In this document: positions 1 to 64,000 of the stretch, piece after piece
Position numbering within the stretch: the stretch's first letter is position 1
Layout of the letters: the number at the start of each line of letters is the position of its first letter
From: Oscillospiraceae bacterium
Lineage (GTDB): Bacteria > Bacillota > Clostridia > Oscillospirales > Oscillospiraceae
Length of the DNA stretch: 64,000 bases
Direction: 5' to 3'
NCBI GenBank assembly: GCA_910575695.1
Contig: CAJTGJ010000021.1
Location: 20,091-84,090 of the forward strand
The notes under the pieces: generated by a model
The model's input: only the letters and a program-made list of their open reading frames with translations
The model's database searches: none
What the model was told of the DNA's origin: nothing
Program-made: the position numbers and the translations under genes

Positions 1-1233
1 GAAGGTCTTGCGGGGGAGCGCGCCGTCGTGGATGACGGACAGGAACAGCTCCCGCTTTTCCATGGAGGGAAGCAGGAACGCCGCGTTCCCGGGCCGGGCG
101 GCGAACTCCCGGGCCACATCCTCGCCGTGGATATAGTCCACCCGCCCCTCGTGTTCCATGAGGTAGCCGTCCAAAAAGCTCTGGAGCGCCCCCACTGGGA
201 GCTGGGCGGCGGAACGGGGCAGGGTAATGACACCCTCCGAATCCTCGCACACATACCGCAGGGGCAGGCCGTCCCCCTCCTGCTCCTTCCCCCGGCGGGC
301 GCCGGGATAGTGCCGCGCCAGGGCGTCCAGCAGGGCCCGCGCATCGGTGTGGAACACCACCCGGTGGATGGGCTCGAACTCCAGGCTGTCGTCGTGGAGG
401 TTCACCAGCTCGCACAGGGCGTACCGGGCGGGCAGGGCATCCCATTTTTCCGGCGGCATCAGCCGCTTCTGCCGCTCATAGCACTCCTTGGCGGTGGCCA
501 GGGAGTGGTTGCCGTCGCCCACGGCGAACAGCATCACGGGCCTGTTTTCCGTACCGTATTTGGCGTTGAAGGCCTCCGGCTCCGCCAGGGCGGACAGCGC
601 CCCGGCCACCTGGTCCAGCTGGGCCCGGGTGAGCAGCCAGCCCCGGATGTGCCCGCCCTGCTCCATCAGATCGAAGTCGTACAGCAGCTCCATAGAGCCG
701 GTCTGCGCCGCCAGCGGCTCGATGACGGTGCGCTCCGGGTCGTCGGTGAGCAGCATGGCGTGGGGCAGCTCGATGGGGGCGTTTTTCCGCACCGCCACCC
801 GGGGCGGAATGCGGGTATGGACCACGCCCTCGGTGGCCCGGATGAGCACATCGGAGTCCGGCTCGTAGTCGTAGGCGGTCAGGTCGGCCATGCCCACCAG
901 CCCCCGGCGCACCCGGCCGCCGGACAGGGTGCGCTCCACGTAGATCATGGCCCCGGGCAGGGTCTTGAACCGGCCCTCCCGGAGGTACTGGGCCATGGTG
1001 GCGTTGATGTCCATGATGTCCATCTCCACCTGGGGGCCGTCCAGGCTGCTCTCGGGCAGGATGAGGCGCAGGGCGGAAGGGGCGCGGCCCACCCGCTCCT
1101 CCACCCGCTGCCAGTATTCGGGCTGGGAGGTGTACTGGTCGCAGGCCACCACAGACCACTTGTCGTAATCGCAGTCCTGGGGCAGGAGGATGTCGGCGGG
1201 ACGGAAGGGAAGGTTGTCAAAGGTGTTTTCCAT
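1..1233 (-). CDS. DUF1015 family protein (3' end beyond the window)
   Basis: The frame is open from an ATG at 1233 to the left edge (411 codons, no stop seen). This is already close to the usual family length of about 410-420 residues, so only the tail is missing. An AGGAG site sits upstream of the ATG. The family is recognised from its N-terminus (residues 1-40, LPFRPADILLP then a DYDKWSVVACDQ-type stretch) and from the GDGNHS box near residue 238. That box resembles the DGHHR box of ParB/SerK-like folds, but this comparison is mine. Function is not established. It is the last visible gene of the Lrp/aminotransferase/ThrH operon. In Clostridia DUF1015 genes often lie beside serA/serC, which suggests a role in serine metabolism. 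Confidence 0.85.
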   Translation of the reverse strand, partial: MENTFDNLPFRPADILLPQDCDYDKWSVVACDQYTSQPEYWQRVEERVGRAPSALRLILPESSLDGPQVEMDIMDINATMAQYLREGRFKTLPGAMIYVERTLSGGRVRRGLVGMADLTAYDYEPDSDVLIRATEGVVHTRIPPRVAVRKNAPIELPHAMLLTDDPERTVIEPLAAQTGSMELLYDFDLMEQGGHIRGWLLTRAQLDQVAGALSALAEPEAFNAKYGTENRPVMLFAVGDGNHSLATAKECYERQKRLMPPEKWDALPARYALCELVNLHDDSLEFEPIHRVVFHTDARALLDALARHYPGARRGKEQEGDGLPLRYVCEDSEGVITLPRSAAQLPVGALQSFLDGYLMEHEGRVDYIHGEDVAREFAARPGNAAFLLPSMEKRELFLSVIHDGALPRKTF

Positions 1234-1329
1234 GGCGGAAACTCCTTTCTGAAAATGGAGGCCGCTCCAGGCGGCGGAGTCATGGTTTGATTTGTACGCA
1301 GAAGGCGTCGATGGTGTCCGGCTCGAATA

Positions 1330-1932
1330 TCACGCCAGCGCCTCCTTGATGGCGGCCAGCAGTTCGGGGAAGTCCTCAAAGGCGGGGATATCGGGGTAAT
1401 CCGCCTTGATGGCGTCGGTGGACTTAAAGAGGAAGCCCGCGCGGCTGGCCTGGATCATGGCCAGGTCGTTGAAGCTGTCCCCGGCGGCAATGGTCTCGAA
1501 GCCGCAGGACTGCAAGGCCCGCACGGTGGTGAGCTTGGACTTCTCGCACCGCATCTTCCAGCCGGTGATCTCGCCGCTGTCCGCCACCTCCAGCGTGTTG
1601 CAGAACAGGGCGGGCCAGTTCAGCTTTGCCATCAGGGGCTTGGCGAACTGCTCGAAGGTGTCGCTCAAAATCACCACTTGGGTGAGGGTGCGCAGCTCGT
1701 CCAGAAACTCCCTGGCCCCGGGCAGGGGGTCGATCTTTGCGATAGTGTCCTGAATTTCCTTCAGCCCCAGGCCGTGCTCCTTCAGGATGCCCAGCCGGTA
1801 GGCCATCAGCTTGTCGTAATCCGGCTCGTCCCGGGTGGTGCGGCGCAGCTCGGGGATGCCGCTGGCCTGGGAAAAGGCGATCCAGATCTCGGGAACCAGG
1901 ACGCCCTCCATATCTAAGCAGACGATATTCAT
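1330..1932 (-). CDS. thrH: Bifunctional phosphoserine phosphatase/homoserine phosphotransferase ThrH
   Basis: This is a 200-residue HAD-superfamily phosphatase, the usual ThrH length. The nucleophile motif DMEGV lies at residues 7-11 and is followed by a VLVPEIWIAF stretch typical of ThrH. Motif II is S90-D91-T92 and the metal-binding GDSFND is at 151-156. ThrH family members dephosphorylate phosphoserine and can pass the phosphate to homoserine, linking serine and threonine synthesis. The gene lies 15 bp downstream of the aminotransferase on the same transcript. With serC near 61.4 kb, the likely cellular role is the last step of serine synthesis (a SerB substitute), but the homoserine activity cannot be judged from sequence. 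Confidence 0.9.
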   Translation of the reverse strand: MNIVCLDMEGVLVPEIWIAFSQASGIPELRRTTRDEPDYDKLMAYRLGILKEHGLGLKEIQDTIAKIDPLPGAREFLDELRTLTQVVILSDTFEQFAKPLMAKLNWPALFCNTLEVADSGEITGWKMRCEKSKLTTVRALQSCGFETIAAGDSFNDLAMIQASRAGFLFKSTDAIKADYPDIPAFEDFPELLAAIKEALA

Positions 1933-1947
1933 ATTCAGCTTCCTTTC

Positions 1948-3114
1948 TCAGTGCAGACTGTTCAAGAACTTTTCCAGCCGCTCCAGCGCCTCCGCCAGAT
2001 CGTGCATGGACGCGGCGTAGCACGCCCGGACATAGCCCTCGCCGCCGGGACCGAAGGCGGTGCCGGGGATCACCGCCACCCGCTGCTCCGCCAGGAACCG
2101 GTCGCAGAACGCCTCGCTGGTCAGCCCCGTGGACTTGACGCAGGGGAAGGTGTAGAACGCTCCCAGGGGCTCGAAGCAGCTCAGCCCCAGCCGCCGGAAG
2201 CCGTCCACCAGGAAACGGCGGCGTCCGTCGTATTCGTCCCGCATGGCCTCAATGTCGCCGTCGCCGTGGTCCAGCGCCTCGATGGCGGCGTACTGGCTGG
2301 TGGTGGGGGCGGACATGATGGCGTACTGGTGGAGCTTGGTCATGGCGGAAATGAGGGGCTTTGGCCCGCAGGCGTAGCCCAGCCGCCAGCCCGTCATGGA
2401 GTAGGCCTTGGAAAAGCCGTTGACCACCACGGTGCGCTCGTACATATCGGGTATATTGGCGATGGAGGCGTGCCGCCCGCCGTAGGTCAGCTCGGCGTAA
2501 ATTTCATCGGAAATGACCATAATATCCGTACCCCGGAGCACATCGGCGATGGCCTCCAGATCCTCCCGGCCCATAATGCCGCCGGTGGGGTTGTTGGGGA
2601 AGGGGAGCACCAGCGCCTTGGTGCGGGGGGTGATAGCGGCGCGCAGCTCCTCCGGCGTCAGCCGGAAATCGTTTTCCGCCCTGGTCTCCACCATGACGGG
2701 CACGCCGTGGAGCATGGACACCAGCGGCCCGTAGCACACAAAGGAGGGGGCGGGGATGACCACCTCGTCCCCCGGCTCCAGCAGGCAGCGGAACGCCAGG
2801 TCAAGGCCCTCGCTGCCGCCCACCGTAACCAAAATCTGGCCCGCCGGGGTATATTCCAGATCAAACCGGCGCTTTAAATACCGGGAGATGGCCGCCCGCA
2901 GGTCGGACAGGCCCGCGTTGGGGGTGTATTTGGTGAAGCCCTTCTCCAGAGAGAAGATGCCCGCGTCCCGGATGTGCCAGGGGGTCTGGAAATCCGGCTC
3001 GCCGATGCCCAGGGAGATGCCCCCCTCCATGCCCTGGAGCAAATCGAAATATTTCCGGATGCCGGAGGGCTGTATGTCCTGCACCCGCCGGCACATGAGC
3101 TTGCTGTAATCCAT
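1948..3114 (-). CDS. PLP-dependent class I/II aminotransferase
   Basis: 388 residues of fold-type I aminotransferase related to AspC/PatA. Visible hallmarks are GIGEPDFQTP (residues 36-45), NNPTG (174-178), DEIY (203-206) and the PLP-lysine motif SKAYSMTGWRLGY with K236. Its ATG overlaps the stop codon of the upstream Lrp gene by one base, so translation is probably coupled. Substrate specificity (aspartate, aromatic or another amino acid) cannot be read from the sequence. The context with Lrp and ThrH points to aspartate/serine/threonine-family amino acids. Gene product is cytosolic. Confidence 0.9.
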   Translation of the reverse strand: MDYSKLMCRRVQDIQPSGIRKYFDLLQGMEGGISLGIGEPDFQTPWHIRDAGIFSLEKGFTKYTPNAGLSDLRAAISRYLKRRFDLEYTPAGQILVTVGGSEGLDLAFRCLLEPGDEVVIPAPSFVCYGPLVSMLHGVPVMVETRAENDFRLTPEELRAAITPRTKALVLPFPNNPTGGIMGREDLEAIADVLRGTDIMVISDEIYAELTYGGRHASIANIPDMYERTVVVNGFSKAYSMTGWRLGYACGPKPLISAMTKLHQYAIMSAPTTSQYAAIEALDHGDGDIEAMRDEYDGRRRFLVDGFRRLGLSCFEPLGAFYTFPCVKSTGLTSEAFCDRFLAEQRVAVIPGTAFGPGGEGYVRACYAASMHDLAEALERLEKFLNSLH

Positions 3115-3596
3115 TATTCAAACACAAACCTTTCCTCCTGGACCTCCTGCACCGGGAAGATCAGGTGTTTTTCTTTATACTTCTTCAAAATGAAGTGGGT
3201 AGCGGTGCCGGTGACACCCTCGATGGTGGACAGCTTTTCCCCCACGAAATGGGCCACCTCCTTCAGGGTGCGCCCGGAGATGGTCACCGTCATGTCGTAG
3301 GCCCCGCCGGACATGAGGTAGAGGCTCTCCACCTCCTCATATTGATAAATGCGCTGGGCCACCCGGTCGAAGCCCTCCCCCCGCTGGGGGGTGACCTTCA
3401 CCTCAATCAGGGCGGTGACGGACTCCTGCTGGGTGCGGTCCCAGTCCACGATGGTCTTGTAGCCCAGGATGATGTGGTCCTTCTCATATTGCGCCACCGC
3501 CGCGGCCACCTCGTCCTCGGTAACGCCGGTCATGGCGGCCAGCTGGGCGTAGCTGAGGGTGGAATCGTCCTCCAGAAGCTGAAGCAGATTCTTCAT
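3114..3596 (-). CDS. Lrp/AsnC family transcriptional regulator
   Basis: 160 residues. An N-terminal helix-turn-helix (MKNLLQLLEDD onward, with TLSYAQLAAMTGVTEDEV) is followed by a C-terminal RAM/ACT-like ligand domain (ALIEVKVTP to the end). I chose the ATG at 3596 because GGAGG stands eight bases upstream; a TTG at 3611 in the same frame overlaps that ribosome site. It is the first gene of a four-gene operon with an aminotransferase, thrH and a DUF1015 gene, read from the promoter at 3638-3666. Lrp-family proteins sense amino acids and commonly control their own operon, which is the likely role here. Confidence 0.9.
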   Translation of the reverse strand: MKNLLQLLEDDSTLSYAQLAAMTGVTEDEVAAAVAQYEKDHIILGYKTIVDWDRTQQESVTALIEVKVTPQRGEGFDRVAQRIYQYEEVESLYLMSGGAYDMTVTISGRTLKEVAHFVGEKLSTIEGVTGTATHFILKKYKEKHLIFPVQEVQEERFVFE

Positions 3597-3637
3597 GGCA
3601 TATGCCTCCAAACAAATATTTCTGTATCAATTCTACT

Positions 3638-3666
3638 ATTATATACGTTTGCGCCGGAAATGGCAA
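3638..3666 (-). promoter_or_regulatory. Sigma-A promoter of the Lrp operon
   Basis: On the minus strand: -35 TTGCCA, 17-bp spacer, -10 TATAAT. It lies about 42 bp upstream of the Lrp start codon and can drive the Lrp, aminotransferase, thrH and DUF1015 genes. Confidence 0.75.
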
Positions 3667-3758
3667 TCCCTATTTGCCGCGTACCGCACATAGGATGGCG
3701 CGGGGCGGCGCATACTATCCCCATCCATGCGGGTAATTCGGAAAGGCGGTGGAGTGGA

Positions 3759-4502
3759 TTGTCCAAACGATCAACCATCCTGCGCACGGGAATATCTGGG
3801 TTTCTGCTGACAGCGCTGGCGGCGCTGTGGCTATGGTACCCCCAATACCGGGCCGGCCGTCCGGCCCTCGCCCCGGCCCAGCTCCCCGACGGCCCCTTCG
3901 TGGCCCTCACCTTTGACGACGGCCCCCGGGCCTCCACCACCTCGGTCCTGCTGGACGAGCTGAGCCGGCGGGGGGTCCACGCCACCTTTTTTGTCATCGG
4001 CGAAAACGTGGCGGGCAACGAGGACCTCCTCCTGCGCATGGAGCGGGAGGGGCACCAGATCGGCCTGCACACCTTCCACCACCGCTCCCTGGCCCAGGTC
4101 AACGGCGCGGATTTCTACGCCGAGGTGGACAAGCTCCGGGAATCCCTGTCCGAGCTGCTGGGCAGGGAGGACTTCATGCTCCGCCCCCCCTTCGGGATGA
4201 TCACCCCCGCCAACCGGGCCAGGGCAGGTGCGCCCATCATCCTCTGGTCGGTGGACCCGGAGGACTGGTCCGACACGGACAGCGACCGGCAGACCGCCCT
4301 GATCCTGGACAATATAACGGACGGCGGGATCATCCTGCTCCACGACATATACCCCTCCAGCGTGGAGACGGCCCTGCGGGTGGTGGATGAGCTGATGGCC
4401 CAGGGCTACCGGTTCGTGACGGTGGAGGAGCTGTTCGCCCTCCGGGGCGTGACACCGGAAAACGGCACGGAATACCGCCGCCTGCCCCCGGCGGAGGAAT
4501 AA
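3759..4502 (+). CDS. Polysaccharide deacetylase (NodB homology domain), membrane-anchored
   Basis: 247 residues from a TTG start that has a GGAG-type site just upstream. An in-frame ATG about 95 bases earlier lacks such a site and would add an unlikely N-terminus. Residues 11-26 form a hydrophobic anchor or signal. The carbohydrate esterase family 4 motifs are all present: TFDDGP (51-56), the HxxxH metal motif (H104, H108), RPPFG, DPEDW and the closing LLHD. Enzymes of this family remove N-acetyl groups from peptidoglycan or related wall polymers outside the membrane. It is a single gene with no obvious operon partners. Confidence 0.88.
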   Translation: MSKRSTILRTGISGFLLTALAALWLWYPQYRAGRPALAPAQLPDGPFVALTFDDGPRASTTSVLLDELSRRGVHATFFVIGENVAGNEDLLLRMEREGHQIGLHTFHHRSLAQVNGADFYAEVDKLRESLSELLGREDFMLRPPFGMITPANRARAGAPIILWSVDPEDWSDTDSDRQTALILDNITDGGIILLHDIYPSSVETALRVVDELMAQGYRFVTVEELFALRGVTPENGTEYRRLPPAEE

Positions 4503-4568
4503 AAAGGTCCTCATGTCCGGCGGCGCGTGGGCTTATGGGCGCTTTTTTGCGGCAAAATGGAAAAGCGG

Positions 4569-4597
4569 TTGTATTGTTCGACGGATTGTGATAAAAT
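4569..4597 (+). promoter_or_regulatory. Promoter of the bactofilin gene
   Basis: -35 TTGTAT, 17-bp spacer, -10 TAAAAT, ending about 36 bp before the bactofilin ATG. Match is moderate. Confidence 0.5.
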
Positions 4598-4633
4598 ATT
4601 CCCTATCTTCAGTACGAATAGGGGATGGACACC

Positions 4634-5053
4634 ATGACACAACAGTCCAGCGCGCAGCAGACCTCAAACCCTGCCCAGACGCCGCCCGAGGCGCCCGCCG
4701 TGCCGTCCACCACCACCGTGATCTTCACTGACGCCACCGTAAACGGGACCATACTGGGTCGGGACGACATTTCGGTGGAGGGCGCCGTTGTGGGAAAGAT
4801 CCGGGTGGAGGGTACCGTCACCATCGAGCGGTCCGGTGTGGTCAGGGGCCCCATCCAGGCGGATACCGTCGTGGTGGCGGGAAAAGTCACCGGCAATATC
4901 ACCGCCCGGACCCGCCTCCAGCTCCAGATGACCGGGAGCATCAAGGGCGATGTGACCACCTGCTCCTTTACCATTGAGGACGGCAGCTTCTTCGACGGCC
5001 GCAGCCACATGACCAAGCCGGGAGAGGAGCCGCAGTTTCTCTACCAGCCCTGA
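4634..5053 (+). CDS. Bactofilin / polymer-forming cytoskeletal protein
   Basis: 139 residues from the ATG at 4634, which is nine bases after AGGGG. An ATG at 4625 touches that site, so it is the less likely start. A Gln/Pro/Thr-rich N-terminal tail of about 25 residues is followed by the right-handed beta-helix core with the repeating hydrophobic periodicity of bactofilins (TVNGTILGRDDISVEG, then KIRVEGTVTI, then KVTGNITARTRLQL). Bactofilins polymerise without nucleotide and scaffold wall enzymes at the membrane. The gene is monocistronic between its own promoter and a bidirectional terminator. The neighbouring deacetylase is a plausible client, but this is only an inference. Confidence 0.85.
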   Translation: MTQQSSAQQTSNPAQTPPEAPAVPSTTTVIFTDATVNGTILGRDDISVEGAVVGKIRVEGTVTIERSGVVRGPIQADTVVVAGKVTGNITARTRLQLQMTGSIKGDVTTCSFTIEDGSFFDGRSHMTKPGEEPQFLYQP

Positions 5054-5090
5054 CCGCCAAACCGTCCGCCCGTCATCCCGCGTCAACGCC

Positions 5091-5126
5091 AAAAAAAGCG
5101 GCCCTCCGCCGGAGGGCCGCTTTTTG
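5091..5126. terminator. Bidirectional Rho-independent terminator
   Basis: An 11-bp GC-rich stem (AGCGGCCCTCC / GGAGGGCCGCT) is flanked by A-run and T-run. It ends both the bactofilin gene (plus) and the PilZ gene (minus). Confidence 0.85.
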
Positions 5127-5146
5127 ATATCCATACTGCGCAGGGC

Positions 5147-5887
5147 TTACCAGTGCCCCGGGCCCCCGGGGCCGTGCCGGGTCCAGGGCACCTTGTTTCC
5201 CACCTGGAGGTTATACAGGGTCCGGGTCAGCTCGGTCAGCTCCGGCTCCTCCAGCTGGGCGAACAGGAAGCCGTAGCGGAAGTGGTTGGGCTCGAACTCC
5301 ACTGCCCGGATGACCTCCCCCACAAACTCCATGGGGGCGTAATCCTCCAGCTTGATCTTCAGCTTCAGCACCTCGTCCTCCGCATGGAGGTAAAAGGATT
5401 CCAGGCAGGCCCCGCCCGCGCTGATGTCCACCAGGATGCACTCCTCCGGGTTGGAACAGCTCCTGTCCGAGGGGAGGTATATGGTGGCCGGGCAGTTCAC
5501 CCGCAGACGGAAGTTGTCCCGGGCCTCCGGGATGGGCTTCACCTGAAGGTTCTTCACCCGGCAGATCAGACGGGTGGATTCCGAGATGGTGCCCTTCAGC
5601 ATATACTGCTTCATGGCCTCATCATGGCCCCGGAAGAACACGATGGTGCCCAGCTCCCTGACCTTGAAGGACAGCGCCCCGGGCACCCGCTCCAGCGTCA
5701 GATCGGTATCCCCGTAGTCATAGTCGGTGATGCGCCCGTCGAACAGTACCTCGCCCTCGGGCGTTTCCACGGTGAGGGTCACGCCGTTGTGAAGGGGCGG
5801 AAGCTCGCCTGCCTCGAAGGACTCCTCATCCTCCATCTCGTAGTCATAATCATCGGAACGTCCAAACAGGTTTGAAAAGAATCCCAT
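5147..5887 (-). CDS. PilZ domain c-di-GMP-binding protein (YcgR-like)
   Basis: 246 residues from an ATG with an AGGTGG site. The N-terminal acidic stretch (residues 11-26) precedes a YcgR-N-like beta domain (about 35-115). The PilZ domain follows with both c-di-GMP contacts intact: the RxxxR motif (R123, R127) and DxSxxG (D154-G159). Proteins of this architecture couple c-di-GMP to motility or envelope functions. No diguanylate cyclase is in the window. The gene has its own promoter at 5975-6003 and the terminator at 5091-5126. Confidence 0.88.
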   Translation of the reverse strand: MGFFSNLFGRSDDYDYEMEDEESFEAGELPPLHNGVTLTVETPEGEVLFDGRITDYDYGDTDLTLERVPGALSFKVRELGTIVFFRGHDEAMKQYMLKGTISESTRLICRVKNLQVKPIPEARDNFRLRVNCPATIYLPSDRSCSNPEECILVDISAGGACLESFYLHAEDEVLKLKIKLEDYAPMEFVGEVIRAVEFEPNHFRYGFLFAQLEEPELTELTRTLYNLQVGNKVPWTRHGPGGPGHW

Positions 5888-5974
5888 GGTATCCCACCTC
5901 TTAAGATCAATATATGCGGAGCGGAGCGCCGCCGCCATTCTCGGCATAGGATGCTGCATACAAATTCCCTTAAA

Positions 5975-6003
5975 ATTATAAACAGATTGGGGAATAAAGT
6001 CAA
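5975..6003 (-). promoter_or_regulatory. Sigma-A promoter of the PilZ gene
   Basis: Minus strand: -35 TTGACT, 17-bp spacer, -10 TATAAT, about 88 bp upstream of the PilZ ATG. Strong match. Confidence 0.75.
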
Positions 6004-6049
6004 TACCCTGCGGCGTTTGGACGGGGAAATCAATTTTCCCCCGCCAAAC

Positions 6050-6080
6050 CCGCAGGGGCGCACACTGTGCGCCCCTGCGG
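6050..6080. repeat. Perfect GC-rich palindrome (intergenic repeat)
   Basis: 15-bp arms around one central base (CCGCAGGGGCGCACA / TGTGCGCCCCTGCGG). The same core, GGGCGCACA-N-TGTGCGCCC, recurs at 14143-14161. A second imperfect inverted repeat lies beside it at 6014-6049. It sits just downstream of the Na/Pi transporter gene and could end its transcript, although no T-run follows. Confidence 0.7.
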
Positions 6081-6132
6081 CAGGATTTCGTCCGGGAAGG
6101 CCCCGGCGTTCCAGAAATTGGCTTGTCCGGAA

Positions 6133-7908
6133 TCAGTTGGCCTCCGCCGCCCTGCGGCGGCTGGCCAGCAGGTACTTGTCCTGGTAGAAAGCCAGCCACC
6201 GGCGGAATTCCGGCTGGTCGCCCTGACGCACCCCCCGGGCATAGTCGTGGAACTGAAGGTCGCTGACCCGCAGCTCCAGCACCGCCAGCGCCACGTTGGA
6301 ACAGTGTGCCGCCACACGGGCGAAATCGGTGAGCACGTCGTTGAAAGCAAAGCCCATCTCCATGGTACACACGCCGCTTTGCAGGCGGCGGATGTGCCGG
6401 AGCTTAATGCCCTCCAGCATCACGGAGATGACCTCCTCCAGGGGTTCTACTTTCCGGGCCTCGGCCATGTCCTCGTCCGCCAGCGCCGTCCGGGTGAGGG
6501 CGACGATCTCCCGCACCGCGTCCACCGCCCGGTTCATGTCCGCCAGCCCGTCGGGGGAAAAGGAAATGCCCTTGTCCTCTAACTCCCTGGCGATCTCCGC
6601 GATATGCACCGCGTGGTCGGAGATGCGCTCCAGATTGGTCAGACAGTGCAGATAGTGGGAGCTGAGCAGGCGCTCCCGCTCATTCAGGTCCTGGCTGTTC
6701 AGGTGGATCAGATAGGTGCCGATGCGGTCCTCGTAGCGGTCCACGACATTTTCCCGGCCCATGATCTTGTCATATTTTTCCGGGTTGAACTGGGCGAACA
6801 GGTCCACAGAGCGGGCCAGGTTCTTGAAGGCGGCGGCGGCCATCCGTCCCACCGTCCGTCCGCTCTGCTCCAGGGCCAGGGGCGGGTAGTCCAGGAAGCG
6901 CTCGTCCAGGAGGTTTTCCTCGAACTCCTCGTCGTCCTCGCAGGAGGCGTCCTTGATGGTGAGCATGGACAGCCGCACCAGCCCGCCTGTGAAAGGAAGC
7001 TGCACTAGGGTAGCGGCCACCTTGAATACGGTGTTGAACACGGCGATGCCCAGGGTGTCGGCGGGCAGGGCCATGAACTCAAAGTGCAGGAACGCGTTGA
7101 GTACATAGAAGGGGAGCATGAACAGCGCCGAGCCCACAATATTAAAATAGAGGTAAATAATGGCGGTGCGCTTGCCGTTGGCGTTGGCGCCGATGGCGCT
7201 GAGCAGTACCGGAACGCAGGCGCCGATGCACATACCCAGCACCATGGGGATGGCCACCTCATAGCTGATGGCCCCGGTGACGGACAGTGCCTGCAAAATG
7301 CCGATGGAGGCGGAGGACGACTGGATCAGCGCCGTCACCGCCACGCCGATGAGCAGGGACACCGCCGGGTTGGAGGCGGCGGAGATGAAGTCCAGAAACG
7401 CCGCGTTTTCCTTCAGCGGGTCCATGGCGGAGCTCATAGACTGCATCCCGCTCATCAGCACGGAGAAGGACAGCAGGATCAGGCCCACGTTTTTCTGGGT
7501 CTGCTTCCTGCAGAAAAAAAACAGCAGAATGCCGATAAATGCCACAGCGGCAAAGACGGTGGCGGAGGAGAAGCCCCCGTCCCCCTCCACCCCGGCCAGG
7601 GTGAGGAGCCAGCCCGTGGCGGTGGTGCCGATGTTGGCGCCCATGATAATGCCAACGGCGTTGGCCAGCTGCATAATGCCGGAGTTGACGAAGCCCACTA
7701 CCATAACGGTGGTGGCGGAGGAGGACTGGATCACCGCTGTTACCAGCGCACCCAGCAGCACCCCCTTGATGGGATTGGAGGTCAGCCTGCCCAGGATGGT
7801 TTCCAGGCGGCTGCCCGCCACGCGCTTGAGCCCGTCGCCCAACAGGCTCATGCCGAACAGGAAAAAGGCCAGCCCGCCCAGCAGTGAGATCACGTCTGCA
7901 ATGCTCAT
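6133..7908 (-). CDS. Na+/phosphate cotransporter family protein with C-terminal PhoU-like domain
   Basis: 591 residues. The N-terminal half is a polytopic membrane domain with the inverted-repeat signature of the family: VIQSSSATT in the first half and LIQSSSASI in the second. The last 230 or so residues are soluble and helical with PhoU-like features (the NLERISDHAVHIAEIA stretch). Members import phosphate with sodium; the PhoU-like tail probably senses or gates. No pho regulon genes are adjacent. It appears monocistronic with a long upstream gap. Confidence 0.88.
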   Translation of the reverse strand: MSIADVISLLGGLAFFLFGMSLLGDGLKRVAGSRLETILGRLTSNPIKGVLLGALVTAVIQSSSATTVMVVGFVNSGIMQLANAVGIIMGANIGTTATGWLLTLAGVEGDGGFSSATVFAAVAFIGILLFFFCRKQTQKNVGLILLSFSVLMSGMQSMSSAMDPLKENAAFLDFISAASNPAVSLLIGVAVTALIQSSSASIGILQALSVTGAISYEVAIPMVLGMCIGACVPVLLSAIGANANGKRTAIIYLYFNIVGSALFMLPFYVLNAFLHFEFMALPADTLGIAVFNTVFKVAATLVQLPFTGGLVRLSMLTIKDASCEDDEEFEENLLDERFLDYPPLALEQSGRTVGRMAAAAFKNLARSVDLFAQFNPEKYDKIMGRENVVDRYEDRIGTYLIHLNSQDLNERERLLSSHYLHCLTNLERISDHAVHIAEIARELEDKGISFSPDGLADMNRAVDAVREIVALTRTALADEDMAEARKVEPLEEVISVMLEGIKLRHIRRLQSGVCTMEMGFAFNDVLTDFARVAAHCSNVALAVLELRVSDLQFHDYARGVRQGDQPEFRRWLAFYQDKYLLASRRRAAEAN

Positions 7909-8172
7909 ATCGCTGTTCCATTCCTTCCCGGCGGGCGGTCCCCGCCATGCGGTAGATCAGAATAATCCGGGAGCTGCCGGCAGTACAGCACAGGCCCGCA
8001 GGACAACAAGTCCGGCGTCCGGCGCAAAGGGCCGCTGGGGCGTCGCGCCCCAGGGCTCCCATGCCGTCCCCAACATTGTACCATATTCTGCCGCCGTTTT
8101 CCTGTTTTTTTTACAATTTCTATAAAGCTATCGTTTTTTCTTCCTGCGGGCGCGCATATTTTGGAGGAAATA
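7909..8172. other. Intergenic stretch without a recognisable gene
   Basis: 264 bp upstream of the Na/Pi transporter gene. It is GC-rich near that gene and AT-rich around 8100-8160. I see a possible -10 (TACAAT on the minus strand near 8079) without a convincing -35, and no RNA gene. Confidence 0.5.
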
Positions 8173-8173
8173 T

Positions 8174-8210
8174 AAAAAAGGAGGACGCAGCTGCCCGCGT
8201 CCTTCTTTTC
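8174..8210 (-). terminator. Terminator after the Gly/Pro-rich protein gene
   Basis: The stem is formed by GGAGGACGC and GCGTCCTTC, with a T-run on the minus-strand side. It lies about 30 bp beyond the stop codon of the Gly/Pro-rich protein gene. Confidence 0.75.
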
Positions 8211-8238
8211 TGCGTGCCAGATCAGCGGCCCGGGCCGC

Positions 8239-8802
8239 TCAGCGCCGTCCGCCGCCCCGGCCTCCCCCGCCGAAGGAGCCGCCGGGGCGTCCCCCGCCGA
8301 AGGAGCCGCCGGGACGTCCGCCTCCGCCAAAGGAACGGCCTCCCCCGAAGGAGCCGCCTGGGCGGGGCCTTGCCGACGGCCTCCCGCCGCCGAAGGAACC
8401 CCCTGGACGGGGGCCGGACGGCGGCCTGCCGCCAAAGGGACCGCCGGGCCGTGGGCCGGGGTTAGGCCGTGGGCCAGGGCCGGGCCTTGCCCCCGGACCG
8501 GGGCCGAAGCCCATGCCGGGACCGGGACCAGGGCCAAACCCGGGGCCGGGACTAGGGCCAAACCCAGGGCCGGGACCAGGGCCAAACCCGGGGCCGGGAC
8601 CAGGGCCAAACCCGGGGCCGGGGCCGAAGCCTGGACCACGCGGCGGACGGGGCGGACGGGGCCGGAAGAAAAAGAAGGGGCGGTAGACATAGTTGGGCCC
8701 GTAAAAACCGCTGTGCCAGCGCCTGCGGCGGGAGCCCTCCAGCACCAGCAGCAGGACCACCGCCAGAATCACGATAATCAGTACATCTCCGAACGTACCC
8801 AT
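8239..8802 (-). CDS. Membrane-anchored Gly/Pro-rich low-complexity protein
   Basis: 187 residues from an ATG with an AAGGAGG site. One N-terminal membrane helix (residues about 5-23) and an arginine cluster precede a Tyr/Phe-rich stretch, then a long PGPGFG repeat region, then a FGGGRPGG-type glycine/arginine tail. Many TPM-domain proteins (YgcG type) end in such a glycine-rich tail. Here the TPM protein is encoded immediately upstream as a separate gene, so the pair looks like a split version. No enzymatic motif is visible. The tandem DNA repeats in the PGPGFG region should make its length variable. Confidence 0.75.
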   Translation of the reverse strand: MGTFGDVLIIVILAVVLLLVLEGSRRRRWHSGFYGPNYVYRPFFFFRPRPPRPPRGPGFGPGPGFGPGPGPGFGPGPGPGFGPSPGPGFGPGPGPGMGFGPGPGARPGPGPRPNPGPRPGGPFGGRPPSGPRPGGSFGGGRPSARPRPGGSFGGGRSFGGGGRPGGSFGGGRPGGSFGGGGRGGGRR

Positions 8803-8827
8803 AGAGCAGCCTCCTTTCGGTATCGCG

Positions 8828-9496
8828 CTAAAAATGGCTTTCGTACCATTCCTCCAGCGCCTTGGTGAGCGACAGCAGCGCGGCATCATAATTACCCCGG
8901 GCAAAATCCTGCTCCATGTAGTCGTAGGCGTAGTTGGAGCTGTCGTTGTCGGTGAACGCTCCCCGGATGTCATCACCCTGGAGCAGCCAGTAGTTGTCCC
9001 CCTGGATATCCAGCACCACAATCATATCATAGCCGCCCAGGCCCATGTCTTCGGCGCACTGCAGGGCGTAGCCGTACAGGTCGTCCCCGCCGTAATTGCA
9101 GGTGACCACGCCGATGCTGACGCTGCAGTTGTTCCAAAGCCGCTCATTGCGCTGGTCCAGCTGCCGCACCGTATCGCGGGACAGCACCCGGGCGTTGTCC
9201 CACACGAAGGATTCCGACGAGCCGGGGACGGGCGCGGCGCTGTATCCCGGCTCCGGGAAGGCGGTGGGAGGCGCGGCGTTGGGCGCGGGCGCGGCCTCCG
9301 GCTTCGGGTTGTTGAGCGGCGATTTCCCAATGCCGATAAACACCGCCGCCACAACCATCAGCGCCGTGAGGAACCATGCCGCGCCCTGGTTTTTCAGGAA
9401 GCCCCCGCCCTTGGAGGCGGCAAGCCCCAGCACCCCCGCCGCAGTCATCACAAGCACCGCCAGCAGGAGCAGTTTGATTGGAAATACAGGCATCAT
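8828..9496 (-). CDS. TPM domain protein (membrane-anchored)
   Basis: 222 residues. Two hydrophobic segments (about 5-25 and 38-58) are followed by a Pro/Ala linker and a TPM domain (about 97-222). The TPM core is recognisable from VWDNARVLS, then SIGVVTCNYGGDD, then DMIVVLDIQGDNYWLLQGDD. TPM domains are small alpha/beta modules; some have phosphatase activity, others act in photosystem or envelope maintenance. The gene follows telA and precedes the Gly/Pro-rich gene, both on the same strand. Two adjacent ATGs at 9496 and 9493 share one AAAGGA site. Confidence 0.8.
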   Translation of the reverse strand: MMPVFPIKLLLLAVLVMTAAGVLGLAASKGGGFLKNQGAAWFLTALMVVAAVFIGIGKSPLNNPKPEAAPAPNAAPPTAFPEPGYSAAPVPGSSESFVWDNARVLSRDTVRQLDQRNERLWNNCSVSIGVVTCNYGGDDLYGYALQCAEDMGLGGYDMIVVLDIQGDNYWLLQGDDIRGAFTDNDSSNYAYDYMEQDFARGNYDAALLSLTKALEEWYESHF

Positions 9497-9544
9497 AAGA
9501 AATCCTTTCTAAACACGGACGCGTTGATCCGGCGGGCTCCGCAG

Positions 9545-9564
9545 GGGAGGGGCCTGCCCCTCCC
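9545..9564. repeat. GGGAGGGGC palindrome (intergenic repeat)
   Basis: A perfect inverted repeat GGGAGGGGC-CT-GCCCCTCCC lies between telA and the TPM gene. A near-identical copy lies at 28469-28486, so this is a dispersed repeat family. Confidence 0.7.
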
Positions 9565-9637
9565 GTTCTGCCGGTGTGCTGTCTGTTCCCCGGGAGGGAC
9601 ACCCCCGCAGGCCCATCTGCGCATGACCGCCGTATCC

Positions 9638-10840
9638 TCAGCCCCGCAGTTCAAGCAGCTTCTGCTTCAGCTCGCCCTCGATGCGGCCCAGCTCCAGCTC
9701 GGCCTCCTTGCGCTTCTGCGCGCCGTCCTTCTGGATCTGCATCACCTCGTCCAGGGTGGAAATGAGCTGCTGGTTGGTGTGCTGGAGGGTTTCGATGTCC
9801 ACCACGGAGCGCTCCGCCTCCTTGGCGGTCTCGATGGTGCCCATCCGCAGCATTTCCGCGTTCTTTTTCAGCAGATCATTGGTCATGTTGGTGACGGCGG
9901 ACTGGGCGGCGGTGGCCTGCCGGGAGTGCTCCAGCCCCAGGGCCAGCACCATCTGGCTTTTCCACAGGGGGATGGTGTTCACCAGGGAGGACTGGATCTT
10001 CTCCAGCATCAGGGTGTCGTTGTTCTGGATCATCCGGGTCTGGGGGCCCATCTGGATGGAGATCATCCGGGTGAGCTCCAGGTCGTGGAGTTTCTTCTCG
10101 AACCGGCTGCACAGGTTGGCGTAGTCGTTGTACCGCTGGGCGTCCTCCTGGGAGGAGGTCTCGGCGGCCTTTTTCCGCAGGTCCTCCAGCGTCTCGTTCC
10201 TGGCCTTCATCAGCGCCTTTTTGCCCGCCAGGATATACATGGTCAGTTCCTTATAATACTTGGTGTTCAGGTCGTACATCTGGTCCAGCATGGCGATGTC
10301 CTTCATCAGCGTCACCTGATGGCCCTCCAGAATGGAGGCGATTTTGTCCACGTTGACCTCCGCCTTGTCATAGCTGGCCTTCATGGCGATGACCTCGTTC
10401 CTTTTCTTCTGGAAGAAGCCGGCGATCCCTTTTTTCTCCGGCTCGCCGAAGGTTTTCAGCTCCACCACCAGGGAGGACAGGGCCTGGCCGATCTCGCCCA
10501 GGTCCTTGGTGCGCACATTGTTCAGCGCGTTTTCAGAGAACCCGGCGATGTTTTTCTGGGCGGCGGCGCCGTATTGCAGGATCTGGCTGGAATCCGTGAT
10601 ATCGATCTTCTGGGCGAAATCGTCCACCATTTTCCGCTCCGCCTCGGTGAGCTGGCTCTCGTCCAGCTGGATGGACTGTGCCTCCTGGGCGGCCTTGACG
10701 GCGGCGGCATCGTCCGGGGTGATGGCGTTGTTCAGGGTCAGGGAAGGGGCTTCCGGCGCTTTTGGGGCTTCCGCCGCGGCCGCGGCGGCGCCGGTGGGGT
10801 CCAGGGTCAGTTCGGGCATCATGTTCAGATCATCGCTCAT
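9638..10840 (-). CDS. telA: TelA/KlaA-type toxic anion resistance family protein
   Basis: 400 residues, almost entirely charged helical and coiled-coil sequence, with an Ala/Pro-rich start of about 40 residues and the family signature around ALGLEHSRQATAAQSAVTNM. TelA relatives were linked to tellurite and colicin resistance, and in Firmicutes they commonly pair with XpaC, as here. Their biochemical role is still unclear; stress response at the membrane is the usual proposal. The start codon overlaps the small membrane protein gene by 11 bp, indicating an operon. Confidence 0.9.
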   Translation of the reverse strand: MSDDLNMMPELTLDPTGAAAAAAEAPKAPEAPSLTLNNAITPDDAAAVKAAQEAQSIQLDESQLTEAERKMVDDFAQKIDITDSSQILQYGAAAQKNIAGFSENALNNVRTKDLGEIGQALSSLVVELKTFGEPEKKGIAGFFQKKRNEVIAMKASYDKAEVNVDKIASILEGHQVTLMKDIAMLDQMYDLNTKYYKELTMYILAGKKALMKARNETLEDLRKKAAETSSQEDAQRYNDYANLCSRFEKKLHDLELTRMISIQMGPQTRMIQNNDTLMLEKIQSSLVNTIPLWKSQMVLALGLEHSRQATAAQSAVTNMTNDLLKKNAEMLRMGTIETAKEAERSVVDIETLQHTNQQLISTLDEVMQIQKDGAQKRKEAELELGRIEGELKQKLLELRG

Positions 10841-11069
10841 GTTTTTTCTCCTCCGAATCCTTTTTGGGTTGATAGGGCTTTTCCGCCTTTGACGCTCTCA
10901 GGTACGCCGTCCACCAGATGGCGGCGGCGGCCACGCTCAGCGCCAGAATGGCAAAGCCGAAGGCGTTGATATTGGGCAGCTGCCGGATCACCCCCGCCAG
11001 CATGGAGATGGCGGCGAAGCTCCACACCACCGCCAGCACGCGGTACTGTCTGGACGCCTTGCGTTTCAT
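10830..11069 (-). CDS. Small two-helix membrane protein in the xpaC-telA operon
   Basis: 79 residues with two predicted membrane helices (about 10-27 and 35-54) and a very basic/acidic tail ending in a run of Lys/Glu. I do not recognise a family. It sits between xpaC and telA, overlapping telA by 11 bp, so it is likely translated and co-regulated with them. A reading as an accessory membrane anchor for TelA or XpaC is a guess from context. Confidence 0.7.
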   Translation of the reverse strand: MKRKASRQYRVLAVVWSFAAISMLAGVIRQLPNINAFGFAILALSVAAAAIWWTAYLRASKAEKPYQPKKDSEEKKHER

Positions 11070-11082
11070 CGGGCATCCCTCC

Positions 11083-11787
11083 TCATGAACCGCCCAGGGT
11101 CATGCCGCCGATGCCCTCCTGGGCCAGCATCTGCTCCATGACCTTGATGTCGGCGGATATGTCCAGCGCCTCCTCGCCGTACAGCGCGTCCAGCTGGCGG
11201 CTGAACGCCACGCACACGGTGTCCAGCATATCCTCGATCTTGACCTTGGAGCCGTCGATGTTGGCGCCGGACACCCCGGTGGAATCCATCCGGTCATAGG
11301 CGTTGAGCAGCTTCAGGGTGGTGGGCAGGTAGTAGTTCATGAACTTGCGGATCTGGGGCAGCTTGGACGGCTTTTCCACCACCGCGTCAATGATCTTGCC
11401 GGTGGTGGACTCCAGGTGGGAGATCTGGGCGGAGATCTTCACGTCCTTGATGGAGGCGTTCAGACGGCGCATCTCGGACACGGCCCGCTCCCGCTCCGCC
11501 AGCAGGGCGTCGATCTCGGGATTCCCGGTGGACTTGGGCTTCTGGCGCGCGGCCTCCTGCTTCGGGGCGGACCGGGGCTCCGGCTGGGGCGGGGCCTGGG
11601 TGGGCTCCGCCGCCTCATATCCCCGGTCGGGGAAGATCATCTTTCCCACATAGTACACGATAAAAGAGGCCAGCGCCGCCATAATATAATGGGTGGGGCG
11701 GTACAGGGGGGCGAACAGCGACCACGCCAGCCATGTCGCCCCGATCAGGTAGACGGGCAGGACGCTGCGCTTTTTGACATAGGCCAC
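11083..11787 (-). CDS. XpaC-family protein (5-bromo-4-chloroindolyl phosphate hydrolysis family)
   Basis: 234 residues from GTG 11787, chosen because AGGGAG stands eight bases upstream; a TTG at 11811 and a GTG at 11796 are less well placed. Two membrane helices near the N-terminus (VYLIGATWLAWSLF and YIMAALASFIVYYVG) precede a Pro-rich linker and a helical domain with the XpaC pattern (KFMNYYLPTTLKLLNAYDRM). The original hydrolysis activity is only phenotypic. Firmicute genomes repeatedly place this gene beside telA. First gene of the operon. Confidence 0.85.
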   Translation of the reverse strand: MAYVKKRSVLPVYLIGATWLAWSLFAPLYRPTHYIMAALASFIVYYVGKMIFPDRGYEAAEPTQAPPQPEPRSAPKQEAARQKPKSTGNPEIDALLAERERAVSEMRRLNASIKDVKISAQISHLESTTGKIIDAVVEKPSKLPQIRKFMNYYLPTTLKLLNAYDRMDSTGVSGANIDGSKVKIEDMLDTVCVAFSRQLDALYGEEALDISADIKVMEQMLAQEGIGGMTLGGS

Positions 11788-11831
11788 AGCCCTCACTCCC
11801 TTCCGGTTCAAATATTTTAGAGGTACTCACT

Positions 11832-11860
11832 ATTTTACCCTTCCGAGCGTCTAAAGTCAA
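11832..11860 (-). promoter_or_regulatory. Promoter of the xpaC-telA operon
   Basis: Minus strand: -35 TTGACT, 17-bp spacer, -10 TAAAAT. It is divergent from the ilvA promoter and shares the same TTGACTTTA start. Confidence 0.7.
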
Positions 11861-11880
11861 GCGGAAGGGGGCGGGGGCGG

Positions 11881-11909
11881 TTGACTTTAACAATTTCTTC
11901 ATGTAAAAT
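11881..11909 (+). promoter_or_regulatory. Promoter of the threonine ammonia-lyase gene
   Basis: -35 TTGACT, 17-bp spacer, -10 TAAAAT, 54 bp before the start codon. No T-box or other attenuator is visible in the short leader. Confidence 0.7.
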
Positions 11910-11963
11910 AAGCTGTTATGTTTTTTAAAGAGACTTTAATAGAGACAAGGGAGTCCTCACCAC

Positions 11964-13187
11964 ATGATGACACTGAACGATTTCAAAGCGGCCCGGAAAA
12001 CGCTGGACGGCGTGCTCCACCGCACAGATTTGATGTACAGCCCCTTCTTTACCCGGACCACCGGCAACCAGATCTACATCAAGCCGGAAAATATGCAGGT
12101 GACGGGGGCCTATAAGATCCGGGGCGCTTACTTTAAATGCTCCACCCTCAGCGACGAGGAAAAGGCCCGGGGGCTGGTGACGGCCTCGGCGGGCAACCAC
12201 GCCCAGGGCGTGGCCTACGCCGCCCAGGCGGCGGGGGTGCAGGCCACCATCGTCATGCCCACCACCACCCCCCTGGTGAAGGTGAACAACACCAAGGACT
12301 ATGGCGCGAAAGTGGTGCTCCACGGCGAGACCTTCGACGACGCGGCGGCGCTGGCCGCCCAGCTCAGCCAGGAGGAGGGCCTCACCTACGTCCACCCCTT
12401 CAACGATCTGACCGTGTCCACCGGACAGGGCACCATCGCCTATGAGATCTTCAAGGACCTGCCCGACGTGGACGTGATCCTGGTGCCCATCGGCGGCGGC
12501 GGGCTGGCGGCGGGGGTGTCCACCCTGGCCAAGCTCCTCAACCCGTCGGTGCGGGTGGTGGGCGTGGAGCCCTCCGGCGCGGCGTCCATGAAGGCCAGCC
12601 TGGAGGCGGGCCGCGTGGTGACGATGGACAGGATCTCCACCATCGCCGACGGCGTGGCCGTGAAAACCCCCGGCGACCAGGTATTCCCCTACATCCGGGA
12701 GAACATTGACGACATCATCACCATCGACGACGGCGAGCTGGTGGACGCCTTCCTGGACGTGATGGAAAAGCACAAAATGGTGGTGGAAAACGCGGGCCTG
12801 CTCACCATCGCGGCCCTCAGCCACCTGGAGCCGGCGGGGCAGAACGTGGTCAGCGTGCTGTCCGGCGGCAATATGGACGTGATCACCATCTCCTCCCTGG
12901 TCCAGCACGGCCTCATCAACCGGGGGCGCATTTTCACCTTCTCGGTGCAGCTCCCCGACCGCCCCGGCGAGCTGCTGCGCATCGCCGGGCTGGTGGCCAA
13001 GCTCAGCGGCAACATCATCAAGCTGGACCACAACCAGTTCGTCAACATCAACCGGCAGGCCGGGGTGGAGCTGAAGGTCACCCTGGAGGCCTTCGGACAC
13101 GACCACAAGGCTTCCATTATGGACGCTTTGCGCCAGGAGGGCTATCAGGTCCGGGAGGTCCCCCCCAGCGGCACCATCACCGGCTGA
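11964..13187 (+). CDS. ilvA: Threonine ammonia-lyase (threonine dehydratase)
   Basis: 407 residues. The PLP lysine is K51 in TGAYKIRGAY, the SAGNHAQG substrate loop is at 75-82 and the PLP phosphate loop GGGGLAAG at 177-184. A single C-terminal ACT domain (about 325-400) marks the short clostridial/TdcB-like form rather than the long two-ACT biosynthetic IlvA. It converts threonine to 2-oxobutyrate and ammonia, feeding isoleucine synthesis or propionate formation. Adjacent ATGs at 11964 and 11967 follow AGGGAG. Its own promoter is at 11881-11909. The choice between biosynthetic and catabolic use is open. Confidence 0.92.
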   Translation: MMTLNDFKAARKTLDGVLHRTDLMYSPFFTRTTGNQIYIKPENMQVTGAYKIRGAYFKCSTLSDEEKARGLVTASAGNHAQGVAYAAQAAGVQATIVMPTTTPLVKVNNTKDYGAKVVLHGETFDDAAALAAQLSQEEGLTYVHPFNDLTVSTGQGTIAYEIFKDLPDVDVILVPIGGGGLAAGVSTLAKLLNPSVRVVGVEPSGAASMKASLEAGRVVTMDRISTIADGVAVKTPGDQVFPYIRENIDDIITIDDGELVDAFLDVMEKHKMVVENAGLLTIAALSHLEPAGQNVVSVLSGGNMDVITISSLVQHGLINRGRIFTFSVQLPDRPGELLRIAGLVAKLSGNIIKLDHNQFVNINRQAGVELKVTLEAFGHDHKASIMDALRQEGYQVREVPPSGTITG

Positions 13188-13240
13188 GGCTTGTCCGGGC
13201 ATACTGCGAGGACGCCCCCCCCCGCAGGCTGAATCTCACT

Positions 13241-13272
13241 CCCCGCACCGCCGCGATTGCAGCGGTGCGGGG
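13241..13272 (+). terminator. Strong stem-loop after ilvA (possible terminator)
   Basis: The stem CCCCGCACCGC / GCGGTGCGGGG has a 10-base loop, 53 bp beyond the ilvA stop. No T-run follows, so termination is uncertain. The rest of 13188-13460 holds no gene I can recognise. Confidence 0.45.
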
Positions 13273-13460
13273 TATTCAGGTGCGGCGCGCCGCCGGAGCA
13301 TCCGGACGCGAGCCAGGGGCATGGGGGAGCCGTCCGCTGCCTCCTGCGGCGACCTCCGCGTAATTTATCATATGTGGCCGGGGGGCGGCAGGTGTACGGC
13401 CCGCGGCGTGTCCGCCCGGCCTGTCCGGCCAGTAAATCCAAAAAGAGAAGGGGTAAAACG

Positions 13461-14126
13461 ATGATAAAAATAGCACCCTCCATCCTTTCAGCGGATTTTT
13501 GCAATTTGGATGCGGAGATTCAGCGCGTGTCCAGCGCGGACTGGCTCCACCTGGACGTCATGGACGGCGCGTTCGTCCCCAACCTCTCCATGGGCATACC
13601 TGTGGTGCAGGCCATCCGGAAGCACACCGGTATGTTTCTGGACGCCCATCTGATGATTGAAAAGCCTGTGCGCTTCATCGACGACTTCGCCAGGGCGGGG
13701 GCGGACCTGATCTGCGTCCACCTGGAGTCCGACTATCCCGCCCGCATCGCCGACGCCCTCCGCGCCATGGAGGCCAACGGCGTGAAAAAAGCCGTGGCCC
13801 TGCGGCCCATCACGTCGGGGCGGGCCGTCCTGCCCTACATCGAGCAGCTGGACATGGTGCTGGTGATGACGGTGGAGCCCGGCTTCGGCAAGCAGAAATT
13901 CATGGAGCACCAGCTGGACACCATCCGGGAGGTCCGGGCCATCATTGATAAATACCACCCTGAGTGCGAGCTGGAGGTGGACGGCGGCATCACCCCCGTC
14001 ACCGCCCGTTGGGTGGCGGAGGCCGGGGCCACCGTGCTGGTGGCGGGCAGCGCCATATACGGCTCGGACGACACTGACGCCGCCATCCGGGCCCTGCGGA
14101 CGGCGGCGGGTTCCCCGGCCCGGTAA
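13461..14126 (+). CDS. rpe: Ribulose-phosphate 3-epimerase
   Basis: 221 residues, the usual length for this TIM-barrel enzyme. The motifs are IAPSILSADF at the N-terminus, WLHLDVMDGAFVPNLS (metal and catalytic Asp), DAHLMI, MTVEPGFGKQKF and the closing VDGGI. It interconverts ribulose-5-phosphate and xylulose-5-phosphate in the pentose phosphate pathway. The ATG at 13461 has an AGAAGGGG site. recR follows after a 67-bp gap that contains a palindromic repeat. Confidence 0.93.
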   Translation: MIKIAPSILSADFCNLDAEIQRVSSADWLHLDVMDGAFVPNLSMGIPVVQAIRKHTGMFLDAHLMIEKPVRFIDDFARAGADLICVHLESDYPARIADALRAMEANGVKKAVALRPITSGRAVLPYIEQLDMVLVMTVEPGFGKQKFMEHQLDTIREVRAIIDKYHPECELEVDGGITPVTARWVAEAGATVLVAGSAIYGSDDTDAAIRALRTAAGSPAR

Positions 14127-14142
14127 ATCTCCCGCTCTGTGC

Positions 14143-14161
14143 GGGCGCACAATGTGCGCCC
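14143..14161. repeat. GGGCGCACA palindrome between rpe and recR
   Basis: GGGCGCACA-A-TGTGCGCCC, the same core as the repeat at 6050-6080. It is a dispersed intergenic palindrome of this genome. Confidence 0.7.
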
Positions 14162-14193
14162 CTGCATTTCTAGGTATATGGAGGCAGTTCACC

Positions 14194-14796
14194 ATGGATT
14201 ATTTCCCCGCGGCCCTTGAAAATTTAGTGGAGCAGTTTGCCAAGCTCCCCGGCGTGGGCCGCAAAAGCGCCCAGCGGCTGGCTTTCTTCATCCTGGACCA
14301 GCCGGAGGAGACGGCCAGGGACTTCGCCGCCGCCCTGCTGGAGGCCAAGACCGCCATCGGCTGCTGCCCGGTGTGCCAGAACCTCACCGACGGGGACGGG
14401 GAATGCCCCATCTGCGCCTCGTCCAAGCGGGACCACTCCCTGGTGTGCGTGGTGGCCGACCCCAAGGACGTGGTGGCCATGGAGCGCTCCCGGGAGTACA
14501 CGGGCACCTACCATGTGCTCCACGGCGTCATTTCCCCCATGAACCACGTGGGTCCCGATGACCTGCGCATCCAGCAGCTGGTGGAGCGGGCGGCGGCGGG
14601 AGGGGTCCAGGAGGTCATCATGGCCACCAACCCGGACACCGAGGGGGAGACCACCGCCATGTACCTCAGCCGCCTGCTCAAACCCTTCGGGGTGCGCACC
14701 ACCCGGCTGGCCTACGGCATCCCCGTGGGCAGCCACCTGGAATTTGCCGACGACGCCACGCTGATGCGGGCGCTGGAGGGACGACGCGAGATATAA
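14194..14796 (+). CDS. recR: Recombination protein RecR
   Basis: 200 residues. A helix-hairpin-helix (LPGVGRKSAQRLAFF, 18-32), a four-cysteine zinc finger (C58, C61, C71, C74) and a TOPRIM domain (VVADPKDVVAMER, then ATNPDTEGETTA) follow in the standard order. RecR works with RecF/RecO to load RecA at gaps. The start has GGAGG ten bases upstream. The common dnaX-ybaB partners are absent; recR sits between rpe and a YCII gene here. Confidence 0.95.
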   Translation: MDYFPAALENLVEQFAKLPGVGRKSAQRLAFFILDQPEETARDFAAALLEAKTAIGCCPVCQNLTDGDGECPICASSKRDHSLVCVVADPKDVVAMERSREYTGTYHVLHGVISPMNHVGPDDLRIQQLVERAAAGGVQEVIMATNPDTEGETTAMYLSRLLKPFGVRTTRLAYGIPVGSHLEFADDATLMRALEGRREI

Positions 14797-14827
14797 CGCC
14801 TGTTCAAGCCTGAAGGGAGCGGAACCG

Positions 14828-15127
14828 ATGAAAAAATGCCTGCATGTGATGTTCATTGAAAAAACCAAGACCTACAACCGGCTGACCAAAGCCGCCGTGG
14901 AGCGCCATGTGGCCAACCTGCGGGCCCTGGACGACAGCGGCCATCTGGAGCTGTGCGGCGTGTTCAAGGGATACCCCGGCGTGGCGGGGATGTATATCCT
15001 GAGGGCGGACAGCTATGAGGAGGCCGAAGAACTTTGCAGGCGGGAGCCTCTTGTTTTGGAGGGGTTCGCCGCGTACAAGCTGAAGGCTCTTCAGGTGGCG
15101 GACCGGGAGAACAATTACCTCCTTTAA
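14828..15127 (+). CDS. YCII-related small protein
   Basis: 99 residues with the ferredoxin-like YCII pattern. A basic N-terminus (KAAVERHVANLRALDDSG) precedes LCGVFKGYPGVAGMYILRADSYEEAEELCRREPLVLEG. The family includes YciI of Proteobacteria and is thought to be enzyme-like, with a conserved His/Asp pair, but no general function is known. It is 31 bp downstream of recR and is followed by a terminator, so it likely ends the rpe-recR transcript. Confidence 0.75.
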   Translation: MKKCLHVMFIEKTKTYNRLTKAAVERHVANLRALDDSGHLELCGVFKGYPGVAGMYILRADSYEEAEELCRREPLVLEGFAAYKLKALQVADRENNYLL

Positions 15128-15136
15128 ATGGAAAAA

Positions 15137-15175
15137 AGGGGCGCAGGGCGAAAAATTTTCGCTCTGCGCTTTTCC
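15137..15175 (+). terminator. Terminator after the YCII gene
   Basis: The 13-bp stem pairs GCGCAGGGCGAAA with its near-complement TTTCGCTCTGCGC, followed by TTTTCC. Confidence 0.85.
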
Positions 15176-15306
15176 TCTTTCTTTTTTTCAAAATTCGTGC
15201 CATAATATAGTGTACATCAAAAAAGCCGGCCAAGCGGTCTGGGCTGGGTCCGCTGCCCTCCGCCAGCCCCTGGAACAGCCCCGCGTCCCGTCTGTTCCGG
15301 GCCATT

Positions 15307-15354
15307 TGATACCAAAATGTAACTATCTTGAGAAAATGATACCAAAATGTAACT
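15307..15354 (+). promoter_or_regulatory. Two direct 18-bp boxes upstream of the VanW gene
   Basis: TGATACCAAAATGTAACT occurs twice, at 15307-15324 and 15337-15354, a period of 30 bp (about three helical turns). Each box reads as TGATAC-N5-TGTAAC, close to the WalR-type TGTWAH-N5-TGTWAH arrangement of OmpR-family regulators. They sit 20-67 bp upstream of the -35 at 15374. Confidence 0.6.
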
Positions 15355-15373
15355 TTTTTCCGGACAAATTTCC

Positions 15374-15402
15374 TTGCCCATTGAAAAATATAGTGGTAAA
15401 AT
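15374..15402 (+). promoter_or_regulatory. Promoter of the VanW gene
   Basis: -35 TTGCCC, 17-bp spacer, -10 TAAAAT. The weak -35 fits an activated promoter with the direct repeats upstream. About 140 bp of leader follow. Confidence 0.6.
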
Positions 15403-15543
15403 AGGAATGTCGAACAAGATGGGCCGCATTTGGTTCAAAACTGCCGCTGTGTGTCCGCCTTTCCCGGGATGGCAGGCCAATCCCGCCGGAAAAGGAAGCC
15501 GCCGCGGTTTTTTGCTGTCAGTCCGGCCCTTGTTGGGAGGTTT

Positions 15544-17436
15544 ATGAAAATGGAGAATACGACCAAATATACGCCGAAACGCGCCGCGGAAGGCCCCTCG
15601 AAAAAGCTTCCGGCCGGGGTGGTCGCCGGCATCGCCGCCGCCGTTGTGCTGGCGGCGGCAGTGGGCGGCTACTTCGGGTTCTGCTCCTGGGTGAAGGGCA
15701 ACGACTGCCTGCTCCCCGGCGCCATCGCCGTGGACGATCAGGGCGAGACGGTGGCCGACCTGGGCAGGCTGCCCCAGAAGGAAGCCCTGTCCGTGGTCAC
15801 CGGGGAGATGGACCAGCGGCTGGAAAACCGCACGCTCACGCTGCTGTACGGAGACGGCAAGCGGGCTTACCTCACCGGCGACCTGATGGCCTGCGCCCCC
15901 GAGGCCGCAGTGGCGGTAGGTATGTCCGCCAAAGAGGAGCAGCCCCTGTGGAAGCTGGGCGCCCTGTGGCTGGGGCTGGCGGAGGAGCCTGTCAGCCTGT
16001 CCCTCACCGCCGCTGAGTTCACCCCCGAAGGGGAGGCCAAGGCCAAACAGGTGATCCAGGCCATCGCCGACGAGCTGTATGCGGCGCCCACGGACTTCAT
16101 CTATGAAGTGGGCGAGGACACGGTGGAGGTTACCCCGGGCGCCGACGGCCGGCAGCTGGACACCGGCGCCCTGCTCCTCGCTGTGGAGGACGCCCTGGTC
16201 AACGGTGAAACCGAGCTTCAGGTGGAGCCGGAGGTCATCCCCAGCGCCGAGCTGTCCGGCCAGGTGCTCAGCGATTTGATCTATGTGGAGCCCAAGCCCG
16301 CCGGCGTGGATTCCAGCGGCAACCTGACCCCGGCGGTGGTCGGCGTGTCCGTTGACGCGGAGAAGGCCCAGGCCATCCTGGACGAGACCCCGCCCGGCGA
16401 GACCTGCTCCATCCCCCTGAAGCGCACCCCGCCGGAGAGCTCCAGCGGCGATCCCTCGCTGTATTTCAAGGACCTGCTGTCCTCTGTCACCACCAATATG
16501 GACGGCGTGGCCAACCGCTCCTTCAACGTGAACCGGGCCGCAGAGTTCTGCAACGGCAAGATCCTCCAGCCCGGCGAGGTGTTCTCCTACCTGGGCACCA
16601 TCGGCAGCCCGGTGGTGGCCAACGGCTACAAGCTCAGCACCGGCTATCTGAACGGAGAGACGGTGCCCATGGACGGCGGCGGCGTGTGCCAGGTGTCCTC
16701 CTCGCTGTACTACTGCGCGGTGTACGCCAATCTGGAGATCGTCAAGCGGGCCAACCATGCCTTTGCCACCGGCTATATCCCGAATGGGCTGGACGCCACG
16801 GTGTCCTCCCCCAACCTGGACTTCAAGTTCCGCAACAACACCGGATACCCCATCAAAATCGTGGCCTACACCCAGGGCGGGGCCGCCGGACAGCTGGTGG
16901 TCCAGTTCTACGGCAGCAACCCCAACGGCACCCACGTGGAGACGGAGCGGTACACCCAGTCCACCACGGGCTGGACCACCGTATACGAGGCTGACCCCAG
17001 CATCCCCCGGGGCACCACCAAGGTCAAGACCACCCCCTACACCGGTTATGTGGTGGACGTGTACCGCTGTGTTTATGACGCCAACGGAAACCTGATCTCC
17101 CGCACCTACGAAAACCGCAGCGTCTATGCCAAGCGGGACAAGAAGATCCTTTACAATCCCTTGGATTCCGGTCCCTGGGGCGCCGGAACCACGGAGCCGC
17201 CGGCCTCCGAGGAGCCCACCGAGCCGCCGGTGACGGAGCCTCCCGTGACGGAGCCGCCGGTGACGGAGCCTCCCGTCACCGAACCCCCGGTGACGGAGCC
17301 GCCGGTGACGCCTCCCCCTGCCACCGAGCCCCCGGTCACGCCGCCGCCGGCCACCGATCCGCCGGTGGTGGACACGCCGGAGCCGCCTCCGCCCACCCAG
17401 TATGTTGACCTGCCCGAGGGCGGGTATGAGGCATAG
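15544..17436 (+). CDS. VanW family protein with proline-rich C-terminal tail
   Basis: 630 residues from the ATG after GGGAGG. One membrane helix (about 20-43) leads into an extracellular region with a peptidoglycan-binding-4-like part (about 60-290) and the VanW domain (about 315-460; GEVFSYLGTIG, then MDGGGVCQVSSSLYYCAVYANLEI). The end is a Thr/Glu/Pro repeat (TEPPV units, about 552-620), which looks like a wall-spanning spacer. VanW proteins are of unknown biochemistry and are named for an accessory gene of vanB clusters; no vancomycin genes are here. The upstream direct repeats suggest wall-stress regulation. DUF2461 follows after 3 bp. Confidence 0.88.
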   Translation: MKMENTTKYTPKRAAEGPSKKLPAGVVAGIAAAVVLAAAVGGYFGFCSWVKGNDCLLPGAIAVDDQGETVADLGRLPQKEALSVVTGEMDQRLENRTLTLLYGDGKRAYLTGDLMACAPEAAVAVGMSAKEEQPLWKLGALWLGLAEEPVSLSLTAAEFTPEGEAKAKQVIQAIADELYAAPTDFIYEVGEDTVEVTPGADGRQLDTGALLLAVEDALVNGETELQVEPEVIPSAELSGQVLSDLIYVEPKPAGVDSSGNLTPAVVGVSVDAEKAQAILDETPPGETCSIPLKRTPPESSSGDPSLYFKDLLSSVTTNMDGVANRSFNVNRAAEFCNGKILQPGEVFSYLGTIGSPVVANGYKLSTGYLNGETVPMDGGGVCQVSSSLYYCAVYANLEIVKRANHAFATGYIPNGLDATVSSPNLDFKFRNNTGYPIKIVAYTQGGAAGQLVVQFYGSNPNGTHVETERYTQSTTGWTTVYEADPSIPRGTTKVKTTPYTGYVVDVYRCVYDANGNLISRTYENRSVYAKRDKKILYNPLDSGPWGAGTTEPPASEEPTEPPVTEPPVTEPPVTEPPVTEPPVTEPPVTPPPATEPPVTPPPATDPPVVDTPEPPPPTQYVDLPEGGYEA

Positions 17437-17439
17437 GCC

Positions 17440-18123
17440 ATGTTTCAAGGTTTTTCCCAGGAAACGGTGGATTTCATGTGGGGCATCCGGTTCAACAACG
17501 AAAAGAGCTGGTTTGAGGCCCACAAAGCCGACTATCAGGCCTGTTTCCTCTCCCCCATGAAGGAGCTGGGCGCGCAGGTCCGGGACGCGCTGCTGGAGCG
17601 CTTCCCCAAAAGCCAGCTCAACCTGAAGGTTTCCCGGATCTACCGGGACGCCCGGCGCCTGTTCGGCCGGGGGCCGTACAAGGACCACCTGTGGCTGTCC
17701 CTGTTCCGCTTCGGAAACGAATCCGGCGGCGACCACCCGGTGCTCTGGTTTGAGCTGGCCCCGGAGGGCTGGAGCTACGGCATGGGCTTCTGGTGCGCCA
17801 AGCCGGTGCTGATGGAAAAGCACCGGGTCCGCATCGACCGGGACCCCAAGCCCCTGCTCAAGCTGCAAAGCAAGCTGTCCAGGCAGGACGAGTTTACCCT
17901 GGACGGCCCGGAGTACAAGCGGCCCAAGCTCTGCGCCGAGCCGAAGCTGTCGGGCTGGTACAACAAAAAGTCCCTGTCCGTGGGCCACGAGGAGGAGCTG
18001 ACCGAGTTCATCTACGGCCCCGGTCTGGCGGACCGGCTGGTGGAGGGGTTTGCCTTCCTGATGCCGTACTACGACTACTTCTCCACCCTCTGGACGGACC
18101 CGGACCCCAGGGAATCCACGTAA
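17440..18123 (+). CDS. DUF2461 family protein
   Basis: 227 residues, typical for the family. The N-terminal NNEKSWFEAHKADYQ and central KVSRIYRDARR stretches are the conserved DUF2461 segments (Lys/Arg-rich, basic groove). Function is unknown. It begins 3 bp after the VanW stop, so the two are transcribed together, and a bidirectional terminator follows. Confidence 0.85.
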   Translation: MFQGFSQETVDFMWGIRFNNEKSWFEAHKADYQACFLSPMKELGAQVRDALLERFPKSQLNLKVSRIYRDARRLFGRGPYKDHLWLSLFRFGNESGGDHPVLWFELAPEGWSYGMGFWCAKPVLMEKHRVRIDRDPKPLLKLQSKLSRQDEFTLDGPEYKRPKLCAEPKLSGWYNKKSLSVGHEEELTEFIYGPGLADRLVEGFAFLMPYYDYFSTLWTDPDPREST

Positions 18124-18131
18124 AAAACAAA

Positions 18132-18170
18132 GGGAAGGGCCGAAGACGGTATGCCTTCGGCCCTTTTCTT
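18132..18170. terminator. Bidirectional terminator between DUF2461 and PFL genes
   Basis: The stem AGGGCCGAAG / CTTCGGCCCT has A-run and T-run flanks. It ends both convergent transcripts. Confidence 0.8.
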
Positions 18171-19528
18171 CAGTTCTTCAAGCTGTGCATCGGCGCGGGA
18201 ATGCGTCCGCCCCGGGCCACAAAATCCTCCGCCGACCCGGTGTGGCAGGGCATCACCGGCGCGGAGCCCAGCAGTCCGCCGAATTCCACCACATCCCCCA
18301 CCTGCTTCCCCGGCGCGGGGATGATGCGCACGGCGGTGGTTTTCTGGTTCACCATGCCGATAGCGGCCTCGTCCGCGATGATGGCGGACAGGGTGGCGGC
18401 GGAGGTGTCCCCGGGGACGGCGATCATGTCCAGCCCCACCGAACAGACGCAGGTCATGGCCTCCAGCTTATCCAGGGAGAGCTTCCCGGCCTGGGCGGCG
18501 GCGATCATGCCCTCATCCTCGCTGACGGGGATGAACGCCCCGGACAGCCCGCCCACGGAGGAGGACGCCATCACGCCCCCCTTTTTCACCGCGTCATTGA
18601 GCAGGGCCAGAGCGGCAGTGGTGCCGTGGGCGCCGCACACCTCCAGCCCCATCTCCTCCAGAATCCGGGCCACGCTGTCCCCGATGGCGGGGGTGGGTGC
18701 CAGCGAAAGGTCCACGATGCCGAAGGGCACGCCCAGTCGGGCGCTGGCCTCCCGGGCCACCAGCTGGCCCATGCGGGTGACCTGGAACGCGGTCTTTTTG
18801 ATGGTCTCCGCCACCACGTCGAAGGGCTGGCCCTTGACGCTCTGCAAGGCGTGGTGCACCACGCCGGGGCCGGACACCCCCACGTTGATGACCCGTTCGG
18901 CCTCTCCCACGCCGTGGAACGCCCCGGCCATGAAGGGGTTGTCCTCCACCGCGTTGCAGAACACCACCAGCTTGGCACAGCCAAAGCCGCCCTTGTCCGC
19001 GGTGCGCGCCGCCGCGTCCCTGATGGTCCGGCCCATGAGGGCCACCGCGTCCATGTTGATGCCCGCCTTGGTGGAGCCCACGTTGACGGAGGAGCACACC
19101 ACGTCGGTGGCGGCCAGCGCCTCGGGTATGGCGGCGATGAGCTTTTTATCCCCCTCGGTCATGCCCTTCTGCACCAGGGCGGAAAAGCCGCCGATGAAGT
19201 TGACGCCTACCGTTTTCGCGGCCTTGTCCATGGCGGCGGCGAAGGGCACGTAATCCGCCGTGCGGGATGCCCCCGCCACCAGCGCCATGGGGGTGACGGA
19301 AATCCGCTTGTTGACGATGGGGATGCCGAATTCCGTCTCGATGTCCTCCCCGGTTTTCACCAGCTTTTCCGCCGAGGTGGTGATTTTGTCGTAGATCTTC
19401 CGGCAGGCGGCGGCGGGGTCCGGGTCGCAGCAGTCCAGCAGGCTGACGCCCATGGTGATGGTGCGCACATCCAGGTGCTGGTGGTCGATCATCTGGATGG
19501 TCTGTAAAATATCGTTGGTGTTAATCAT
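18170..19528 (-). CDS. PFL family protein (UPF0210)
   Basis: 452 residues from the ATG at 19528, equal to the family's standard length. An in-frame start further upstream would overlap the ACT gene. Conserved stretches are [46 protein letters not shown] and [22 protein letters not shown]. The fold is related to pyruvate formate-lyase barrels but no glycyl-radical site is present, so catalysis is unknown. It is 10 bp after the UPF0237 ACT gene; this pairing is very widely conserved and implies a joint role, perhaps amino-acid-sensing. Confidence 0.9.
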
Positions 19529-19538
19529 AGTCAAGCCC

Positions 19539-19808
19539 TCAAATCCGGTGCATCGCGTCAAAAATGTCTTCCCGCTGGACCCGTATGTCCAGCCCCCGCT
19601 CCTTCCCGGCCTCCGCCAGGTCCTCCCGGAGCCGGGCGAAGGGCACTGTGGCCTGGGAGGCGTCCACCAGCATAATCATGGTGAAATACTCCTGAAGTAC
19701 GGTCTGGCTGATGTCCAGCACGTTGACGTTTTTCTCGCTGAGCAGGGCGCATACGGCGGCGATGATGCCCACCTGGTCCCGGCCGATGACGGTGACGATT
19801 GCTTTCAT
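19539..19808 (-). CDS. ACT domain protein (UPF0237, GcvR-like)
   Basis: 89 residues forming a single ACT domain ([23 protein letters not shown] then [20 protein letters not shown]). The family is the invariable partner of UPF0210/PFL proteins. ACT domains bind amino acids and regulate enzymes or transcription. The gene lies 12 bp after yfbR and 10 bp before the PFL gene. Confidence 0.9.
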
Positions 19809-19820
19809 AAAGGTTTCCTC

Positions 19821-20396
19821 CTATTGTAATTCGTCCAGCGTCAGCGCGAAGGCGGGCAGGAACCGCTCCATAAACCAGTCCAGCTCCTCCATGTCCATTG
19901 CCTTCAGCGCCGCCATGGTCTGCTCCGCCGCCTTTTTGAACTCGGCGTTGCCCGCTTTCAGCTCCTCCACGCACTTGATGTACGCCGACAGCTTGTCCGC
20001 CGCCTTCACGTACCGCCGCACCTGGGCGTCGCTCTCCCGCACCAGCGGCTCGTAGGCGGGGACCAGCTCCGGGGGCAGCATGGACAGCAGCTTGTCCTGG
20101 GCAGCGGCCTCCACCTGCCGGTAGGCGTTTTTCAGCGACGGGTTATAATACTTGATGGGGGTGGGCATATCGCCGGTGATAATCTCCGGCGCGTCGTGGA
20201 ACAGCGCCGCCGCCGCGATGCCGTCCGGATCCAGCTCCTTGCGGAACACGTCCCGCCCGATCACCGCCAGGGCGTGTGAGAGCACCGCCGCCTCATAGGA
20301 GTGCTCCTGCACGTTTTCCGTCCGGGTGTTGCGCATCAGCGCCCAGCGGGAAATGTACCGCATCCGGAACATATAGGCAAAAAAGCTGTGGTTCAT
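19821..20396 (-). CDS. YfbR-like 5'-deoxynucleotidase (HD domain)
   Basis: 191 residues. The HD metal site is visible: H32, H67-D68, then E71 and D76, and a later Asp in KAADKLSAYIKCVEEL. The opening MFRMRYISRWALMRNTRTEN pattern is typical of YfbR. These cytosolic enzymes dephosphorylate deoxynucleoside 5'-monophosphates and help balance dNTP pools. The gene starts a three-gene operon with the ACT and PFL genes. Confidence 0.88.
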   Translation of the reverse strand: MNHSFFAYMFRMRYISRWALMRNTRTENVQEHSYEAAVLSHALAVIGRDVFRKELDPDGIAAAALFHDAPEIITGDMPTPIKYYNPSLKNAYRQVEAAAQDKLLSMLPPELVPAYEPLVRESDAQVRRYVKAADKLSAYIKCVEELKAGNAEFKKAAEQTMAALKAMDMEELDWFMERFLPAFALTLDELQ

Positions 20397-20430
20397 GGTG
20401 ATACGCCGCCTTTGCAAAAGCTGTCCTGAC

Positions 20431-20459
20431 ATTGTACCACGCCGGGGCGGAAATGTACA
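20431..20459 (-). promoter_or_regulatory. Promoter of the yfbR-ACT-PFL operon
   Basis: Minus strand: -35 TGTACA, 17-bp spacer, -10 TACAAT, 35 bp upstream of the yfbR ATG. Confidence 0.5.
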
Positions 20460-20526
20460 GCCCCAAAGCGGGCGGGGCAGGGGAATCAATTTTGATGAAC
20501 CATTCCTAAAGGGAGGCATCTGCCCC

Positions 20527-20680
20527 AGCCTTCCCCCCTCAGGGGGGAAGGTGCCCCCGAAGGGGGCGGATGAGGGGGAGCGAAAGCGGCGCAACATAGA
20601 GGAACATCCAGCGCGGTACAGCCCCACCCTCATCCGTCACGGCTTCGCCGTGCCACCTTCCCCCTTAGAGGGGGAAGGCT
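20527..20680. repeat. MITE-like element with long imperfect terminal inverted repeats
   Basis: About 154 bp. The left arm begins AGCCTTCCCCCCTC and continues through GGGGGAAGGTG to GGATGAGGG; the right arm begins CCCTCATCC and ends GAGGGGGAAGGCT. Each arm is about 50 bp and itself contains a small hairpin. It codes for nothing and lies alone between yfbR and the secreted-protein island. The pattern looks like the small non-autonomous repeats common in Clostridia genomes. Confidence 0.7.
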
Positions 20681-20750
20681 TTATGACCCACAAAGGATAA
20701 CAAATTTAGTTCCGTTTTCAAGAAATTGATTTCCCTGCGGGCGGGGCGCA

Positions 20751-20782
20751 AAAACAGCCCGCCCCGCTGGGGGGCGGGGTAG
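20751..20782 (-). terminator. Terminator of the first secreted-protein cassette
   Basis: The stem CCCGCCCC / GGGGCGGG reads into TGTTTTTG on the minus strand, 12 bp after the stop codon at 20794. A near-identical copy is at 21881-21912. Confidence 0.75.
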
Positions 20783-20793
20783 GCTCTTATGGC

Positions 20794-21201
20794 TTAGAGG
20801 CCCTCGCAGGGCTTCTGAGCGACAGACAGGTAGCCCTTGATCGGATTGCCGCCCTGCTCCACGATTTTGACATAGAACGTAACGGGTTTCGTGTCGGGAA
20901 AATCATACCAGATGGCCACGTCTTTGTGGGTGTTGGCCGCAATTTCCTTCGTGGCGACGGGGTCAGCCTGGTCTATACGGTAGAGGTAAACGGTAGCCTT
21001 ATGATCCGACCGGTTGGCATACCAGACCTTGATGTATTGGCCGTTGCCGGGGGTGGAGGTAAATCTGTCGGATTTGAAGATACTGCTAGATTGATTGTAG
21101 ACAGTTGGATTATTGTAGAGTGTTGCGGCAGAAGCGGGCACGGCCATGGAGAAGGACATCGCCAGGGCCAGCAGCAGGGACAAGAAGCGTTTTGCTTTCA
21201 C
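20794..21201 (-). CDS. Small secreted protein (cassette 1)
   Basis: 135 residues from a GTG start with AAAGGAG. The signal peptide (about residues 1-25, ending ASA) is nearly the same as in cassettes 2 and 3. The mature part is about 110 residues of alternating beta-type sequence with FTSTPGNGQYIKVWYAN, aligned with the SPGAGAY[LI]QVWFAN core of cassettes 2 and 3. I know of no named family. It has its own perfect sigma-A promoter and a terminator, and is the farthest gene from the XRE regulator. An extracellular beta-sandwich protein, perhaps binding or adhesive, is all that can be said. Confidence 0.75.
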   Translation of the reverse strand: MKAKRFLSLLLALAMSFSMAVPASAATLYNNPTVYNQSSSIFKSDRFTSTPGNGQYIKVWYANRSDHKATVYLYRIDQADPVATKEIAANTHKDVAIWYDFPDTKPVTFYVKIVEQGGNPIKGYLSVAQKPCEGL

Positions 21202-21254
21202 GGGTATATCTCCTTTCTGTCTGTGCGGTATGGGGTAGATTGGAACATAATTTA

Positions 21255-21283
21255 AGTATATACGAAAACATTGCCAATGTCAA
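21255..21283 (-). promoter_or_regulatory. Sigma-A promoter of secreted cassette 1
   Basis: Minus strand: -35 TTGACA, 17-bp spacer, -10 TATACT, 54 bp upstream of the GTG. Near-identical to the promoter at 21832-21860. Confidence 0.85.
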
Positions 21284-21319
21284 GCAAAAAAATAGGGCGG
21301 GGGCAGGCTGTACGTTTTG

Positions 21320-21778
21320 TCAGGAGGGATTGTTGACATACTGGGCCGCAGCCACATCGCCCACAATCCATGTGCTGTTCCTCGACTGGAAACGAATGTA
21401 GAACGTGTTCGCCACATTGGGGTTGGGAATTTGATATACAAACCTCTCATTATTATGAGAGCTGTTCCAGGTCACAGTCTTGGATGCAAGGACAACGCTG
21501 TTGGTGCTGTCCATCAGCATGACGGTGACATCCGAGGTGCCGCGGTTGGCGAACCAAACCTGAAGATACGCCCCGGCGCCGGGGCTGGTGGTAAAGGGGC
21601 CTACGCTGTTGCCGCTGCTCGTCGAAATGGGTTCGTGAGGATAGAGCTGCAGCCGCAGCTTGATCTCCGCGCTGGGGTCGCCATAGGGCTCGGCGGCAAA
21701 GGCGGGCACGGCCAGGGAGAAGGACATCGCCAGGGCCAGCAGCAGAGACAAAAAGCGCTTTGTCTTCATTTTTTTCAT
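21320..21778 (-). CDS. Small secreted protein (cassette 2)
   Basis: 152 residues. The signal peptide (residues 1-28, ending AFA) is followed by a short variable N-terminus and a conserved beta-rich domain: GPFTTSPGAGAYLQVWFAN, then TVMLMDSTNSVVLASKTVTW, then FYIRF near the end. It is a recent duplicate of cassette 3: from residue about 58 the two are almost identical while the mature N-termini differ. Own promoter at 21832-21860; no terminator follows, so transcription may run into cassette 1. Function unknown. Confidence 0.78.
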   Translation of the reverse strand: MKKMKTKRFLSLLLALAMSFSLAVPAFAAEPYGDPSAEIKLRLQLYPHEPISTSSGNSVGPFTTSPGAGAYLQVWFANRGTSDVTVMLMDSTNSVVLASKTVTWNSSHNNERFVYQIPNPNVANTFYIRFQSRNSTWIVGDVAAAQYVNNPS

Positions 21779-21831
21779 GGATATTTCTCCTTTCTGTCTG
21801 TGCGGTATGGGGCAGATTGGAACATAGTGTA

Positions 21832-21860
21832 AGTATATACAAAAATATTGCCAATGTCAA
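21832..21860 (-). promoter_or_regulatory. Sigma-A promoter of secreted cassette 2
   Basis: Minus strand: -35 TTGACA, 17-bp spacer, -10 TATACT, 54 bp upstream of the ATG. Confidence 0.85.
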
Positions 21861-21880
21861 GCAAAAAATAGGGCGGGGCC

Positions 21881-21912
21881 AAAAGCAGCCCGCCCCGCTG
21901 GGGGGCGGGGCA
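21881..21912 (-). terminator. Terminator after secreted cassette 3
   Basis: The stem GCCCCGCC / GGCGGGGC type hairpin reads into CTGCTTTTGG on the minus strand, 15 bp after the stop codon at 21927. Confidence 0.75.
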
Positions 21913-21926
21913 GGCTGTACGTTTTG

Positions 21927-22385
21927 TCAGGAGGGATTGGTGACATACTGGGCCGCAGCCACTTTACCCACAACCCGTGCGTTGTTCCGCGCTTCAAAGC
22001 GAATGTAGAACGTGTTCGCCACATTGGGGTTGGGAATTTGATATACAAACCTCTCATTATTATGAGAGGTGTTCCAGGTCACAGTCTTGGATGCAAGGAC
22101 AACGCTGTTGGTGCTGTCCATCAGCATGACGGTGACATCCGAGGTGCCGCTGTTGGCGAACCAGACCTGAATATACGCCCCGGCGCCGGGGCTGGAGGTA
22201 AAGGGGCCGACACTGTAGCCGCTGCTTAACGAAATGTTGTCTTCCGCAAAAATCTGCGACAGCGGCATGATCCCATCATCGGGATCATCGGCGGCGGGTG
22301 CGGCAAAGGCGGGCACGGCCATGGAGAAGGACATCGCCAGGGCCAGCAGCAGGGACAAAAAGCGCTTTGTCTTCATTTTCTTCAT
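21927..22385 (-). CDS. Small secreted protein (cassette 3)
   Basis: 152 residues from the ATG at 22385 with AAAGGAG. The signal peptide ends AFA at residue 28. The mature N-terminus (PAADDPDDGIMPLSQ) is unlike cassette 2, while the rest (GPFTSSPGAGAYIQVWFAN to the C-terminus) is a close copy. There is no promoter of the cassette type here; the gap to the stop of the upstream secreted protein is 41 bp, so it is read from the XRE promoter. Divergent N-termini on a constant domain suggest changing specificity, an inference from two copies. Confidence 0.78.
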   Translation of the reverse strand: MKKMKTKRFLSLLLALAMSFSMAVPAFAAPAADDPDDGIMPLSQIFAEDNISLSSGYSVGPFTSSPGAGAYIQVWFANSGTSDVTVMLMDSTNSVVLASKTVTWNTSHNNERFVYQIPNPNVANTFYIRFEARNNARVVGKVAAAQYVTNPS

Positions 22386-22426
22386 GGATATTTCTCCTTT
22401 CGATTCGTTGTGTGGGACATATACGG

Positions 22427-22891
22427 TCAATAGTTCACGAACCCAACCACACGCACAGTTTGTGAAGAATTGTTCCTGACCGCCACCGCGTAGCTTCCAG
22501 CCTGGTTAATTCCGATGGTCTGACTGATACTGCCCCCTTTCACATTGATTAAGTGGAATTTACCAGTGGATGAGACAACGCCGAAGTCCATATTTGCGGA
22601 CGATGGCGAGTAGGAACAGTTAAAAGCGACCACATCGTTGGCCTTAAAGCTCATAAAAGAGGAAAAGTAGCCTACGGAGTGCGCTGACACAGTTTTATCC
22701 ACTTCGACGGAGGTCAGGGGCGTGGGACCAGCTGCGTCATACTCCACAGCCGACAGGTCAATCCACTCCCATTCCAGATCCTCCAGCCAGATAACCTCGC
22801 TGGAGGCGTCTGCCGCTCCAGCAGGCGGGATGATAGCGGCCAGCGTCAGAACACAGGCCATCAGCACACACATCAATCGTTTTGTTTTCAT
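22427..22891 (-). CDS. Small secreted protein sharing a motif with the XRE regulator tail
   Basis: 154 residues. A signal peptide (1-26, ending AGA) is followed by a short acidic/Trp-rich N-terminus (residues 32-50) and a beta-rich domain to the C-terminus (SVGYFSSFMSFKANDVVAFN, then GSYAVAVRNNSSQTVRVVGFVNY). Residues 34-50 fit IWxxD[LM]xxxxIDLSxVE and match, without gaps, residues 124-140 of the regulator encoded just upstream. The gene starts 30 bp after the regulator stop, so they are co-transcribed. No family known to me; a ligand, decoy or partner for the regulator's outer tail is possible. Confidence 0.75.
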   Translation of the reverse strand: MKTKRLMCVLMACVLTLAAIIPPAGAADASSEVIWLEDLEWEWIDLSAVEYDAAGPTPLTSVEVDKTVSAHSVGYFSSFMSFKANDVVAFNCSYSPSSANMDFGVVSSTGKFHLINVKGGSISQTIGINQAGSYAVAVRNNSSQTVRVVGFVNY

Positions 22892-22921
22892 AGATACGTT
22901 CCTTTCCTAAGTATTTACATT

Positions 22922-23377
22922 TTATGGATCAATAATTGTTACACCATCGGTCCAGTCCTCCACTTGCGATAAGTCGATATCTTCCGTCACCATATCATCT
23001 GTCCATATAATATTGTCCTCCGGCTCCTCCGGCTCCTTCTCCTTCGCAACTGCGGACACAATCGTGACCACGGACGAGGCCGACACCAGCAGGACGAGCG
23101 CCGCCGCCGCAGCGGCCCCCATGATTTTCAGCGGCAGCTGCTTCTTACGGAGCGGGGCCTCTTCCTGTTCTACGGCAGGCGGCTCCCCGTCCACAAGCAC
23201 GTCCAGGGAAATGCCGTAAAACTTCCCCAGGGCGATCAGGTTTATCGCAGACGGGGAGATCACCCCCCGCTCCCATTTGGAGATGGACTGCCGGGTAACC
23301 CCGATCTTGTCGGCCAGCTCCTCCTGGGTCAGTCTGTGCTCCATGCGAACCTCCGCCAGTCGTTCCTTCAGTTCCAT
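22922..23377 (-). CDS. Membrane-anchored XRE-type regulator with extracellular tail
   Basis: 151 residues. The N-terminal XRE helix-turn-helix (about 5-60; LTQEELADKIGVTRQSISKWERG) is intact. A linker leads to one membrane helix (about 85-110, Ala/Val-rich), then an acidic outer tail of about 40 residues. The tail contains IWTDDMVTEDIDLSQVE (124-140), the motif repeated in the next gene. XRE domains fused to a single membrane span usually report on the outside through proteolysis or tail contacts. It heads the secreted-protein island, with its promoter at 23405-23432, and probably regulates it. Confidence 0.85.
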   Translation of the reverse strand: MELKERLAEVRMEHRLTQEELADKIGVTRQSISKWERGVISPSAINLIALGKFYGISLDVLVDGEPPAVEQEEAPLRKKQLPLKIMGAAAAAALVLLVSASSVVTIVSAVAKEKEPEEPEDNIIWTDDMVTEDIDLSQVEDWTDGVTIIDP

Positions 23378-23404
23378 TTTAGCTTCTCCTTTCTGCCCGG
23401 TTCA

Positions 23405-23432
23405 ATGATATTTTGGTTGTCATATATGTAAA
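23405..23432 (-). promoter_or_regulatory. Promoter of the XRE regulator gene
   Basis: Minus strand: -35 TTTACA, 16-bp spacer, -10 TATCAT, 27 bp upstream of the ATG. Confidence 0.55.
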
Positions 23433-23482
23433 CATGGGTTTCCACGCCGGTTTCCAGGAGCGGAAACCCAGGAAATTGGAAG

Positions 23483-25828
23483 TCAAGGGGTTGGGTCCGG
23501 TTTCTTCCTGTTTTTTTGGCGCTTGAAATAGTTTTTTATGTTAGACAGCGCAAGCCCAAGCGCCGCCAGCGCCCCCAGCCCGACGCCGGGAGCCAGCCCC
23601 GGGGCGATGTACCTCAGCTCCACCTCGTGGGCCCCGGCCTGGACGTCTACCTGCAAAAACGTGTCCAGCCACCGCCCGGTGTCCACCCGAACCCCGTCCA
23701 CATAGGCCCTCCAGCCGTCCTCGGCGGGGATGGTGGTCAGCAGAGGCCGGGCCCGGTCCGTCTCCGCGGTGAGGCGCACCCGGCCGTTTTTCTCCACCGA
23801 GGCGACCTCCGCGCCGTTCACCTGCTCCACCGCGTCGTGCAGGGCCGCGTGGTCCAGCTCCCAGAGCTGCCCGGTCCAGCCGGAGGCGTGCCGCACGGTG
23901 ACGGTCCACGCCTCCCCCACAGGGGGTGTGCCGATGTAGTGGACAGAGGCGGCCTCGGAGGAGCCAAGCTCCAGCACCCGCTCCCCGTTCACCAGCACCT
24001 CCCGCAAACCGCTGGCGGACAAGTCGGCGTAAAGGGATTTCCCTGTACCCGTGACGGAGAAGGACGTCTCCCCCGTCTGGACGCTGGACTCCGCCTCAGC
24101 CAGGGTGAATACGGCGGTTTCCTCCCCCGCCAGCGAGGACAGAATGCTGTTCTGGCGCTCAAACGGGGTGTCTCCATCCAGCGGCCCGGCCTCGTCTGCC
24201 CCGAAGAAGGCCAGGGGAAGGACATCCAGGTTTTTCCACAGCGTGGTCCCGCCCTCCCGGGCCACCCGCTCGTACCCCGGCGGCATAAGGGAGGGGGCGG
24301 CTACATACCGCACCCCAAGCAGGGCGTCGGTCACCGGGGTGGAGCCGTAATAGGCGCACCACATCCAGCTCTGCGCAAAGCCCAGCTTCCGGGTCAGCTC
24401 GTTCACGTCGTAATTGTACAGGCTGCTGTAGTGGGTGATGCCGGGGTAGCCGAAGGACAGCGGGCTGTTGTGCCCCCGGTCCTCAGCGGCTCCCATGCGG
24501 AAAAACTGGTCTCCGGCGTTTTCCCGCGCCGCCGCCGCCAGCTTGGCATTGGCGGTGTAGTAGTCCCAATACTCCTGATAGGAGGCGGAGCCGTACTGTT
24601 TTTCCAGGTCCGTCAGAATACTCACCGTATTAACCAGCAGTTCAGCCGCGCTCAGGCAGATCAAGGCCGCCGCCACGCAGCGGGACGCCCGGGCCCCGAA
24701 CCGCTTTTTCGTTTTTTTCAGCACCTGGGGCAGGGCCTGCACCGCCAGGTACACCAGGAAAAAGGATGCCACGAAGGCGTACCGGAAGGGGAACCAGTTG
24801 GGCCGCTGGAACAGGTGCCACGCCTTGTCCAGCGGGGAGAGCAGCATGGACGCCGCCAGCGCCAGCAGCACCGCCCCCGCGGCGGTTTTCTCCCGCCGGG
24901 AGAACCGCCGCAGGAAGAAGTACGCCGCCGCCAGCACCAGCGCCGCCGTCCCGCAGAAAATGTATGGCGCGGCGCCGTAGCCGATGGAGCTGTACTGTCC
25001 CGCCCGGAGCTGGCCCAGAAGCTCCAGGGGCGCGCAGGCCAGCAGGCCGTCGTAACCCACGTTGCCGCCGCTGAATTTGCCGTTGAACATGGCCAGGAAG
25101 GTGGGGAGCCACAGCCACGCCGTCAGCCCCAGGGCGCAGGCCGCGCCGCCGAAGAACCTGCACAGTACCTTCCCCAGCGCCTCCTTTTTCGGACGCAGGA
25201 CAAACAGCCGGGCGCACAGGTAGAGGGCGCAGAAAATCCCCACCATGTAGGAGATGTACCAGGTGGAGAGAAAGCAGACAGTGAGCGCCGCCACAAAGGG
25301 CCCCGCGCCCCGCCCGGCCAGGATCCGCTCCAGGGCCAGCAGGATCAGGGGGAGCCAGATTACCGCGTCCAGCCACATGATGCAGATGGCGTAGGCGGCG
25401 TTGTAGGACATCAGCGCGTAGCACACCGCGCCGAATACAACCGCCGCCCCGGGTATGGGGAAGCGCTTTTTGGCAAACAGGGAAAAGGCAAGCCCCGCCA
25501 AAGCGATCTTCAGCGCGGCCAAAAACACCAGCCCTGCCGGCATGGCCTCGTTGGGCACAAGCAGGGTCAATAAAGACAGCGGGCTGGACACATAATAAGA
25601 AAACACCCCGATGTAGCTTGTCCCCAGCGCCTTGGACCAGGAAAAAAACAGGTCCCCGTGTTTCAGCGCACAGAAGAACTCCACATACTGGGTGGACATA
25701 TCGGATATGAGAATTGTCTTGTCCCCCCAGGGGGCCATGCCGGCGGCGGCGAACGCCCACAGCATCACCAGCCCTGGAATAAGAAAGGACAGCGCCGGGA
25801 CCACGGCCCGCTTCAGTCTATTTTTCAT
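23483..25828 (-). CDS. YfhO family membrane glycosyltransferase-like protein
   Basis: 781 residues with about a dozen membrane helices in the first 400 and one near the C-terminus, plus a large outer domain (about 420-740). The conserved start (GDKTILISDMSTQYVEFF) and the WHLFQRPNWFPFRYAF stretch are typical of YfhO. In Bacillus YfhO acts with the GT2 enzyme CsbB to place GlcNAc on lipoteichoic acid outside the cell. Here the partner GT2 is encoded directly upstream with an 11-bp overlap, so a similar two-step wall or lipid glycosylation is likely. The acceptor is unknown. Confidence 0.85.
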   Translation of the reverse strand: MKNRLKRAVVPALSFLIPGLVMLWAFAAAGMAPWGDKTILISDMSTQYVEFFCALKHGDLFFSWSKALGTSYIGVFSYYVSSPLSLLTLLVPNEAMPAGLVFLAALKIALAGLAFSLFAKKRFPIPGAAVVFGAVCYALMSYNAAYAICIMWLDAVIWLPLILLALERILAGRGAGPFVAALTVCFLSTWYISYMVGIFCALYLCARLFVLRPKKEALGKVLCRFFGGAACALGLTAWLWLPTFLAMFNGKFSGGNVGYDGLLACAPLELLGQLRAGQYSSIGYGAAPYIFCGTAALVLAAAYFFLRRFSRREKTAAGAVLLALAASMLLSPLDKAWHLFQRPNWFPFRYAFVASFFLVYLAVQALPQVLKKTKKRFGARASRCVAAALICLSAAELLVNTVSILTDLEKQYGSASYQEYWDYYTANAKLAAAARENAGDQFFRMGAAEDRGHNSPLSFGYPGITHYSSLYNYDVNELTRKLGFAQSWMWCAYYGSTPVTDALLGVRYVAAPSLMPPGYERVAREGGTTLWKNLDVLPLAFFGADEAGPLDGDTPFERQNSILSSLAGEETAVFTLAEAESSVQTGETSFSVTGTGKSLYADLSASGLREVLVNGERVLELGSSEAASVHYIGTPPVGEAWTVTVRHASGWTGQLWELDHAALHDAVEQVNGAEVASVEKNGRVRLTAETDRARPLLTTIPAEDGWRAYVDGVRVDTGRWLDTFLQVDVQAGAHEVELRYIAPGLAPGVGLGALAALGLALSNIKNYFKRQKNRKKPDPTP

Positions 25829-26765
25829 GTGTATTCCCTCCTCCGCTTTCTCTTAAAAGATAGATGGGCCGGCCCTTGACCTCCAAATAGGTTTTTGCCA
25901 GGTACTGCCCCAGAATCCCTACGCAGAACAGCTGGACTCCCGCCAGGAACAGGATGATGCACACCAGCGACGGCCAGCCGAAAGCGCTTCCGCCCCAGAC
26001 CAGCTGCCGCACGACGACAAAGATGATGGCAAAAAAGGCGATCACGCAGAACACCAGCCCCAGCACCGACGCGACGGCCAGCGGCGCGGTGGAAAAGGCG
26101 ATGATGCCGTCCAGGGCGTACACCAGCAGCTTGAAAAAGGACCACTTGCTCTCCCCGGCGGAGCGCTCCACGTTCTCCGTCTCTATCCACTGGGTGCGGA
26201 AGCCCACCCAGGAAAAGATCCCCTTGGAAAAGCGGTTGTACTCGGTGAGCCGCAGGACCGCGTCCACCATCTGCCGCGTCATCAGCCGGAAGTCCCGGGC
26301 GCCGTCCACGATTTCGGTCCGGCTCATTTTGTTGATGACCTTGTAAAACTGCCGGGCGAACCAGGAGCGGATGGGGGGTTCGCCCCGGCGGTCCACCCGC
26401 CTCACCGCCGCACAGTCAAAGGAACCGCCGCGCACCGCCTCCAGCATCTGAGGCAGCAGCTCCGGCGGATCCTGCAAATCTGCATCCATGACGGCCACAA
26501 AATCGCCCCGGGCGTGCTCCAGCCCGGCGAACATGGCCCCTTCCTTGCCGAAATTCCGTGACAGGGCCAGCCAGCGCACCGCGCTGTCTCCCTCCGCAAG
26601 CTTTTTCAGCAGGGGAAGGGTCTGGTCCCGGGAGCCGTCGTCCACGAAAATATACTCCACCCGGATCTCTGGCAGGGCGGCGCACACCGCCGACGTGCGG
26701 GCATAAAAAGACTCCACTGTGGCCTCCTCGTTGAAGCAGGGCACAATGATACTCAACAGTTCCAT
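25818..26765 (-). CDS. Polyprenyl-phosphate glycosyltransferase family 2 (CsbB/GtrB-like)
   Basis: 315 residues from the ATG at 26765 with AAGGAGG. The GT2 catalytic part has VPCFNEE, DDGSRDQT and the MDADLQDPPE metal site; two C-terminal membrane helices follow (about 230-260 and 270-300). The family moves a sugar from a nucleotide donor onto undecaprenyl phosphate at the inner face. The overlapping YfhO gene then uses the lipid-linked sugar outside. The sugar cannot be read from sequence. Confidence 0.9.
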   Translation of the reverse strand: MELLSIIVPCFNEEATVESFYARTSAVCAALPEIRVEYIFVDDGSRDQTLPLLKKLAEGDSAVRWLALSRNFGKEGAMFAGLEHARGDFVAVMDADLQDPPELLPQMLEAVRGGSFDCAAVRRVDRRGEPPIRSWFARQFYKVINKMSRTEIVDGARDFRLMTRQMVDAVLRLTEYNRFSKGIFSWVGFRTQWIETENVERSAGESKWSFFKLLVYALDGIIAFSTAPLAVASVLGLVFCVIAFFAIIFVVVRQLVWGGSAFGWPSLVCIILFLAGVQLFCVGILGQYLAKTYLEVKGRPIYLLRESGGGNTHEK

Positions 26766-26799
26766 GGGAGGGCCTCCTTTCCGGTATATGAACCTGAAT

Positions 26800-26828
26800 A
26801 TTTTACCATGGCCCGTCTCCACTGTCAA
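26800..26828 (-). promoter_or_regulatory. Promoter of the csbB-like/yfhO-like operon
   Basis: Minus strand: -35 TTGACA, 17-bp spacer, -10 TAAAAT, 35 bp upstream of the ATG. Confidence 0.75.
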
Positions 26829-26910
26829 ACAGAGGCCAATGGAGGCGCTTCAGCCCGGGGGCGCTGCGACAGACCTGCGCCGCGGCGCAAACCGGGCGGG
26901 AAACGGCAAA

Positions 26911-26936
26911 CGGCCGGAGCCAAAAGGCTCCGGCCG
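26911..26936 (-). terminator. Terminator after the rubredoxin gene
   Basis: The stem CGGCCGGAGCC / GGCTCCGGCCG has a 4-base loop, 13 bp beyond the rubredoxin stop; the T-run on the minus strand is weak (TTTGCCGTTT). Confidence 0.6.
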
Positions 26937-26948
26937 CCGTACGTTTTG

Positions 26949-27104
26949 TTACGCGGGGGAAAAGGCATCCTTGCCCAGGCCGCACACCGGGCACACCCAG
27001 TCGTCGGGGATGTCGGCAAAGGCGGTGCCGGGGGCAATGCCGCCGTCGGGGTCGCCCACCGCAGGGTCGTACTCCCAGCCGCACACACAAACGTATTTTT
27101 CCAT
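26949..27104 (-). CDS. Rubredoxin with a shortened first metal knuckle
   Basis: 51 residues, the normal rubredoxin size. The second knuckle CPVCG and the [11 protein letters not shown] and [11 protein letters not shown] stretches are canonical. The first knuckle reads C6-V-C8-G, one residue shorter than the usual CxxCG. Rubredoxins carry one iron on four cysteines and shuttle electrons to oxidoreductases, often in oxygen defence. GGAGA precedes the ATG, and a perfect promoter (27137-27165) and a terminator frame it as a single-gene unit. Confidence 0.9.
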
Positions 27105-27136
27105 GGCTTTCGTCTCCTTATCTTCAGGGTAAAAAA

Positions 27137-27165
27137 ATTATAGCCGCCGCGGGGCTTATTGTCAA
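27137..27165 (-). promoter_or_regulatory. Consensus sigma-A promoter of the rubredoxin gene
   Basis: Minus strand: -35 TTGACA, 17-bp spacer, -10 TATAAT, a perfect match to consensus; 33 bp upstream of the ATG. Confidence 0.88.
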
Positions 27166-27299
27166 CCGCTTCGGGAAAAAACGACCTGTTTTTCCAGCAA
27201 ATCCAAATCCCGCCGCGCATAGAACCGGGCCAAACTTCACATCCTTCCATCATACGGGCAGGAAAAAGCGCCCGAGTATATACGGAAAGAGGTTACGCC

Positions 27300-28433
27300 A
27301 TGAAACGAATAGCCGCCCTCGCGCTGGCGCTGCTGTGCCTTCTGCCGGCCAGGGCTTACGCCGCCCCGGCGGAAATAACGGCCCCCTCCGCCATCCTGAT
27401 GGAAAAAACCACCGGCTCCATCCTGTATGAGCAGGAGGCCGCCGCCCAATACGAGCCCGCCTCCGTCACCAAGATCATGACGCTGCTGCTGGTGATGGAG
27501 GCCATTGACAGCGGGAGCCTGGGCTGGGACGATATGGTCACCGCCTCCCCCCACGCCATCTCCATGGGCGGGTCCCAGATCTGGCTGAAGGAAAACGAGC
27601 AGATGTCCGTCCGGGACATGGTCAAGGCGGTGACGGTGGTGTCCGCCAACGACTGCGCCGTGGCCCTGGCCGAGCACCTGGCGGGCAGTGAGGCCGCCTT
27701 TGTGGAGCGCATGAACCAGCGGGCCGCAGAGCTGGGCATGGAACGCACCGCCTTTAAAAACTGCACTGGACTGCCCGCCGAGGGGCACCTGACCTGCGCC
27801 CTGGACATCGCGCTGATGAGCCGGGAGCTGATTTTGAACCACCCCGCCATCCGGGAGTTCTCCACCATCTGGATGGACACGCTCCGGGACGGCGCGTTCC
27901 AGCTGTCCAACACCAACAAGCTGATTTTCTACTACGATGGGGCCACGGGCCTGAAAACCGGCTTCACCGACACGGCGCTGTACTGCCTGTCCGCCACGGC
28001 GGAGCGGGACGGCATGGAGCTGATCGCCGTGGTGATGCACGCCCCCACCTCCAACGACCGGTTTGACAGCGCCAAGGCCCTGCTGAGCTACGGCTTCGCC
28101 AACTACGCCATCACCCCGGTGTACCCGGACCAGGCCATCCCGCCGGTGTCCGTCCTGCTGGGGGAGCGGGACACGGTACAGCCCGTCACCCAGCGTGAGT
28201 GCTCCATCCTGCTGGAAAAGAGCAAATCGGGGAACGTCACCACCCAGCTGGAGCTGTGTGAGAGCGTGGAGGCCCCGGTGGAGCCGGGCCAGAAGCTGGG
28301 CGAGCTGAAGGTGCTGGTGGACGGACAGCAGGTGGACGCCATCGGCCTGATCGCCGCCGACGGCGTGGAGCGGCTGAGCATCGGCGGTATTTTCAAGCGA
28401 TTTTTAAACGCTCTGTTTCTGCAAAACACCTGA
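27300..28433 (+). CDS. D-alanyl-D-alanine carboxypeptidase (penicillin-binding protein, DacF-type)
   Basis: 377 residues from the ATG after AGAGG. A signal peptide (1-21) is followed by the serine peptidase S11 domain with all three active-site motifs: SVTK (55-58), SAN (115-117) and KTG (219-221). A PBP5-like C-terminal beta domain ends in an amphipathic helix (KRFLNALFLQ) that would attach it to the membrane. It trims the terminal D-Ala of peptidoglycan stem peptides. The sporulation-specific role of DacF in Bacillus cannot be assumed; I found no clear sigma-F site. Convergent with murC. Confidence 0.9.
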   Translation: MKRIAALALALLCLLPARAYAAPAEITAPSAILMEKTTGSILYEQEAAAQYEPASVTKIMTLLLVMEAIDSGSLGWDDMVTASPHAISMGGSQIWLKENEQMSVRDMVKAVTVVSANDCAVALAEHLAGSEAAFVERMNQRAAELGMERTAFKNCTGLPAEGHLTCALDIALMSRELILNHPAIREFSTIWMDTLRDGAFQLSNTNKLIFYYDGATGLKTGFTDTALYCLSATAERDGMELIAVVMHAPTSNDRFDSAKALLSYGFANYAITPVYPDQAIPPVSVLLGERDTVQPVTQRECSILLEKSKSGNVTTQLELCESVEAPVEPGQKLGELKVLVDGQQVDAIGLIAADGVERLSIGGIFKRFLNALFLQNT

Positions 28434-28468
28434 CCCATTTGTGCCCCATGACCGAATCCCGCCGTAGG

Positions 28469-28486
28469 GGAGGGGCTTGCCCCTCC
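28469..28486. repeat. GGAGGGGC palindrome (intergenic repeat)
   Basis: GGAGGGGC-TT-GCCCCTCC lies downstream of the carboxypeptidase gene. It is the second copy of the repeat at 9545-9564. Confidence 0.7.
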
Positions 28487-28511
28487 TTTGGGGCAGAGGG
28501 CAGGGTGCCAC

Positions 28512-28551
28512 AAAAAACGGCCCGTCCGGACACCCGGACAGGCCGTTTTTT
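28512..28551. terminator. Bidirectional terminator between dacF-like gene and murC
   Basis: The stem AAACGGCC..GTCCGG / CCGGAC..GGCCGTTT has A/T runs on both sides and overlaps the murC stop codon. Confidence 0.85.
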
Positions 28552-29929
28552 ATGTTTCGTTCACCAATGCCTCTCCAGCCAGATAAATATCCCCCGCGCC
28601 CACCGTGAGGAGCAGGTCCCCCGGCTGGGCGATCTCCCGCAGCTTTTCGGTGACGTCCGCCAGCGTGGGGCAGTAAACGCTCCCCGGGATTTTCGCCGCC
28701 AGATCGGCGGAGGAAATCCCAATGTCGTTGTCCTCCCGGGCGGCGAAGATTTCCGCCAGAATGGTGACGCTGGGCCGCTTGAGCACCTCCACGAAATCGT
28801 CGAACAGCTCGTGGGTGCGGGAGTAGGTGTGGGGCTGGAAAGCGCACACCACCCGCTTGTGCCCCAGCGCCGCCGCCGTGTCGAACAGGGAGGCCAGCTC
28901 GCCGGGGTGGTGGGCGTAGTCGTCGCACAGCTCCGCGCCATTGTACGATCCCTTGTACTCGAACCGCCGCCCGGGCAGGCGGAAGTCCCGCATCCCGTCC
29001 TCCACCGCCTTCCCGGGCAGGCCCAGGGCGATGGCGGCGGCGGATGCCGCCAGGGCGTTCTTCACATTATGCATCCCCGGCACGGACAGGTCCAGATGGG
29101 CGTACTTCTCCCCCCGGTACACCACGTCAAAGGAACCGAAGCCCTGGTCCATGGTGAGGTTTGACCCGTGTACGTCTCCCTGCTCCACGCCGAAGGTCAT
29201 GACGGGCCGGGTCTCCCCTTCCAGGGCGGCCATGGTGTTCTCATCCTCGCAGTTGGCCACGATCAGGCCGTTTTCCGGCACCCGGTCGGCAAACTTCCGG
29301 AAGGATTTCTCCACATCGGCCAGGTCCTTGAAAAAGTCCAGGTGGTCGGCCTCCACGTTCAGGATCACCGCCACGGTGGGGTAAAAGGACAAAAACGAGT
29401 TGCAGTATTCGCAGGACTCCAGGATGATGGTGTCCCCGTGCCCCACCCGGTGGCAGGCCTCCAGCAGGGGCAGGGTGCCGCCGATCATCACCGTGGGGTC
29501 GGCCTGGGCCGCCATGAAAATGTGGGTGCACATGGAGGTGGTGGTGGTTTTCCCGTGGGTGCCCGAGATGCAAAGGGCGTTTTTGTAGTCCCGCATGATG
29601 GCCCCCCAGGCCTGGGCGCGTTCAAATACGGGGATGCCCGCCTCCAGGGCGGCGGCGATCTCCGGGTTGCTGTCGTGGACGGCGGCGGTGCGCACCACGC
29701 AGTCCGCACCCTGGATGCTCTCGGACCGGTGGCCGATGACCACCTCGATGCCCAGCTTCCGCAGGTGGAGGACGGTGGCGCTCTCCTTCTGGTCCGAGCC
29801 GGTGACCTTCACCCCCGTCCCGTGGAGCACCTCCGCCAGGGACGCCATGGACACCCCGCCGATGCCCACCAGATGCGCCCGTTTCCCGGGCTGTAAATAG
29901 TCGCGGATATTTTTCGTTTCCATACTCAT
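28550..29929 (-). CDS. murC: UDP-N-acetylmuramate--L-alanine ligase
   Basis: 459 residues, normal for MurC. An N-terminal Rossmann domain (VGIGGVSMASLAEVL), the ATP loop GTHGKTTTTSM, the UDP-MurNAc region ESCEYCNSFL and the C-terminal DDYAHHPGEL and AFQPHTYSRT stretches are all present. It adds the first amino acid to the peptidoglycan precursor in the cytosol. ATGs at 29929 and 29923 are both possible; the second has better spacing to TGGGG. It is monocistronic here, outside any mur/dcw cluster. Confidence 0.95.
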   Translation of the reverse strand: MSMETKNIRDYLQPGKRAHLVGIGGVSMASLAEVLHGTGVKVTGSDQKESATVLHLRKLGIEVVIGHRSESIQGADCVVRTAAVHDSNPEIAAALEAGIPVFERAQAWGAIMRDYKNALCISGTHGKTTTTSMCTHIFMAAQADPTVMIGGTLPLLEACHRVGHGDTIILESCEYCNSFLSFYPTVAVILNVEADHLDFFKDLADVEKSFRKFADRVPENGLIVANCEDENTMAALEGETRPVMTFGVEQGDVHGSNLTMDQGFGSFDVVYRGEKYAHLDLSVPGMHNVKNALAASAAAIALGLPGKAVEDGMRDFRLPGRRFEYKGSYNGAELCDDYAHHPGELASLFDTAAALGHKRVVCAFQPHTYSRTHELFDDFVEVLKRPSVTILAEIFAAREDNDIGISSADLAAKIPGSVYCPTLADVTEKLREIAQPGDLLLTVGAGDIYLAGEALVNET

Positions 29930-29979
29930 TACCCCATATAAAAATGCGTCACGGCCGCATTTCTCAATTTCAGCACCTT

Positions 29980-30008
29980 ATTATATCTTGCCCCGCGGGA
30001 AAATGCAA
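29980..30008 (-). promoter_or_regulatory. Sigma-A promoter of murC
   Basis: Minus strand: -35 TTGCAT, 17-bp spacer, -10 TATAAT. Just upstream lies a small dyad, CCTATA-N7-TATAGG (30009-30027), possibly an operator. Confidence 0.75.
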
Positions 30009-30070
30009 CCTATAAAATCAGTATAGGCGGGGGAAACAGGATTTAGACGGGAAGGACGGGCCATGCCGCG

Positions 30071-30118
30071 AAAAAAATGGGGGACGGTCCGGCAGTCAAA
30101 CCCGCCGGACCGTCCCCG
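30071..30118 (-). terminator. Terminator after the DUF1700-DUF4097 gene
   Basis: A long stem (GGGGACGGTCCGGC / GCCGGACCGTCCCC type) is followed by ATTTTTTT on the minus strand. Confidence 0.85.
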
Positions 30119-30128
30119 TCCCTCTCCG

Positions 30129-31262
30129 TCAGCCCTTCTGGCCCGTATAGAAGCATACATAGATATCGCCTGCGTCGGTCTCCACATTCAGCTTGTAGGG
30201 CTGGCTGCCCTTCTGCTCCGCCTTTTGGCCGAAGTGTGTGTCGTTTATGAGTATATTGCCCATGTCGGACTCCAGCTCAAAGGAGCACTCCTCCTGCCAG
30301 CAGTTCAGGTTGACTTCCACCTGGCCCACATCGGCCTCCAGGTCCATCTCCAGGCCCTCCCAAAGCTCGCCGAGGCCCAGGGCGATATCGCCGACATCGG
30401 CGGTCAGCTCCAGCTTTTGGGTATGGCGCACTTCATAGCACTGCACATCGCCCGCCTGGGACTCCAGCGTTATCTTCTCTGCGATAACGCTGGCCACATA
30501 CACATCGCCCAGCTCGGTTTTAATGCTGATCTTCTCCAGCGGGACGCCCTCGGGCACGGTGATATCCACGCTCGGGCCCTCGCCGCCCGACGCGGCCAAG
30601 CCTGTCAGCATGGTAATATATGCCGGGTCATCGGTCTCCTGAATTTTGAGGGTGCTGTCCTCCACGTACCAATTCACAAAGCTGCCCGTGCCGTTGATCG
30701 ACAGGGTGAAGTCATTCCCCTCCGTCACCGTGATACTGCCCAGCTCAATGCTGCAGTCGATGGAATTGAAGGGCTCCAGCCAACCGTCCTCCATGTTCCA
30801 GAAGCCGTTGATATGGACCTCCTCGCCCTCCTGGTAAGCGAAAGCGCCGGGGAACTCCTCCACAGGCGCAAAACCGTAATTCTCCACCACGGACCCCACA
30901 GCGACCTGGGCTTCACCACTCACCGAGCGGCCGGCAAACTGAGACGCCAGCATTCCCACCGACACCGCCGCAATGGCCACACACGCTATTGTTCCCGCCA
31001 GCACGAAGGGCCACACCTTTGTCCTTTTCCTCGGGGGGACCCAGGAATTGGCCGCCTCCTGGGAGACGTAGCCGCCCTCCACCGCCAGACGGCAGGACAG
31101 CGCCCAGGGGTCGCCCAGCTCGGCCACCACCTCGCCCTCCCGCCCGGGACCGGCCTCGTCAAAATATTCCGCGTAGTAGCGCAGGATGTCCTGCCGCTCA
31201 CGCTCGGGCACCCAGCGGGCCAGCCCTTCCGCCAGCTCAGCCAAATAGGTGATCTTGTCCAT
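30129..31262 (-). CDS. DUF1700-like/DUF4097 fusion membrane protein
   Basis: 377 residues from the ATG at 31262; an ATG at 31268 overlaps the GGAGG site. Residues 1-70 form a helical DUF1700/HAAS-like domain (YYAEYFDEAG, then ELGDPWALSCRLA), a membrane helix spans about 85-107, and the rest is a DUF4097-type beta-solenoid with repeated DVGDI/ETDAGDI steps. This fusion is the standard partner of PadR-type regulators in Firmicutes and may sense envelope stress. The gene overlaps padR by 26 bp, so translation is coupled. Confidence 0.82.
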   Translation of the reverse strand: MDKITYLAELAEGLARWVPERERQDILRYYAEYFDEAGPGREGEVVAELGDPWALSCRLAVEGGYVSQEAANSWVPPRKRTKVWPFVLAGTIACVAIAAVSVGMLASQFAGRSVSGEAQVAVGSVVENYGFAPVEEFPGAFAYQEGEEVHINGFWNMEDGWLEPFNSIDCSIELGSITVTEGNDFTLSINGTGSFVNWYVEDSTLKIQETDDPAYITMLTGLAASGGEGPSVDITVPEGVPLEKISIKTELGDVYVASVIAEKITLESQAGDVQCYEVRHTQKLELTADVGDIALGLGELWEGLEMDLEADVGQVEVNLNCWQEECSFELESDMGNILINDTHFGQKAEQKGSQPYKLNVETDAGDIYVCFYTGQKG

Positions 31263-31572
31263 GTCCATCCTCCTTCAAAATCCAATCCACGCCGCCGCGG
31301 AATCTGACCCACTCCTGCCGCAGCTCCTTCAGGTAGCCCTGCCCGGGGGGCGTGATGGCGTAATACCTGCGGTTGCGGCCCTGGTAGGGCCTGTCATAAA
31401 CGGTGAGCAGCTGCTCCTTCTGCAGCCGCCGGAGCACCGGGTACAGGGTGGATTCCGAGATATCCAGCCGCTCCTTCACCTGCTGGGTCAGCACGTAGCC
31501 GTAAGCGTCCCCCCGGGACAACACCGCCAGCACGCAGCTGTCCAATAATTGGGGGCCCATCGCGAAAGCCAT
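31237..31572 (-). CDS. PadR family transcriptional regulator
   Basis: 111 residues from the ATG at 31572, which follows AAGGAGG. The winged helix shows the PadR pattern: LDSCVLAVLSRGDAYGYVLTQQV, then SESTLYPVLRRLQKEQLLT, then NRRYYAITPPGQGYL. The frame stays open upstream through the repeat region, but the ribosome site marks the real start. PadR proteins usually repress their own operon; a TATA-rich dyad overlapping the -10 (31862-31882) is a good operator candidate. Confidence 0.9.
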   Translation of the reverse strand: MAFAMGPQLLDSCVLAVLSRGDAYGYVLTQQVKERLDISESTLYPVLRRLQKEQLLTVYDRPYQGRNRRYYAITPPGQGYLKELRQEWVRFRGGVDWILKEDGHGQDHLFG

Positions 31573-31590
31573 GCTACCCCTCCTTTCGTC

Positions 31591-31856
31591 GTCGCAAAGT
31601 CCGTTCCATTCCGTTTCCGCCTGCCGGCGAAAACTCCATTCCACTCCCTTGCTCCTCCTCCCCCCACAAAGCCCAAGGGCGGCTTTGCGGGGACCCCTTT
31701 CTTTGTCGCAAAGTCCGTTCCATTCCGTTTCCGCCTGCCGGCGAAAACTCCATTCCACTCCCTTGCTCCTCCTCCCCCCCACAAAGCCCAAGGGCGGCTT
31801 TGCGGGGACCCCTTTCTTTGTCGCAAAATCCGTTCCATTCCGTTTCCGCCTGTCAT
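31591..31856 (-). repeat. 114/115-bp tandem repeat in the padR leader
   Basis: Two full units (31591-31704, 31705-31819) and a partial third (31820-31856) are almost identical; they differ by one C in a C-run and a few substitutions near the ends. The unit carries a purine-rich GGAGGAGGAG stretch on the minus strand and GTCGCAAAGTCCGTTCC at its start. It lies between the padR promoter and padR ATG, so it is transcribed as a leader of about 285 nt. I see no function in it. Confidence 0.85.
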
Positions 31857-31861
31857 GGTCT

Positions 31862-31893
31862 ATATTATATAGCGTATAATATTAGTCTGTCAA
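31862..31893 (-). promoter_or_regulatory. Promoter and operator-like dyad of the padR operon
   Basis: Minus strand: -35 TTGACA, 18-bp spacer, -10 TATAAT. The dyad ATATTATA-N5-TATAATAT (31862-31882) covers the -10 and fits an autorepressor site. Confidence 0.7.
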
Positions 31894-31932
31894 TATGGAA
31901 TGAGGCACTTTTAAAATTTCTTAAAAAATGGC

Positions 31933-31970
31933 AAAAGAAGCGCCCCCCTCATGGGGGGCGCTTCTTTTCC
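31933..31970 (-). terminator. Terminator after fapA
   Basis: The stem AAGCGCCCCCC / GGGGGGCGCTT has a 4-base loop and flanking AAAAG and CTTTT. Confidence 0.8.
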
Positions 31971-32007
31971 ATACCCGCGGCGGCATTCCCAGCCGCGTTC
32001 CAACAGG

Positions 32008-33753
32008 CTACATCACAATAATCTCGCCGCAGACCATCTTGGCAACGCACTGACGCTCCTCCCGGTGCAGGCGGACCATCTCCTCGCCAATGTGGATCTC
32101 CGTTCCGGCGTAGGCCACGCCGCACTCCAGACGGCCCTCCTCCTCCTTATTGCCCATGGACTCCTTGATCCGGTTCAGGTCCTCCTCCAGCTGCTGGAGC
32201 CGCAGCTCCGTGGTGGACAGCCTCATCCGGACCTTGCCCAGCAGGCTGGACTTCACGGGGCTGTCCAGCTGGCATTCCAGCCGCTCGTGCTCGATCTCCA
32301 GTTCCTTCAGCTCCCGGCGCACCTGTTCCCGCTCAAAGCTGGTGCAGGGCAGTCCGCCCAGCACAATGGAGGTGCGGCGCTCCGACCGGGAGCCCACGAT
32401 GGAGGCGCTGATCTTCTTTGCCGCCCAGACCCGGCCGCCCATGATGACGCCCCGCCCGGAACGGACCACTACCTCCCCGTCGCAGTAGACGCCGCCGTTG
32501 ATGATGGCGTCGGTCTGGAGGTTTTCCCGCACGTAAATGGTGGCGTTTTCAATGTATTTGGAGAACACGCACCGCTGGGACCGGACGGTGGTTGTGCCGT
32601 CCCCCAGGATGCCCTTGACCACGGTGAGGTCGCCGCCGGCCTCCACGGTGCTGCCCGCCTCGATGACGCCGCCCACCCAGACGCTGCCCATGGCCTGGAC
32701 GGAGAAGCCGCTGAGCACGTCGCCGTTGATGTTCACGTCCCCCACGAATTTGATGTTTCCGGTGGAAAAGTCCACGTCCCCCGGCACATCCAGCACAGGC
32801 TTGACCTGGAAGCCCCGCCCGGTGAACTCCACATGGCCGTCGGCCAGGGCCACCAGGGCGTCCCCGTCCTCGCTGATCTCGGTGTTGCGCCCCTTGGGCA
32901 GGGAGACGGACTTGCCGCTTTTGGCGGGGATCTCCTGGTCCAGCACCGTCCGGCCCGGCTCGCCCTCGGTGGGGCGGATGAGGCGGCAGATCTCCTGCCC
33001 TTCCTTCACGTTGTTGATCAGGTTCAGCGCGGCGTAGTCCACCTGGTCGTACTCGTCCACCGCCAGGATGCGCTCCACCACCCGGGGGAAGTAGTCCACG
33101 ATGTTGCCGTTCTTGCCGTCAAAGGCGGGCTTGCCCTGGGCAATGAGGAACAGATGGAAATACCGCTGGTCGTCGTGGGACAGCCGGTCCGCCAGCCGCT
33201 CGTTGATGCCGTAGGCGATGCCCTGGCCCTGCAAGGCCTGATAGAGCATCGCCCGGGTGAGCTCCTGGCCCTCCCCCATGGGCGGGAACACCATCACCCA
33301 GGCATAGAGCTTGTTGGCGGAAATGTGAAACCAGGGTAAGGCGTCCGCTCCCTGGGGGCCCTCCGCCGCCCCTGCGTCCCCGTCCTTTTTGCTCCGGCTC
33401 CCGTTGTCCTTCATGGATTTCATCCGGAAATTGCAGGCGGTTTTCAGCGCGCTTTGCAGCCTGCTTTTCTCCCGGCGGATCATGTCCTCCGGCAGCGTGC
33501 CGTCCTCATCCATGCACAGGCGCGGGGCCGGCATGGCCCCCGCCTCCCTCCGCCGCTGGCTGTAGAGCTGAATCAGCGGGTGTTCTCCCGGCAGCTTGAT
33601 CAGTGCCGGGTCCTCCGGCGCGGACGCCGCGGCCTCCGAACGCGGGTCCGGCGATTCCGGGTTCAGCCCTTCCGCGCGGAGATCCTCCCCGGCGCTTTCG
33701 GCCTCCGCCTTTGAACCGAACAGGATGGATGCGATTTTGTCTTTGAGCGACAT
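32008..33753 (-). CDS. FapA family (DUF342) protein
   Basis: 581 residues. A charged N-terminal region (1-125) leads to the FapA N-domain and the beta-helical DUF342 core (about 280-440; DGDALVALADGHVEF, then DVDFSTGNIKFVGDVNINGDVLSG), then a coiled coil (about 455-525) and a small beta end. FapA-type proteins have been tied to flagellar assembly, signalling and polar localisation, but no flagellar gene is in the window. The core resembles a bactofilin-like helix. Monocistronic with its own promoter and terminator. Confidence 0.85.
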   Translation of the reverse strand: MSLKDKIASILFGSKAEAESAGEDLRAEGLNPESPDPRSEAAASAPEDPALIKLPGEHPLIQLYSQRRREAGAMPAPRLCMDEDGTLPEDMIRREKSRLQSALKTACNFRMKSMKDNGSRSKKDGDAGAAEGPQGADALPWFHISANKLYAWVMVFPPMGEGQELTRAMLYQALQGQGIAYGINERLADRLSHDDQRYFHLFLIAQGKPAFDGKNGNIVDYFPRVVERILAVDEYDQVDYAALNLINNVKEGQEICRLIRPTEGEPGRTVLDQEIPAKSGKSVSLPKGRNTEISEDGDALVALADGHVEFTGRGFQVKPVLDVPGDVDFSTGNIKFVGDVNINGDVLSGFSVQAMGSVWVGGVIEAGSTVEAGGDLTVVKGILGDGTTTVRSQRCVFSKYIENATIYVRENLQTDAIINGGVYCDGEVVVRSGRGVIMGGRVWAAKKISASIVGSRSERRTSIVLGGLPCTSFEREQVRRELKELEIEHERLECQLDSPVKSSLLGKVRMRLSTTELRLQQLEEDLNRIKESMGNKEEEGRLECGVAYAGTEIHIGEEMVRLHREERQCVAKMVCGEIIVM

Positions 33754-33795
33754 ACCCTAACGCCTCCCTTCCACAAAAATAATACAGCTGAAATC

Positions 33796-33824
33796 ATTAT
33801 ACCAAGGCTTTGGCCCGTTGGCAA
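33796..33824 (-). promoter_or_regulatory. Sigma-A promoter of fapA
   Basis: Minus strand: -35 TTGCCA, 17-bp spacer, -10 TATAAT, 43 bp upstream of the ATG. Confidence 0.75.
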
Positions 33825-33870
33825 GAAGCAGATGTGCATAACCGCTTTTTGCCGGTCTGGACCGGCCGGT

Positions 33871-33926
33871 TAAAAAGCCGCCATACCGCTGCCACAGCAC
33901 AAAGAGCGGTGACGGCGGTATGGCGG
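33871..33926 (-). terminator. Terminator after the Cache-type chemoreceptor gene
   Basis: A 12-bp stem, CCGCCATACCGC / GCGGTATGGCGG, is followed by CTTTTTAA on the minus strand. The inner loop has a second small stem. Confidence 0.8.
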
Positions 33927-33956
33927 GAAAAGCTGTTTGGACTGTTCCGGCCCCGG

Positions 33957-35627
33957 TCACATACGGCGGAGGCGGAAGGTTTTCACCAGCTGCTTGAGCA
34001 CGTTGGCCTGGGCGCTGAGCTCCTGGCTGGTGGCGGCGCTCTCCTCGGCGGTGGAGGAGTTGGTCTGCACCACCCCGGTGATCTGCCCGATCTGGTCCTG
34101 AATCTGCACCACGGCCCCCGCCTGGGTCTGGGCGTCGGCGGCGATGCCGTTGATGGTCTCCTCGATCCCGTGGGCGCCCTCCACCACGTTTTTCAGCTGC
34201 CGGGCGGTGGCGTCCGCGATCTGGGTGCCCTGGTTCACGGCGGAGATGGAGCGCCCGATCAGCGCCGAGGTGGACTGGGACGCCTCGGCGCTCTTGGCGG
34301 CGAGGCTGCGCACCTCGTCGGCCACCACGGCGAAGCCCTTGCCCGCCGTACCGGCCCGGGCGGCCTCCACGGCGGCGTTCAGCGCCAGGATGTTGGTCTG
34401 GAACGCGATGTCCTCAATGGTCTTGATGATCTTCTCGATCTCATTTGAGCTGTCGGTGATCTCGCCCATGGCGGCGATCATTTCCTGCATCTTCTGGTTG
34501 CCCTCGGCCAGCTGGACGCCCATGCCGGTGACCTGTTCCCGGGCCCGCTGGGCGTTTTCCGCGGTCTGCCTGACGTTCTCGGTGACGGCCCGCATGGTGT
34601 GCTCCAGCTCCTCCACGGCGGTGGTCTGCTCCATGGAGCCCTGGCTGAGGGCCTGGGAAGCGGTGGACATCTGCTCCGCGCCGCCGGAGACGTGCTCGGC
34701 GCTGGCCACGATCTGGCCCATGGTGCTGTTGAGCTTCTGGAGGATGTCGTTCAGCGAGGTGCGGATGGAGGCGAAATCCCCCACATATTCCTGGGTGATC
34801 TGGGCGGTGAGGTCGCCCCCGGCGATAGCCTCCAGCATGGTGGAGATCTCGCCGATATAGTTCCGCAGGCGGCTGATGGTGCTGTCAAAGCTCTGGGACA
34901 GCACGCCGATCTCGTCGTTGGAGCTGATGCCCACCAGCATGGTCTGGTGCTGGTTCAGCCCCAGGTCGCCCTGCTCCAGGGTCTGGGCCAGGATGCTCAG
35001 GCGGAACAGGGGGGTGGACACCGTCCGCTTTATGTAGGCCCCCACAATGAGTATGCCCAGGACGATCAGCGCCAGACCGGCTGCGCAGGACAGCACGACG
35101 GTCAGCCAGATCTGGTTTACGGCGGAGGACATGGATATGCCGGCAAAGATCAGACCGTCGATCTGGCCGTTGGCGTCATAGGTGGGGGCATAGGAGCACA
35201 GGTGGTTTTCCCCCAGGATGGAGGCCCGCCCCACATAGCTTTTGCCCTGCTGGAGCACCACCCCGGCCAGGTCGCTGGACAGGCGGGTGCCCACGGCCCT
35301 CTCCCCGTTCTGCTGGATGGTGGTGTAGGCCCGCTCATCCCCGCGGAAAATGGTGAACTCGCACCCCATCTCCTGCTTGAGCGCGTCCAGGAGCGCGGTT
35401 TTGTCCTCATCGCCGGTGTAATTGGCCAGCTCGTAGGCCAGCACGTTGGTGCCGCTTACGCACTCCTTTTCCATCATGGATATGGTGAGCCGATAGCACA
35501 TCAGCACACACAGCACCACAACCAGGGTGATGCTCACGCCCAGCATGGCCGCCACCAGGTTTGCGACCTTGCTGCCGATACGTTTGGTTTTCTGATCCTT
35601 ATTTCCGCTGTGCTTCATAGCAGCCAT
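33957..35627 (-). CDS. Methyl-accepting chemotaxis protein with Cache sensor
   Basis: 556 residues from the ATG at 35627 with GGGAG. One membrane helix near residue 35, an outer single-Cache domain (about 60-175), a second helix (about 180-205), tandem HAMP-like segments and a full signalling domain. The receptor tip is canonical: [23 protein letters not shown]. It should signal through CheA/CheW, which are not in the window. The ligand is unknown. It is divergent from the solute-binding protein and second receptor. Confidence 0.92.
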
Positions 35628-36032
35628 ATGGTTCACTCCCAAAATAGTGTTTATGACCCGGGCGCGCACCCCGGGCGCATTCTGTTTTTACTTTTTATTG
35701 TACCGGACCGCGTCTGTCCCTCCGGCCTCCGGGGGGCGTGGAGGGCGTCTATGCGCGGCTTATAAATTTTTGCGGGTCCCTCCCGGGTTCTGTCTGACCT
35801 CCCGTCCGACCAGGGAGTCCGCTTGCGTTCCCGTCACGATCCTGTCGCCCCTTTTCTACATGAATTTCTTTGCCAGCAGGCATAGTAAAAGCACCACAAA
35901 CTGCCGGCTCGGCAATGACGCGCCCTGCCGAGCCGGCAGATGATGGGCTTTGAACGCAGTATACCATAGATTGCCTGCGAAGGGAAGTGTTTTTTTCGGG
36001 GAAACCGCTGGGGGACAACGGTTTGATTCTGG
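35628..36032. other. Intergenic region with a 14-bp-arm hairpin
   Basis: About 400 bp upstream of the Cache-type receptor gene and the divergent solute-binding gene. It holds a perfect inverted repeat CTGCCGGCTCGGCA / TGCCGAGCCGGCAG with an 11-base loop (35901-35939). On the minus strand a TATACT lies near 35960 without a good -35. I find no gene or known riboswitch. Confidence 0.6.
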
Positions 36033-36061
36033 TTGAAATCTCACGGGCAGAATGCTATAAT
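36033..36061 (+). promoter_or_regulatory. Sigma-A promoter of the solute-binding/chemoreceptor operon
   Basis: -35 TTGAAA, 17-bp spacer, -10 TATAAT, 32 bp before the ATG. Confidence 0.75.
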
Positions 36062-36093
36062 CATGGCATATCGTGTAGGAGGAATGAAACAGA

Positions 36094-37329
36094 ATGGCAA
36101 AACGGATTTTTCTTCTGATGTTATCAGCCTGTCTCCTCTCCCTGGCGGCCGCCTGTGACGCCGGAACGCCGGCCCCCGGCGAGAGCCGGCCCGTGAGGGA
36201 AACCGTGGAGCTGACCGTATGGGGCGGGGAGGAGGACGAGGCGCTGCTGGAGCAGATTTTTGCGTCCTTCCGGGAGCATTACGCCGGACAGGCCGACTTC
36301 CGCATTACATACCAGTCCCAGAGCGAATCCAACTGCAAGGACGTGCTGCTGGGGGACCTGGAGGCGGGGGCGGATGTGTTTGCCTTTGCCGACGACCAGG
36401 TCGCCGCTCTGGCCGCCGCCGGGGGGCTGGACCCCATCGAGGACGACGCGGCCATCCGCGGCGCCTCCCTCCCCGCCGCGGTGGAAGCGGCCAGCGTGGA
36501 GGGCACCTTGTACGCCTACCCGCTGACGGCGGACAACGGCTATTTCCTGTACTATAACAAGGCCTATTTTACCGACGAGGACGTCCAGAGCCTGGACCGG
36601 ATGCTGGAGGCGGCGGAACAGGCCGGAAAGCTGGTGGCCATGGACTGGTCCTCCGCCTGGTATGTCTACGCGTTCTTCGGCAACACCGGGCTGGAGGTGG
36701 GCCTCAATGAGGACGGCCTGACCAACTACTGCACCTGGAACAGCACGGACAACCCCATCCGGGGGACGGACGTGGCCCGGTCCATGCTGGACATCGCCTC
36801 CAGCCCCGCCTTCTCAAACCGGACGGACCAGGAGTTCCTGGAGGGCGTACGGGACGGCACCGTGGCGGCGGGCGTCAGCGGCGTGTGGAACGCGGTGGCG
36901 CTGCAGGAGGCCTGGGGCAGCAACCTGGGCGCGGCAAAGCTGCCCGCGTTCACCTGCGGAGGACGGCAGGTCCAGATGGCGTCCTTCTCCGGCTGCAAGC
37001 TCATCGGCGTCAACGCCTACTCCCAGCACCCGGACTGGGCGGCGCGGCTGGCGGAGTGGATCACCAGCGAGGAGAACCAGCGCCTGCGCTTTGAGCTGCG
37101 CAGCCAGGGCCCGGCCAATATCAGCGTGGCAAATTCCGCCCAGGTCCAGTCGTCCCCGGCCATCGCGGCCCTGCTGGAGCAGTCCAACTACTCCCAGATC
37201 CAGCGGGTGGGCGGGAAGTTCTGGGACCCGGTGACGGAGTTTGCCGCCAGCATGGCCCAGGGGAATCCCTCCGGCGCGTCACTCCAGGACCAGCTGGACC
37301 GGATGGTCGAGGGCGTGACGGCACGCTGA
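36094..37329 (+). CDS. Extracellular solute-binding lipoprotein, family 1
   Basis: 411 residues. A lipoprotein signal with lipobox LAAAC (Cys21) precedes a maltose-binding-type bilobal protein (VELTVWGGEEDEALLEQIF, then FAFADDQVAALAAAG, then YPLTADNGYFLYYNKAYF). No permease or ATPase gene accompanies it; the next gene is a chemoreceptor 44 bp downstream. The likely job is to present a sugar-like ligand to that receptor, as maltose-binding protein does for Tar. Ligand unknown. Confidence 0.88.
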   Translation: MAKRIFLLMLSACLLSLAAACDAGTPAPGESRPVRETVELTVWGGEEDEALLEQIFASFREHYAGQADFRITYQSQSESNCKDVLLGDLEAGADVFAFADDQVAALAAAGGLDPIEDDAAIRGASLPAAVEAASVEGTLYAYPLTADNGYFLYYNKAYFTDEDVQSLDRMLEAAEQAGKLVAMDWSSAWYVYAFFGNTGLEVGLNEDGLTNYCTWNSTDNPIRGTDVARSMLDIASSPAFSNRTDQEFLEGVRDGTVAAGVSGVWNAVALQEAWGSNLGAAKLPAFTCGGRQVQMASFSGCKLIGVNAYSQHPDWAARLAEWITSEENQRLRFELRSQGPANISVANSAQVQSSPAIAALLEQSNYSQIQRVGGKFWDPVTEFAASMAQGNPSGASLQDQLDRMVEGVTAR

Positions 37330-37373
37330 GCACATATAATACGATAAGCACATCAAGATCGGGAGGGAGCCGT

Positions 37374-38960
37374 ATGAAAGGCAGACTGACACTTCAGCAG
37401 CGCTTGATCCTGCCCATTATCCTGCTGGGCATGATCACCCTGCTGTCCAATATCCTGGCGGTATTCAGCATCAACAACGTCCACGCCAACGCGGGGGGCA
37501 TCGTGGACAGGAGCATGGTCAGCGAGGAGCGGCTGGAGGATATCCGGCGTTCCGTCATGGACATACACCGCCTGGCCCTGTCCCATATTGTGGCGGCGGA
37601 CCACGCCACCATGATCCAGCTGGTGCAGGAGATCAAGGCGGAGGAGGCGTCCCTGGACGAAAAGCTGGGCAGTTACGAGGCATTTGTCTCTGAGGAGGAC
37701 CGGGAGGCATACCAGTCCCTGCTCAACGGCTACGCCCAGTTCAAGCACGCCCTGGTCTATCTGGTCAGCGCCAGCGCCGACAGCAAGACCCAGGAGGCCT
37801 ACGCCACCGCCAACGGGGACGTGGCCCTCTGGAGCGAGTCGGCGGAGGCGGACATCGACACCCTGTCCGCCTCGGTCAGCGCCCAGGCGGGGCGGGCCCG
37901 GGGGCGGCTGACGGCGGTTTACATCGTCTCCCTTGTCACCAGCGCCGTCACCCTGGCAGTGGGAATTTTCCTGGTGATGGCGGCCTTCCGCATCATCCGG
38001 AAGTACGTCCTCACCCCCATCCAGAACACGGTGGACACCCTCCAGGACAGCTCCGAGCGGATCAGCGGCGTGGTGGGGGAGGTGCGCCGTCGGGCCAAGA
38101 ACTCCAACGACAGCGTCCGGAGCCTGTCCGGGGTGACGGAACAGCTGTCCGCCGCCCTGGAGGAGATTGCCGGGAGTGCCGCCGCCATCACCGCCAGCAC
38201 CGGCGGCACCCGGGGGGACACGCAGAGCATGGCGGAGGAGTGCTCCGCCATCACGGCCTACTCCGCCGGGATGCGGGAGCGGGCGGAGGAGCTGGAGCAA
38301 ACCGCCCGCAGGGAGATGGACGAGATCCGGGACAAAACGGCGGACATCATGGCCATGCTGGACCAGGCCATCGAAAAGAGCCGCAGCGTGGAGCAGATCC
38401 GCACCCTCACCGAGGACATCATCAGCATATCCTCCTCCACCACCCTCATTGCTGTCAACGCCTCCATCGAGGCCGCCCGGGCGGGAGCGGCGGGGTCCGG
38501 GTTTTCCGTCGTGGCCCAGGAGGTCCACAAGCTGGCCGATTCCTGCGCCGAAACCGCCAACCATATTCAGAAGGTCAGCAAGGTGGTGATGGACGCGGTG
38601 GAGTACCTGTCCGGCAGCGCCCGGGAGCTGGCCGATTACCTGAGCGAGATCATCACGGAACAGCTGGAGCGGTCCGTCCAGACGGGACGGCAGTACCGGG
38701 AGGATTCGGACTACATCGGCCATGCCATGGAGGAGTTCAACGACCAGGCGGAACGGCTGAAAAACGCCATGGACCAGATCGCCGTTTCCATTTCCAGCAT
38801 CTCCAGCTCCATCGACGGGGCCGCGTCCGGCCTCAGCGGCGCCGCCGGCAGCACCCGCGTCCTGGTGGACGAGATGGAGGGAATCTCCGGGCGGATGGAC
38901 GCCAACCAGGAGATCGTGGGGGAGCTTGAAAAACAGATGGACATATTCGCGAACCTGTGA
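37374..38960 (+). CDS. Atypical methyl-accepting chemotaxis protein (four-helix sensor)
   Basis: 528 residues. Membrane helices at about 10-33 and 183-205 bracket a helical outer domain of the four-helix-bundle type. HAMP is poorly recognisable. The tip region reads ISSSTTLIAVNASIEAARAGAAG, keeping NASIEAARAG but replacing the usual QTN.LALN start. It may signal through a different or weaker coupling complex. Co-transcribed with the solute-binding lipoprotein and ended by the terminator at 38991-39030. Confidence 0.85.
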   Translation: MKGRLTLQQRLILPIILLGMITLLSNILAVFSINNVHANAGGIVDRSMVSEERLEDIRRSVMDIHRLALSHIVAADHATMIQLVQEIKAEEASLDEKLGSYEAFVSEEDREAYQSLLNGYAQFKHALVYLVSASADSKTQEAYATANGDVALWSESAEADIDTLSASVSAQAGRARGRLTAVYIVSLVTSAVTLAVGIFLVMAAFRIIRKYVLTPIQNTVDTLQDSSERISGVVGEVRRRAKNSNDSVRSLSGVTEQLSAALEEIAGSAAAITASTGGTRGDTQSMAEECSAITAYSAGMRERAEELEQTARREMDEIRDKTADIMAMLDQAIEKSRSVEQIRTLTEDIISISSSTTLIAVNASIEAARAGAAGSGFSVVAQEVHKLADSCAETANHIQKVSKVVMDAVEYLSGSARELADYLSEIITEQLERSVQTGRQYREDSDYIGHAMEEFNDQAERLKNAMDQIAVSISSISSSIDGAASGLSGAAGSTRVLVDEMEGISGRMDANQEIVGELEKQMDIFANL

Positions 38961-38990
38961 CATCCGGCGCGGCGCCCGCTTTCCCGTCAA

Positions 38991-39030
38991 AAAGGATCCT
39001 CTGATTTCCAGGGAAATCAGAGGATCCTTT
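38991..39030. terminator. Bidirectional terminator after the second chemoreceptor gene
   Basis: A long perfect stem, AAAGGATCCTCTGATTTC / GAAATCAGAGGATCCTTT, with a 4-base loop, between convergent genes. Confidence 0.88.
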
Positions 39031-39048
39031 GCTTCGCTTTTTGGGGGC

Positions 39049-39915
39049 TTACGCCTGCTCCCGGCTGTAGAAATAGAGCTCCCGGTCGATGACGTGGCTG
39101 CGCATATAATCCGCCCAGCGGGCGTAGCCGTCCGTGGTGAAGTGGCACCCGTCCCCGGCGAGCTCCGCGGGGAGCTGCCCGTCCGCGCCGGTGTACACCT
39201 CGGCGGTGTTCAGCAGCGCCACCTTCTTCTCCGCCGCCACCCGCTGAACCACCTCGTTGAACTTCTGGAGGTTTTCGTTGTTGATATAGGAGGCCAGGCC
39301 GTTGGCCCGGCAGACGGCGTCGTTCAGCGGGGGCATAATCTGAAGGTACACCACCGCGTCCGGCTGGGTGGCCAGCACATGGTCGATCAGATTGTTCAGG
39401 CCCGTCTCATAGCTCTCCACAGGATAGCCCAGCTCGTTGACGCCGATCATGATATACACCAGATCGAAGCTGCGCTGCTTGAGGGCGTCTACGACGGAGT
39501 AGGTCTCGCCGCCGATGGGGATGACCTTGAACTCCGGGTCGTCGGCCCGGAAGACATTCATGCCCCGGGCCCAGTAGAAGGTGCCGTGGCTCAGCCCGCT
39601 GAACAGCTGGAGCCCCTCGGTGCGGGAATCGCCCAGAAAGACGGCGTTGTCAAAAAAGCTGTCGTCCGCCACCGGCTCGCTCTCCTCCACCGGGACGCCG
39701 AACTGGTAGACGGCGGGCTCGGGCGTGGGTTCCGGCGTAGGCTCGGGGGTGGGCTCCGGCGTGGGCTCAGGGGTGGGTTCCGGCGTGGGTTCCAGGGTGG
39801 CCTGCTCCGTGGGCGGGGCGGTTTGGGAGCCGGGCTGGGCGGCGGCAGGGCCGCAGCCTGCCAGCAGGGCCAGGGCCAGGGCGGCGGTAAGATAACACGA
39901 CAATTTGCGACACAT
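39049..39915 (-). CDS. SGNH/GDSL-type hydrolase lipoprotein
   Basis: 288 residues. The lipobox LLAGC (Cys21) is followed by a PTPEPTPE spacer (about 45-67) and a GDSL hydrolase domain. Catalytic blocks are visible: FLGDSRTEG (Ser), IMIGVNELG and the closing DGCHFTTDGY (Asp/His). Such surface enzymes often remove O-acetyl groups from wall polymers; substrate unknown. The tandem PTPE codons should be length-variable. The gene follows thrE-like on the same strand but has its own weak promoter. Confidence 0.85.
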   Translation of the reverse strand: MCRKLSCYLTAALALALLAGCGPAAAQPGSQTAPPTEQATLEPTPEPTPEPTPEPTPEPTPEPTPEPAVYQFGVPVEESEPVADDSFFDNAVFLGDSRTEGLQLFSGLSHGTFYWARGMNVFRADDPEFKVIPIGGETYSVVDALKQRSFDLVYIMIGVNELGYPVESYETGLNNLIDHVLATQPDAVVYLQIMPPLNDAVCRANGLASYINNENLQKFNEVVQRVAAEKKVALLNTAEVYTGADGQLPAELAGDGCHFTTDGYARWADYMRSHVIDRELYFYSREQA

Positions 39916-39951
39916 TTTGGCATAAACTCCTTTAATTCGACGTTAGTCATC

Positions 39952-39980
39952 ATGGTAGCATTGCCGCAATCCAAAGTCAA
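39952..39980 (-). promoter_or_regulatory. Promoter of the GDSL lipoprotein gene
   Basis: Minus strand: -35 TTGACT, 17-bp spacer, -10 TACCAT, 37 bp upstream of the ATG. Confidence 0.5.
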
Positions 39981-40022
39981 GGCCGAAAGGGTAACAAATC
40001 TGCATCAAATTGGTAACAGGGC

Positions 40023-41243
40023 TCAGCGTTTCCGCCGCCGGAATATGTCCAGCACCGTCGACACCAGCAGGAGGCCCAGCGCGATGCACCCGGCGGCGCC
40101 GAAGGTGCGGAAAAACGTCTCCCAGAACAGCCCGGTGTTTCCCCGGATGCCGTGGTCCATGGCCTGGTAAATGGTCAGCCCCGGCACCAGCGGGAACAGG
40201 GCGATCATCAGATAGGACGTGGCGGGGCACTTGCGCACCCGGGCCATCACCTCGGCGTACGCCGACACCAGCACGGCGGCGGCCAGCGTGGCGGCGAAGG
40301 GGCTTCCGCTCAGGCGGAGCACGGCCAGGTATACCGCCCAGCCCGCGGCGCCGCCCAGGCAGCACAGCAGCGCGCCCACCCCCTGGACGTTGAAGGACGG
40401 GCAGAAGCCCAGGCAGGCCGCGAAGGCGAACAGGCAGCACAGCGGCCCGGAATAGCCTGCCGTCCAGGTGATGGCGTCGGCGGCGGACAGGCGGTGGTAC
40501 AGCGCCATGGCCAGGCCGGCGCCAAGGGCGATGGCCCCCGCCGAGAGCACCGCCCGGGCGAAGGTTGCCAGGCCCGCCAGCATATCCCCGGTGAGCAGGT
40601 CGCTCATGAAGCTGGTGAACACCAGCCCGGGCACCAGCACCATCAGCCCGCCGGCAATGGTGACCTCGAGGTTGATGGGCACGCCCAGGGCCAGCAGGCC
40701 GCAGGCCGTCCCGCCCAGGGCGAAGGCCGACGCCAGCGTGGCGATGAACGCGTTGGCCCGGGCCCGGTTCAGCGCGAGGAGCGCCGCGCCGGAAACCAGC
40801 CCCGCCAGTCCGGCGGCGGCGGCCTCCGCCAGCCCGCCGAAGAAAAACAGCGCGAAGAAAAACGCCCCCACAAAATACCCGCCCAGCACCATCGACGCCG
40901 GATAGGACCGCAGGTCCGCCAGCGTTTCCCGGCAGTGCGCCCGGAGCTGGGCCGGGTCGGCGGGGGGGTCGGCGCACAGGCGGCGGGAGAGGTCGTTGAA
41001 GCGCTCAATGCCCTCGATGTTGGCGGCGATGGGCGGGACGCGGCGCATCCAGGCGTGGATATGCCCGTCCGGGGTGGGGACGCTGGCCCAGACGCAGTTG
41101 GGGATGGCGAACACCTCGCCCTCCAGGCCGTAGGCCCGCAGGAGGCGGCGGATGGTGTCCTCGGCGCGGGGGATCTCGCCGCCGAAGCGGATGAGCTGGA
41201 CGCCTACCTCGCAGCAGGCGTCCAGAAGCTGGTCGTAGTCCAT
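40023..41243 (-). CDS. Threonine/serine exporter family protein (ThrE type, fused)
   Basis: 406 residues from the ATG at 41243 with AAGGAGG. A soluble N-terminal part (ACCEVGVQLIRFGGEIPRAEDTIRRLLRAYG) belongs to the ThrE/DUF1212 domain, followed by about ten membrane helices that include the DUF3815-like second half (KCPATSYLMIALFPLVPG). Many bacteria encode the halves as two proteins (YjjP/YjjB); here they are one chain. Members export threonine and serine. The neighbourhood (ilvA, thrH, serC elsewhere in the window) fits a role in balancing these amino acids. Confidence 0.88.
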   Translation of the reverse strand: MDYDQLLDACCEVGVQLIRFGGEIPRAEDTIRRLLRAYGLEGEVFAIPNCVWASVPTPDGHIHAWMRRVPPIAANIEGIERFNDLSRRLCADPPADPAQLRAHCRETLADLRSYPASMVLGGYFVGAFFFALFFFGGLAEAAAAGLAGLVSGAALLALNRARANAFIATLASAFALGGTACGLLALGVPINLEVTIAGGLMVLVPGLVFTSFMSDLLTGDMLAGLATFARAVLSAGAIALGAGLAMALYHRLSAADAITWTAGYSGPLCCLFAFAACLGFCPSFNVQGVGALLCCLGGAAGWAVYLAVLRLSGSPFAATLAAAVLVSAYAEVMARVRKCPATSYLMIALFPLVPGLTIYQAMDHGIRGNTGLFWETFFRTFGAAGCIALGLLLVSTVLDIFRRRKR

Positions 41244-41554
41244 GGGGATTCCTCCTTGACAAAGCGCGTGGGGGGACAGGCTGTCATCATACCACAAAAG
41301 GGGGCGGGGGCGCAAGGGGGAGGAAAGGGTTGGGCGGGTTTCCTGATTTTTTCGGAAATTTGGCGTTAAGGGTTGAAAAATTTGGCCGATATAGTATAAT
41401 GGTTGATGTAAAAATGTGGCGTCGGAGGCGTCAGCCAAATCATTCCGATGGAAGGAGGGCCGAATGCCCGGCCACCGCCCCCCGCCGGGGGACACAGAAG
41501 AGGGCCCCGGGAGGCCCGGAAACCAATCTTGAAACAGAACAGGAGGAACAGAAC
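41244..41554. other. Divergent intergenic region before the S-layer gene
   Basis: 311 bp. It contains the S-layer promoter (41373-41400) and about 150 nt of GC-rich leader. On the minus strand a TATGAT near 41290 may serve the exporter gene, but its -35 is poor. No gene seen. Confidence 0.55.
41373..41400 (+). promoter_or_regulatory. Promoter of the S-layer protein gene
   Basis: -35 TTGAAA, 16-bp spacer, -10 TATAAT, leader about 150 nt. Confidence 0.65.
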
Positions 41555-44500
41555 ATGAAGAAACGTTTGTTGTCAGCGGCCCTGGCCCTGGCCATGGTGC
41601 TGACAATGCTGCCTTTGAGTGTGTTTGCGGCGTCGACGCCAGCAGCGGGAACAGTAGCTGATGGTGCGGCCGCCAGTTACCAGGCAAAAAACAATGCCAA
41701 CAATGAGTACGATGACGCTCCGGGCTGGTTTGCCCAAGTCAAGGGTCCTGACGGTAAAGTAACCGGCTATGAGAAAATCACAAGTGGTTTTATCGTCAAC
41801 GGTAAGTATTATTCGACTTTTCCGTCCAATACTGCGGGCACTGCGCCCTTGAGCACCACCTTTACTGTTGTTGGCAATGCTGGCGATGCGAGTATGCAGG
41901 ATGCTACCAGCGTAAATGTGGATGTATATGGCGCTGGTAGTTCGGTCGCCATTAAAGGTGACAAGCTGACCAGCATCACGGTCAACGACAGCAAATACCA
42001 GAGCGAGGTGGCGGCTGGCCAGCGCGGTGCGGATGAGCTTGGTAGCGTTACCCTGGATGCGCTCACCAGCGTGGGAGACCGGGGCGTCACTCTCAATCTG
42101 ACCAATGTGAAATCTACCAGTGCTGTTACCTTGAAGGGCAAAAACAGCACTAATGGCACTCCTTTGGCCAACACCATCACCCTGACCAACGCTAAAATCG
42201 GTGATGTTACCATGGGCGCGGATGACTGCACAAATACCGCTAAGAACCATGTGTATGCCTCCCAGCGCCTCACCGCGAACGCCAGCAATGTTGCCAAAGC
42301 CCCCGGCAACGAAATCGGCAATATCACGATGGTTGGCAGCAGCGGCAGTCAGATTAACCTGACTGACACCGCTCTGGGCAGCAACACCATCAACCTGACC
42401 GGTGTCGGCACCAGCCTGATTGCCAACGGCGCGACTACCGGCACTGGCAAGGTCACCTTGATCGGCAGTGTGGACGAGAATGTCACCACCGGCACGGCCC
42501 CCAGTGTGACCGTCAACGGCCACAGCCTGGGTGCTATCGAAGGTGATACTACTAATAAAGAGAAGCTTACGAGCAATTTCACTGTCACCGTTAACAGCGC
42601 GGGCACCGTTAGCGGCATTAATCTTAAAAATGCCAATGTTACGATTAACGGCGGCAAGGTGTCCACCGGGGCCATCAATGTTACTACCGGCTCTGTGAAA
42701 ATCCAGAATGGCGCGACTGTGGGTAACATCACTTTCGGGCAAGACGGTATCATCAGTGAGTTTTCCGTCACCGGTTCCCGGAACACTGTAGGCGCGGTTT
42801 CTGTTACCAACAGCAACACATTCAAAACTGTGAATATTGTCGCTGACAGCACGAATAAGTTTACAAGCCTTACCTTGGGCAACTATGCGGGCCATGGCGT
42901 CCATGGCGGTACATATACCACCGCTATTAACACGGACAAGGAGAAAGCCTATCTGGATACGAGCTTGGCCTACCGGGTGAAGCTGGCGAATAACAACTTC
43001 CGCTATTTCCCCGGCACTGCCGACGGCCTGTCCCAGGCTATTGCCGCCGCTGGTAAGACAAATGCTGAAGCTAATGATGGTATAATTCTTGTTGGACAGG
43101 AGAACACAGCCCATATTACTTTCAAAAATGGCACAACCGTGTTGGCCAAGATCGGCTTCAACGCCCCCAGTTCCATTATTGCCCCCAGCGTAATCAACGG
43201 CGTGACCTACAGCAACTGGACGCTGACCTCTGATAGTGATCAGACGGGCACCACGATTGCCGGCGGTCAGGAGTTCACCCGCACCCAGGTGGACAATATC
43301 ACGCTGGACGGACAGGGCGTTACCGGCTCGGTGACGAAGATTACCAATGCCGTTAATGCTGGAAACAACCAGGATGTGACCGTGAAGCTGGTTGGCAATA
43401 CGGTTACACTGTCCGGTGTGGCCCTGCCTGCTGCGGGCGATTTGGCCGTATTTCAGGTAAAGCTTATCACGGACATCGTCAGCAGCGATGGTGGTTCCCC
43501 TGTTGCGGTGACTGTTGGTGTGTCCTGGAACAGCAGGACCGGCAAGACTACCTTTGCGAACGATGTGCCGCTGGGGTATGGGATTACGGTTTCTGCCGAC
43601 GGAAGCACCCTGACCCTGAAAAACGGTGTCAAGTATACCGTGAACGGCTCTGGTCTGAAGAAACTGGTTACGACGTTTAATACTTATGAGGACAGCAAGG
43701 AAATCAAGGTGTCCTCTGTGACTGCCCCTGGCTACACCACCAACGCCCAGAAGAATCTGCTTATTAAGGATTTGCTCGGTGATACAGGTTCCGAATTTAA
43801 CTGGAAATCTAACCCCGAAATGCGTCAGGCTGTCAACGCCGCCAAGGCTACCATCAGCGAGAGCCAGGTGGAGAGCTGGAAGACCCAGGCACAGCGTACC
43901 GCGTGGAGCAAGACAAGCAGCAAGACCCCCACTGAGGCCGAGCTGGCCAATACTGGGTACACCAAGGTTATGCTTGTGCCCTACCTGAATGTAACGATCA
44001 CCAAAGCCAATCCCCTCACCGTGACAATGGCTCCCTATTACCGCGTGGAGGTTTGGCACACAGATTATACGGGTAGCGCCGACGCGATGCATCCTTCCCC
44101 CATTGAGGTGCAGGCTGGCCGCGCTTTGACCGGCTTGAACTCCATGATTTCTTCCGCCGCTGGCAAAGAACTTAAGGTCAAATTTGCGGGCAGTAGCGCT
44201 ACATATGCCCACCAGGACGGCATTTATGTGTACAAGATGGATAACAACGAGTTTGTCATCACTCACGCGGGCAAGAGCGGCCTGGGCACTGTGGTGCTCA
44301 ACACCACCGCCCCGCTGGTGAGCATGAAGCGCACGGGGAAGGAAGCAGACGGCACTGCTGCTGCGGCTGTTGGCAATACGTATTACTACGACAGCCTCCA
44401 GGCCGCTGTGGACGATACTCTGCCCCAGGAGAAGGACAAGGAGGACGAAATCAGCATCACCAGCGCCTATACCGGGAACGGCAATATCAACGTCGCCGGT

Positions 44501-45469
44501 CAGGCCCGGATCTTTAAGATTACCACCAACGGCAATACTACCATCACCTCCAATGCCAGCGGCGATGTGAGGGTGACTGCCCCCGCCAGCGGCAGCACTT
44601 ACACCATCCAACTGGTAAAGGATGTGGCCTCCGCCACGTCCACCGTGAGCATCTCGGTGAACACCGCCATCGGCGGCTCCGCCACCGTCAGCTCCGGCAG
44701 CGCCAAGCCCGGCGACACCGTGACCGTTACCCCGAGGGCCGTCAGCGGCTACAAGGTGAGCGGCGTCACCGCGGTCACCAACACCGGCGCGTCGGTGCCC
44801 GTGAAGGCCAACAGCAACGGCACCTATACCTTCACCGTGCCCGCCAACGCCACCAAGGTCACCGTTACCCCCAGGTTTGTGGCGAGCGAAAACCGCATCT
44901 TCCCCGACGTGGACCCCAAGTCCTGGTACGGCCCCTCTGTGAAGTACTGCTATGAGACCACGGTGCGGGGCGTCCGCCTGATGGAGGGCGACGCCAACGG
45001 CAATTTCGCCCCCAACGCCAAGCTGACCCGGGCCCAGATGGTGCAGATGCTGTACAACCTGGCTGGCCGTCCCACCGTCACCGGCGCCTGCCCCTTCCCC
45101 GACGTGGTTGGCACCGGCTATGACTGGGCCGCGGCCCCCATCACCTGGGCCGCTCAGAAGGGCTACGTCATCGGCTACAGCGACGGCAAGTTCCACCCCG
45201 AGGTGAACGTCAGCCGCCAGGATATGGTCCTGATCCTGTACCGCTACGCCAAGCAGCCCGCCATCGGCGCCTCCGGCAGCCTGTCCGGCTACTATGACGC
45301 CTCCAGCGTGGGCAGCTGGGCCTACGACGCCGTCCGCTGGGCCGCCAGCATGGGCATACTCAGCGGCACCAACAGCGTGGCCCTGAACGGCTACATCAAC
45401 GGTCCGGTCCGCGCCAACCGCTGCGAGGTCGCTGTGACCCTCGCGAACTTCCACCGGCTGTACGGCTGA
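41555..45469 (+). CDS. Large SLH-domain surface protein (S-layer type)
   Basis: 1304 residues from the ATG after AGGAGG. A signal peptide (about 1-24) leads to a long Thr/Asn/Ser/Gly/Val-rich beta-repeat region (about 60-560, many N-I-T/V-T-L-x-G steps like a beta-helix), then mixed beta domains, a Lys/Val repeat domain near 1040-1105 and three SLH modules at the C-terminus (about 1112-1304; FPDV..SWY, FPDV..YDWA, YYDA..SWAY). SLH modules bind pyruvylated wall polymers. Codon use in the first two-thirds is visibly more A/T-rich at third positions than in neighbouring genes, while the SLH part is GC-rich, suggesting a mosaic gene. It is likely abundant. Confidence 0.9.
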   Translation: MKKRLLSAALALAMVLTMLPLSVFAASTPAAGTVADGAAASYQAKNNANNEYDDAPGWFAQVKGPDGKVTGYEKITSGFIVNGKYYSTFPSNTAGTAPLSTTFTVVGNAGDASMQDATSVNVDVYGAGSSVAIKGDKLTSITVNDSKYQSEVAAGQRGADELGSVTLDALTSVGDRGVTLNLTNVKSTSAVTLKGKNSTNGTPLANTITLTNAKIGDVTMGADDCTNTAKNHVYASQRLTANASNVAKAPGNEIGNITMVGSSGSQINLTDTALGSNTINLTGVGTSLIANGATTGTGKVTLIGSVDENVTTGTAPSVTVNGHSLGAIEGDTTNKEKLTSNFTVTVNSAGTVSGINLKNANVTINGGKVSTGAINVTTGSVKIQNGATVGNITFGQDGIISEFSVTGSRNTVGAVSVTNSNTFKTVNIVADSTNKFTSLTLGNYAGHGVHGGTYTTAINTDKEKAYLDTSLAYRVKLANNNFRYFPGTADGLSQAIAAAGKTNAEANDGIILVGQENTAHITFKNGTTVLAKIGFNAPSSIIAPSVINGVTYSNWTLTSDSDQTGTTIAGGQEFTRTQVDNITLDGQGVTGSVTKITNAVNAGNNQDVTVKLVGNTVTLSGVALPAAGDLAVFQVKLITDIVSSDGGSPVAVTVGVSWNSRTGKTTFANDVPLGYGITVSADGSTLTLKNGVKYTVNGSGLKKLVTTFNTYEDSKEIKVSSVTAPGYTTNAQKNLLIKDLLGDTGSEFNWKSNPEMRQAVNAAKATISESQVESWKTQAQRTAWSKTSSKTPTEAELANTGYTKVMLVPYLNVTITKANPLTVTMAPYYRVEVWHTDYTGSADAMHPSPIEVQAGRALTGLNSMISSAAGKELKVKFAGSSATYAHQDGIYVYKMDNNEFVITHAGKSGLGTVVLNTTAPLVSMKRTGKEADGTAAAAVGNTYYYDSLQAAVDDTLPQEKDKEDEISITSAYTGNGNINVAGQARIFKITTNGNTTITSNASGDVRVTAPASGSTYTIQLVKDVASATSTVSISVNTAIGGSATVSSGSAKPGDTVTVTPRAVSGYKVSGVTAVTNTGASVPVKANSNGTYTFTVPANATKVTVTPRFVASENRIFPDVDPKSWYGPSVKYCYETTVRGVRLMEGDANGNFAPNAKLTRAQMVQMLYNLAGRPTVTGACPFPDVVGTGYDWAAAPITWAAQKGYVIGYSDGKFHPEVNVSRQDMVLILYRYAKQPAIGASGSLSGYYDASSVGSWAYDAVRWAASMGILSGTNSVALNGYINGPVRANRCEVAVTLANFHRLYG

Positions 45470-45493
45470 CCCAGCCTGTCAGACGGAACGCGG

Positions 45494-45530
45494 AAAAAGC
45501 CCCCCGGCTATCAGCCGGGGGGCTTGTTTT
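45494..45530. terminator. Bidirectional terminator between the S-layer gene and ftsH
   Basis: The stem AAGCCCCCCGGC / GCCGGGGGGCTT has a 5-base loop, AAAAA before and GTTTTA after. Confidence 0.85.
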
Positions 45531-47700
45531 ACGGTTCAGGCGTTTCGCCATCGCCGGGGGGCTCGGCCTGGGGCTCGCCGGGCTCCTCCGCCGGGGGCGG
45601 CATGGGGATGGGCTCGTCAACGATATGGACGTGCCGCGCGGGGGGCTCGATCCCGTCCGAAAGGGCCTCGCTCCGGGTGGAGGCGTAAGCGCCCTCCACC
45701 AGCGCCGGATCCCGGCCCTCGATGATGGCAACCATCTCGCCGCCGGTGATGGTCTCCTTCTCCAGCAGGTAGGCCACGACCTTGTCCATGTCCTCCCGGT
45801 TTTCCCGGATGACCTCCACCGCGTCCCTGTAGCACACGTCCAGCACGGCCTTGACGGCCTTGTCCATGACCGCGGCGGTGTCCTGGGCGCAGTCCAGGCC
45901 GTAGCCGCCGTCCAGATACTGGTTCCGCACGGACCCCAGGGCCATCATGCCGAACTCCTCGCTCATGCCGTACATGGCGACCATGTTCCGGGCGATGCTG
46001 GTGGCCTCCTGGATGTCCTGGGAAGCGCCGTTGGTCATGGTGTCCATCACCACCTCCTCGGCGGCGCGCCCGCCCATGGACACGGTGATCTTCGCCATCA
46101 GCTCCTCCCGGGTGCGCAGATTGGTCTTATCCTCCTCGGGCATCAGCAGGGTGTAGCCCAGGGTGCCCTCGGTATGGGGTACAATGGTGATTTTCTGCAC
46201 GGGCTCGGCGTTTTTCTGCTTGTAGGCCACCATGGCGTGGCCCACCTCGTGATAGGCCACCAGCTTGCGCTCGAACTCGGTGAGGACGGAGTTTTTCTTC
46301 TCGCTTCCGGCGATCACGAACTCGAAGGAGGCCAGCAGGTCTTCCTGGGTGACCAGCCTGCGGCCCTTGCGCACGGCCCGGAGGGCGGCCTCGTTCACCA
46401 GGTTTGCCAGGTCGGCCCCCACGCACCCGGCGGTTGCCAGGGCGATTTTGTTCAGGTTTACGTCCTCGGCCAGCTTGATCTTCCGGGTATGGACCTGGAG
46501 GGTGGCGAGCCGTCCCGCCAGATTGGGCCGGTCGATGGTGATGCGCCGGTCGAACCGTCCGGGGCGGAGCAGGGCCTTGTCCAGCACCTCGGGGCGGTTG
46601 GTCGCGCCCAGGACGATAACGCCCTTGCCGGGGTCGAAGCCGTCCAGCTCGGCCAGCAGCTGGTTCAGGGTCTGCTCCCGCTCATCATTGCCGCCCATGC
46701 GGTTGTCCCGGGATTTGCCGATGGTGTCGATCTCGTCGATGAAGATGATGCAGGGGGCCATTTTGCTGGCCTCCTTGAACAGGTCCCGGACGCGGGACGC
46801 GCCCACGCCCACGAACATCTCCACGAAGTCGGAGCCGGAGATGGAGAAGAAGGGCACGTTGGCCTCACCGGCCACGGCCTTCGCCAGCAGGGTCTTGCCG
46901 GTACCCGGCGGGCCCACCAGCAGCGCGCCCTTGGGCAGCTTCGCGCCGATTTCGGTGTATTTGCCGGGGTTGTGGAGGAAGTCAATGATCTCCTCCAGGC
47001 TTTCCTTGGCCTCATCCTGGCCCGCCACGTCCTTGAAGGTGACGCCGGTTTTTTTCTCCACGTACACCTTGGCGTTGGACTTGCCCACGCCGCCGATGCC
47101 GCCGAAGCCCCCGCCAGACCCCATTTTCTTGAACATATAGCGGTAAATAAAGAGCATCGCCACCACCATGACCACCACCGGGAGCACGTAGCTGACGATG
47201 GCGGAGATCATATACTGCTCGTTGGTGACCAGCTCCGTCTCATAGCGGCCGACTTCATTTTCGTTCAGCCGCTCCGCCAGATCCCAGGAGAGGGGCGCGG
47301 TCTGGAACTTGATGGAGTCCGCCGCATCGCTGGAGACATTGGGATCGAACTGGCCGAACAGCTGGTTCCAGCCGCCGGTGCTGTAGGAATCCTTCCGTTT
47401 TTCCAGGTATTCCTGGAGGGGCGGGGTGTCCGGCTTCAGCGTGAAGGTGTAGACATTGGACGAGACGTCCACCGCGTCCACATAGCCTTCCTCCACCCAC
47501 TCATAGAAGGTGGAAAAGGGGACATTCTGCACCGAGGCGCTCTGCATACTGCTGCGGCACATATTGAGCAGGAACACCAGCATGATCGCCCACATAACGA
47601 TGCTCATAAAGCTCCACGGTGATCGTTTCTTGTCGTCCCCGCCGCCGTTTTGATTGCCGCCCCTGCGATTTGAGTCGTTCGGCTTTAACGGGCCGGCCAT
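45529..47700 (-). CDS. ftsH: ATP-dependent zinc metalloprotease FtsH
   Basis: 723 residues from the ATG at 47700 (AAGGAGG eight bases upstream); a GTG at 47706 is too close to that site. Two membrane helices (about 32-48 and 165-187) frame the outer domain. The AAA module has Walker A GPPGTGKT (263-270), Walker B IIFIDEID (about 318-325) and the [19 protein letters not shown]. The zinc site is HEVGH (484-488); most FtsH have HEAGH. A Pro/Glu-rich tail of about 40 residues ends the chain. It degrades membrane and regulatory proteins. Confidence 0.96.
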
Positions 47701-47789
47701 AGGCACAACCTCCTTTTGACAGATCGAAGCCGCGGGCGCGGCCTCAAGTCGATTTCATATTTACCTTAGCGTAGTCAGGCATTTAACGC

Positions 47790-47818
47790 AGTATACCATA
47801 CTTAGCGGATAAAAACAA
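47790..47818 (-). promoter_or_regulatory. Promoter of ftsH
   Basis: Minus strand: -35 TTGTTT, 17-bp spacer, -10 TATACT, about 90 bp upstream of the ATG. Confidence 0.6.
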
Positions 47819-47907
47819 GAAATGTTCATAGACATGGTGTAAAATTTCTATGACGAAAAAAGGCGGAGGAAAAGATGGCCCGCCCCCTTTCGCCCCGGTG
47901 GAAATTA

Positions 47908-47916
47908 TGATATACT
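47908..47916 (+). promoter_or_regulatory. Extended -10 promoter of rlmB
   Basis: TGA-TATACT gives an extended -10 with no good -35; 45 bp before the rlmB ATG. Confidence 0.5.
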
Positions 47917-47961
47917 TGATGCTCAAAGCAAAAAATGCCAGAAGGGAAAAGGAGCTTTTTC

Positions 47962-48735
47962 ATGCGTGAAGATAAAAACCGGCGTCCGGTCCAGGAGGCG
48001 GAAGCCGACGGCCTCATCGAAGGCCGCAACGCGGTGATCGAGGCCCTCCGGGCCGGAACCGCCATCGACAAGATTTACATCGCCCGGGGGGAGACGGACG
48101 CCGCCCTGGGGCACATTGCCTCCACGGCCCGGAACAAGGGGATCGTGGTCGCCGAGACCGACCGGCGGAAACTGGACGGCATGAGCCGCACCAAGAGCCA
48201 CCAGGGGGTCATTGCCGTGGCCGCCGTCCGGGAGTACGCCAGCGTGGAGGATATCCTGAACGCCGCCCGGGAGAAGGGGGAGGCCCCGCTGATCGTGGTA
48301 TGCGACGAGCTGTCCGATCCCCACAACCTGGGGGCGGTGATCCGCACCGCCGAGTGCGCCGGGGCCCACGGGGTGATCATTCCCAAGCGGCGCTCGGCGG
48401 GGCTGACCGCCATCGTGGCAAAAACCAGCGCCGGGGCGGTGAGCTACCTCCCGGTGGCCCGGGTGCCTAACCTGACCGCCGCGCTGAAGGGGCTGAAGGA
48501 GCAGGGCCTTTGGGTGTTCGGCGCCGATGCCGGCGGCGGCACGGTGCTGTACGACGCGGATCTGAAGGGTCCCGCCGTCATTGTCATCGGCAGCGAGGGG
48601 GACGGCATGGGCCGTCTGGTGCGGGAACAGTGCGATTTCCTGGTGTCCATCCCCATGAAAGGACAGCTCAATTCCCTCAATGCCTCGGCGGCGGCGGCAG
48701 TGGTGCTGTATGAGGCCGTGAGGCAGAGAGGATAA
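47962..48735 (+). CDS. rlmB: 23S rRNA (guanosine-2'-O-)-methyltransferase RlmB
   Basis: 257 residues from the ATG at 47962 with AAAGGAG. The N-terminal substrate-binding domain (LIEGRNAVIEALRAGTAIDKIYIA) and the SPOUT knot (DELSDPHNLGAVIRTAECAGAHGVIIP, VIGSEGDGMGRL, IPMKGQLNSLNASAAAAVVLYE) are complete. It methylates a guanosine ribose in 23S rRNA (G2251 in E. coli); TrmH-family relatives are the alternative. First of three genes in one transcript. Confidence 0.9.
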   Translation: MREDKNRRPVQEAEADGLIEGRNAVIEALRAGTAIDKIYIARGETDAALGHIASTARNKGIVVAETDRRKLDGMSRTKSHQGVIAVAAVREYASVEDILNAAREKGEAPLIVVCDELSDPHNLGAVIRTAECAGAHGVIIPKRRSAGLTAIVAKTSAGAVSYLPVARVPNLTAALKGLKEQGLWVFGADAGGGTVLYDADLKGPAVIVIGSEGDGMGRLVREQCDFLVSIPMKGQLNSLNASAAAAVVLYEAVRQRG

Positions 48736-48745
48736 GGAGGTACTC

Positions 48746-50872
48746 ATGTCCGATCAAAAGGATCAGAAAGGCGGGCCGGAGTACTCGGTGGATGAGATCC
48801 TGGCGGAGTACGGCTCAGGGAAGTCCAGAGGGACAAAGGTGCTGGACTTTCCCGACCCCAAACCCGAGCCGGAGCCCCCGGAGGCCGTTGCGCAGGAGCC
48901 CACCCGTGTGTTCCCCACGGTGCTGGAGGGGAAGGGGGCGGCGAAGGCCCCGCCGGACCCCCCGGCGGAGGACAAGCCCATCCCGGAGATCGTGCCGGAA
49001 AACGTGGGCCGGAAGCTGGGGGCGCAGCTTCACACCCTTCTGCGGAAGGCGGACAATTTTGCCGACCATATGTATGACCAGGCGGAGCCGGACGAGGATG
49101 CCCTCCGGGCGGAAAAATACACCCCCGGCGTGGATCAGGAGAAAGTGCCCGACGATGAGGACGAGGAGCCTCCCCGCCGCCCCAGGCTGCGGCTGGTGCG
49201 AAAAAAGGAGCTGCCCCCGGACACGCCGCCGGGGCGGCTGGCGGCGCTGTACGCCAAGGGCTTGAAGGGCCAGCGCCGCCGGTCGCGGTTCGCGGTTCTG
49301 CTGGGGCTTGTGGCGGCGGTTTGCTCGCTGGAGCTTCCGTTCCTGCCGTGGAATGTGGTGGAGGCTGCGGCGTCGGGCATCGGCCTGTCGCTGTATCAGT
49401 GCCGGGGGCTGCTGCTTACCATATTTCTGCTGTTGGCGGGGCTGGTGTGCTATGAGATCCCCGCCGCCGGGGCGAAGCAGTTATTCCTGCTGAAGCCCCG
49501 GGCGGAGAGCCTGCTTTTTTTCGCCTGGATGTTCACCCTCCTGGACGGCTTCACCGCCGGGTATCTGGAGGCCCGGACGGACTGCCTGCCCTGCTCGGCG
49601 GTGGCGGCGCTGGGGCTGGCCTTCGCCCTGTGGGGGACCAACGCCCGCCGCTGGGGGGACCGGCTGTCCGCCAAGGCGGCGGCCCAGGTGCGCTCCCCCT
49701 ATGTGGTGTCCCGGGACGAGAAGCTGTGGTCCAACAAGCCCACCTATACCAAGGCGTCCGGCTCTTGCGTGGGCTTTGGCAGCCAGCTCCAGATGGAGGA
49801 CGGCGGACAGCGGGCCTACCGCGTAGCCGCGCCGCTGCTGCTGCTGGGGTGCTTTTTGTGCGCGGTGATGGCCTCGGTGGGCCAGGGCGCGCCGGGGCGA
49901 TTTTTGTGGGCGGCGTCCGTGTGCTTTACGGCGTCCGGCTCCTGGCCGGCCCTGCTGGCCTTTGGCGTGCCGTACCGCAAGCTGGCCCAGCGGCTGCACC
50001 AGGCGGGGGCGGCGCTGGCGGGATGGACGGGCGCGGCCCGGTGCGGCCAGGGCGGCGTGATCGTCAGCGACGGGGACCTGTTCCCCACCGGGTCGGTGAC
50101 GGTGGGGCAGGTGAAGGTGTTCGGCAGCGTGGCTACGGAAAAGGTGGTGGGCTACACCGCCTCCATGCTGAGGGCCATGGACTGCGGTTTGACCCGGACC
50201 TTCCACGACCTTCTGCGCACCCAGGGGGCGCTGTACCGGGAGGTGGCCGGCCTGGAGTGGCATGAGGGCGGCGCGTCGGGGGTCATCCGGGGCAGGGAGG
50301 TGCTGGTGGGCACCGCCGCCTATATGCACCTGATGGACGTGGTCCTGCCTCCGGGGTATAACATCAAAAACGCCATATTCTGCGCTATCAACGGCCAGCT
50401 GTCCGGGATGTTCCTGCTCCACTACGCCATGAGCGACGCAGTGAACCCCAGCCTGTCCGCGCTGATGAAAGCGGGGCTGTCCCCGGTGCTGGCCACCCGG
50501 GACCCCAACCTGATCCCCGCCCTGCTGGAGCAGAAGTTCAAGCTCCCGGTGGACAAGCTGGAATTTCCCCCGGTGGGGCGGCGTCTGGAGCTGTCCGACC
50601 GGGAGCTGGAGGGGGACGCGCTGGTGGCCCTGCTGAGCCGGGAGGGGCTGAGCGTCTACTGTGACGCGCTGGTGGGGGGGCGCAGACTGCGGCAGGCCGT
50701 CCGGTGGGGGCTGTTTTTCACCCTGCTGGGATCGGCCGTCGGGCTGTGCATCACCTTTTACCTGACCTCCCTGGCGGCGTACAGCTCGCTGACCGCCGCC
50801 AATTTCCTGGTGTTCATGGCGGCGTGGCTGGTGCCGGAGGCGCTGATCGCCAACTGGGTGAATCAATATTAA
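48746..50872 (+). CDS. Degenerate P-type-ATPase-like membrane protein
   Basis: 708 residues. A disordered acidic/Pro-rich N-terminus (1-175; includes EYSVDEILAEYGSG) precedes about six membrane helices (about 182-305 and 360-412) and a soluble domain (about 430-665), ending with two helices (about 670-700). The soluble part has P-type-ATPase order: a phosphorylation-loop-like stretch (GGVIVSDGDLFPTGSVTV, 436-453), an N-domain-like loop (GREVLVGTAAYM) and a hinge-like LMKAGLSPVLATRDPN where TGD would stand. The DKTGT signature is not intact, so it is probably not a pump. The rlmB stop is 10 bp upstream. Function unknown. Confidence 0.65.
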   Translation: MSDQKDQKGGPEYSVDEILAEYGSGKSRGTKVLDFPDPKPEPEPPEAVAQEPTRVFPTVLEGKGAAKAPPDPPAEDKPIPEIVPENVGRKLGAQLHTLLRKADNFADHMYDQAEPDEDALRAEKYTPGVDQEKVPDDEDEEPPRRPRLRLVRKKELPPDTPPGRLAALYAKGLKGQRRRSRFAVLLGLVAAVCSLELPFLPWNVVEAAASGIGLSLYQCRGLLLTIFLLLAGLVCYEIPAAGAKQLFLLKPRAESLLFFAWMFTLLDGFTAGYLEARTDCLPCSAVAALGLAFALWGTNARRWGDRLSAKAAAQVRSPYVVSRDEKLWSNKPTYTKASGSCVGFGSQLQMEDGGQRAYRVAAPLLLLGCFLCAVMASVGQGAPGRFLWAASVCFTASGSWPALLAFGVPYRKLAQRLHQAGAALAGWTGAARCGQGGVIVSDGDLFPTGSVTVGQVKVFGSVATEKVVGYTASMLRAMDCGLTRTFHDLLRTQGALYREVAGLEWHEGGASGVIRGREVLVGTAAYMHLMDVVLPPGYNIKNAIFCAINGQLSGMFLLHYAMSDAVNPSLSALMKAGLSPVLATRDPNLIPALLEQKFKLPVDKLEFPPVGRRLELSDRELEGDALVALLSREGLSVYCDALVGGRRLRQAVRWGLFFTLLGSAVGLCITFYLTSLAAYSSLTAANFLVFMAAWLVPEALIANWVNQY

Positions 50873-50885
50873 AGGAGATGGCGGC

Positions 50886-51335
50886 ATGACGCCGGAGCAC
50901 ATTCTGCAATACTGCCTGGACAATCTGGAGGGCACAGTGCTGGTGGAGAGCTGGGGGGAACGGGGGATTTTCTACAACCCCGAAGGACGGCTGAAGCGGG
51001 GGGTTTACGTCCTCACCGTAAAGGAGAAGGACGGGGACAACGACAAGGCGTCCGGGCTGGACCGGGAGGGAATCTACCGGGTGAACGTGGGTGTCAGGAA
51101 AAACACCTTTATACAGCTGTTCGGCCCTGTGCCCAAGCGTCCGGGCAAGGGCGGCGTGGTGGATATGCCGTTTGACTTTTCCGCCGTTGACCAGATTCTG
51201 CCCCACCCGGTCTATGCCTGGATGGGGTGGGTCTGCGCACTGAATCCCTCGGAGCAGGCATTTCAGGCCCTCAAGCCCCTGATTCAAGAGGGGTATGAAT
51301 ACGCAAAGGAAAAATACAGAAAGAAAAAACTGTAA
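50886..51335 (+). CDS. DUF6194-like small protein
   Basis: 149 residues from an ATG with AAAGGAG, 13 bp after the pseudo-ATPase gene. The sequence runs LQYCLDNLEGTVLVESWGERGIFYNP, then LTVKEKDGDNDKASGLDREGIYRVNVGVRK, then HPVYAWMGWVCALNPSEQAF. It looks like the DUF6194 family, an MmcQ/YjbR-like fold, but I give the family name tentatively. Cytosolic, function unknown; co-transcribed with rlmB. Confidence 0.6.
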   Translation: MTPEHILQYCLDNLEGTVLVESWGERGIFYNPEGRLKRGVYVLTVKEKDGDNDKASGLDREGIYRVNVGVRKNTFIQLFGPVPKRPGKGGVVDMPFDFSAVDQILPHPVYAWMGWVCALNPSEQAFQALKPLIQEGYEYAKEKYRKKKL

Positions 51336-51345
51336 GTGCACATAA

Positions 51346-51378
51346 GAACGCCCCGGCTGACGCGCCGGGGCGTTCCTT
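51346..51378. terminator. Bidirectional terminator between DUF6194-like gene and ABC operon
   Basis: The stem AACGCCCCGGC / GCCGGGGCGTT has a 6-base loop; the ABC ATPase stop codon touches its end. Confidence 0.8.
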
Positions 51379-51959
51379 TATACACAATGAAGGGGGAGCC
51401 CGTCCAGCTCGACCACACGGTCGCAGGCCCCCAGCACCGCGGGCTGGTGGCTGGACAGCACCACCGGGACGTCCAGCGCCCGGAGCCGCTCCAGTATCCG
51501 CGCCGCGCGCTCAGGGTCCACCCCGGCGAAGGGCTCGTCCAGCAGGTACAGCGCCCCGCCCAGCGCCGCGCACCGGGCCAGGGCCAGCCGCCGGGCCATT
51601 CCGCCGGACAGGGCGGCGGGGAGGGCGTTTTCCTCCCCGGACAGCTCCGCAAAGGCCAGCCAGCGGGCCAGCTCCCCCCGCCGGGGGCGGGGAAGGACAT
51701 CAGTGATATGCTGTGCCGCCGTCCGCCAGGGAAGAAGCCGGTTTTCCTGGAACAAAAACGCGATCTGAGCCGGATTGACACCGCACACCGTGCCGCTTTC
51801 GGGGGCCTCCAGCCCCGCCATCACCCGCAGGAGGGTGGTTTTCCCACAGCCGGAGGGGCCGCTGAGGGCGGTGAGGCCATGATGGGGAAGCTCCAGGGAA
51901 AAGTGGTCCAGCACCAGCTTGCCGGAATAACGCAAAGTTAAATCCTGTACAGATATCAC
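51378..51959 (-). CDS. ABC transporter ATP-binding protein (NitT/TauT-type)
   Basis: 193 residues from a GTG that overlaps the permease stop by 4 bp. Walker A GPSGCGKT (34-41), Q-loop [11 protein letters not shown], signature [14 protein letters not shown] and Walker [14 protein letters not shown] are all present. It is short for the family (usually about 240-260), mainly in the region between Q-loop and signature and at the C-terminus. It should power the adjacent permease. Last gene of the operon. Confidence 0.9.
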
Positions 51960-52699
51960 GCTTTGTTCCCCCTTCCCAGCCCCCGGCGCAATAGCCCCTC
52001 CAGCAGAAGGGACAGCGCCACAATGGCCAGCGTCCAGGCAAACAGGTCGGCAGTCTCCAGCCCCAGCTTGGCCTGCTGGAGCCGGGAGCCGATGGCCCGG
52101 CTCGGGGGACACAGCACCTCCGCCGCCACACCGGATTTCCAGGCCAGCCCGAACGCGGTGAGCAGTCCGGCGGAAAAGTGGGGCCGCAGGGCGGGCAGAT
52201 AGATGAGCCGCAGCAGCTTCCACCGGGAGAAGCGGTACGCCCGGCCCATCTCCAGCAGTTTGCCGTCCATGCTGTCCAGCCCCGCCGTCAGGGAGCCCCA
52301 CACCACGGGCAGGACCATCAGCCCCGCGATTACCCAGGGGATGGCGGACCGGGCCACCCACAGGTACACCAGCAGGATGAAGGACACCACCGGCGTGGCC
52401 CGCACCACCCGCACCGCCGGGGAGGCGATGGCGTCCGCCCAGGGAAAGAAGTGGGTGAGGAAGGCCAGCGCCGTGCCCGCCGCCGTCCCCCAGGCCAGCC
52501 CCAGGAACACCCGCCACAGGGTGGCCCCGGCGGACAGGTAAAAATCCGCGGTCCCCGCCAGGGAAATCAGGCTCCGGACCACCGCGCCCGGCCCGGGGAG
52601 GAGCAGTTCCCGCCCCACGCCCCAGGCCGCAAGCTGCCATGCCCCCAGCCAGAAGACTGGGGATATGACGTATTTCCGTACAGTTTTCAGCGGTTCCAT
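51956..52699 (-). CDS. ABC transporter permease (NitT/TauT-type)
   Basis: 247 residues with six membrane helices and the EAA-type loop ([30 protein letters not shown]). The form is that of SsuC/TauC/NrtB permeases. Its ATG overlaps the binding-protein stop by one base. It forms the membrane channel for an unidentified small-molecule importer. Confidence 0.9.
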
Positions 52700-53802
52700 C
52701 AGGAGGCCGTGTAGTAGATGCTGTCGTCAGGCAGGGAGCCGCCCACCGAGGCGGGGTCAATGGCGTACAGCGCGATGAGGTAGTCGGAAATGGCGCTCAT
52801 CATATCGTTGCCGGCGATAAAGGCAAGATGGCACTGGGGGATGGCCAGCTTGGCGATAGCCGCGCTGGGGGTGAGTCCATAGCCCGCCACCAGCTCCGCC
52901 GCGTCATCAATGTTATTGTTCACGTAGTCGATGGACGCCTCATAATCCCGCAGAAAGAGATTCACCGATTCGGGATGGCTTTCCAGGAACTCGGTGCGGG
53001 CCACAACAGCGGTCATGATGACCTGGCTGCCAGTCTCCAGGGCGTCCCAGGCCTCGGTGACGTCGATGGCGGCGCGGACCTGGCCCTCGCTCTTGGCGAT
53101 GGCGGCGGTGGCGGCGGGGACGGGGAGCATGGCGCACTCGATCTCGCCGGAGAGCAGCTTGGCGGAAATTTCCGTGGCGTCAGCAAAGACAACTTCCACA
53201 TCCGTGCCGATCTCCAGACCGCTTTCCTGTAATAAATAACGCAGAATATACTCCGGGTTTGCGCCCTCCCCGGCAGAATAGATGGTCTTGCCCCTCAGAT
53301 CCTCCACCGAATTGATGGACGTGCCGCCGCCGCCCTCCAGGATATGGAGCACGCCCAGGGTGCCCACGGCGATGATCTTCACCCCGCCGTCGGTCTTGTT
53401 GTACAGGTTTACCGCCACATTGGAGGCCATGGTGGCGATGTCGATTTCGCCGTTGGTCAGCCCCGCCACCAGCTCGCTGTTGTCGGTATAGATCTTGTAG
53501 GAGTAGGTCCCAGCCCCAAGAAGCGCGGACTGGTCGTTGTCAATGTTGTCCAGCAGCTTGGCCGCGCCGATGCCCGTAGGCCCGGACAGCACCGCCAGAC
53601 GCATATCCAGCGGGGGGTCGATGGTCTCGGTTTCAGCGGGTTTGTTGGTGGGCTCCTGGGTGGGTTCCTCCGTGGGGGGAACGGTTTCGGCGGCTCCTTC
53701 GGTGGGCTGGTCCGTGGGGTCAGCCGCCGCGGGCTTACAGGCGCCTAAGGAAACGAGCAGGACAAGGGCCAGCATCAGAGCTGACAGTTTGTAATACCTC
53801 AT
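52699..53802 (-). CDS. ABC transporter substrate-binding lipoprotein (NMT1/SsuA-like)
   Basis: 367 residues from the ATG at 53802. A lipobox (LVSLGAC) is followed by a Pro/Thr/Glu-rich spacer (about 25-60) and a periplasmic-binding fold of the NMT1 type ([16 protein letters not shown], then [21 protein letters not shown], then [18 protein letters not shown]). Relatives carry sulfonates, nitrate, thiamine precursors or other ions; substrate cannot be told. It sits between the Crp-like regulator (2-bp gap) and the permease, so all four genes are coupled. Confidence 0.88.
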
Positions 53803-53804
53803 GG

Positions 53805-54479
53805 TCAAAATTCCTTTCTGTTTTCATTCAAAATATCCTCCAACGCCTCCCGGCGCAGGATGCGGATGGTTTTGCCCTCCCGGGCGATGCCCCCCGCCTG
53901 CTCCAGCGCCTCAAAGGCCCGGTACAGGGTGGCCCGGCCCACGCCCAGGCGCTGGCACAGCTGGGTGGCGGACAGGGTCAGGCTGTCCGTCTGAGCGCCC
54001 AGCAGATAGCGGGCCAGCTTGCCCTCCGCCGGACCGGCGGACACCGCCTCCAGTCTGCGGCTCAGAAACTGGATGCGTCCGGACAGGTAGACCGCGTAAT
54101 CCTCCGCGAAGGGGCCGCACTCCCACAGCAGGCGGCGGACGCAGTCCTGGGGGATCAGCAGGGCCTCGCACCGGGTGAGGGCGGTGAGGGTGGTGGGGTA
54201 GTCCTCGCCGCCGGCGAACAGGGCGGCGGCGCCGAACACGTCCCCGGCGGACAGGGTGGACATGAGCAGGGATTCCCGGCGCACCTGCACCCGGCCCCGG
54301 AGCACCACCCCCAGACAGCGGCGGAAGCGCTTGGGGCTGTACACCACGGCGCCCCGCTCCACCTGGAGCAGGTCAGATCCCGCCAGGGTCCTTTCCCACA
54401 GGGCGGGCTCCACCCGACCGAACAGGGGGTGGCCCTGGGGCAGCTTGATTTCCAGATGAATCCCTCCAAACTGTATCAT
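53805..54479 (-). CDS. Crp/Fnr family transcriptional regulator
   Basis: 224 residues if read from the ATG at 54479. A cyclic-nucleotide-type sensor fold (about 20-130) and C-terminal HTH (LSATQLCQRLGVGRATLYRAFEALEQAG) are clear. There is no N-terminal cysteine cluster, so it is not an FNR iron-sulfur protein. The promoter at 54494-54522 puts transcription start near 54487, only about 8 nt before this ATG, and GGAGG lies downstream; a CTG at 54455, seven bases after GGAGG, is the alternative start (216 residues). It heads the ABC operon and probably controls it. Confidence 0.85.
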   Translation of the reverse strand: MIQFGGIHLEIKLPQGHPLFGRVEPALWERTLAGSDLLQVERGAVVYSPKRFRRCLGVVLRGRVQVRRESLLMSTLSAGDVFGAAALFAGGEDYPTTLTALTRCEALLIPQDCVRRLLWECGPFAEDYAVYLSGRIQFLSRRLEAVSAGPAEGKLARYLLGAQTDSLTLSATQLCQRLGVGRATLYRAFEALEQAGGIAREGKTIRILRREALEDILNENRKEF

Positions 54480-54495
54480 TTGGTACAGTTTGGAG
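54464..54495 (-). promoter_or_regulatory. Perfect 12-bp-arm operator dyad at the Crp-like gene
   Basis: CTCCAAACTGTA-N8-TACAGTTTGGAG overlaps the end of the -10, the transcription start and the GGAGG site. A second nested dyad, TTTGGTA-N12-TACCAAA, spans 54478-54503. Probable operator for the encoded regulator. Confidence 0.75.
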
Positions 54496-54522
54496 TATAC
54501 CAAAGGAGCCCCGTCCTGTCAA
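54494..54522 (-). promoter_or_regulatory. Sigma-A promoter of the Crp-like/ABC operon
   Basis: Minus strand: -35 TTGACA, 17-bp spacer, -10 TATACT. Confidence 0.85.
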
Positions 54523-54591
54523 GGGAGGCGTGTTGGGAAAAATGATGCAAAATCTTCATCAATTGTTTATGATTTATTTCATCCCACCCCC

Positions 54592-54627
54592 TTGTATTTT
54601 TCCCCAGCCTCAGATATACTATCTGAG
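54592..54627 (+). promoter_or_regulatory. Promoter and dyad of the LCP gene
   Basis: -35 TTGTAT, 17-bp spacer, -10 TATACT. The -10 lies inside the perfect dyad CTCAGATA-TAC-TATCTGAG (54609-54627), an operator candidate. Confidence 0.65.
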
Positions 54628-54721
54628 CAATCAAAAAGTTGACATAATGTGAGGGCCTTTGACGGCCCTTGATGTTTACGGCTGCCTGGGAGGTCCCGGC
54701 GGCGGAAAGGATGGCCGTTTC

Positions 54722-55717
54722 ATGAGCAAAAGGAAAAAGCCCGTCAGACGCACCCCCCTGCAAAGGGTGCTGCGGGGCTTGTATGTCATACTGTTTGTCC
54801 TGTCCCTGGTGGTGGTGGTGTCCTATGTGGGGCTGAAGGTATTTGCCCCCGCCCCCGACGTGCCCGACCAGATGGAATTTGAGCTGGACCCCGACGATCT
54901 GCCGGAGCAGGCCGACGGGGAGGGCGGGACGAAAAAAATGTCCCTGAACCGCAGGAAAGGGGTATATACCTGCCTGCTGCTGGGCGTGGCCGACCAGGGC
55001 GGCAGCGACACCATTATGCTGGGCGTGTTCGACACCGAGGCGAAAACCTCCTCCCTGATCTCCATTCCCCGGGATACGGTGGTGCTGTACAACGGCTCCT
55101 ACTGCAAGATCAACGCTACATACTCCTACGGCGGGGTGGGGGCGGTGGTCCAGAGCGTGTCCAAAATGCTGGCGGTGCCCATCGACTACTATGTGACGGT
55201 GAACACCAGGGCTTTCCGGGATATTGTGGACGAAATCGGCGGCGTATACTTTGATGTGCCGAGAGATATGAACTACGATGATCCCGTTGGCGGCCTGTCT
55301 ATCCATATCAATCAGGGCTACCAGCTGCTGGACGGCAAAAAGGCCGAGGGCGTGGTGCGGTGCAGGAACTGCTACCCCGACGCGGACGTCGGCCGCTCCG
55401 CCACCCAGCGGGCGTTCCTGGCGGCGCTGGCCAAGCAGACTGTCACCCTGTCCAACGTAACCAAGGTGACCAGCCTGATCAACATACTGAACGAGTACGT
55501 GGAGAGCGACATGGCCCTGAACACCATGGTGTATTTCGGCACCCAGGCGGTGGGCATGGACCTGGACACGGCCATGAGCACCGGCTCGCTGGAGGGAACG
55601 TGGATCAGCCCCTATTGGGTGCTGGACGACGCCTCGGTGCTGGAGCTGGTGAACGGTCTGGGGATTTACGAGGAGCAGGTCCCCGCCAGCGTATTGAAGA
55701 TCGTGCATCCGCAGTAA
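54722..55717 (+). CDS. LytR-CpsA-Psr (LCP) family wall-polymer ligase
   Basis: 331 residues from the ATG at 54722. A basic N-terminus and one membrane helix (about 18-40) precede the LCP domain (about 80-290): LLLGVADQGGSDTIMLGVFD, SIPRDTVV, INATYSYGG and the VRCRNCYPDADVGRSATQ arginine block that holds the polyprenyl phosphate. LCP enzymes attach teichoic acid-like or capsular polymers to peptidoglycan outside the membrane. Monocistronic, divergent from the Crp-like operon. Confidence 0.9.
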   Translation: MSKRKKPVRRTPLQRVLRGLYVILFVLSLVVVVSYVGLKVFAPAPDVPDQMEFELDPDDLPEQADGEGGTKKMSLNRRKGVYTCLLLGVADQGGSDTIMLGVFDTEAKTSSLISIPRDTVVLYNGSYCKINATYSYGGVGAVVQSVSKMLAVPIDYYVTVNTRAFRDIVDEIGGVYFDVPRDMNYDDPVGGLSIHINQGYQLLDGKKAEGVVRCRNCYPDADVGRSATQRAFLAALAKQTVTLSNVTKVTSLINILNEYVESDMALNTMVYFGTQAVGMDLDTAMSTGSLEGTWISPYWVLDDASVLELVNGLGIYEEQVPASVLKIVHPQ

Positions 55718-55723
55718 AAAAGC

Positions 55724-55762
55724 AAAAGAATCCGGTCCGCAGATGGCGGACCGGATTCTTTT
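55724..55762. terminator. Bidirectional terminator between LCP gene and prfB
   Basis: A 17-bp perfect stem AAAAGAATCCGGTCCGC / GCGGACCGGATTCTTTT with a 5-base loop. Confidence 0.9.
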
Positions 55763-55780
55763 ATGTTTACAGGGCCTGCG

Positions 55781-56905
55781 TTACGATTTCGTCGCCCAGC
55801 TTCCCGTGGCGGAGGCGGTGAGGTAGGCGTTGATAAAGCCGTCCAGGTCGCCGTCCATGACGCCGTTGATGTTGGAGGTCTCAAAGGCGGTGCGGTTATC
55901 CTTCACCAGCTGGTAGGGCATGAACACATAGGAGCGGATCTGGCTGCCCCACTCGATTTTCAGCTGGACGCCCTTGATGTCGGAAATTTTGTCCAGGTGC
56001 TCCTGCTCCTTGATCTGCATCAGCTTGGAGCGGAGCATCCGCATACAGGTCTCCTCGTTCTGGAACTGGGAGCGCTCGGTCTGGCAGGACACCACGATGC
56101 CGGTGGGGTTGTGGATGAGCCGGACGGCGGAGGAGGTCTTGTTGATGTGCTGTCCCCCCGCGCCGGAGGAGCGGTAGACCTGGCGGGTGATGTCCTCGTC
56201 CCGGATCTCCACCTCCACGCTGTCGTCCAGCTCGGGCATGACCTCCACGGCGGCGAAGGAGGTCTGCCGCCGGGCGTTGGCGTCAAAGGGGGAGATGCGC
56301 ACCAGGCGGTGGACGCCGTGCTCGCTCTTGAGGTAGCCGTAGGCGTTTTCCCCCTCAATGCGGATGGCGGCGGATTTGATGCCCGCCTCGTCCCCGTCCT
56401 GATAGTCCAGCACGGAGCAGGAGAAGCCGTGGCGCTCCGCCCAGCGGGTGTACATCCGGTAGAGCATCTGGGCCCAGTCCTGGGCCTCGGTGCCCCCGGC
56501 CCCCGCCTGGAGGGAGACAATGGCGGTGGAGTTGTCGTATTCCCCGGACAGCAGGGTGGACAGCCGGGCGGTTTCCATCTCCCGCACCAGGGCCTGGAAG
56601 CCGGACTCCACCTCGGGGACCAGGGATTCGTCCTCCTCCTCGTTGCCCATCTCGCACAGCACCATCAGGTCATCCCATGCGCCCTCCCGCTTGGCCTGGG
56701 AGCTCACCTTGGCCTCCAGGCTGCTGATGCGCTGCTGGATCTTCCTGGCCTTGTCCACGTTGTCCCAGAAGCCGTCGGCGGCGGACTGGGCGTGGAGCTC
56801 GTCCAGCTCCCGTTCGGCGGCCTCCAGATCCAGGGCGCGGCCCAGCCCGTCCAGCTCGGGCTTCAGATTGTTCAGCTTCACCCGGTATTCGTCAAATTGC
56901 AGCAT
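55781..56905 (-). CDS. prfB: Peptide chain release factor 2, without programmed frameshift
   Basis: 374 residues from the ATG at 56905. The stop-codon recognition tripeptide SPF (ISPFDANARRQTSF) marks RF2, and the catalytic GGQ loop (SSGAGGQHINK) is intact. In many bacteria RF2 needs a +1 shift at codon 25-26 over an in-frame UGA; here codons 25-26 are CTG-GAT and the frame is continuous, so autoregulation by frameshifting is absent. Releases peptides at UGA and UAA. Promoter at 56961-56989. Confidence 0.93.
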   Translation of the reverse strand: MLQFDEYRVKLNNLKPELDGLGRALDLEAAERELDELHAQSAADGFWDNVDKARKIQQRISSLEAKVSSQAKREGAWDDLMVLCEMGNEEEDESLVPEVESGFQALVREMETARLSTLLSGEYDNSTAIVSLQAGAGGTEAQDWAQMLYRMYTRWAERHGFSCSVLDYQDGDEAGIKSAAIRIEGENAYGYLKSEHGVHRLVRISPFDANARRQTSFAAVEVMPELDDSVEVEIRDEDITRQVYRSSGAGGQHINKTSSAVRLIHNPTGIVVSCQTERSQFQNEETCMRMLRSKLMQIKEQEHLDKISDIKGVQLKIEWGSQIRSYVFMPYQLVKDNRTAFETSNINGVMDGDLDGFINAYLTASATGSWATKS

Positions 56906-56960
56906 TGCGTTTTCATCCTTCCGCGGCGCGGGCCGCTGATAATTCATTCTCAATTTCTGT

Positions 56961-56989
56961 ATTATATAGAAATCTTCCCCGGTTGTAAA
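56961..56989 (-). promoter_or_regulatory. Sigma-A promoter of prfB
   Basis: Minus strand: -35 TTTACA, 17-bp spacer, -10 TATAAT, 56 bp upstream of the ATG. Confidence 0.75.
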
Positions 56990-57028
56990 GGGCGAAGATG
57001 AAAAACCGTTGGAATCAGCGATTTCACG

Positions 57029-57057
57029 ATTGACTTTCCCGTCCAGGGCCACTAAAA
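57029..57057 (+). promoter_or_regulatory. Promoter of the cysteine desulfurase gene
   Basis: -35 TTGACT, 17-bp spacer, -10 TAAAAT; predicted start near 57064, giving a leader of about 160 nt that is nearly all stem-loops. Confidence 0.65.
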
Positions 57058-57075
57058 TAGGCTCTATAATCAAAA

Positions 57076-57180
57076 CGCTTGAAAATCGGCGCCCGATTTT
57101 CAAGGCGGGCAAGGCCCGCCAGCCCATTCAAATGGGCTGTGTTTTGCCTGTGAATTCTGCTGCGGGCCGCTTCGCGGCCC
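57076..57180 (+). promoter_or_regulatory. Stack of four stem-loops in the cysteine desulfurase leader
   Basis: In order: CGCTTGAAAATCGG / CCGATTTTCAAGGCG (57076-57105), GGCGGGC-AA-GGCCCGCC (about 57104-57120), AGCCCATT / AATGGGCT (57121-57138) and GGGCCGC-TTC-GCGGCCC (57164-57180). No open reading frame and no known riboswitch core are seen. Confidence 0.6.
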
Positions 57181-57226
57181 CTGCGGCGGCTATCATACCC
57201 GAAGCAGACAGAGGAGGAAGCGTGAC

Positions 57227-58372
57227 ATGGAACAGGCCCAGCTGGCTTATTTTGACTACGCCGCCACCACCCCGGTGCGGCCCGAGGCTGTCGCCGCCCT
57301 GACGGAAGCGGCGGCGCAATTCGGAAACCCCTCCTCCCGGTACGAATTTGGCCGTCAGGCGGCGGCGCGGGTGGGAGCTGACCGGGAGACGGTGGCCAAA
57401 GCCCTGGGATGCGCTCCCGGCGAGCTGTTTTTCACCTCCTGCGGCACGGAGAGCGACAACTGGGCCATCCGCCGGGGGGTGGAGGTGAACCGCCGCAAGG
57501 GGAAGCACATCGTCACCACCGCCGTCGAGCACGCCGCTGTGCTGGAGACGTGCAGGGACCTGGAGCGGCAGGGGTATGAGGTTACATACCTGAAGCCGGA
57601 CCGGGCGGGGCGGATCACGGTGGAGCAGGTGAGGGATGCCCTGCGGCCGGATACGGCGCTGGTGTCCATGATGCTGGTGAACAACGAGACGGGGGCGGTC
57701 CTGCCGGCGGCGGAGAGTGTCAAGGCGGTGAAGGCCGCTGATCCCGCCATTTTGTTCCACTGTGACGGGGTGCAGGGCTTTTTGAAGATGGATTGCCCTC
57801 TGGCCCGCCTGGGCGCGGATCTGATCGCTGTCAGCGGCCATAAGATTGGAGCGCCCAAGGGGATCGGGGCGCTGTATGTCAAAAAGGGGGTGCGCCTGCG
57901 GCCCCTGCTCACCGGGGGCGGGCAGGAGGACGGGATGCGCTCCGGCACCGAGGCCACGGCCCAGACTGCCGCCTTCGCCGCCGCCGTCCGGGCCAGTCTG
58001 GCGGAGCCGGAACGGCTGGAACGCACCGCCGCCGTGAAAGAATATACCTTATTGAAATTAAAGGAAGCGCTGCCCAGGCTGGAGGTCATCTCCGCCGGGG
58101 ACGCCCCCCACATCTGTGCCGTCACCCTTCCCGGGTACAAGAGCGAGGTGGTGGTCCGGGTGTTGGGGGATCAGGGCGTGTGTATCTCCTCCGGCTCCGC
58201 CTGCCACAAGGGGAAGCCCAGCCATGTGTTCGCCGCCATGAACCTGCCCAAGCCCTGGCTGGACGGGGCGCTGAGGCTGTCCTTCTCCCCGGACACCACC
58301 CGGGAGGAGGCGGACAGGCTGGCGCGGGCGCTGAAGGACGCGGCGGACAGCCTGTTTACCACTCTGTCGTGA
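57227..58372 (+). CDS. Cysteine desulfurase (NifS/IscS-type)
   Basis: 381 residues. PLP lysine K206 in SGHKIGAPKG, H102 in the VEHAAVLE stretch and catalytic C326 in SSGSACHKGK place it in the group I NifS/IscS enzymes. It takes sulfur from cysteine for iron-sulfur clusters or thio-modified tRNA. No IscU-type scaffold or thiI follows, so its acceptor is unknown. An AGGAGG site precedes the ATG. The leader upstream is highly structured. Confidence 0.92.
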   Translation: MEQAQLAYFDYAATTPVRPEAVAALTEAAAQFGNPSSRYEFGRQAAARVGADRETVAKALGCAPGELFFTSCGTESDNWAIRRGVEVNRRKGKHIVTTAVEHAAVLETCRDLERQGYEVTYLKPDRAGRITVEQVRDALRPDTALVSMMLVNNETGAVLPAAESVKAVKAADPAILFHCDGVQGFLKMDCPLARLGADLIAVSGHKIGAPKGIGALYVKKGVRLRPLLTGGGQEDGMRSGTEATAQTAAFAAAVRASLAEPERLERTAAVKEYTLLKLKEALPRLEVISAGDAPHICAVTLPGYKSEVVVRVLGDQGVCISSGSACHKGKPSHVFAAMNLPKPWLDGALRLSFSPDTTREEADRLARALKDAADSLFTTLS

Positions 58373-58396
58373 CGCTGCCGTGGAAGCGAGGGATTT

Positions 58397-58780
58397 ATGC
58401 TGACGAGGGAAGATATCATAGAGGCGCTGAGGGAAGCGGCGTTTGACCGGAATGAATACTGGGTGGCGGCAGGCGCGGCCATGGTGCTGTATGGGATCAA
58501 GGACACGGCGGGGGATATTGATCTGGGCTGTACCTCCCGGATGGCAGACAGGCTGGAAGAGGAAGGCTATGAAACACAGGTCCTTCCGGATGGCAGCAGG
58601 AGGATTGTGTTTTCTGAATCCATTGAACTATTTGAAAACTGGATCGAGGGTCAGGCCGTTTTCCAGGAGGGGCTTCCGGTGGTCTCCGCGGCGGGATTGG
58701 CGCGGATGAAGGAAAAGCTGGGCCGGGAAAAGGACCGGGAGGATATTATCTTAATAAAGGAGTATTTGTCAAAATGTTAA
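58397..58780 (+). CDS. Nucleotidyltransferase-like protein
   Basis: 127 residues. The motif VAAGAAMVLYGIKDTAGDIDLGC (about 22-44) has the G-A/S and DxD pattern of minimal nucleotidyltransferase folds of the AbiEii/MNT type, and a later Glu-rich helix follows. It is 24 bp after the cysteine desulfurase and overlaps the MATE gene by 7 bp. No HEPN or AbiEi partner is adjacent, so a toxin-antitoxin reading is not supported. Substrate unknown. Confidence 0.65.
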   Translation: MLTREDIIEALREAAFDRNEYWVAAGAAMVLYGIKDTAGDIDLGCTSRMADRLEEEGYETQVLPDGSRRIVFSESIELFENWIEGQAVFQEGLPVVSAAGLARMKEKLGREKDREDIILIKEYLSKC

Positions 58781-60171
58781 AGCTATTCCGGCGGGAGCCG
58801 GGGTTTTATGCCAGACTGTTATCCCTTGCCCTGCCCATTTTGTTCCAGAATCTGATCACCAACTCCCTGGGCCTGGTGGACACATTCATGGTGGGCACCA
58901 TGGGCCAGGGGCCGCTGGCCGGGGTAACTTTGGCCAATATCCCGGTGTTTGTGGTGCAGCTGATGATGTTCGGCATCCAGAGCGGCTCCTCCGTCCTCAT
59001 CAGCCAGTACCGGGGCAAGGGGGACCTCCAGTCCATCAACCGGGTGATGGGCATCGGTATGTACATCGCCGGGGCCATCGGGCTGGTGTTCGCCCTGATT
59101 ATGGGGTTCCTGCCCCATCAGTTCATGGGCCTGTTCGGCAGCGACGCCCAGGTGGTGTCCACCGCCGCCCGGTATGCCCGGATCGTGGGCTGGTCCTATT
59201 TCTTCGACAGCTTTGTGCAGGTATACATCGGCGCCCACCGGGCCATGGGCAACCCCAACCGGGGGCTGGCAATCCTGGGCGTGTCCATGGTGAGCAATAC
59301 CTTCCTCAACTGGGTGTTCATCTTCGGCAACCTGGGCGCGCCCCGGCTGGGGGTGGAGGGCGCGGCTCTGGCCACCCTGCTGGCCCGGGTGCTGTCCTGC
59401 ACCATTTCCATTGTGTGGACCGCCCGGGACAGGCGGTTCCCCTTGCGCTTCACCCTGCTGTTCCGGCCCGGCAGGGAGATGGTGCGGCGGTTCATCCACT
59501 TCGCCACCCCGGTGATGTGCAATGAGACGTTCTGGGGGCTGGGTTCCTCCCTGTTCCCCACCATTATGGGCCACATGGACGGCTCGGAGGAGATCCTGGC
59601 CGCCTATGCCATCGCGGGCAATATCACGAACCTGTGTACTGTGGGGGTGTTCGCCATCGCGGGCACTGCCGCCATCCTGGTGGGCCAGGAGATCGGCTCG
59701 GGCAACGCGGACAAGGTGTATTCTCTGGGGGCGCTGCTCAACGTGCTGGCGGTCCTGTTCGGGCTGGCGGCAGGAGCGCTGTTCCTGGTCCTGCTCCATA
59801 TGTTTATCATCCCGGTGCTGTATCCTCTGTTCAAGCTGACTCCAGCGGCGGCGGAAATCTGCACCATGATGCTCACCATGGTGTTTGCCATGATGCCCCT
59901 GCGTTCCTTTGCGTGCACCAATATCGTAGGGGTGCTCCGGGGCGGGGGCGACGTGCGGGCGGCGACGATCATCGACGTCACGCCGCTGTGGCTGGTGGCT
60001 CTGCCCCTGGCGGTGCTGGCGGGGCTGGTGTTCAAGCTGGGCATTTTCTGGGTACAGCTGGCCACCATGAGCGAAAATATGGTAAAATCCGTGTTGGGCC
60101 TGCGGCGGTTCCGCGGCGGCGCGTGGATCAACGACGTGACCATACCCGCCCAGCCCGGGACGGAGGGATAA
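58774..60171 (+). CDS. MATE family efflux transporter
   Basis: 465 residues with twelve membrane helices. Typical stretches are ALPILFQNLITNSLGLVDTFMVG, VSNTFLNWVFIFG and the mirrored second half (AGTAAILVGQEIGSGNADK). MATE proteins expel cationic drugs or metabolites using ion gradients. It overlaps the nucleotidyltransferase-like gene by 7 bp, so the two are translated together after the desulfurase. Substrate unknown. Confidence 0.9.
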   Translation: MLKLFRREPGFYARLLSLALPILFQNLITNSLGLVDTFMVGTMGQGPLAGVTLANIPVFVVQLMMFGIQSGSSVLISQYRGKGDLQSINRVMGIGMYIAGAIGLVFALIMGFLPHQFMGLFGSDAQVVSTAARYARIVGWSYFFDSFVQVYIGAHRAMGNPNRGLAILGVSMVSNTFLNWVFIFGNLGAPRLGVEGAALATLLARVLSCTISIVWTARDRRFPLRFTLLFRPGREMVRRFIHFATPVMCNETFWGLGSSLFPTIMGHMDGSEEILAAYAIAGNITNLCTVGVFAIAGTAAILVGQEIGSGNADKVYSLGALLNVLAVLFGLAAGALFLVLLHMFIIPVLYPLFKLTPAAAEICTMMLTMVFAMMPLRSFACTNIVGVLRGGGDVRAATIIDVTPLWLVALPLAVLAGLVFKLGIFWVQLATMSENMVKSVLGLRRFRGGAWINDVTIPAQPGTEG

Positions 60172-60209
60172 GCCCGGCGCGGGGAGCGGAAAATATTTGC
60201 AGAAGGGTA

Positions 60210-60238
60210 TTGCATTCCCTGACGCGGTGTGCTACAAT
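60210..60238 (+). promoter_or_regulatory. Promoter of the Cys/His-rich secreted protein gene
   Basis: -35 TTGCAT, 17-bp spacer, -10 TACAAT, 59 bp before the ATG. Confidence 0.65.
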
Positions 60239-60297
60239 GACGATAGCGATAGTCACACTCCCGTGAAACAAGAACAAATTTTGGAGGTAGAAGCATC

Positions 60298-60699
60298 ATG
60301 TCTCTGAGAAAAATCCTTGTCTCCGCGCTGTGCGCATTTTGCGCCGTGTCCCTGCTGGTCCCCGCGGCCTTTGCCCACGGCGGATGCCGGGGTCGTTACC
60401 GCCGCACCGTCCAGCCCTGTGCCGTGGAGAGCTGCACCGTCATGGGCTACCACTACCACAGCGGAAGGCAGTACTGCGGCCATACCCATGGACAGGGCCT
60501 GTGCGACGGCTCCTGCGCCCCGCTGTGTACGGTGGAAAGCTGCACCCTGACGGGCTGGCATTACCACAACGGAACCGTTTACTGCGGAGGCAACCATGAC
60601 AGCGGTTACTGCGGCGGGAGCTGGAACTGCTGCCATACCATTTCCTCCGGCTCCTGGGGAAACTGGGGCGGTCATCACGGCGGCTGCCACAGACGGTAA
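60298..60699 (+). CDS. Secreted Cys/His-rich two-repeat protein
   Basis: 133 residues. A signal peptide (1-26, ending AFA) leaves a mature chain of about 107 residues with 13 Cys and 12 His. Two units repeat: ESCTVMGYHYHSGRQYCGHTHG and a second with ESCTLTGWHYHNGTVYCGGNHD, each followed by a C-x-G-x-x-W/C end. The spacing suggests metal binding or disulfide-linked knots outside the cell. No family name known to me. It has its own promoter and a terminator shared with spoIIID, so it is an independent unit. Confidence 0.75.
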   Translation: MSLRKILVSALCAFCAVSLLVPAAFAHGGCRGRYRRTVQPCAVESCTVMGYHYHSGRQYCGHTHGQGLCDGSCAPLCTVESCTLTGWHYHNGTVYCGGNHDSGYCGGSWNCCHTISSGSWGNWGGHHGGCHRR

Positions 60700-60713
60700 G
60701 CACAATAACGTTT

Positions 60714-60749
60714 GGGGAGGACCTTTCGGTGGAAAGGCCCTCCCTCTTT
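60714..60749. terminator. Terminator between the Cys/His-rich gene and spoIIID
   Basis: The stem GGGAGG-A-CCTTTC / GAAAGG-C-CCTCCC has one mismatch and is followed by TCTTTA. Confidence 0.75.
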
Positions 60750-60752
60750 ACG

Positions 60753-60989
60753 TTACCCCCCTTTGTATTTTTTTCTGGTGGCGATCCCGCCGCGTATATG
60801 GCGCTCGGCCTTGTTTTCGTTGAGGATTTTCTTGACCTGCTGGTACAGGTTCCGGTTGATGGCAGGCAGGCGTTCACTGAGGTCCTTATGTACGGTGGAC
60901 TTTGATATCCCGAACTTCTGCGCCGCCGCCCGGACGGTGCTCTTATTCTCGATGATGTACAGCGCCAGCTCTTGGGCGCGTTCTTCCAT
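60753..60989 (-). CDS. spoIIID: Sporulation transcriptional regulator SpoIIID
   Basis: 78 residues from the ATG at 60989 with AAGGGA, close to the usual length. The helix-turn-helix (VRAAAQKFGISKSTVHKDLSERLPAIN) and the basic tail (RHIRGGIATRKKYKGG) are typical. SpoIIID tunes mother-cell gene expression during sporulation after sigma-E. A sigma-E-like promoter lies upstream. It shows the organism can make endospores or retains the program. Confidence 0.94.
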   Translation of the reverse strand: MEERAQELALYIIENKSTVRAAAQKFGISKSTVHKDLSERLPAINRNLYQQVKKILNENKAERHIRGGIATRKKYKGG

Positions 60990-61038
60990 GTTTCCCTTCA
61001 CAAAACAACACTCCCCAACTGTGGTTCTCGTCACGGTG

Positions 61039-61068
61039 ATTTATATGCGGCGCGGGCGGACAATATGA
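61039..61068 (-). promoter_or_regulatory. Sigma-E-like promoter of spoIIID
   Basis: Minus strand: -35 TCATATT, 14-bp spacer, -10 CATATAAAT, consistent with mother-cell sigma-E promoters. Confidence 0.5.
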
Positions 61069-61324
61069 GAAAACCAAAGGGAATGGGTTTGGATCCAGCC
61101 GCGCTCAACGCGGCTGGGGCGGAATATGAGAATCTCTGATTTATTCGTATTTCCCCCGCCTCCGGCGGGGGAAATACCCGAAAATCCAGGTTAAAACCAA
61201 AGAAGCTTGATGTATCAGCGCTTCCTATACGCAAGCGAGGCGCTTTTGGGCGGATTTTCCCCAGTCATTGCCATTTTCACGGCTCGGGGGCCGTAGGCGG
61301 GGGCTTTTTTGGCCCTTCTCATCA
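61069..61324. other. Intergenic region with two perfect hairpins
   Basis: About 255 bp between spoIIID and serC. CCAGCCGCG-N5-CGCGGCTGG (61095-61117) and GTATTTCCCCCGCC-TCC-GGCGGGGGAAATAC (61147-61177) are both strong. No gene or known riboswitch recognised. Confidence 0.6.
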
Positions 61325-61353
61325 TTGACGGCAGGGGGTAAAAAACCTATAAT
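61325..61353 (+). promoter_or_regulatory. Sigma-A promoter of serC
   Basis: -35 TTGACG, 17-bp spacer, -10 TATAAT, 53 bp before the ATG. Confidence 0.8.
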
Positions 61354-61406
61354 AAATACAATACGCTAAAGCGGAAAACTTTCAGCGGAACAAGGAGGAA
61401 AAAAAC

Positions 61407-62492
61407 ATGGGAAACCAGCGTGTCTATAACTTCTCCGCCGGACCGTCCATGCTGCCCTTAGAGGTGCTGGAGCGGGCGGGGGCTGAGATCACCAACTATC
61501 AGGGCTCCGGTATGTCCGTGATGGAGATGAGCCACCGCTCCAAGGTGTTCGACAAGATCTTCCAGGATGCCAAGGCAAACTTCATCCGGCTGTTCCATGT
61601 GCCCGACAACTACAAGGTGCTGTTTTTGCAGGGCGGCGCGTCCGGCCAGTTCTCTATGGCGCCGCTGAACCTCATCGGCAGGACCGGCAGGGCGGATTAC
61701 GCCGTCACCGGAAATTTTTCCAATATCGCCTATAAAGAGGCCAAAAAGTACGGCGAGATCAGCCTCGCCGCCTCCAGCGAGGACAGGAACCACACCTATA
61801 TCCCCCAGCAGGACCAGCTGAAGCTGGACCCCCAGGCCAGCTACTTCTACTACTGCGCCAACAACACGATTTACGGTACCGAATGGCAGTACGTGCCCGA
61901 CACCGGGGACGTGCCCATTGTGTGCGATATGTCCTCCAACTTCCTGTCCAAGCCGGTAGACGTGTCCAAGTACGGCATCATTTTCGGCGGCGCCCAGAAG
62001 AACCTGGCCCCGGCGGGGCTGACCATCGCCATCGTCCGGGAGGACCTGGCGGGCCATGAGCTGCCCTATACCCCGCTGATGATGAACTACAAGACCATGA
62101 TCGACAAGGACTCCATGTACAACACCCCGCCCTGCTGGTGCATCTACATGCTGGGGCTGGTGCTGGAGTGGCTGGACTCCAAGGGCGGCGTGGAAGGCAT
62201 GGAGAAGATCAAGCACAACAAAGCCGCCATGCTGTATGACGCGCTGGACGCCTCCCGCCTGTTCACCTGCGCGGCGGAAAAGGACAGCCGTTCCGATATG
62301 AACGTCACCTTCCGCTCCGCCAGCGGGGAGCTGGACGCGAAATTTGTGAAGGAAGCCGCCGAGGCCGGGTTCACCAACCTGAAGGGCCACCGGAACGTGG
62401 GCGGTATGCGGGCGTCCATTTACAACGCCATGCCCGTGGAGGGCGTGGAGAAGCTGGTGGACTTCATCAAGGCGTTCGACAAGGCAAACTGA
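61407..62492 (+). CDS. serC: Phosphoserine aminotransferase
   Basis: 361 residues, normal for SerC, from an ATG with AAGGAGG. Signature blocks are NFSAGPSMLPLEVLE at the start, LQGGASGQF, the PLP lysine K198 in GGAQKNLAPAGL and the closing GHRNVGGMRASIYNAMP. It converts 3-phosphohydroxypyruvate to phosphoserine. The next serine enzyme, ThrH/SerB-type, is at the other end of the window; serA is not present. The DUF1963 gene begins 1 bp after the stop. Confidence 0.95.
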   Translation: MGNQRVYNFSAGPSMLPLEVLERAGAEITNYQGSGMSVMEMSHRSKVFDKIFQDAKANFIRLFHVPDNYKVLFLQGGASGQFSMAPLNLIGRTGRADYAVTGNFSNIAYKEAKKYGEISLAASSEDRNHTYIPQQDQLKLDPQASYFYYCANNTIYGTEWQYVPDTGDVPIVCDMSSNFLSKPVDVSKYGIIFGGAQKNLAPAGLTIAIVREDLAGHELPYTPLMMNYKTMIDKDSMYNTPPCWCIYMLGLVLEWLDSKGGVEGMEKIKHNKAAMLYDALDASRLFTCAAEKDSRSDMNVTFRSASGELDAKFVKEAAEAGFTNLKGHRNVGGMRASIYNAMPVEGVEKLVDFIKAFDKAN

Positions 62493-62493
62493 G

Positions 62494-63336
62494 ATGAGCG
62501 AGCTGGAGCTGGCCCAGCAGATTGCTGGGGAGATCGTGGAGCGCAACACCGAGCCTGTCCTGCGCTTTGCCCTGGAAAAGGGCGAGCCGGGCATCTTCGA
62601 GAGCAAGGTGGGCGGTACGCCCTACCTGCCCAGGGACATGGCCTGGCCGGTGGACAGCAAAGACAAGGGCATGGGGCTGCTGGCCCAGGTGGACTGCGCC
62701 GCACTGGAGGGTCTGCCCGATTTCCCTCACACGGGGCTGCTGCAATTTTTCTTTGGCGTACACGATTTGTTCGGCGCGGACTTCCACGACCCGACAGTGC
62801 AGAAGGATTTCCGGGTGCTGTACCACGAGGCGGCGGACCGCTCCGTAACAGCGGAGGAGGTACTGGCGAAAAAAGCCCAGACCTCCCAGCCAGACGAACA
62901 GGAGTATTACACCCCCATATTTGAAAACTCCCGCATCATATTTACCGGCCTGACCATTCAGCACATCAACAGCTATGACTTCCGGGCCTGGGACCAGTTC
63001 CTGGCCCGGTGGAACGAGCTTCACGGCACGGATCTCAAAACCCAGTGGGATTACTACCAGGCGACAAAAATCAACAAGGAGTTTCCCGCGTCCAAGGAAA
63101 AAGCCCCCTTCCACCAGCTGGGCGGCTACCCCTATTTTACCCAGGAGGACCCCCGCATCGGTGCCAGTGAGCTCGCCGATCTGGATGTGCTCCTGTTCCA
63201 GCTGGACAGCGATATGCAGGACCGGAAGGACCTTGTGCTGTGGGGCGACTGCGGCGTGTGTAATTTCTTCATCAACCGGGAGGCGCTGAGACGCCGGGAT
63301 TTCTCCCGGGTGTGTTACAACTGGGACTGCTGCTGA
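62494..63336 (+). CDS. DUF1963 (YwqG-like) protein
   Basis: 280 residues. Conserved stretches are SKVGGTPYLPRDMAWPVD, LLAQVDCAALEGLPDFPHTGLLQFFFG and the closing LLFQLDSD..DLVLWGDCGVCNFFINREAL. DUF1963 proteins are beta-rich, cytosolic and of unknown function. Directly coupled to serC (1-bp spacing), though a functional link is not obvious. Confidence 0.85.
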   Translation: MSELELAQQIAGEIVERNTEPVLRFALEKGEPGIFESKVGGTPYLPRDMAWPVDSKDKGMGLLAQVDCAALEGLPDFPHTGLLQFFFGVHDLFGADFHDPTVQKDFRVLYHEAADRSVTAEEVLAKKAQTSQPDEQEYYTPIFENSRIIFTGLTIQHINSYDFRAWDQFLARWNELHGTDLKTQWDYYQATKINKEFPASKEKAPFHQLGGYPYFTQEDPRIGASELADLDVLLFQLDSDMQDRKDLVLWGDCGVCNFFINREALRRRDFSRVCYNWDCC

Positions 63337-63347
63337 GCGGAGGCATC

Positions 63348-63881
63348 ATGGTAACTGCAAGGATCATAACGGAAGCCCATAAGGACGATATCAGGCTCAG
63401 AAACCGGCCCTTCAAGCTGTTCGGGCTGCTGCTGCCCTCCTACAATAACGGGAAATGGGATCATACCGAGCTGCTGTTCCCGGCGGAAAACGTGACGGAA
63501 ATGTGCTTTCCGGACGAGGAGTACGACTTTGCGCAGATGTCCGAGACCTCTGTGTTCGTGGGCGCATATGATGGGGACAGGTGCGTTGGGCTGGCCGTTC
63601 TCCAGCAGGCGTTCTTTCGGTATATGTACCTGTACGATTTAAAGGTGGACCCGGACTGCCGGGGGCAGGGCGTGGGAAAACTGCTGGTCGAGTCGGCGAA
63701 AAAGGAGGCCGTCCGGCAGGGCTACCGGGGACTGTACACCCAGGGGCAGGACAACAACCTGGGGGCGTGCCGGTTCTACCTGAAAACAGGCTTTGAGATC
63801 GGCGGGCTGGACACCCGCGTGTACGGCGGGACCGCGCAGGAGCATAAAAAGGATATCCTGTTTTACTGTGACGCGGTGTGA
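63348..63881 (+). CDS. GNAT family N-acetyltransferase (streptothricin acetyltransferase-like)
   Basis: 177 residues from the ATG at 63348 with CGGAGG. The acetyl-CoA loop DPDCRGQGVGKLLVESAKKEA and the later TQGQDNNLGACRFYLKTGFEIGGLD match GNAT enzymes of the Sat type. Substrate could be an antibiotic amine or a metabolite; resistance cannot be concluded. Twelve bases after the DUF1963 stop, so it belongs to the serC transcript. Confidence 0.82.
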   Translation: MVTARIITEAHKDDIRLRNRPFKLFGLLLPSYNNGKWDHTELLFPAENVTEMCFPDEEYDFAQMSETSVFVGAYDGDRCVGLAVLQQAFFRYMYLYDLKVDPDCRGQGVGKLLVESAKKEAVRQGYRGLYTQGQDNNLGACRFYLKTGFEIGGLDTRVYGGTAQEHKKDILFYCDAV

Positions 63882-64000
63882 GTTTCTTATTTAAAACGAG
63901 GTGAAAAGGTTGAAACATTGTAATTTAAGCGCCACTGCCCCAAAGGGCGCACAAAACCAAGCCCCCTGAAAGCGGGCAAAAAAAGTTATGCTCGAAGTTT

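Follow-up and report, generated by a model that had tools for sequence, protein, structure and literature searches.

The stretch of DNA that we analysed (the window) comprises 64,000 nucleotides of an Oscillospiraceae bacterium genome, and carries on its reverse strand a gene for a membrane-anchored XRE-family regulator, followed by a gene for a small secreted protein and by three further genes for secreted proteins that are likely its cargo (Table 1). Exactly 30 bp separate the stop codon of the regulator gene from the ATG of the secreted gene, as the original prediction had stated, and the two genes share the same reading frame; we infer from this spacing that they probably lie on one transcript.

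Table 1. Features of the regulator locus, in window coordinates
Feature	Position	Strand	Basis
Operator-like inverted repeat, GTGGAAAC-CCAT-GTTTACAT, 68 to 49 bp before regulator ATG	23426..23445	-	
Regulator of the XRE family (151 aa) with HTH_3, a single TM helix and an acidic outer tail	22922..23377	-	ORF, Pfam, AF2
HTH_3 DNA-binding domain of regulator, residues 7-61	23195..23359	-	Pfam E 7.5e-18
Regulator transmembrane helix, residues 86-111	23045..23122	-	Hydropathy and AF2 helix 86-111
Regulator tail copy of 17-residue motif, residues 124-140, IWTDDMVTEDIDLSQVE	22958..23008	-	pLDDT 93-98, read-through model
Secreted partner (154 aa) with signal peptide, motif, linker and beta-sandwich	22427..22891	-	ORF; 166 homologues found
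Predicted signal peptide, residues 1-26	22814..22891	-	Alignment (A26 nearly invariant); AF2 helix 2-20
Secreted copy of motif, residues 34-50, IWLEDLEWEWIDLSAVE	22742..22792	-	pLDDT 91-92
Jelly-roll beta-sandwich (predicted), residues 61-154	22430..22711	-	AF2 strands 61-153, block means 90-97
Downstream secreted protein 1, 152 aa (likely cargo)	21927..22385	-	ORF
Downstream secreted protein 2, 79% identity with protein 1	21320..21778	-	ORF
Downstream secreted protein 3, 35-38% identity with proteins 1 and 2	20794..21201	-	ORF

The regulator combines its DNA-binding domain and its transmembrane helix on one chain, according to Pfam, hydropathy (for which the same protein, L009_29, was used) and AlphaFold2 (AF2), so that the earlier description of a DNA-binding protein with a one-span anchor holds. 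In a Pfam scan at E 0.1 the HTH_3, HTH_19 and HTH_31 models exceeded their own cut-offs, and a ToxR-type domain was not found among the 20 families matched; structure matching of the read-through model (see below) revealed a resemblance to lambdoid repressors. A transmembrane window and a net-negative tail were present in all 40 distinct regulator-type ORFs, with a median tail length of 38 aa. In the alignment of 30 regulators, I134 of the tail is invariant, and I123, D128, E132 and D135 are nearly invariant. Among the 40 ORFs, L038_35 has a tail of 161 aa and L079_25 one of 158 aa; in both loci (L038 2751-3431; L079_25) this protein with its long outer part is an additional XRE-TM regulator that lies near a pair. 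A regulator of 205 aa (P0147) carries the motif described below twice in tandem within its tail.

The secreted protein matched no Pfam (at E 0.1) or NCBIfam family, and scans of the pair and some of the cargo with PADLOC, Pfam and NCBIfam returned no function besides the HTH, except for DUF5022 in one cargo protein (L023). Its AlphaFold2 model, built on an alignment of 90 sequences, has a mean pLDDT of 86: the motif blocks (91-92) form a strand, a short helical turn, a second strand and a second short helical turn, the linker block 51-60 falls to 59, and the sandwich from residue 61 onward reaches 90-97. The ordering of the motif beyond a loose linker, read from model confidence and secondary structure, suggests that the motif packs on the sandwich. 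By the predicted model, the sandwich shows a fold likeness to jelly-roll domains, with modest scores for GOLD, collagen-binding/PPC and PliG-like folds in the structure search; lipocalin folds were absent among the structure matches listed, an absence that is no proof. There was no sequence match of the window's secreted protein to PPC (PF04151) at Pfam E 0.1, and the remote L063 matched PPC at E 0.006, which is under that model's cut-off.

The two proteins share a 17-residue motif, in which residues 124-140 of the regulator and 34-50 of the secreted protein align without gaps and with 10/17 positions identical. The original prediction had the place and the lack of gaps right, but it counted nine identities, missing the E at motif position 9. 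Between the tail and the mature secreted protein the best ungapped BLOSUM62 score was 51 (shuffle mean 21.4), a value reached by one of 20,000 double shuffles; against the window's three next secreted proteins the tail scored 30, 21 and 24. Comparison by hhalign of the secreted (59 sequences) and regulator (30 sequences) alignments gave a probability of 96.4 and an E of 1.1e-9, the match consisting of 33 columns around the motif with nothing else aligned. The secreted-family profile also matched the TM and tail region of the regulator (E 1.3e-4). At the DNA level the motif is identical in 33/54 nt over 18 codons, and the copies are therefore not the product of a recent DNA duplication.

To score this motif elsewhere we used a matrix built from 18 regulator tails only, for which 886 unrelated ORFs served as control (maximum 8.2). 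Among the 120 secreted homologues in the matches listed (166 were found), 115 beat all 886 controls, 113 scored above 11.8, the peak of 2,400 shuffles of homologue N-termini, and in 116 the best match begins at residues 20-50. A search of 42 genus genomes with the tail profile yielded seven matches at E<0.01, namely the window's two proteins, three regulators, L071 (a protein in one piece) and the remains of a cassette copy at L082; all seven come from this system, and every other match lay above 0.1. Within the data searched, the motif is therefore a mark of this system, and the earlier expectation that it would not be widespread in unrelated proteins agrees with both the 886 ORFs and the genus genomes. 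A degenerate DNA pattern for IDLSxVE has four matches in the window's own genome, two of which are the window pair. The decayed cassette (L082 1471-1700, in G777) adjoins the same HD-type gene, and retains a tail remnant, IVWTDDLEVEDIDLSEM, together with a signal-peptide remnant.

Across the wider set, only 6/40 regulator-type ORFs and only 3/36 scorable genome partners (L079 was left out of the partner scoring) topped the control maximum with the tail matrix. Judged from these sequences, the exact motif mostly fades beyond the window's clade, and the secreted copy is a feature of that clade. The motif stops 12-15 residues short of the sandwich match in the recognisable copies (those of the window, L014 and L019) and likewise in L071, which is a single chain. 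Like segments with the same spacing occur in L014_17, L021 (an M56 protein), L023, L025, L033 and L074; all of them score under the control maximum and are therefore suggestive only, and their kinship, as well as that of the remote tails, was judged by eye.

How the sandwich is partnered was examined in 54 distinct sandwich ORFs, after rows sharing an identical last 60 aa were dropped. An XRE-TM regulator precedes 37 of them on the same strand (L015 and L079, in both of which the secreted frame is broken, count among these), so that the adjacency noted at the outset for the window is the usual arrangement. One further ORF is next to an incomplete regulator at the end of a contig, five are in frame with a regulator-type HTH (only a truncated HTH in L043), and three lie within M56/BlaR1-type proteins, two of them assigned by Pfam and L050 by eye. 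The remaining eight (2 fragments, 5 larger secreted proteins and 1 small one) have neither a regulator nor an M56 partner, and the sandwich therefore serves elsewhere too. The larger secreted proteins, with no upstream regulator, are L049, L059, L060, L061 and L062; L059 has a C39-like domain and L060 a weak metalloprotease match.

The secreted-family profile matched in at least 30 of 400 genomes of the family, at least 20 of 394 of the order and at least 5 of 391 of the class, samples that overlap and in which at most nine candidates per genome were scored, making the counts lower bounds; it also matched in 9/42 genus genomes and in 6/20 genomes of another genus. Of the class-wide five, three come from the window's own family, and two are weak matches in ORFs of 2,022 and 674 aa. 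The sandwich family therefore looks limited to the order.

In some members the two halves are a single protein. L071, from the same genus as the window, encodes in one ORF the HTH, the TM helix, KEPKTPEDG, IIWTGAMEWELIDPSAI and the sandwich, and five one-piece proteins that are 77-96% identical to it (P0197-P0201) likewise contain TM, motif and sandwich. These five are found on 2, 3, 15, 1 and 5 contigs (26 altogether), and an assembly error is therefore unlikely. After these, L071 matches members of two-piece systems: the regulators P0202-P0206, at 64-70% identity across the N-terminal 58-59%, and the secreted proteins P0105, P0085 and P0100, at 71-75% across roughly the C-terminal half. In the one-piece form, the regulator half ends and the secreted half begins with one and the same motif. 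Judged by sequence identities, the one-piece forms may have arisen within a two-piece clade, and they may be passive deletions. More remote one-piece forms are L074, L076 and L048, and in L074 and L076 VWDQNNLPWVTVDPEVIQ-like segments precede the sandwich. The sandwich is also found C-terminal to Pfam M56 domains in L018 4783-6393 (E 1.4e-40) and L021 4720-6228 (E 4.7e-43); a motif-like TIDQMTEYTATIDLSTAI lies 14 aa before the sandwich of L021, with a tail-matrix score of 3.9 as compared to the control maximum of 8.2.

We lean towards the interpretation that the regulator and the secreted sandwich protein are two parts of a single, split surface receptor and that the tail motif would plug into the sandwich, a notion that draws on the predicted structures. 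When both genes were translated in frame as one chain and modelled by AlphaFold2 (the read-through model), the regulator motif adopted the secondary structure of the secreted motif with a pLDDT of 93-98, and the secreted copy (residues 197-214) fell below 50. The alignment had put the motif of the secreted homologues on the regulator tail columns, which favours the tail; the model therefore suggests that the tail fits, not that it wins. Structure matching of the same model returned mainly HTH proteins and did not reveal the position of the tail.

According to the original prediction, an extracellular protease or other partner, such as a surface ligand, could recognise both copies of the motif, the secreted one acting as a decoy. 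Such a scheme would agree with the conservation of the motif in both proteins, with the net-negative outer tail of every regulator-type ORF, and with the presence of the lysozyme inhibitor PliG among the related folds. We nevertheless regard it as rather unlikely, since the motif is predicted to be ordered beside the sandwich, the one-piece forms retain it directly before the sandwich, 33 of the 36 scored genome partners have no copy that the tail matrix recognises, and the diverse genes behind the pair encode no obvious third partner. With only three partners above the control maximum, a decoy copy is therefore not essential to the wider system. The protein's own sandwich is a more economical partner for the tail than an outside one, because the motif stands so shortly before the sandwich, is predicted to be ordered beside it, and is the joint of the one-piece proteins.

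In the split-receptor reading, the secreted sandwich would dock on the tail motif and thereby set the state of the regulator. Docking would respond to a signal from outside or to how much free secreted protein is present, and would in turn alter the dimer state of the HTH domain or its release from the membrane. For secreted proteins of the window's clade, which bring a motif copy with them, the groove would be occupied in cis, yielding a self-limiting receptor. A bolder version, which we put forward tentatively and would not ourselves bet on, is an exchangeable plug: the tail and the secreted N-terminal segment would compete for one groove, the free secreted protein being self-blocked and opened by the membrane half, with the halves joined at the plug at least once in evolution and the sandwich also placed on BlaR1-type peptidases.

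In 16 pairs, own tail and partner motifs were more alike than mismatched ones (34.7 vs 25.9; 6 of 100,000 permutations reached this value), and the same was seen for the 13 closer pairs (38.4 vs 33.4; 834 of 100,000) and for 12 closer pairs without P0160/P0114 (1,875 of 100,000), with 4/16 pairs falling below expectation. Nine of the 16 pairs were matched up indirectly, through contigs of equal length, L024 was aligned by hand, and L015, with its frameshifted partner, was left out. Since shared ancestry confounds this test, and given the indirect assignment and the hand alignment, the co-variation is therefore supporting only.

Common descent by itself could also explain the two copies: the pair would derive from a partial duplication of a one-piece receptor, the tail would be a non-binding stub, and the regulator would be controlled otherwise. 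The match of the secreted-family profile to the TM and tail region, the existence of one-piece forms and the low DNA identity of the copies all fit this account. However, a stub would be expected to decay, and in 30 regulators the tail instead keeps its invariant and nearly invariant positions; together with the greater likeness of own than of mismatched pairs, this makes the stub clearly unlikely in our judgement.

The DNA-binding domain of VtrA and ToxR is a winged-type HTH. In the co-component systems VtrA/VtrC and ToxR/ToxS, the genes of which are adjacent and in many cases overlapping, a membrane-tethered HTH transcription factor is joined by an outer partner that completes the sensor, and the sequences evolve fast (PMC9214523). 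Such signalling was described there in enteric bacteria, with a lipocalin-like partner, and the main text of that paper makes no mention of XRE, Firmicutes or Gram-positive (PMC9214523). The window regulator resembles these systems in its N-terminal HTH, its single TM helix and its tethering to the membrane, and in the window family, too, the gene of the putative outer co-sensor adjoins the regulator gene; the pair differs from them in its XRE HTH_3 domain, its secreted and predicted jelly-roll partner, and its tail of about 40 aa with a motif common to both halves. The earlier statement that no system like this had been described was thus too strong, as the plan is shared. Given the other HTH family and the predicted secreted jelly-roll, we therefore do not file the pair as a member; by analogy it is best read as a split transmembrane receptor that would work like VtrA/VtrC but from other building parts. 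A description of the gene pair was not found in the literature covered, mostly the openings of abstracts.

Two other known classes touch on the family. Transmembrane transcription regulators (TTRs) carry a DNA-binding domain and a TM helix on one chain, with the outer part as input (PMC10269533). The one-piece proteins P0197-P0201 are TTRs in plan, and the window regulator shares the HTH and TM, but has a short tail in place of an outer domain, its likely sensor being the separate secreted protein. BlaR1/MecR1-type M56 sensor peptidases (PF05569) are represented by L018 and L021, which bear the family's sandwich behind M56, whereas the transducer of the window is XRE-TM. An Oscillospiraceae-type family made from other parts would suggest that split membrane receptors have arisen more than once, and the natural forms in one piece and in two pieces, with one joint as their point of difference, allow the division or rejoining of a sensor to be tested directly.

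As to the output of the pair, a pattern written to include the window's inverted repeat occurs once in the 5-Mb genome. The more general ATGTAAAC-N8-GTTTACAT was present at 13/16 positions or more in 20/42 regulator upstreams (L009, the same locus as the window, was dropped) as compared to 13/2,000 control pieces, with a consensus derived from the same upstream pieces that were later scored; in 17 of the 20 the repeat sits 58-68 bp before the start codon. A repeat in front of the regulator gene suggests autoregulation. The HTH domain would act at this repeat, and the regulator would set the expression of its own cassette, including the secreted cargo, which fits the self-contained surface-sensing circuit proposed originally. 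Some co-component systems are known to control a neighbouring gene, as MarT/FidL does with MisL (PMC9214523).

In 33/37 pairs a further ORF whose N-terminus resembles a signal peptide lies no more than about 310 bp behind the pair, by a hydropathy rule used without a control run, so that some of these are simply membrane proteins (rows with an identical last 60 aa were dropped here too). On this pattern, and on the occurrence of the sandwich in larger regulator-less secreted proteins, one might take the secreted protein itself for the first cargo, adhesin- or inhibitor-like, and its motif for a tag that serves retention or export and has nothing to do with regulation. This appears very improbable, as the sandwich protein stays constant across the pairs whereas the gene behind it differs widely, and fusions join the sandwich to signal transducers of two kinds, XRE-TM and M56. 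Under the split-receptor reading, the pair would probably control a group of secreted proteins that lack annotation.

The genes behind the pairs are diverse and mostly without a family; the only scanned cargo with a confident one is L023 1951-2940, which lies behind a pair and matches DUF5022 (E 2.8e-77). In the window, the three tandem cargo proteins (20794-22385) are related and have near-identical signal peptides, and one relative was found behind the L019 pair. One contig (L014 5482-9102) contains two complete pairs about 1.5 kb apart, with a different gene behind each.
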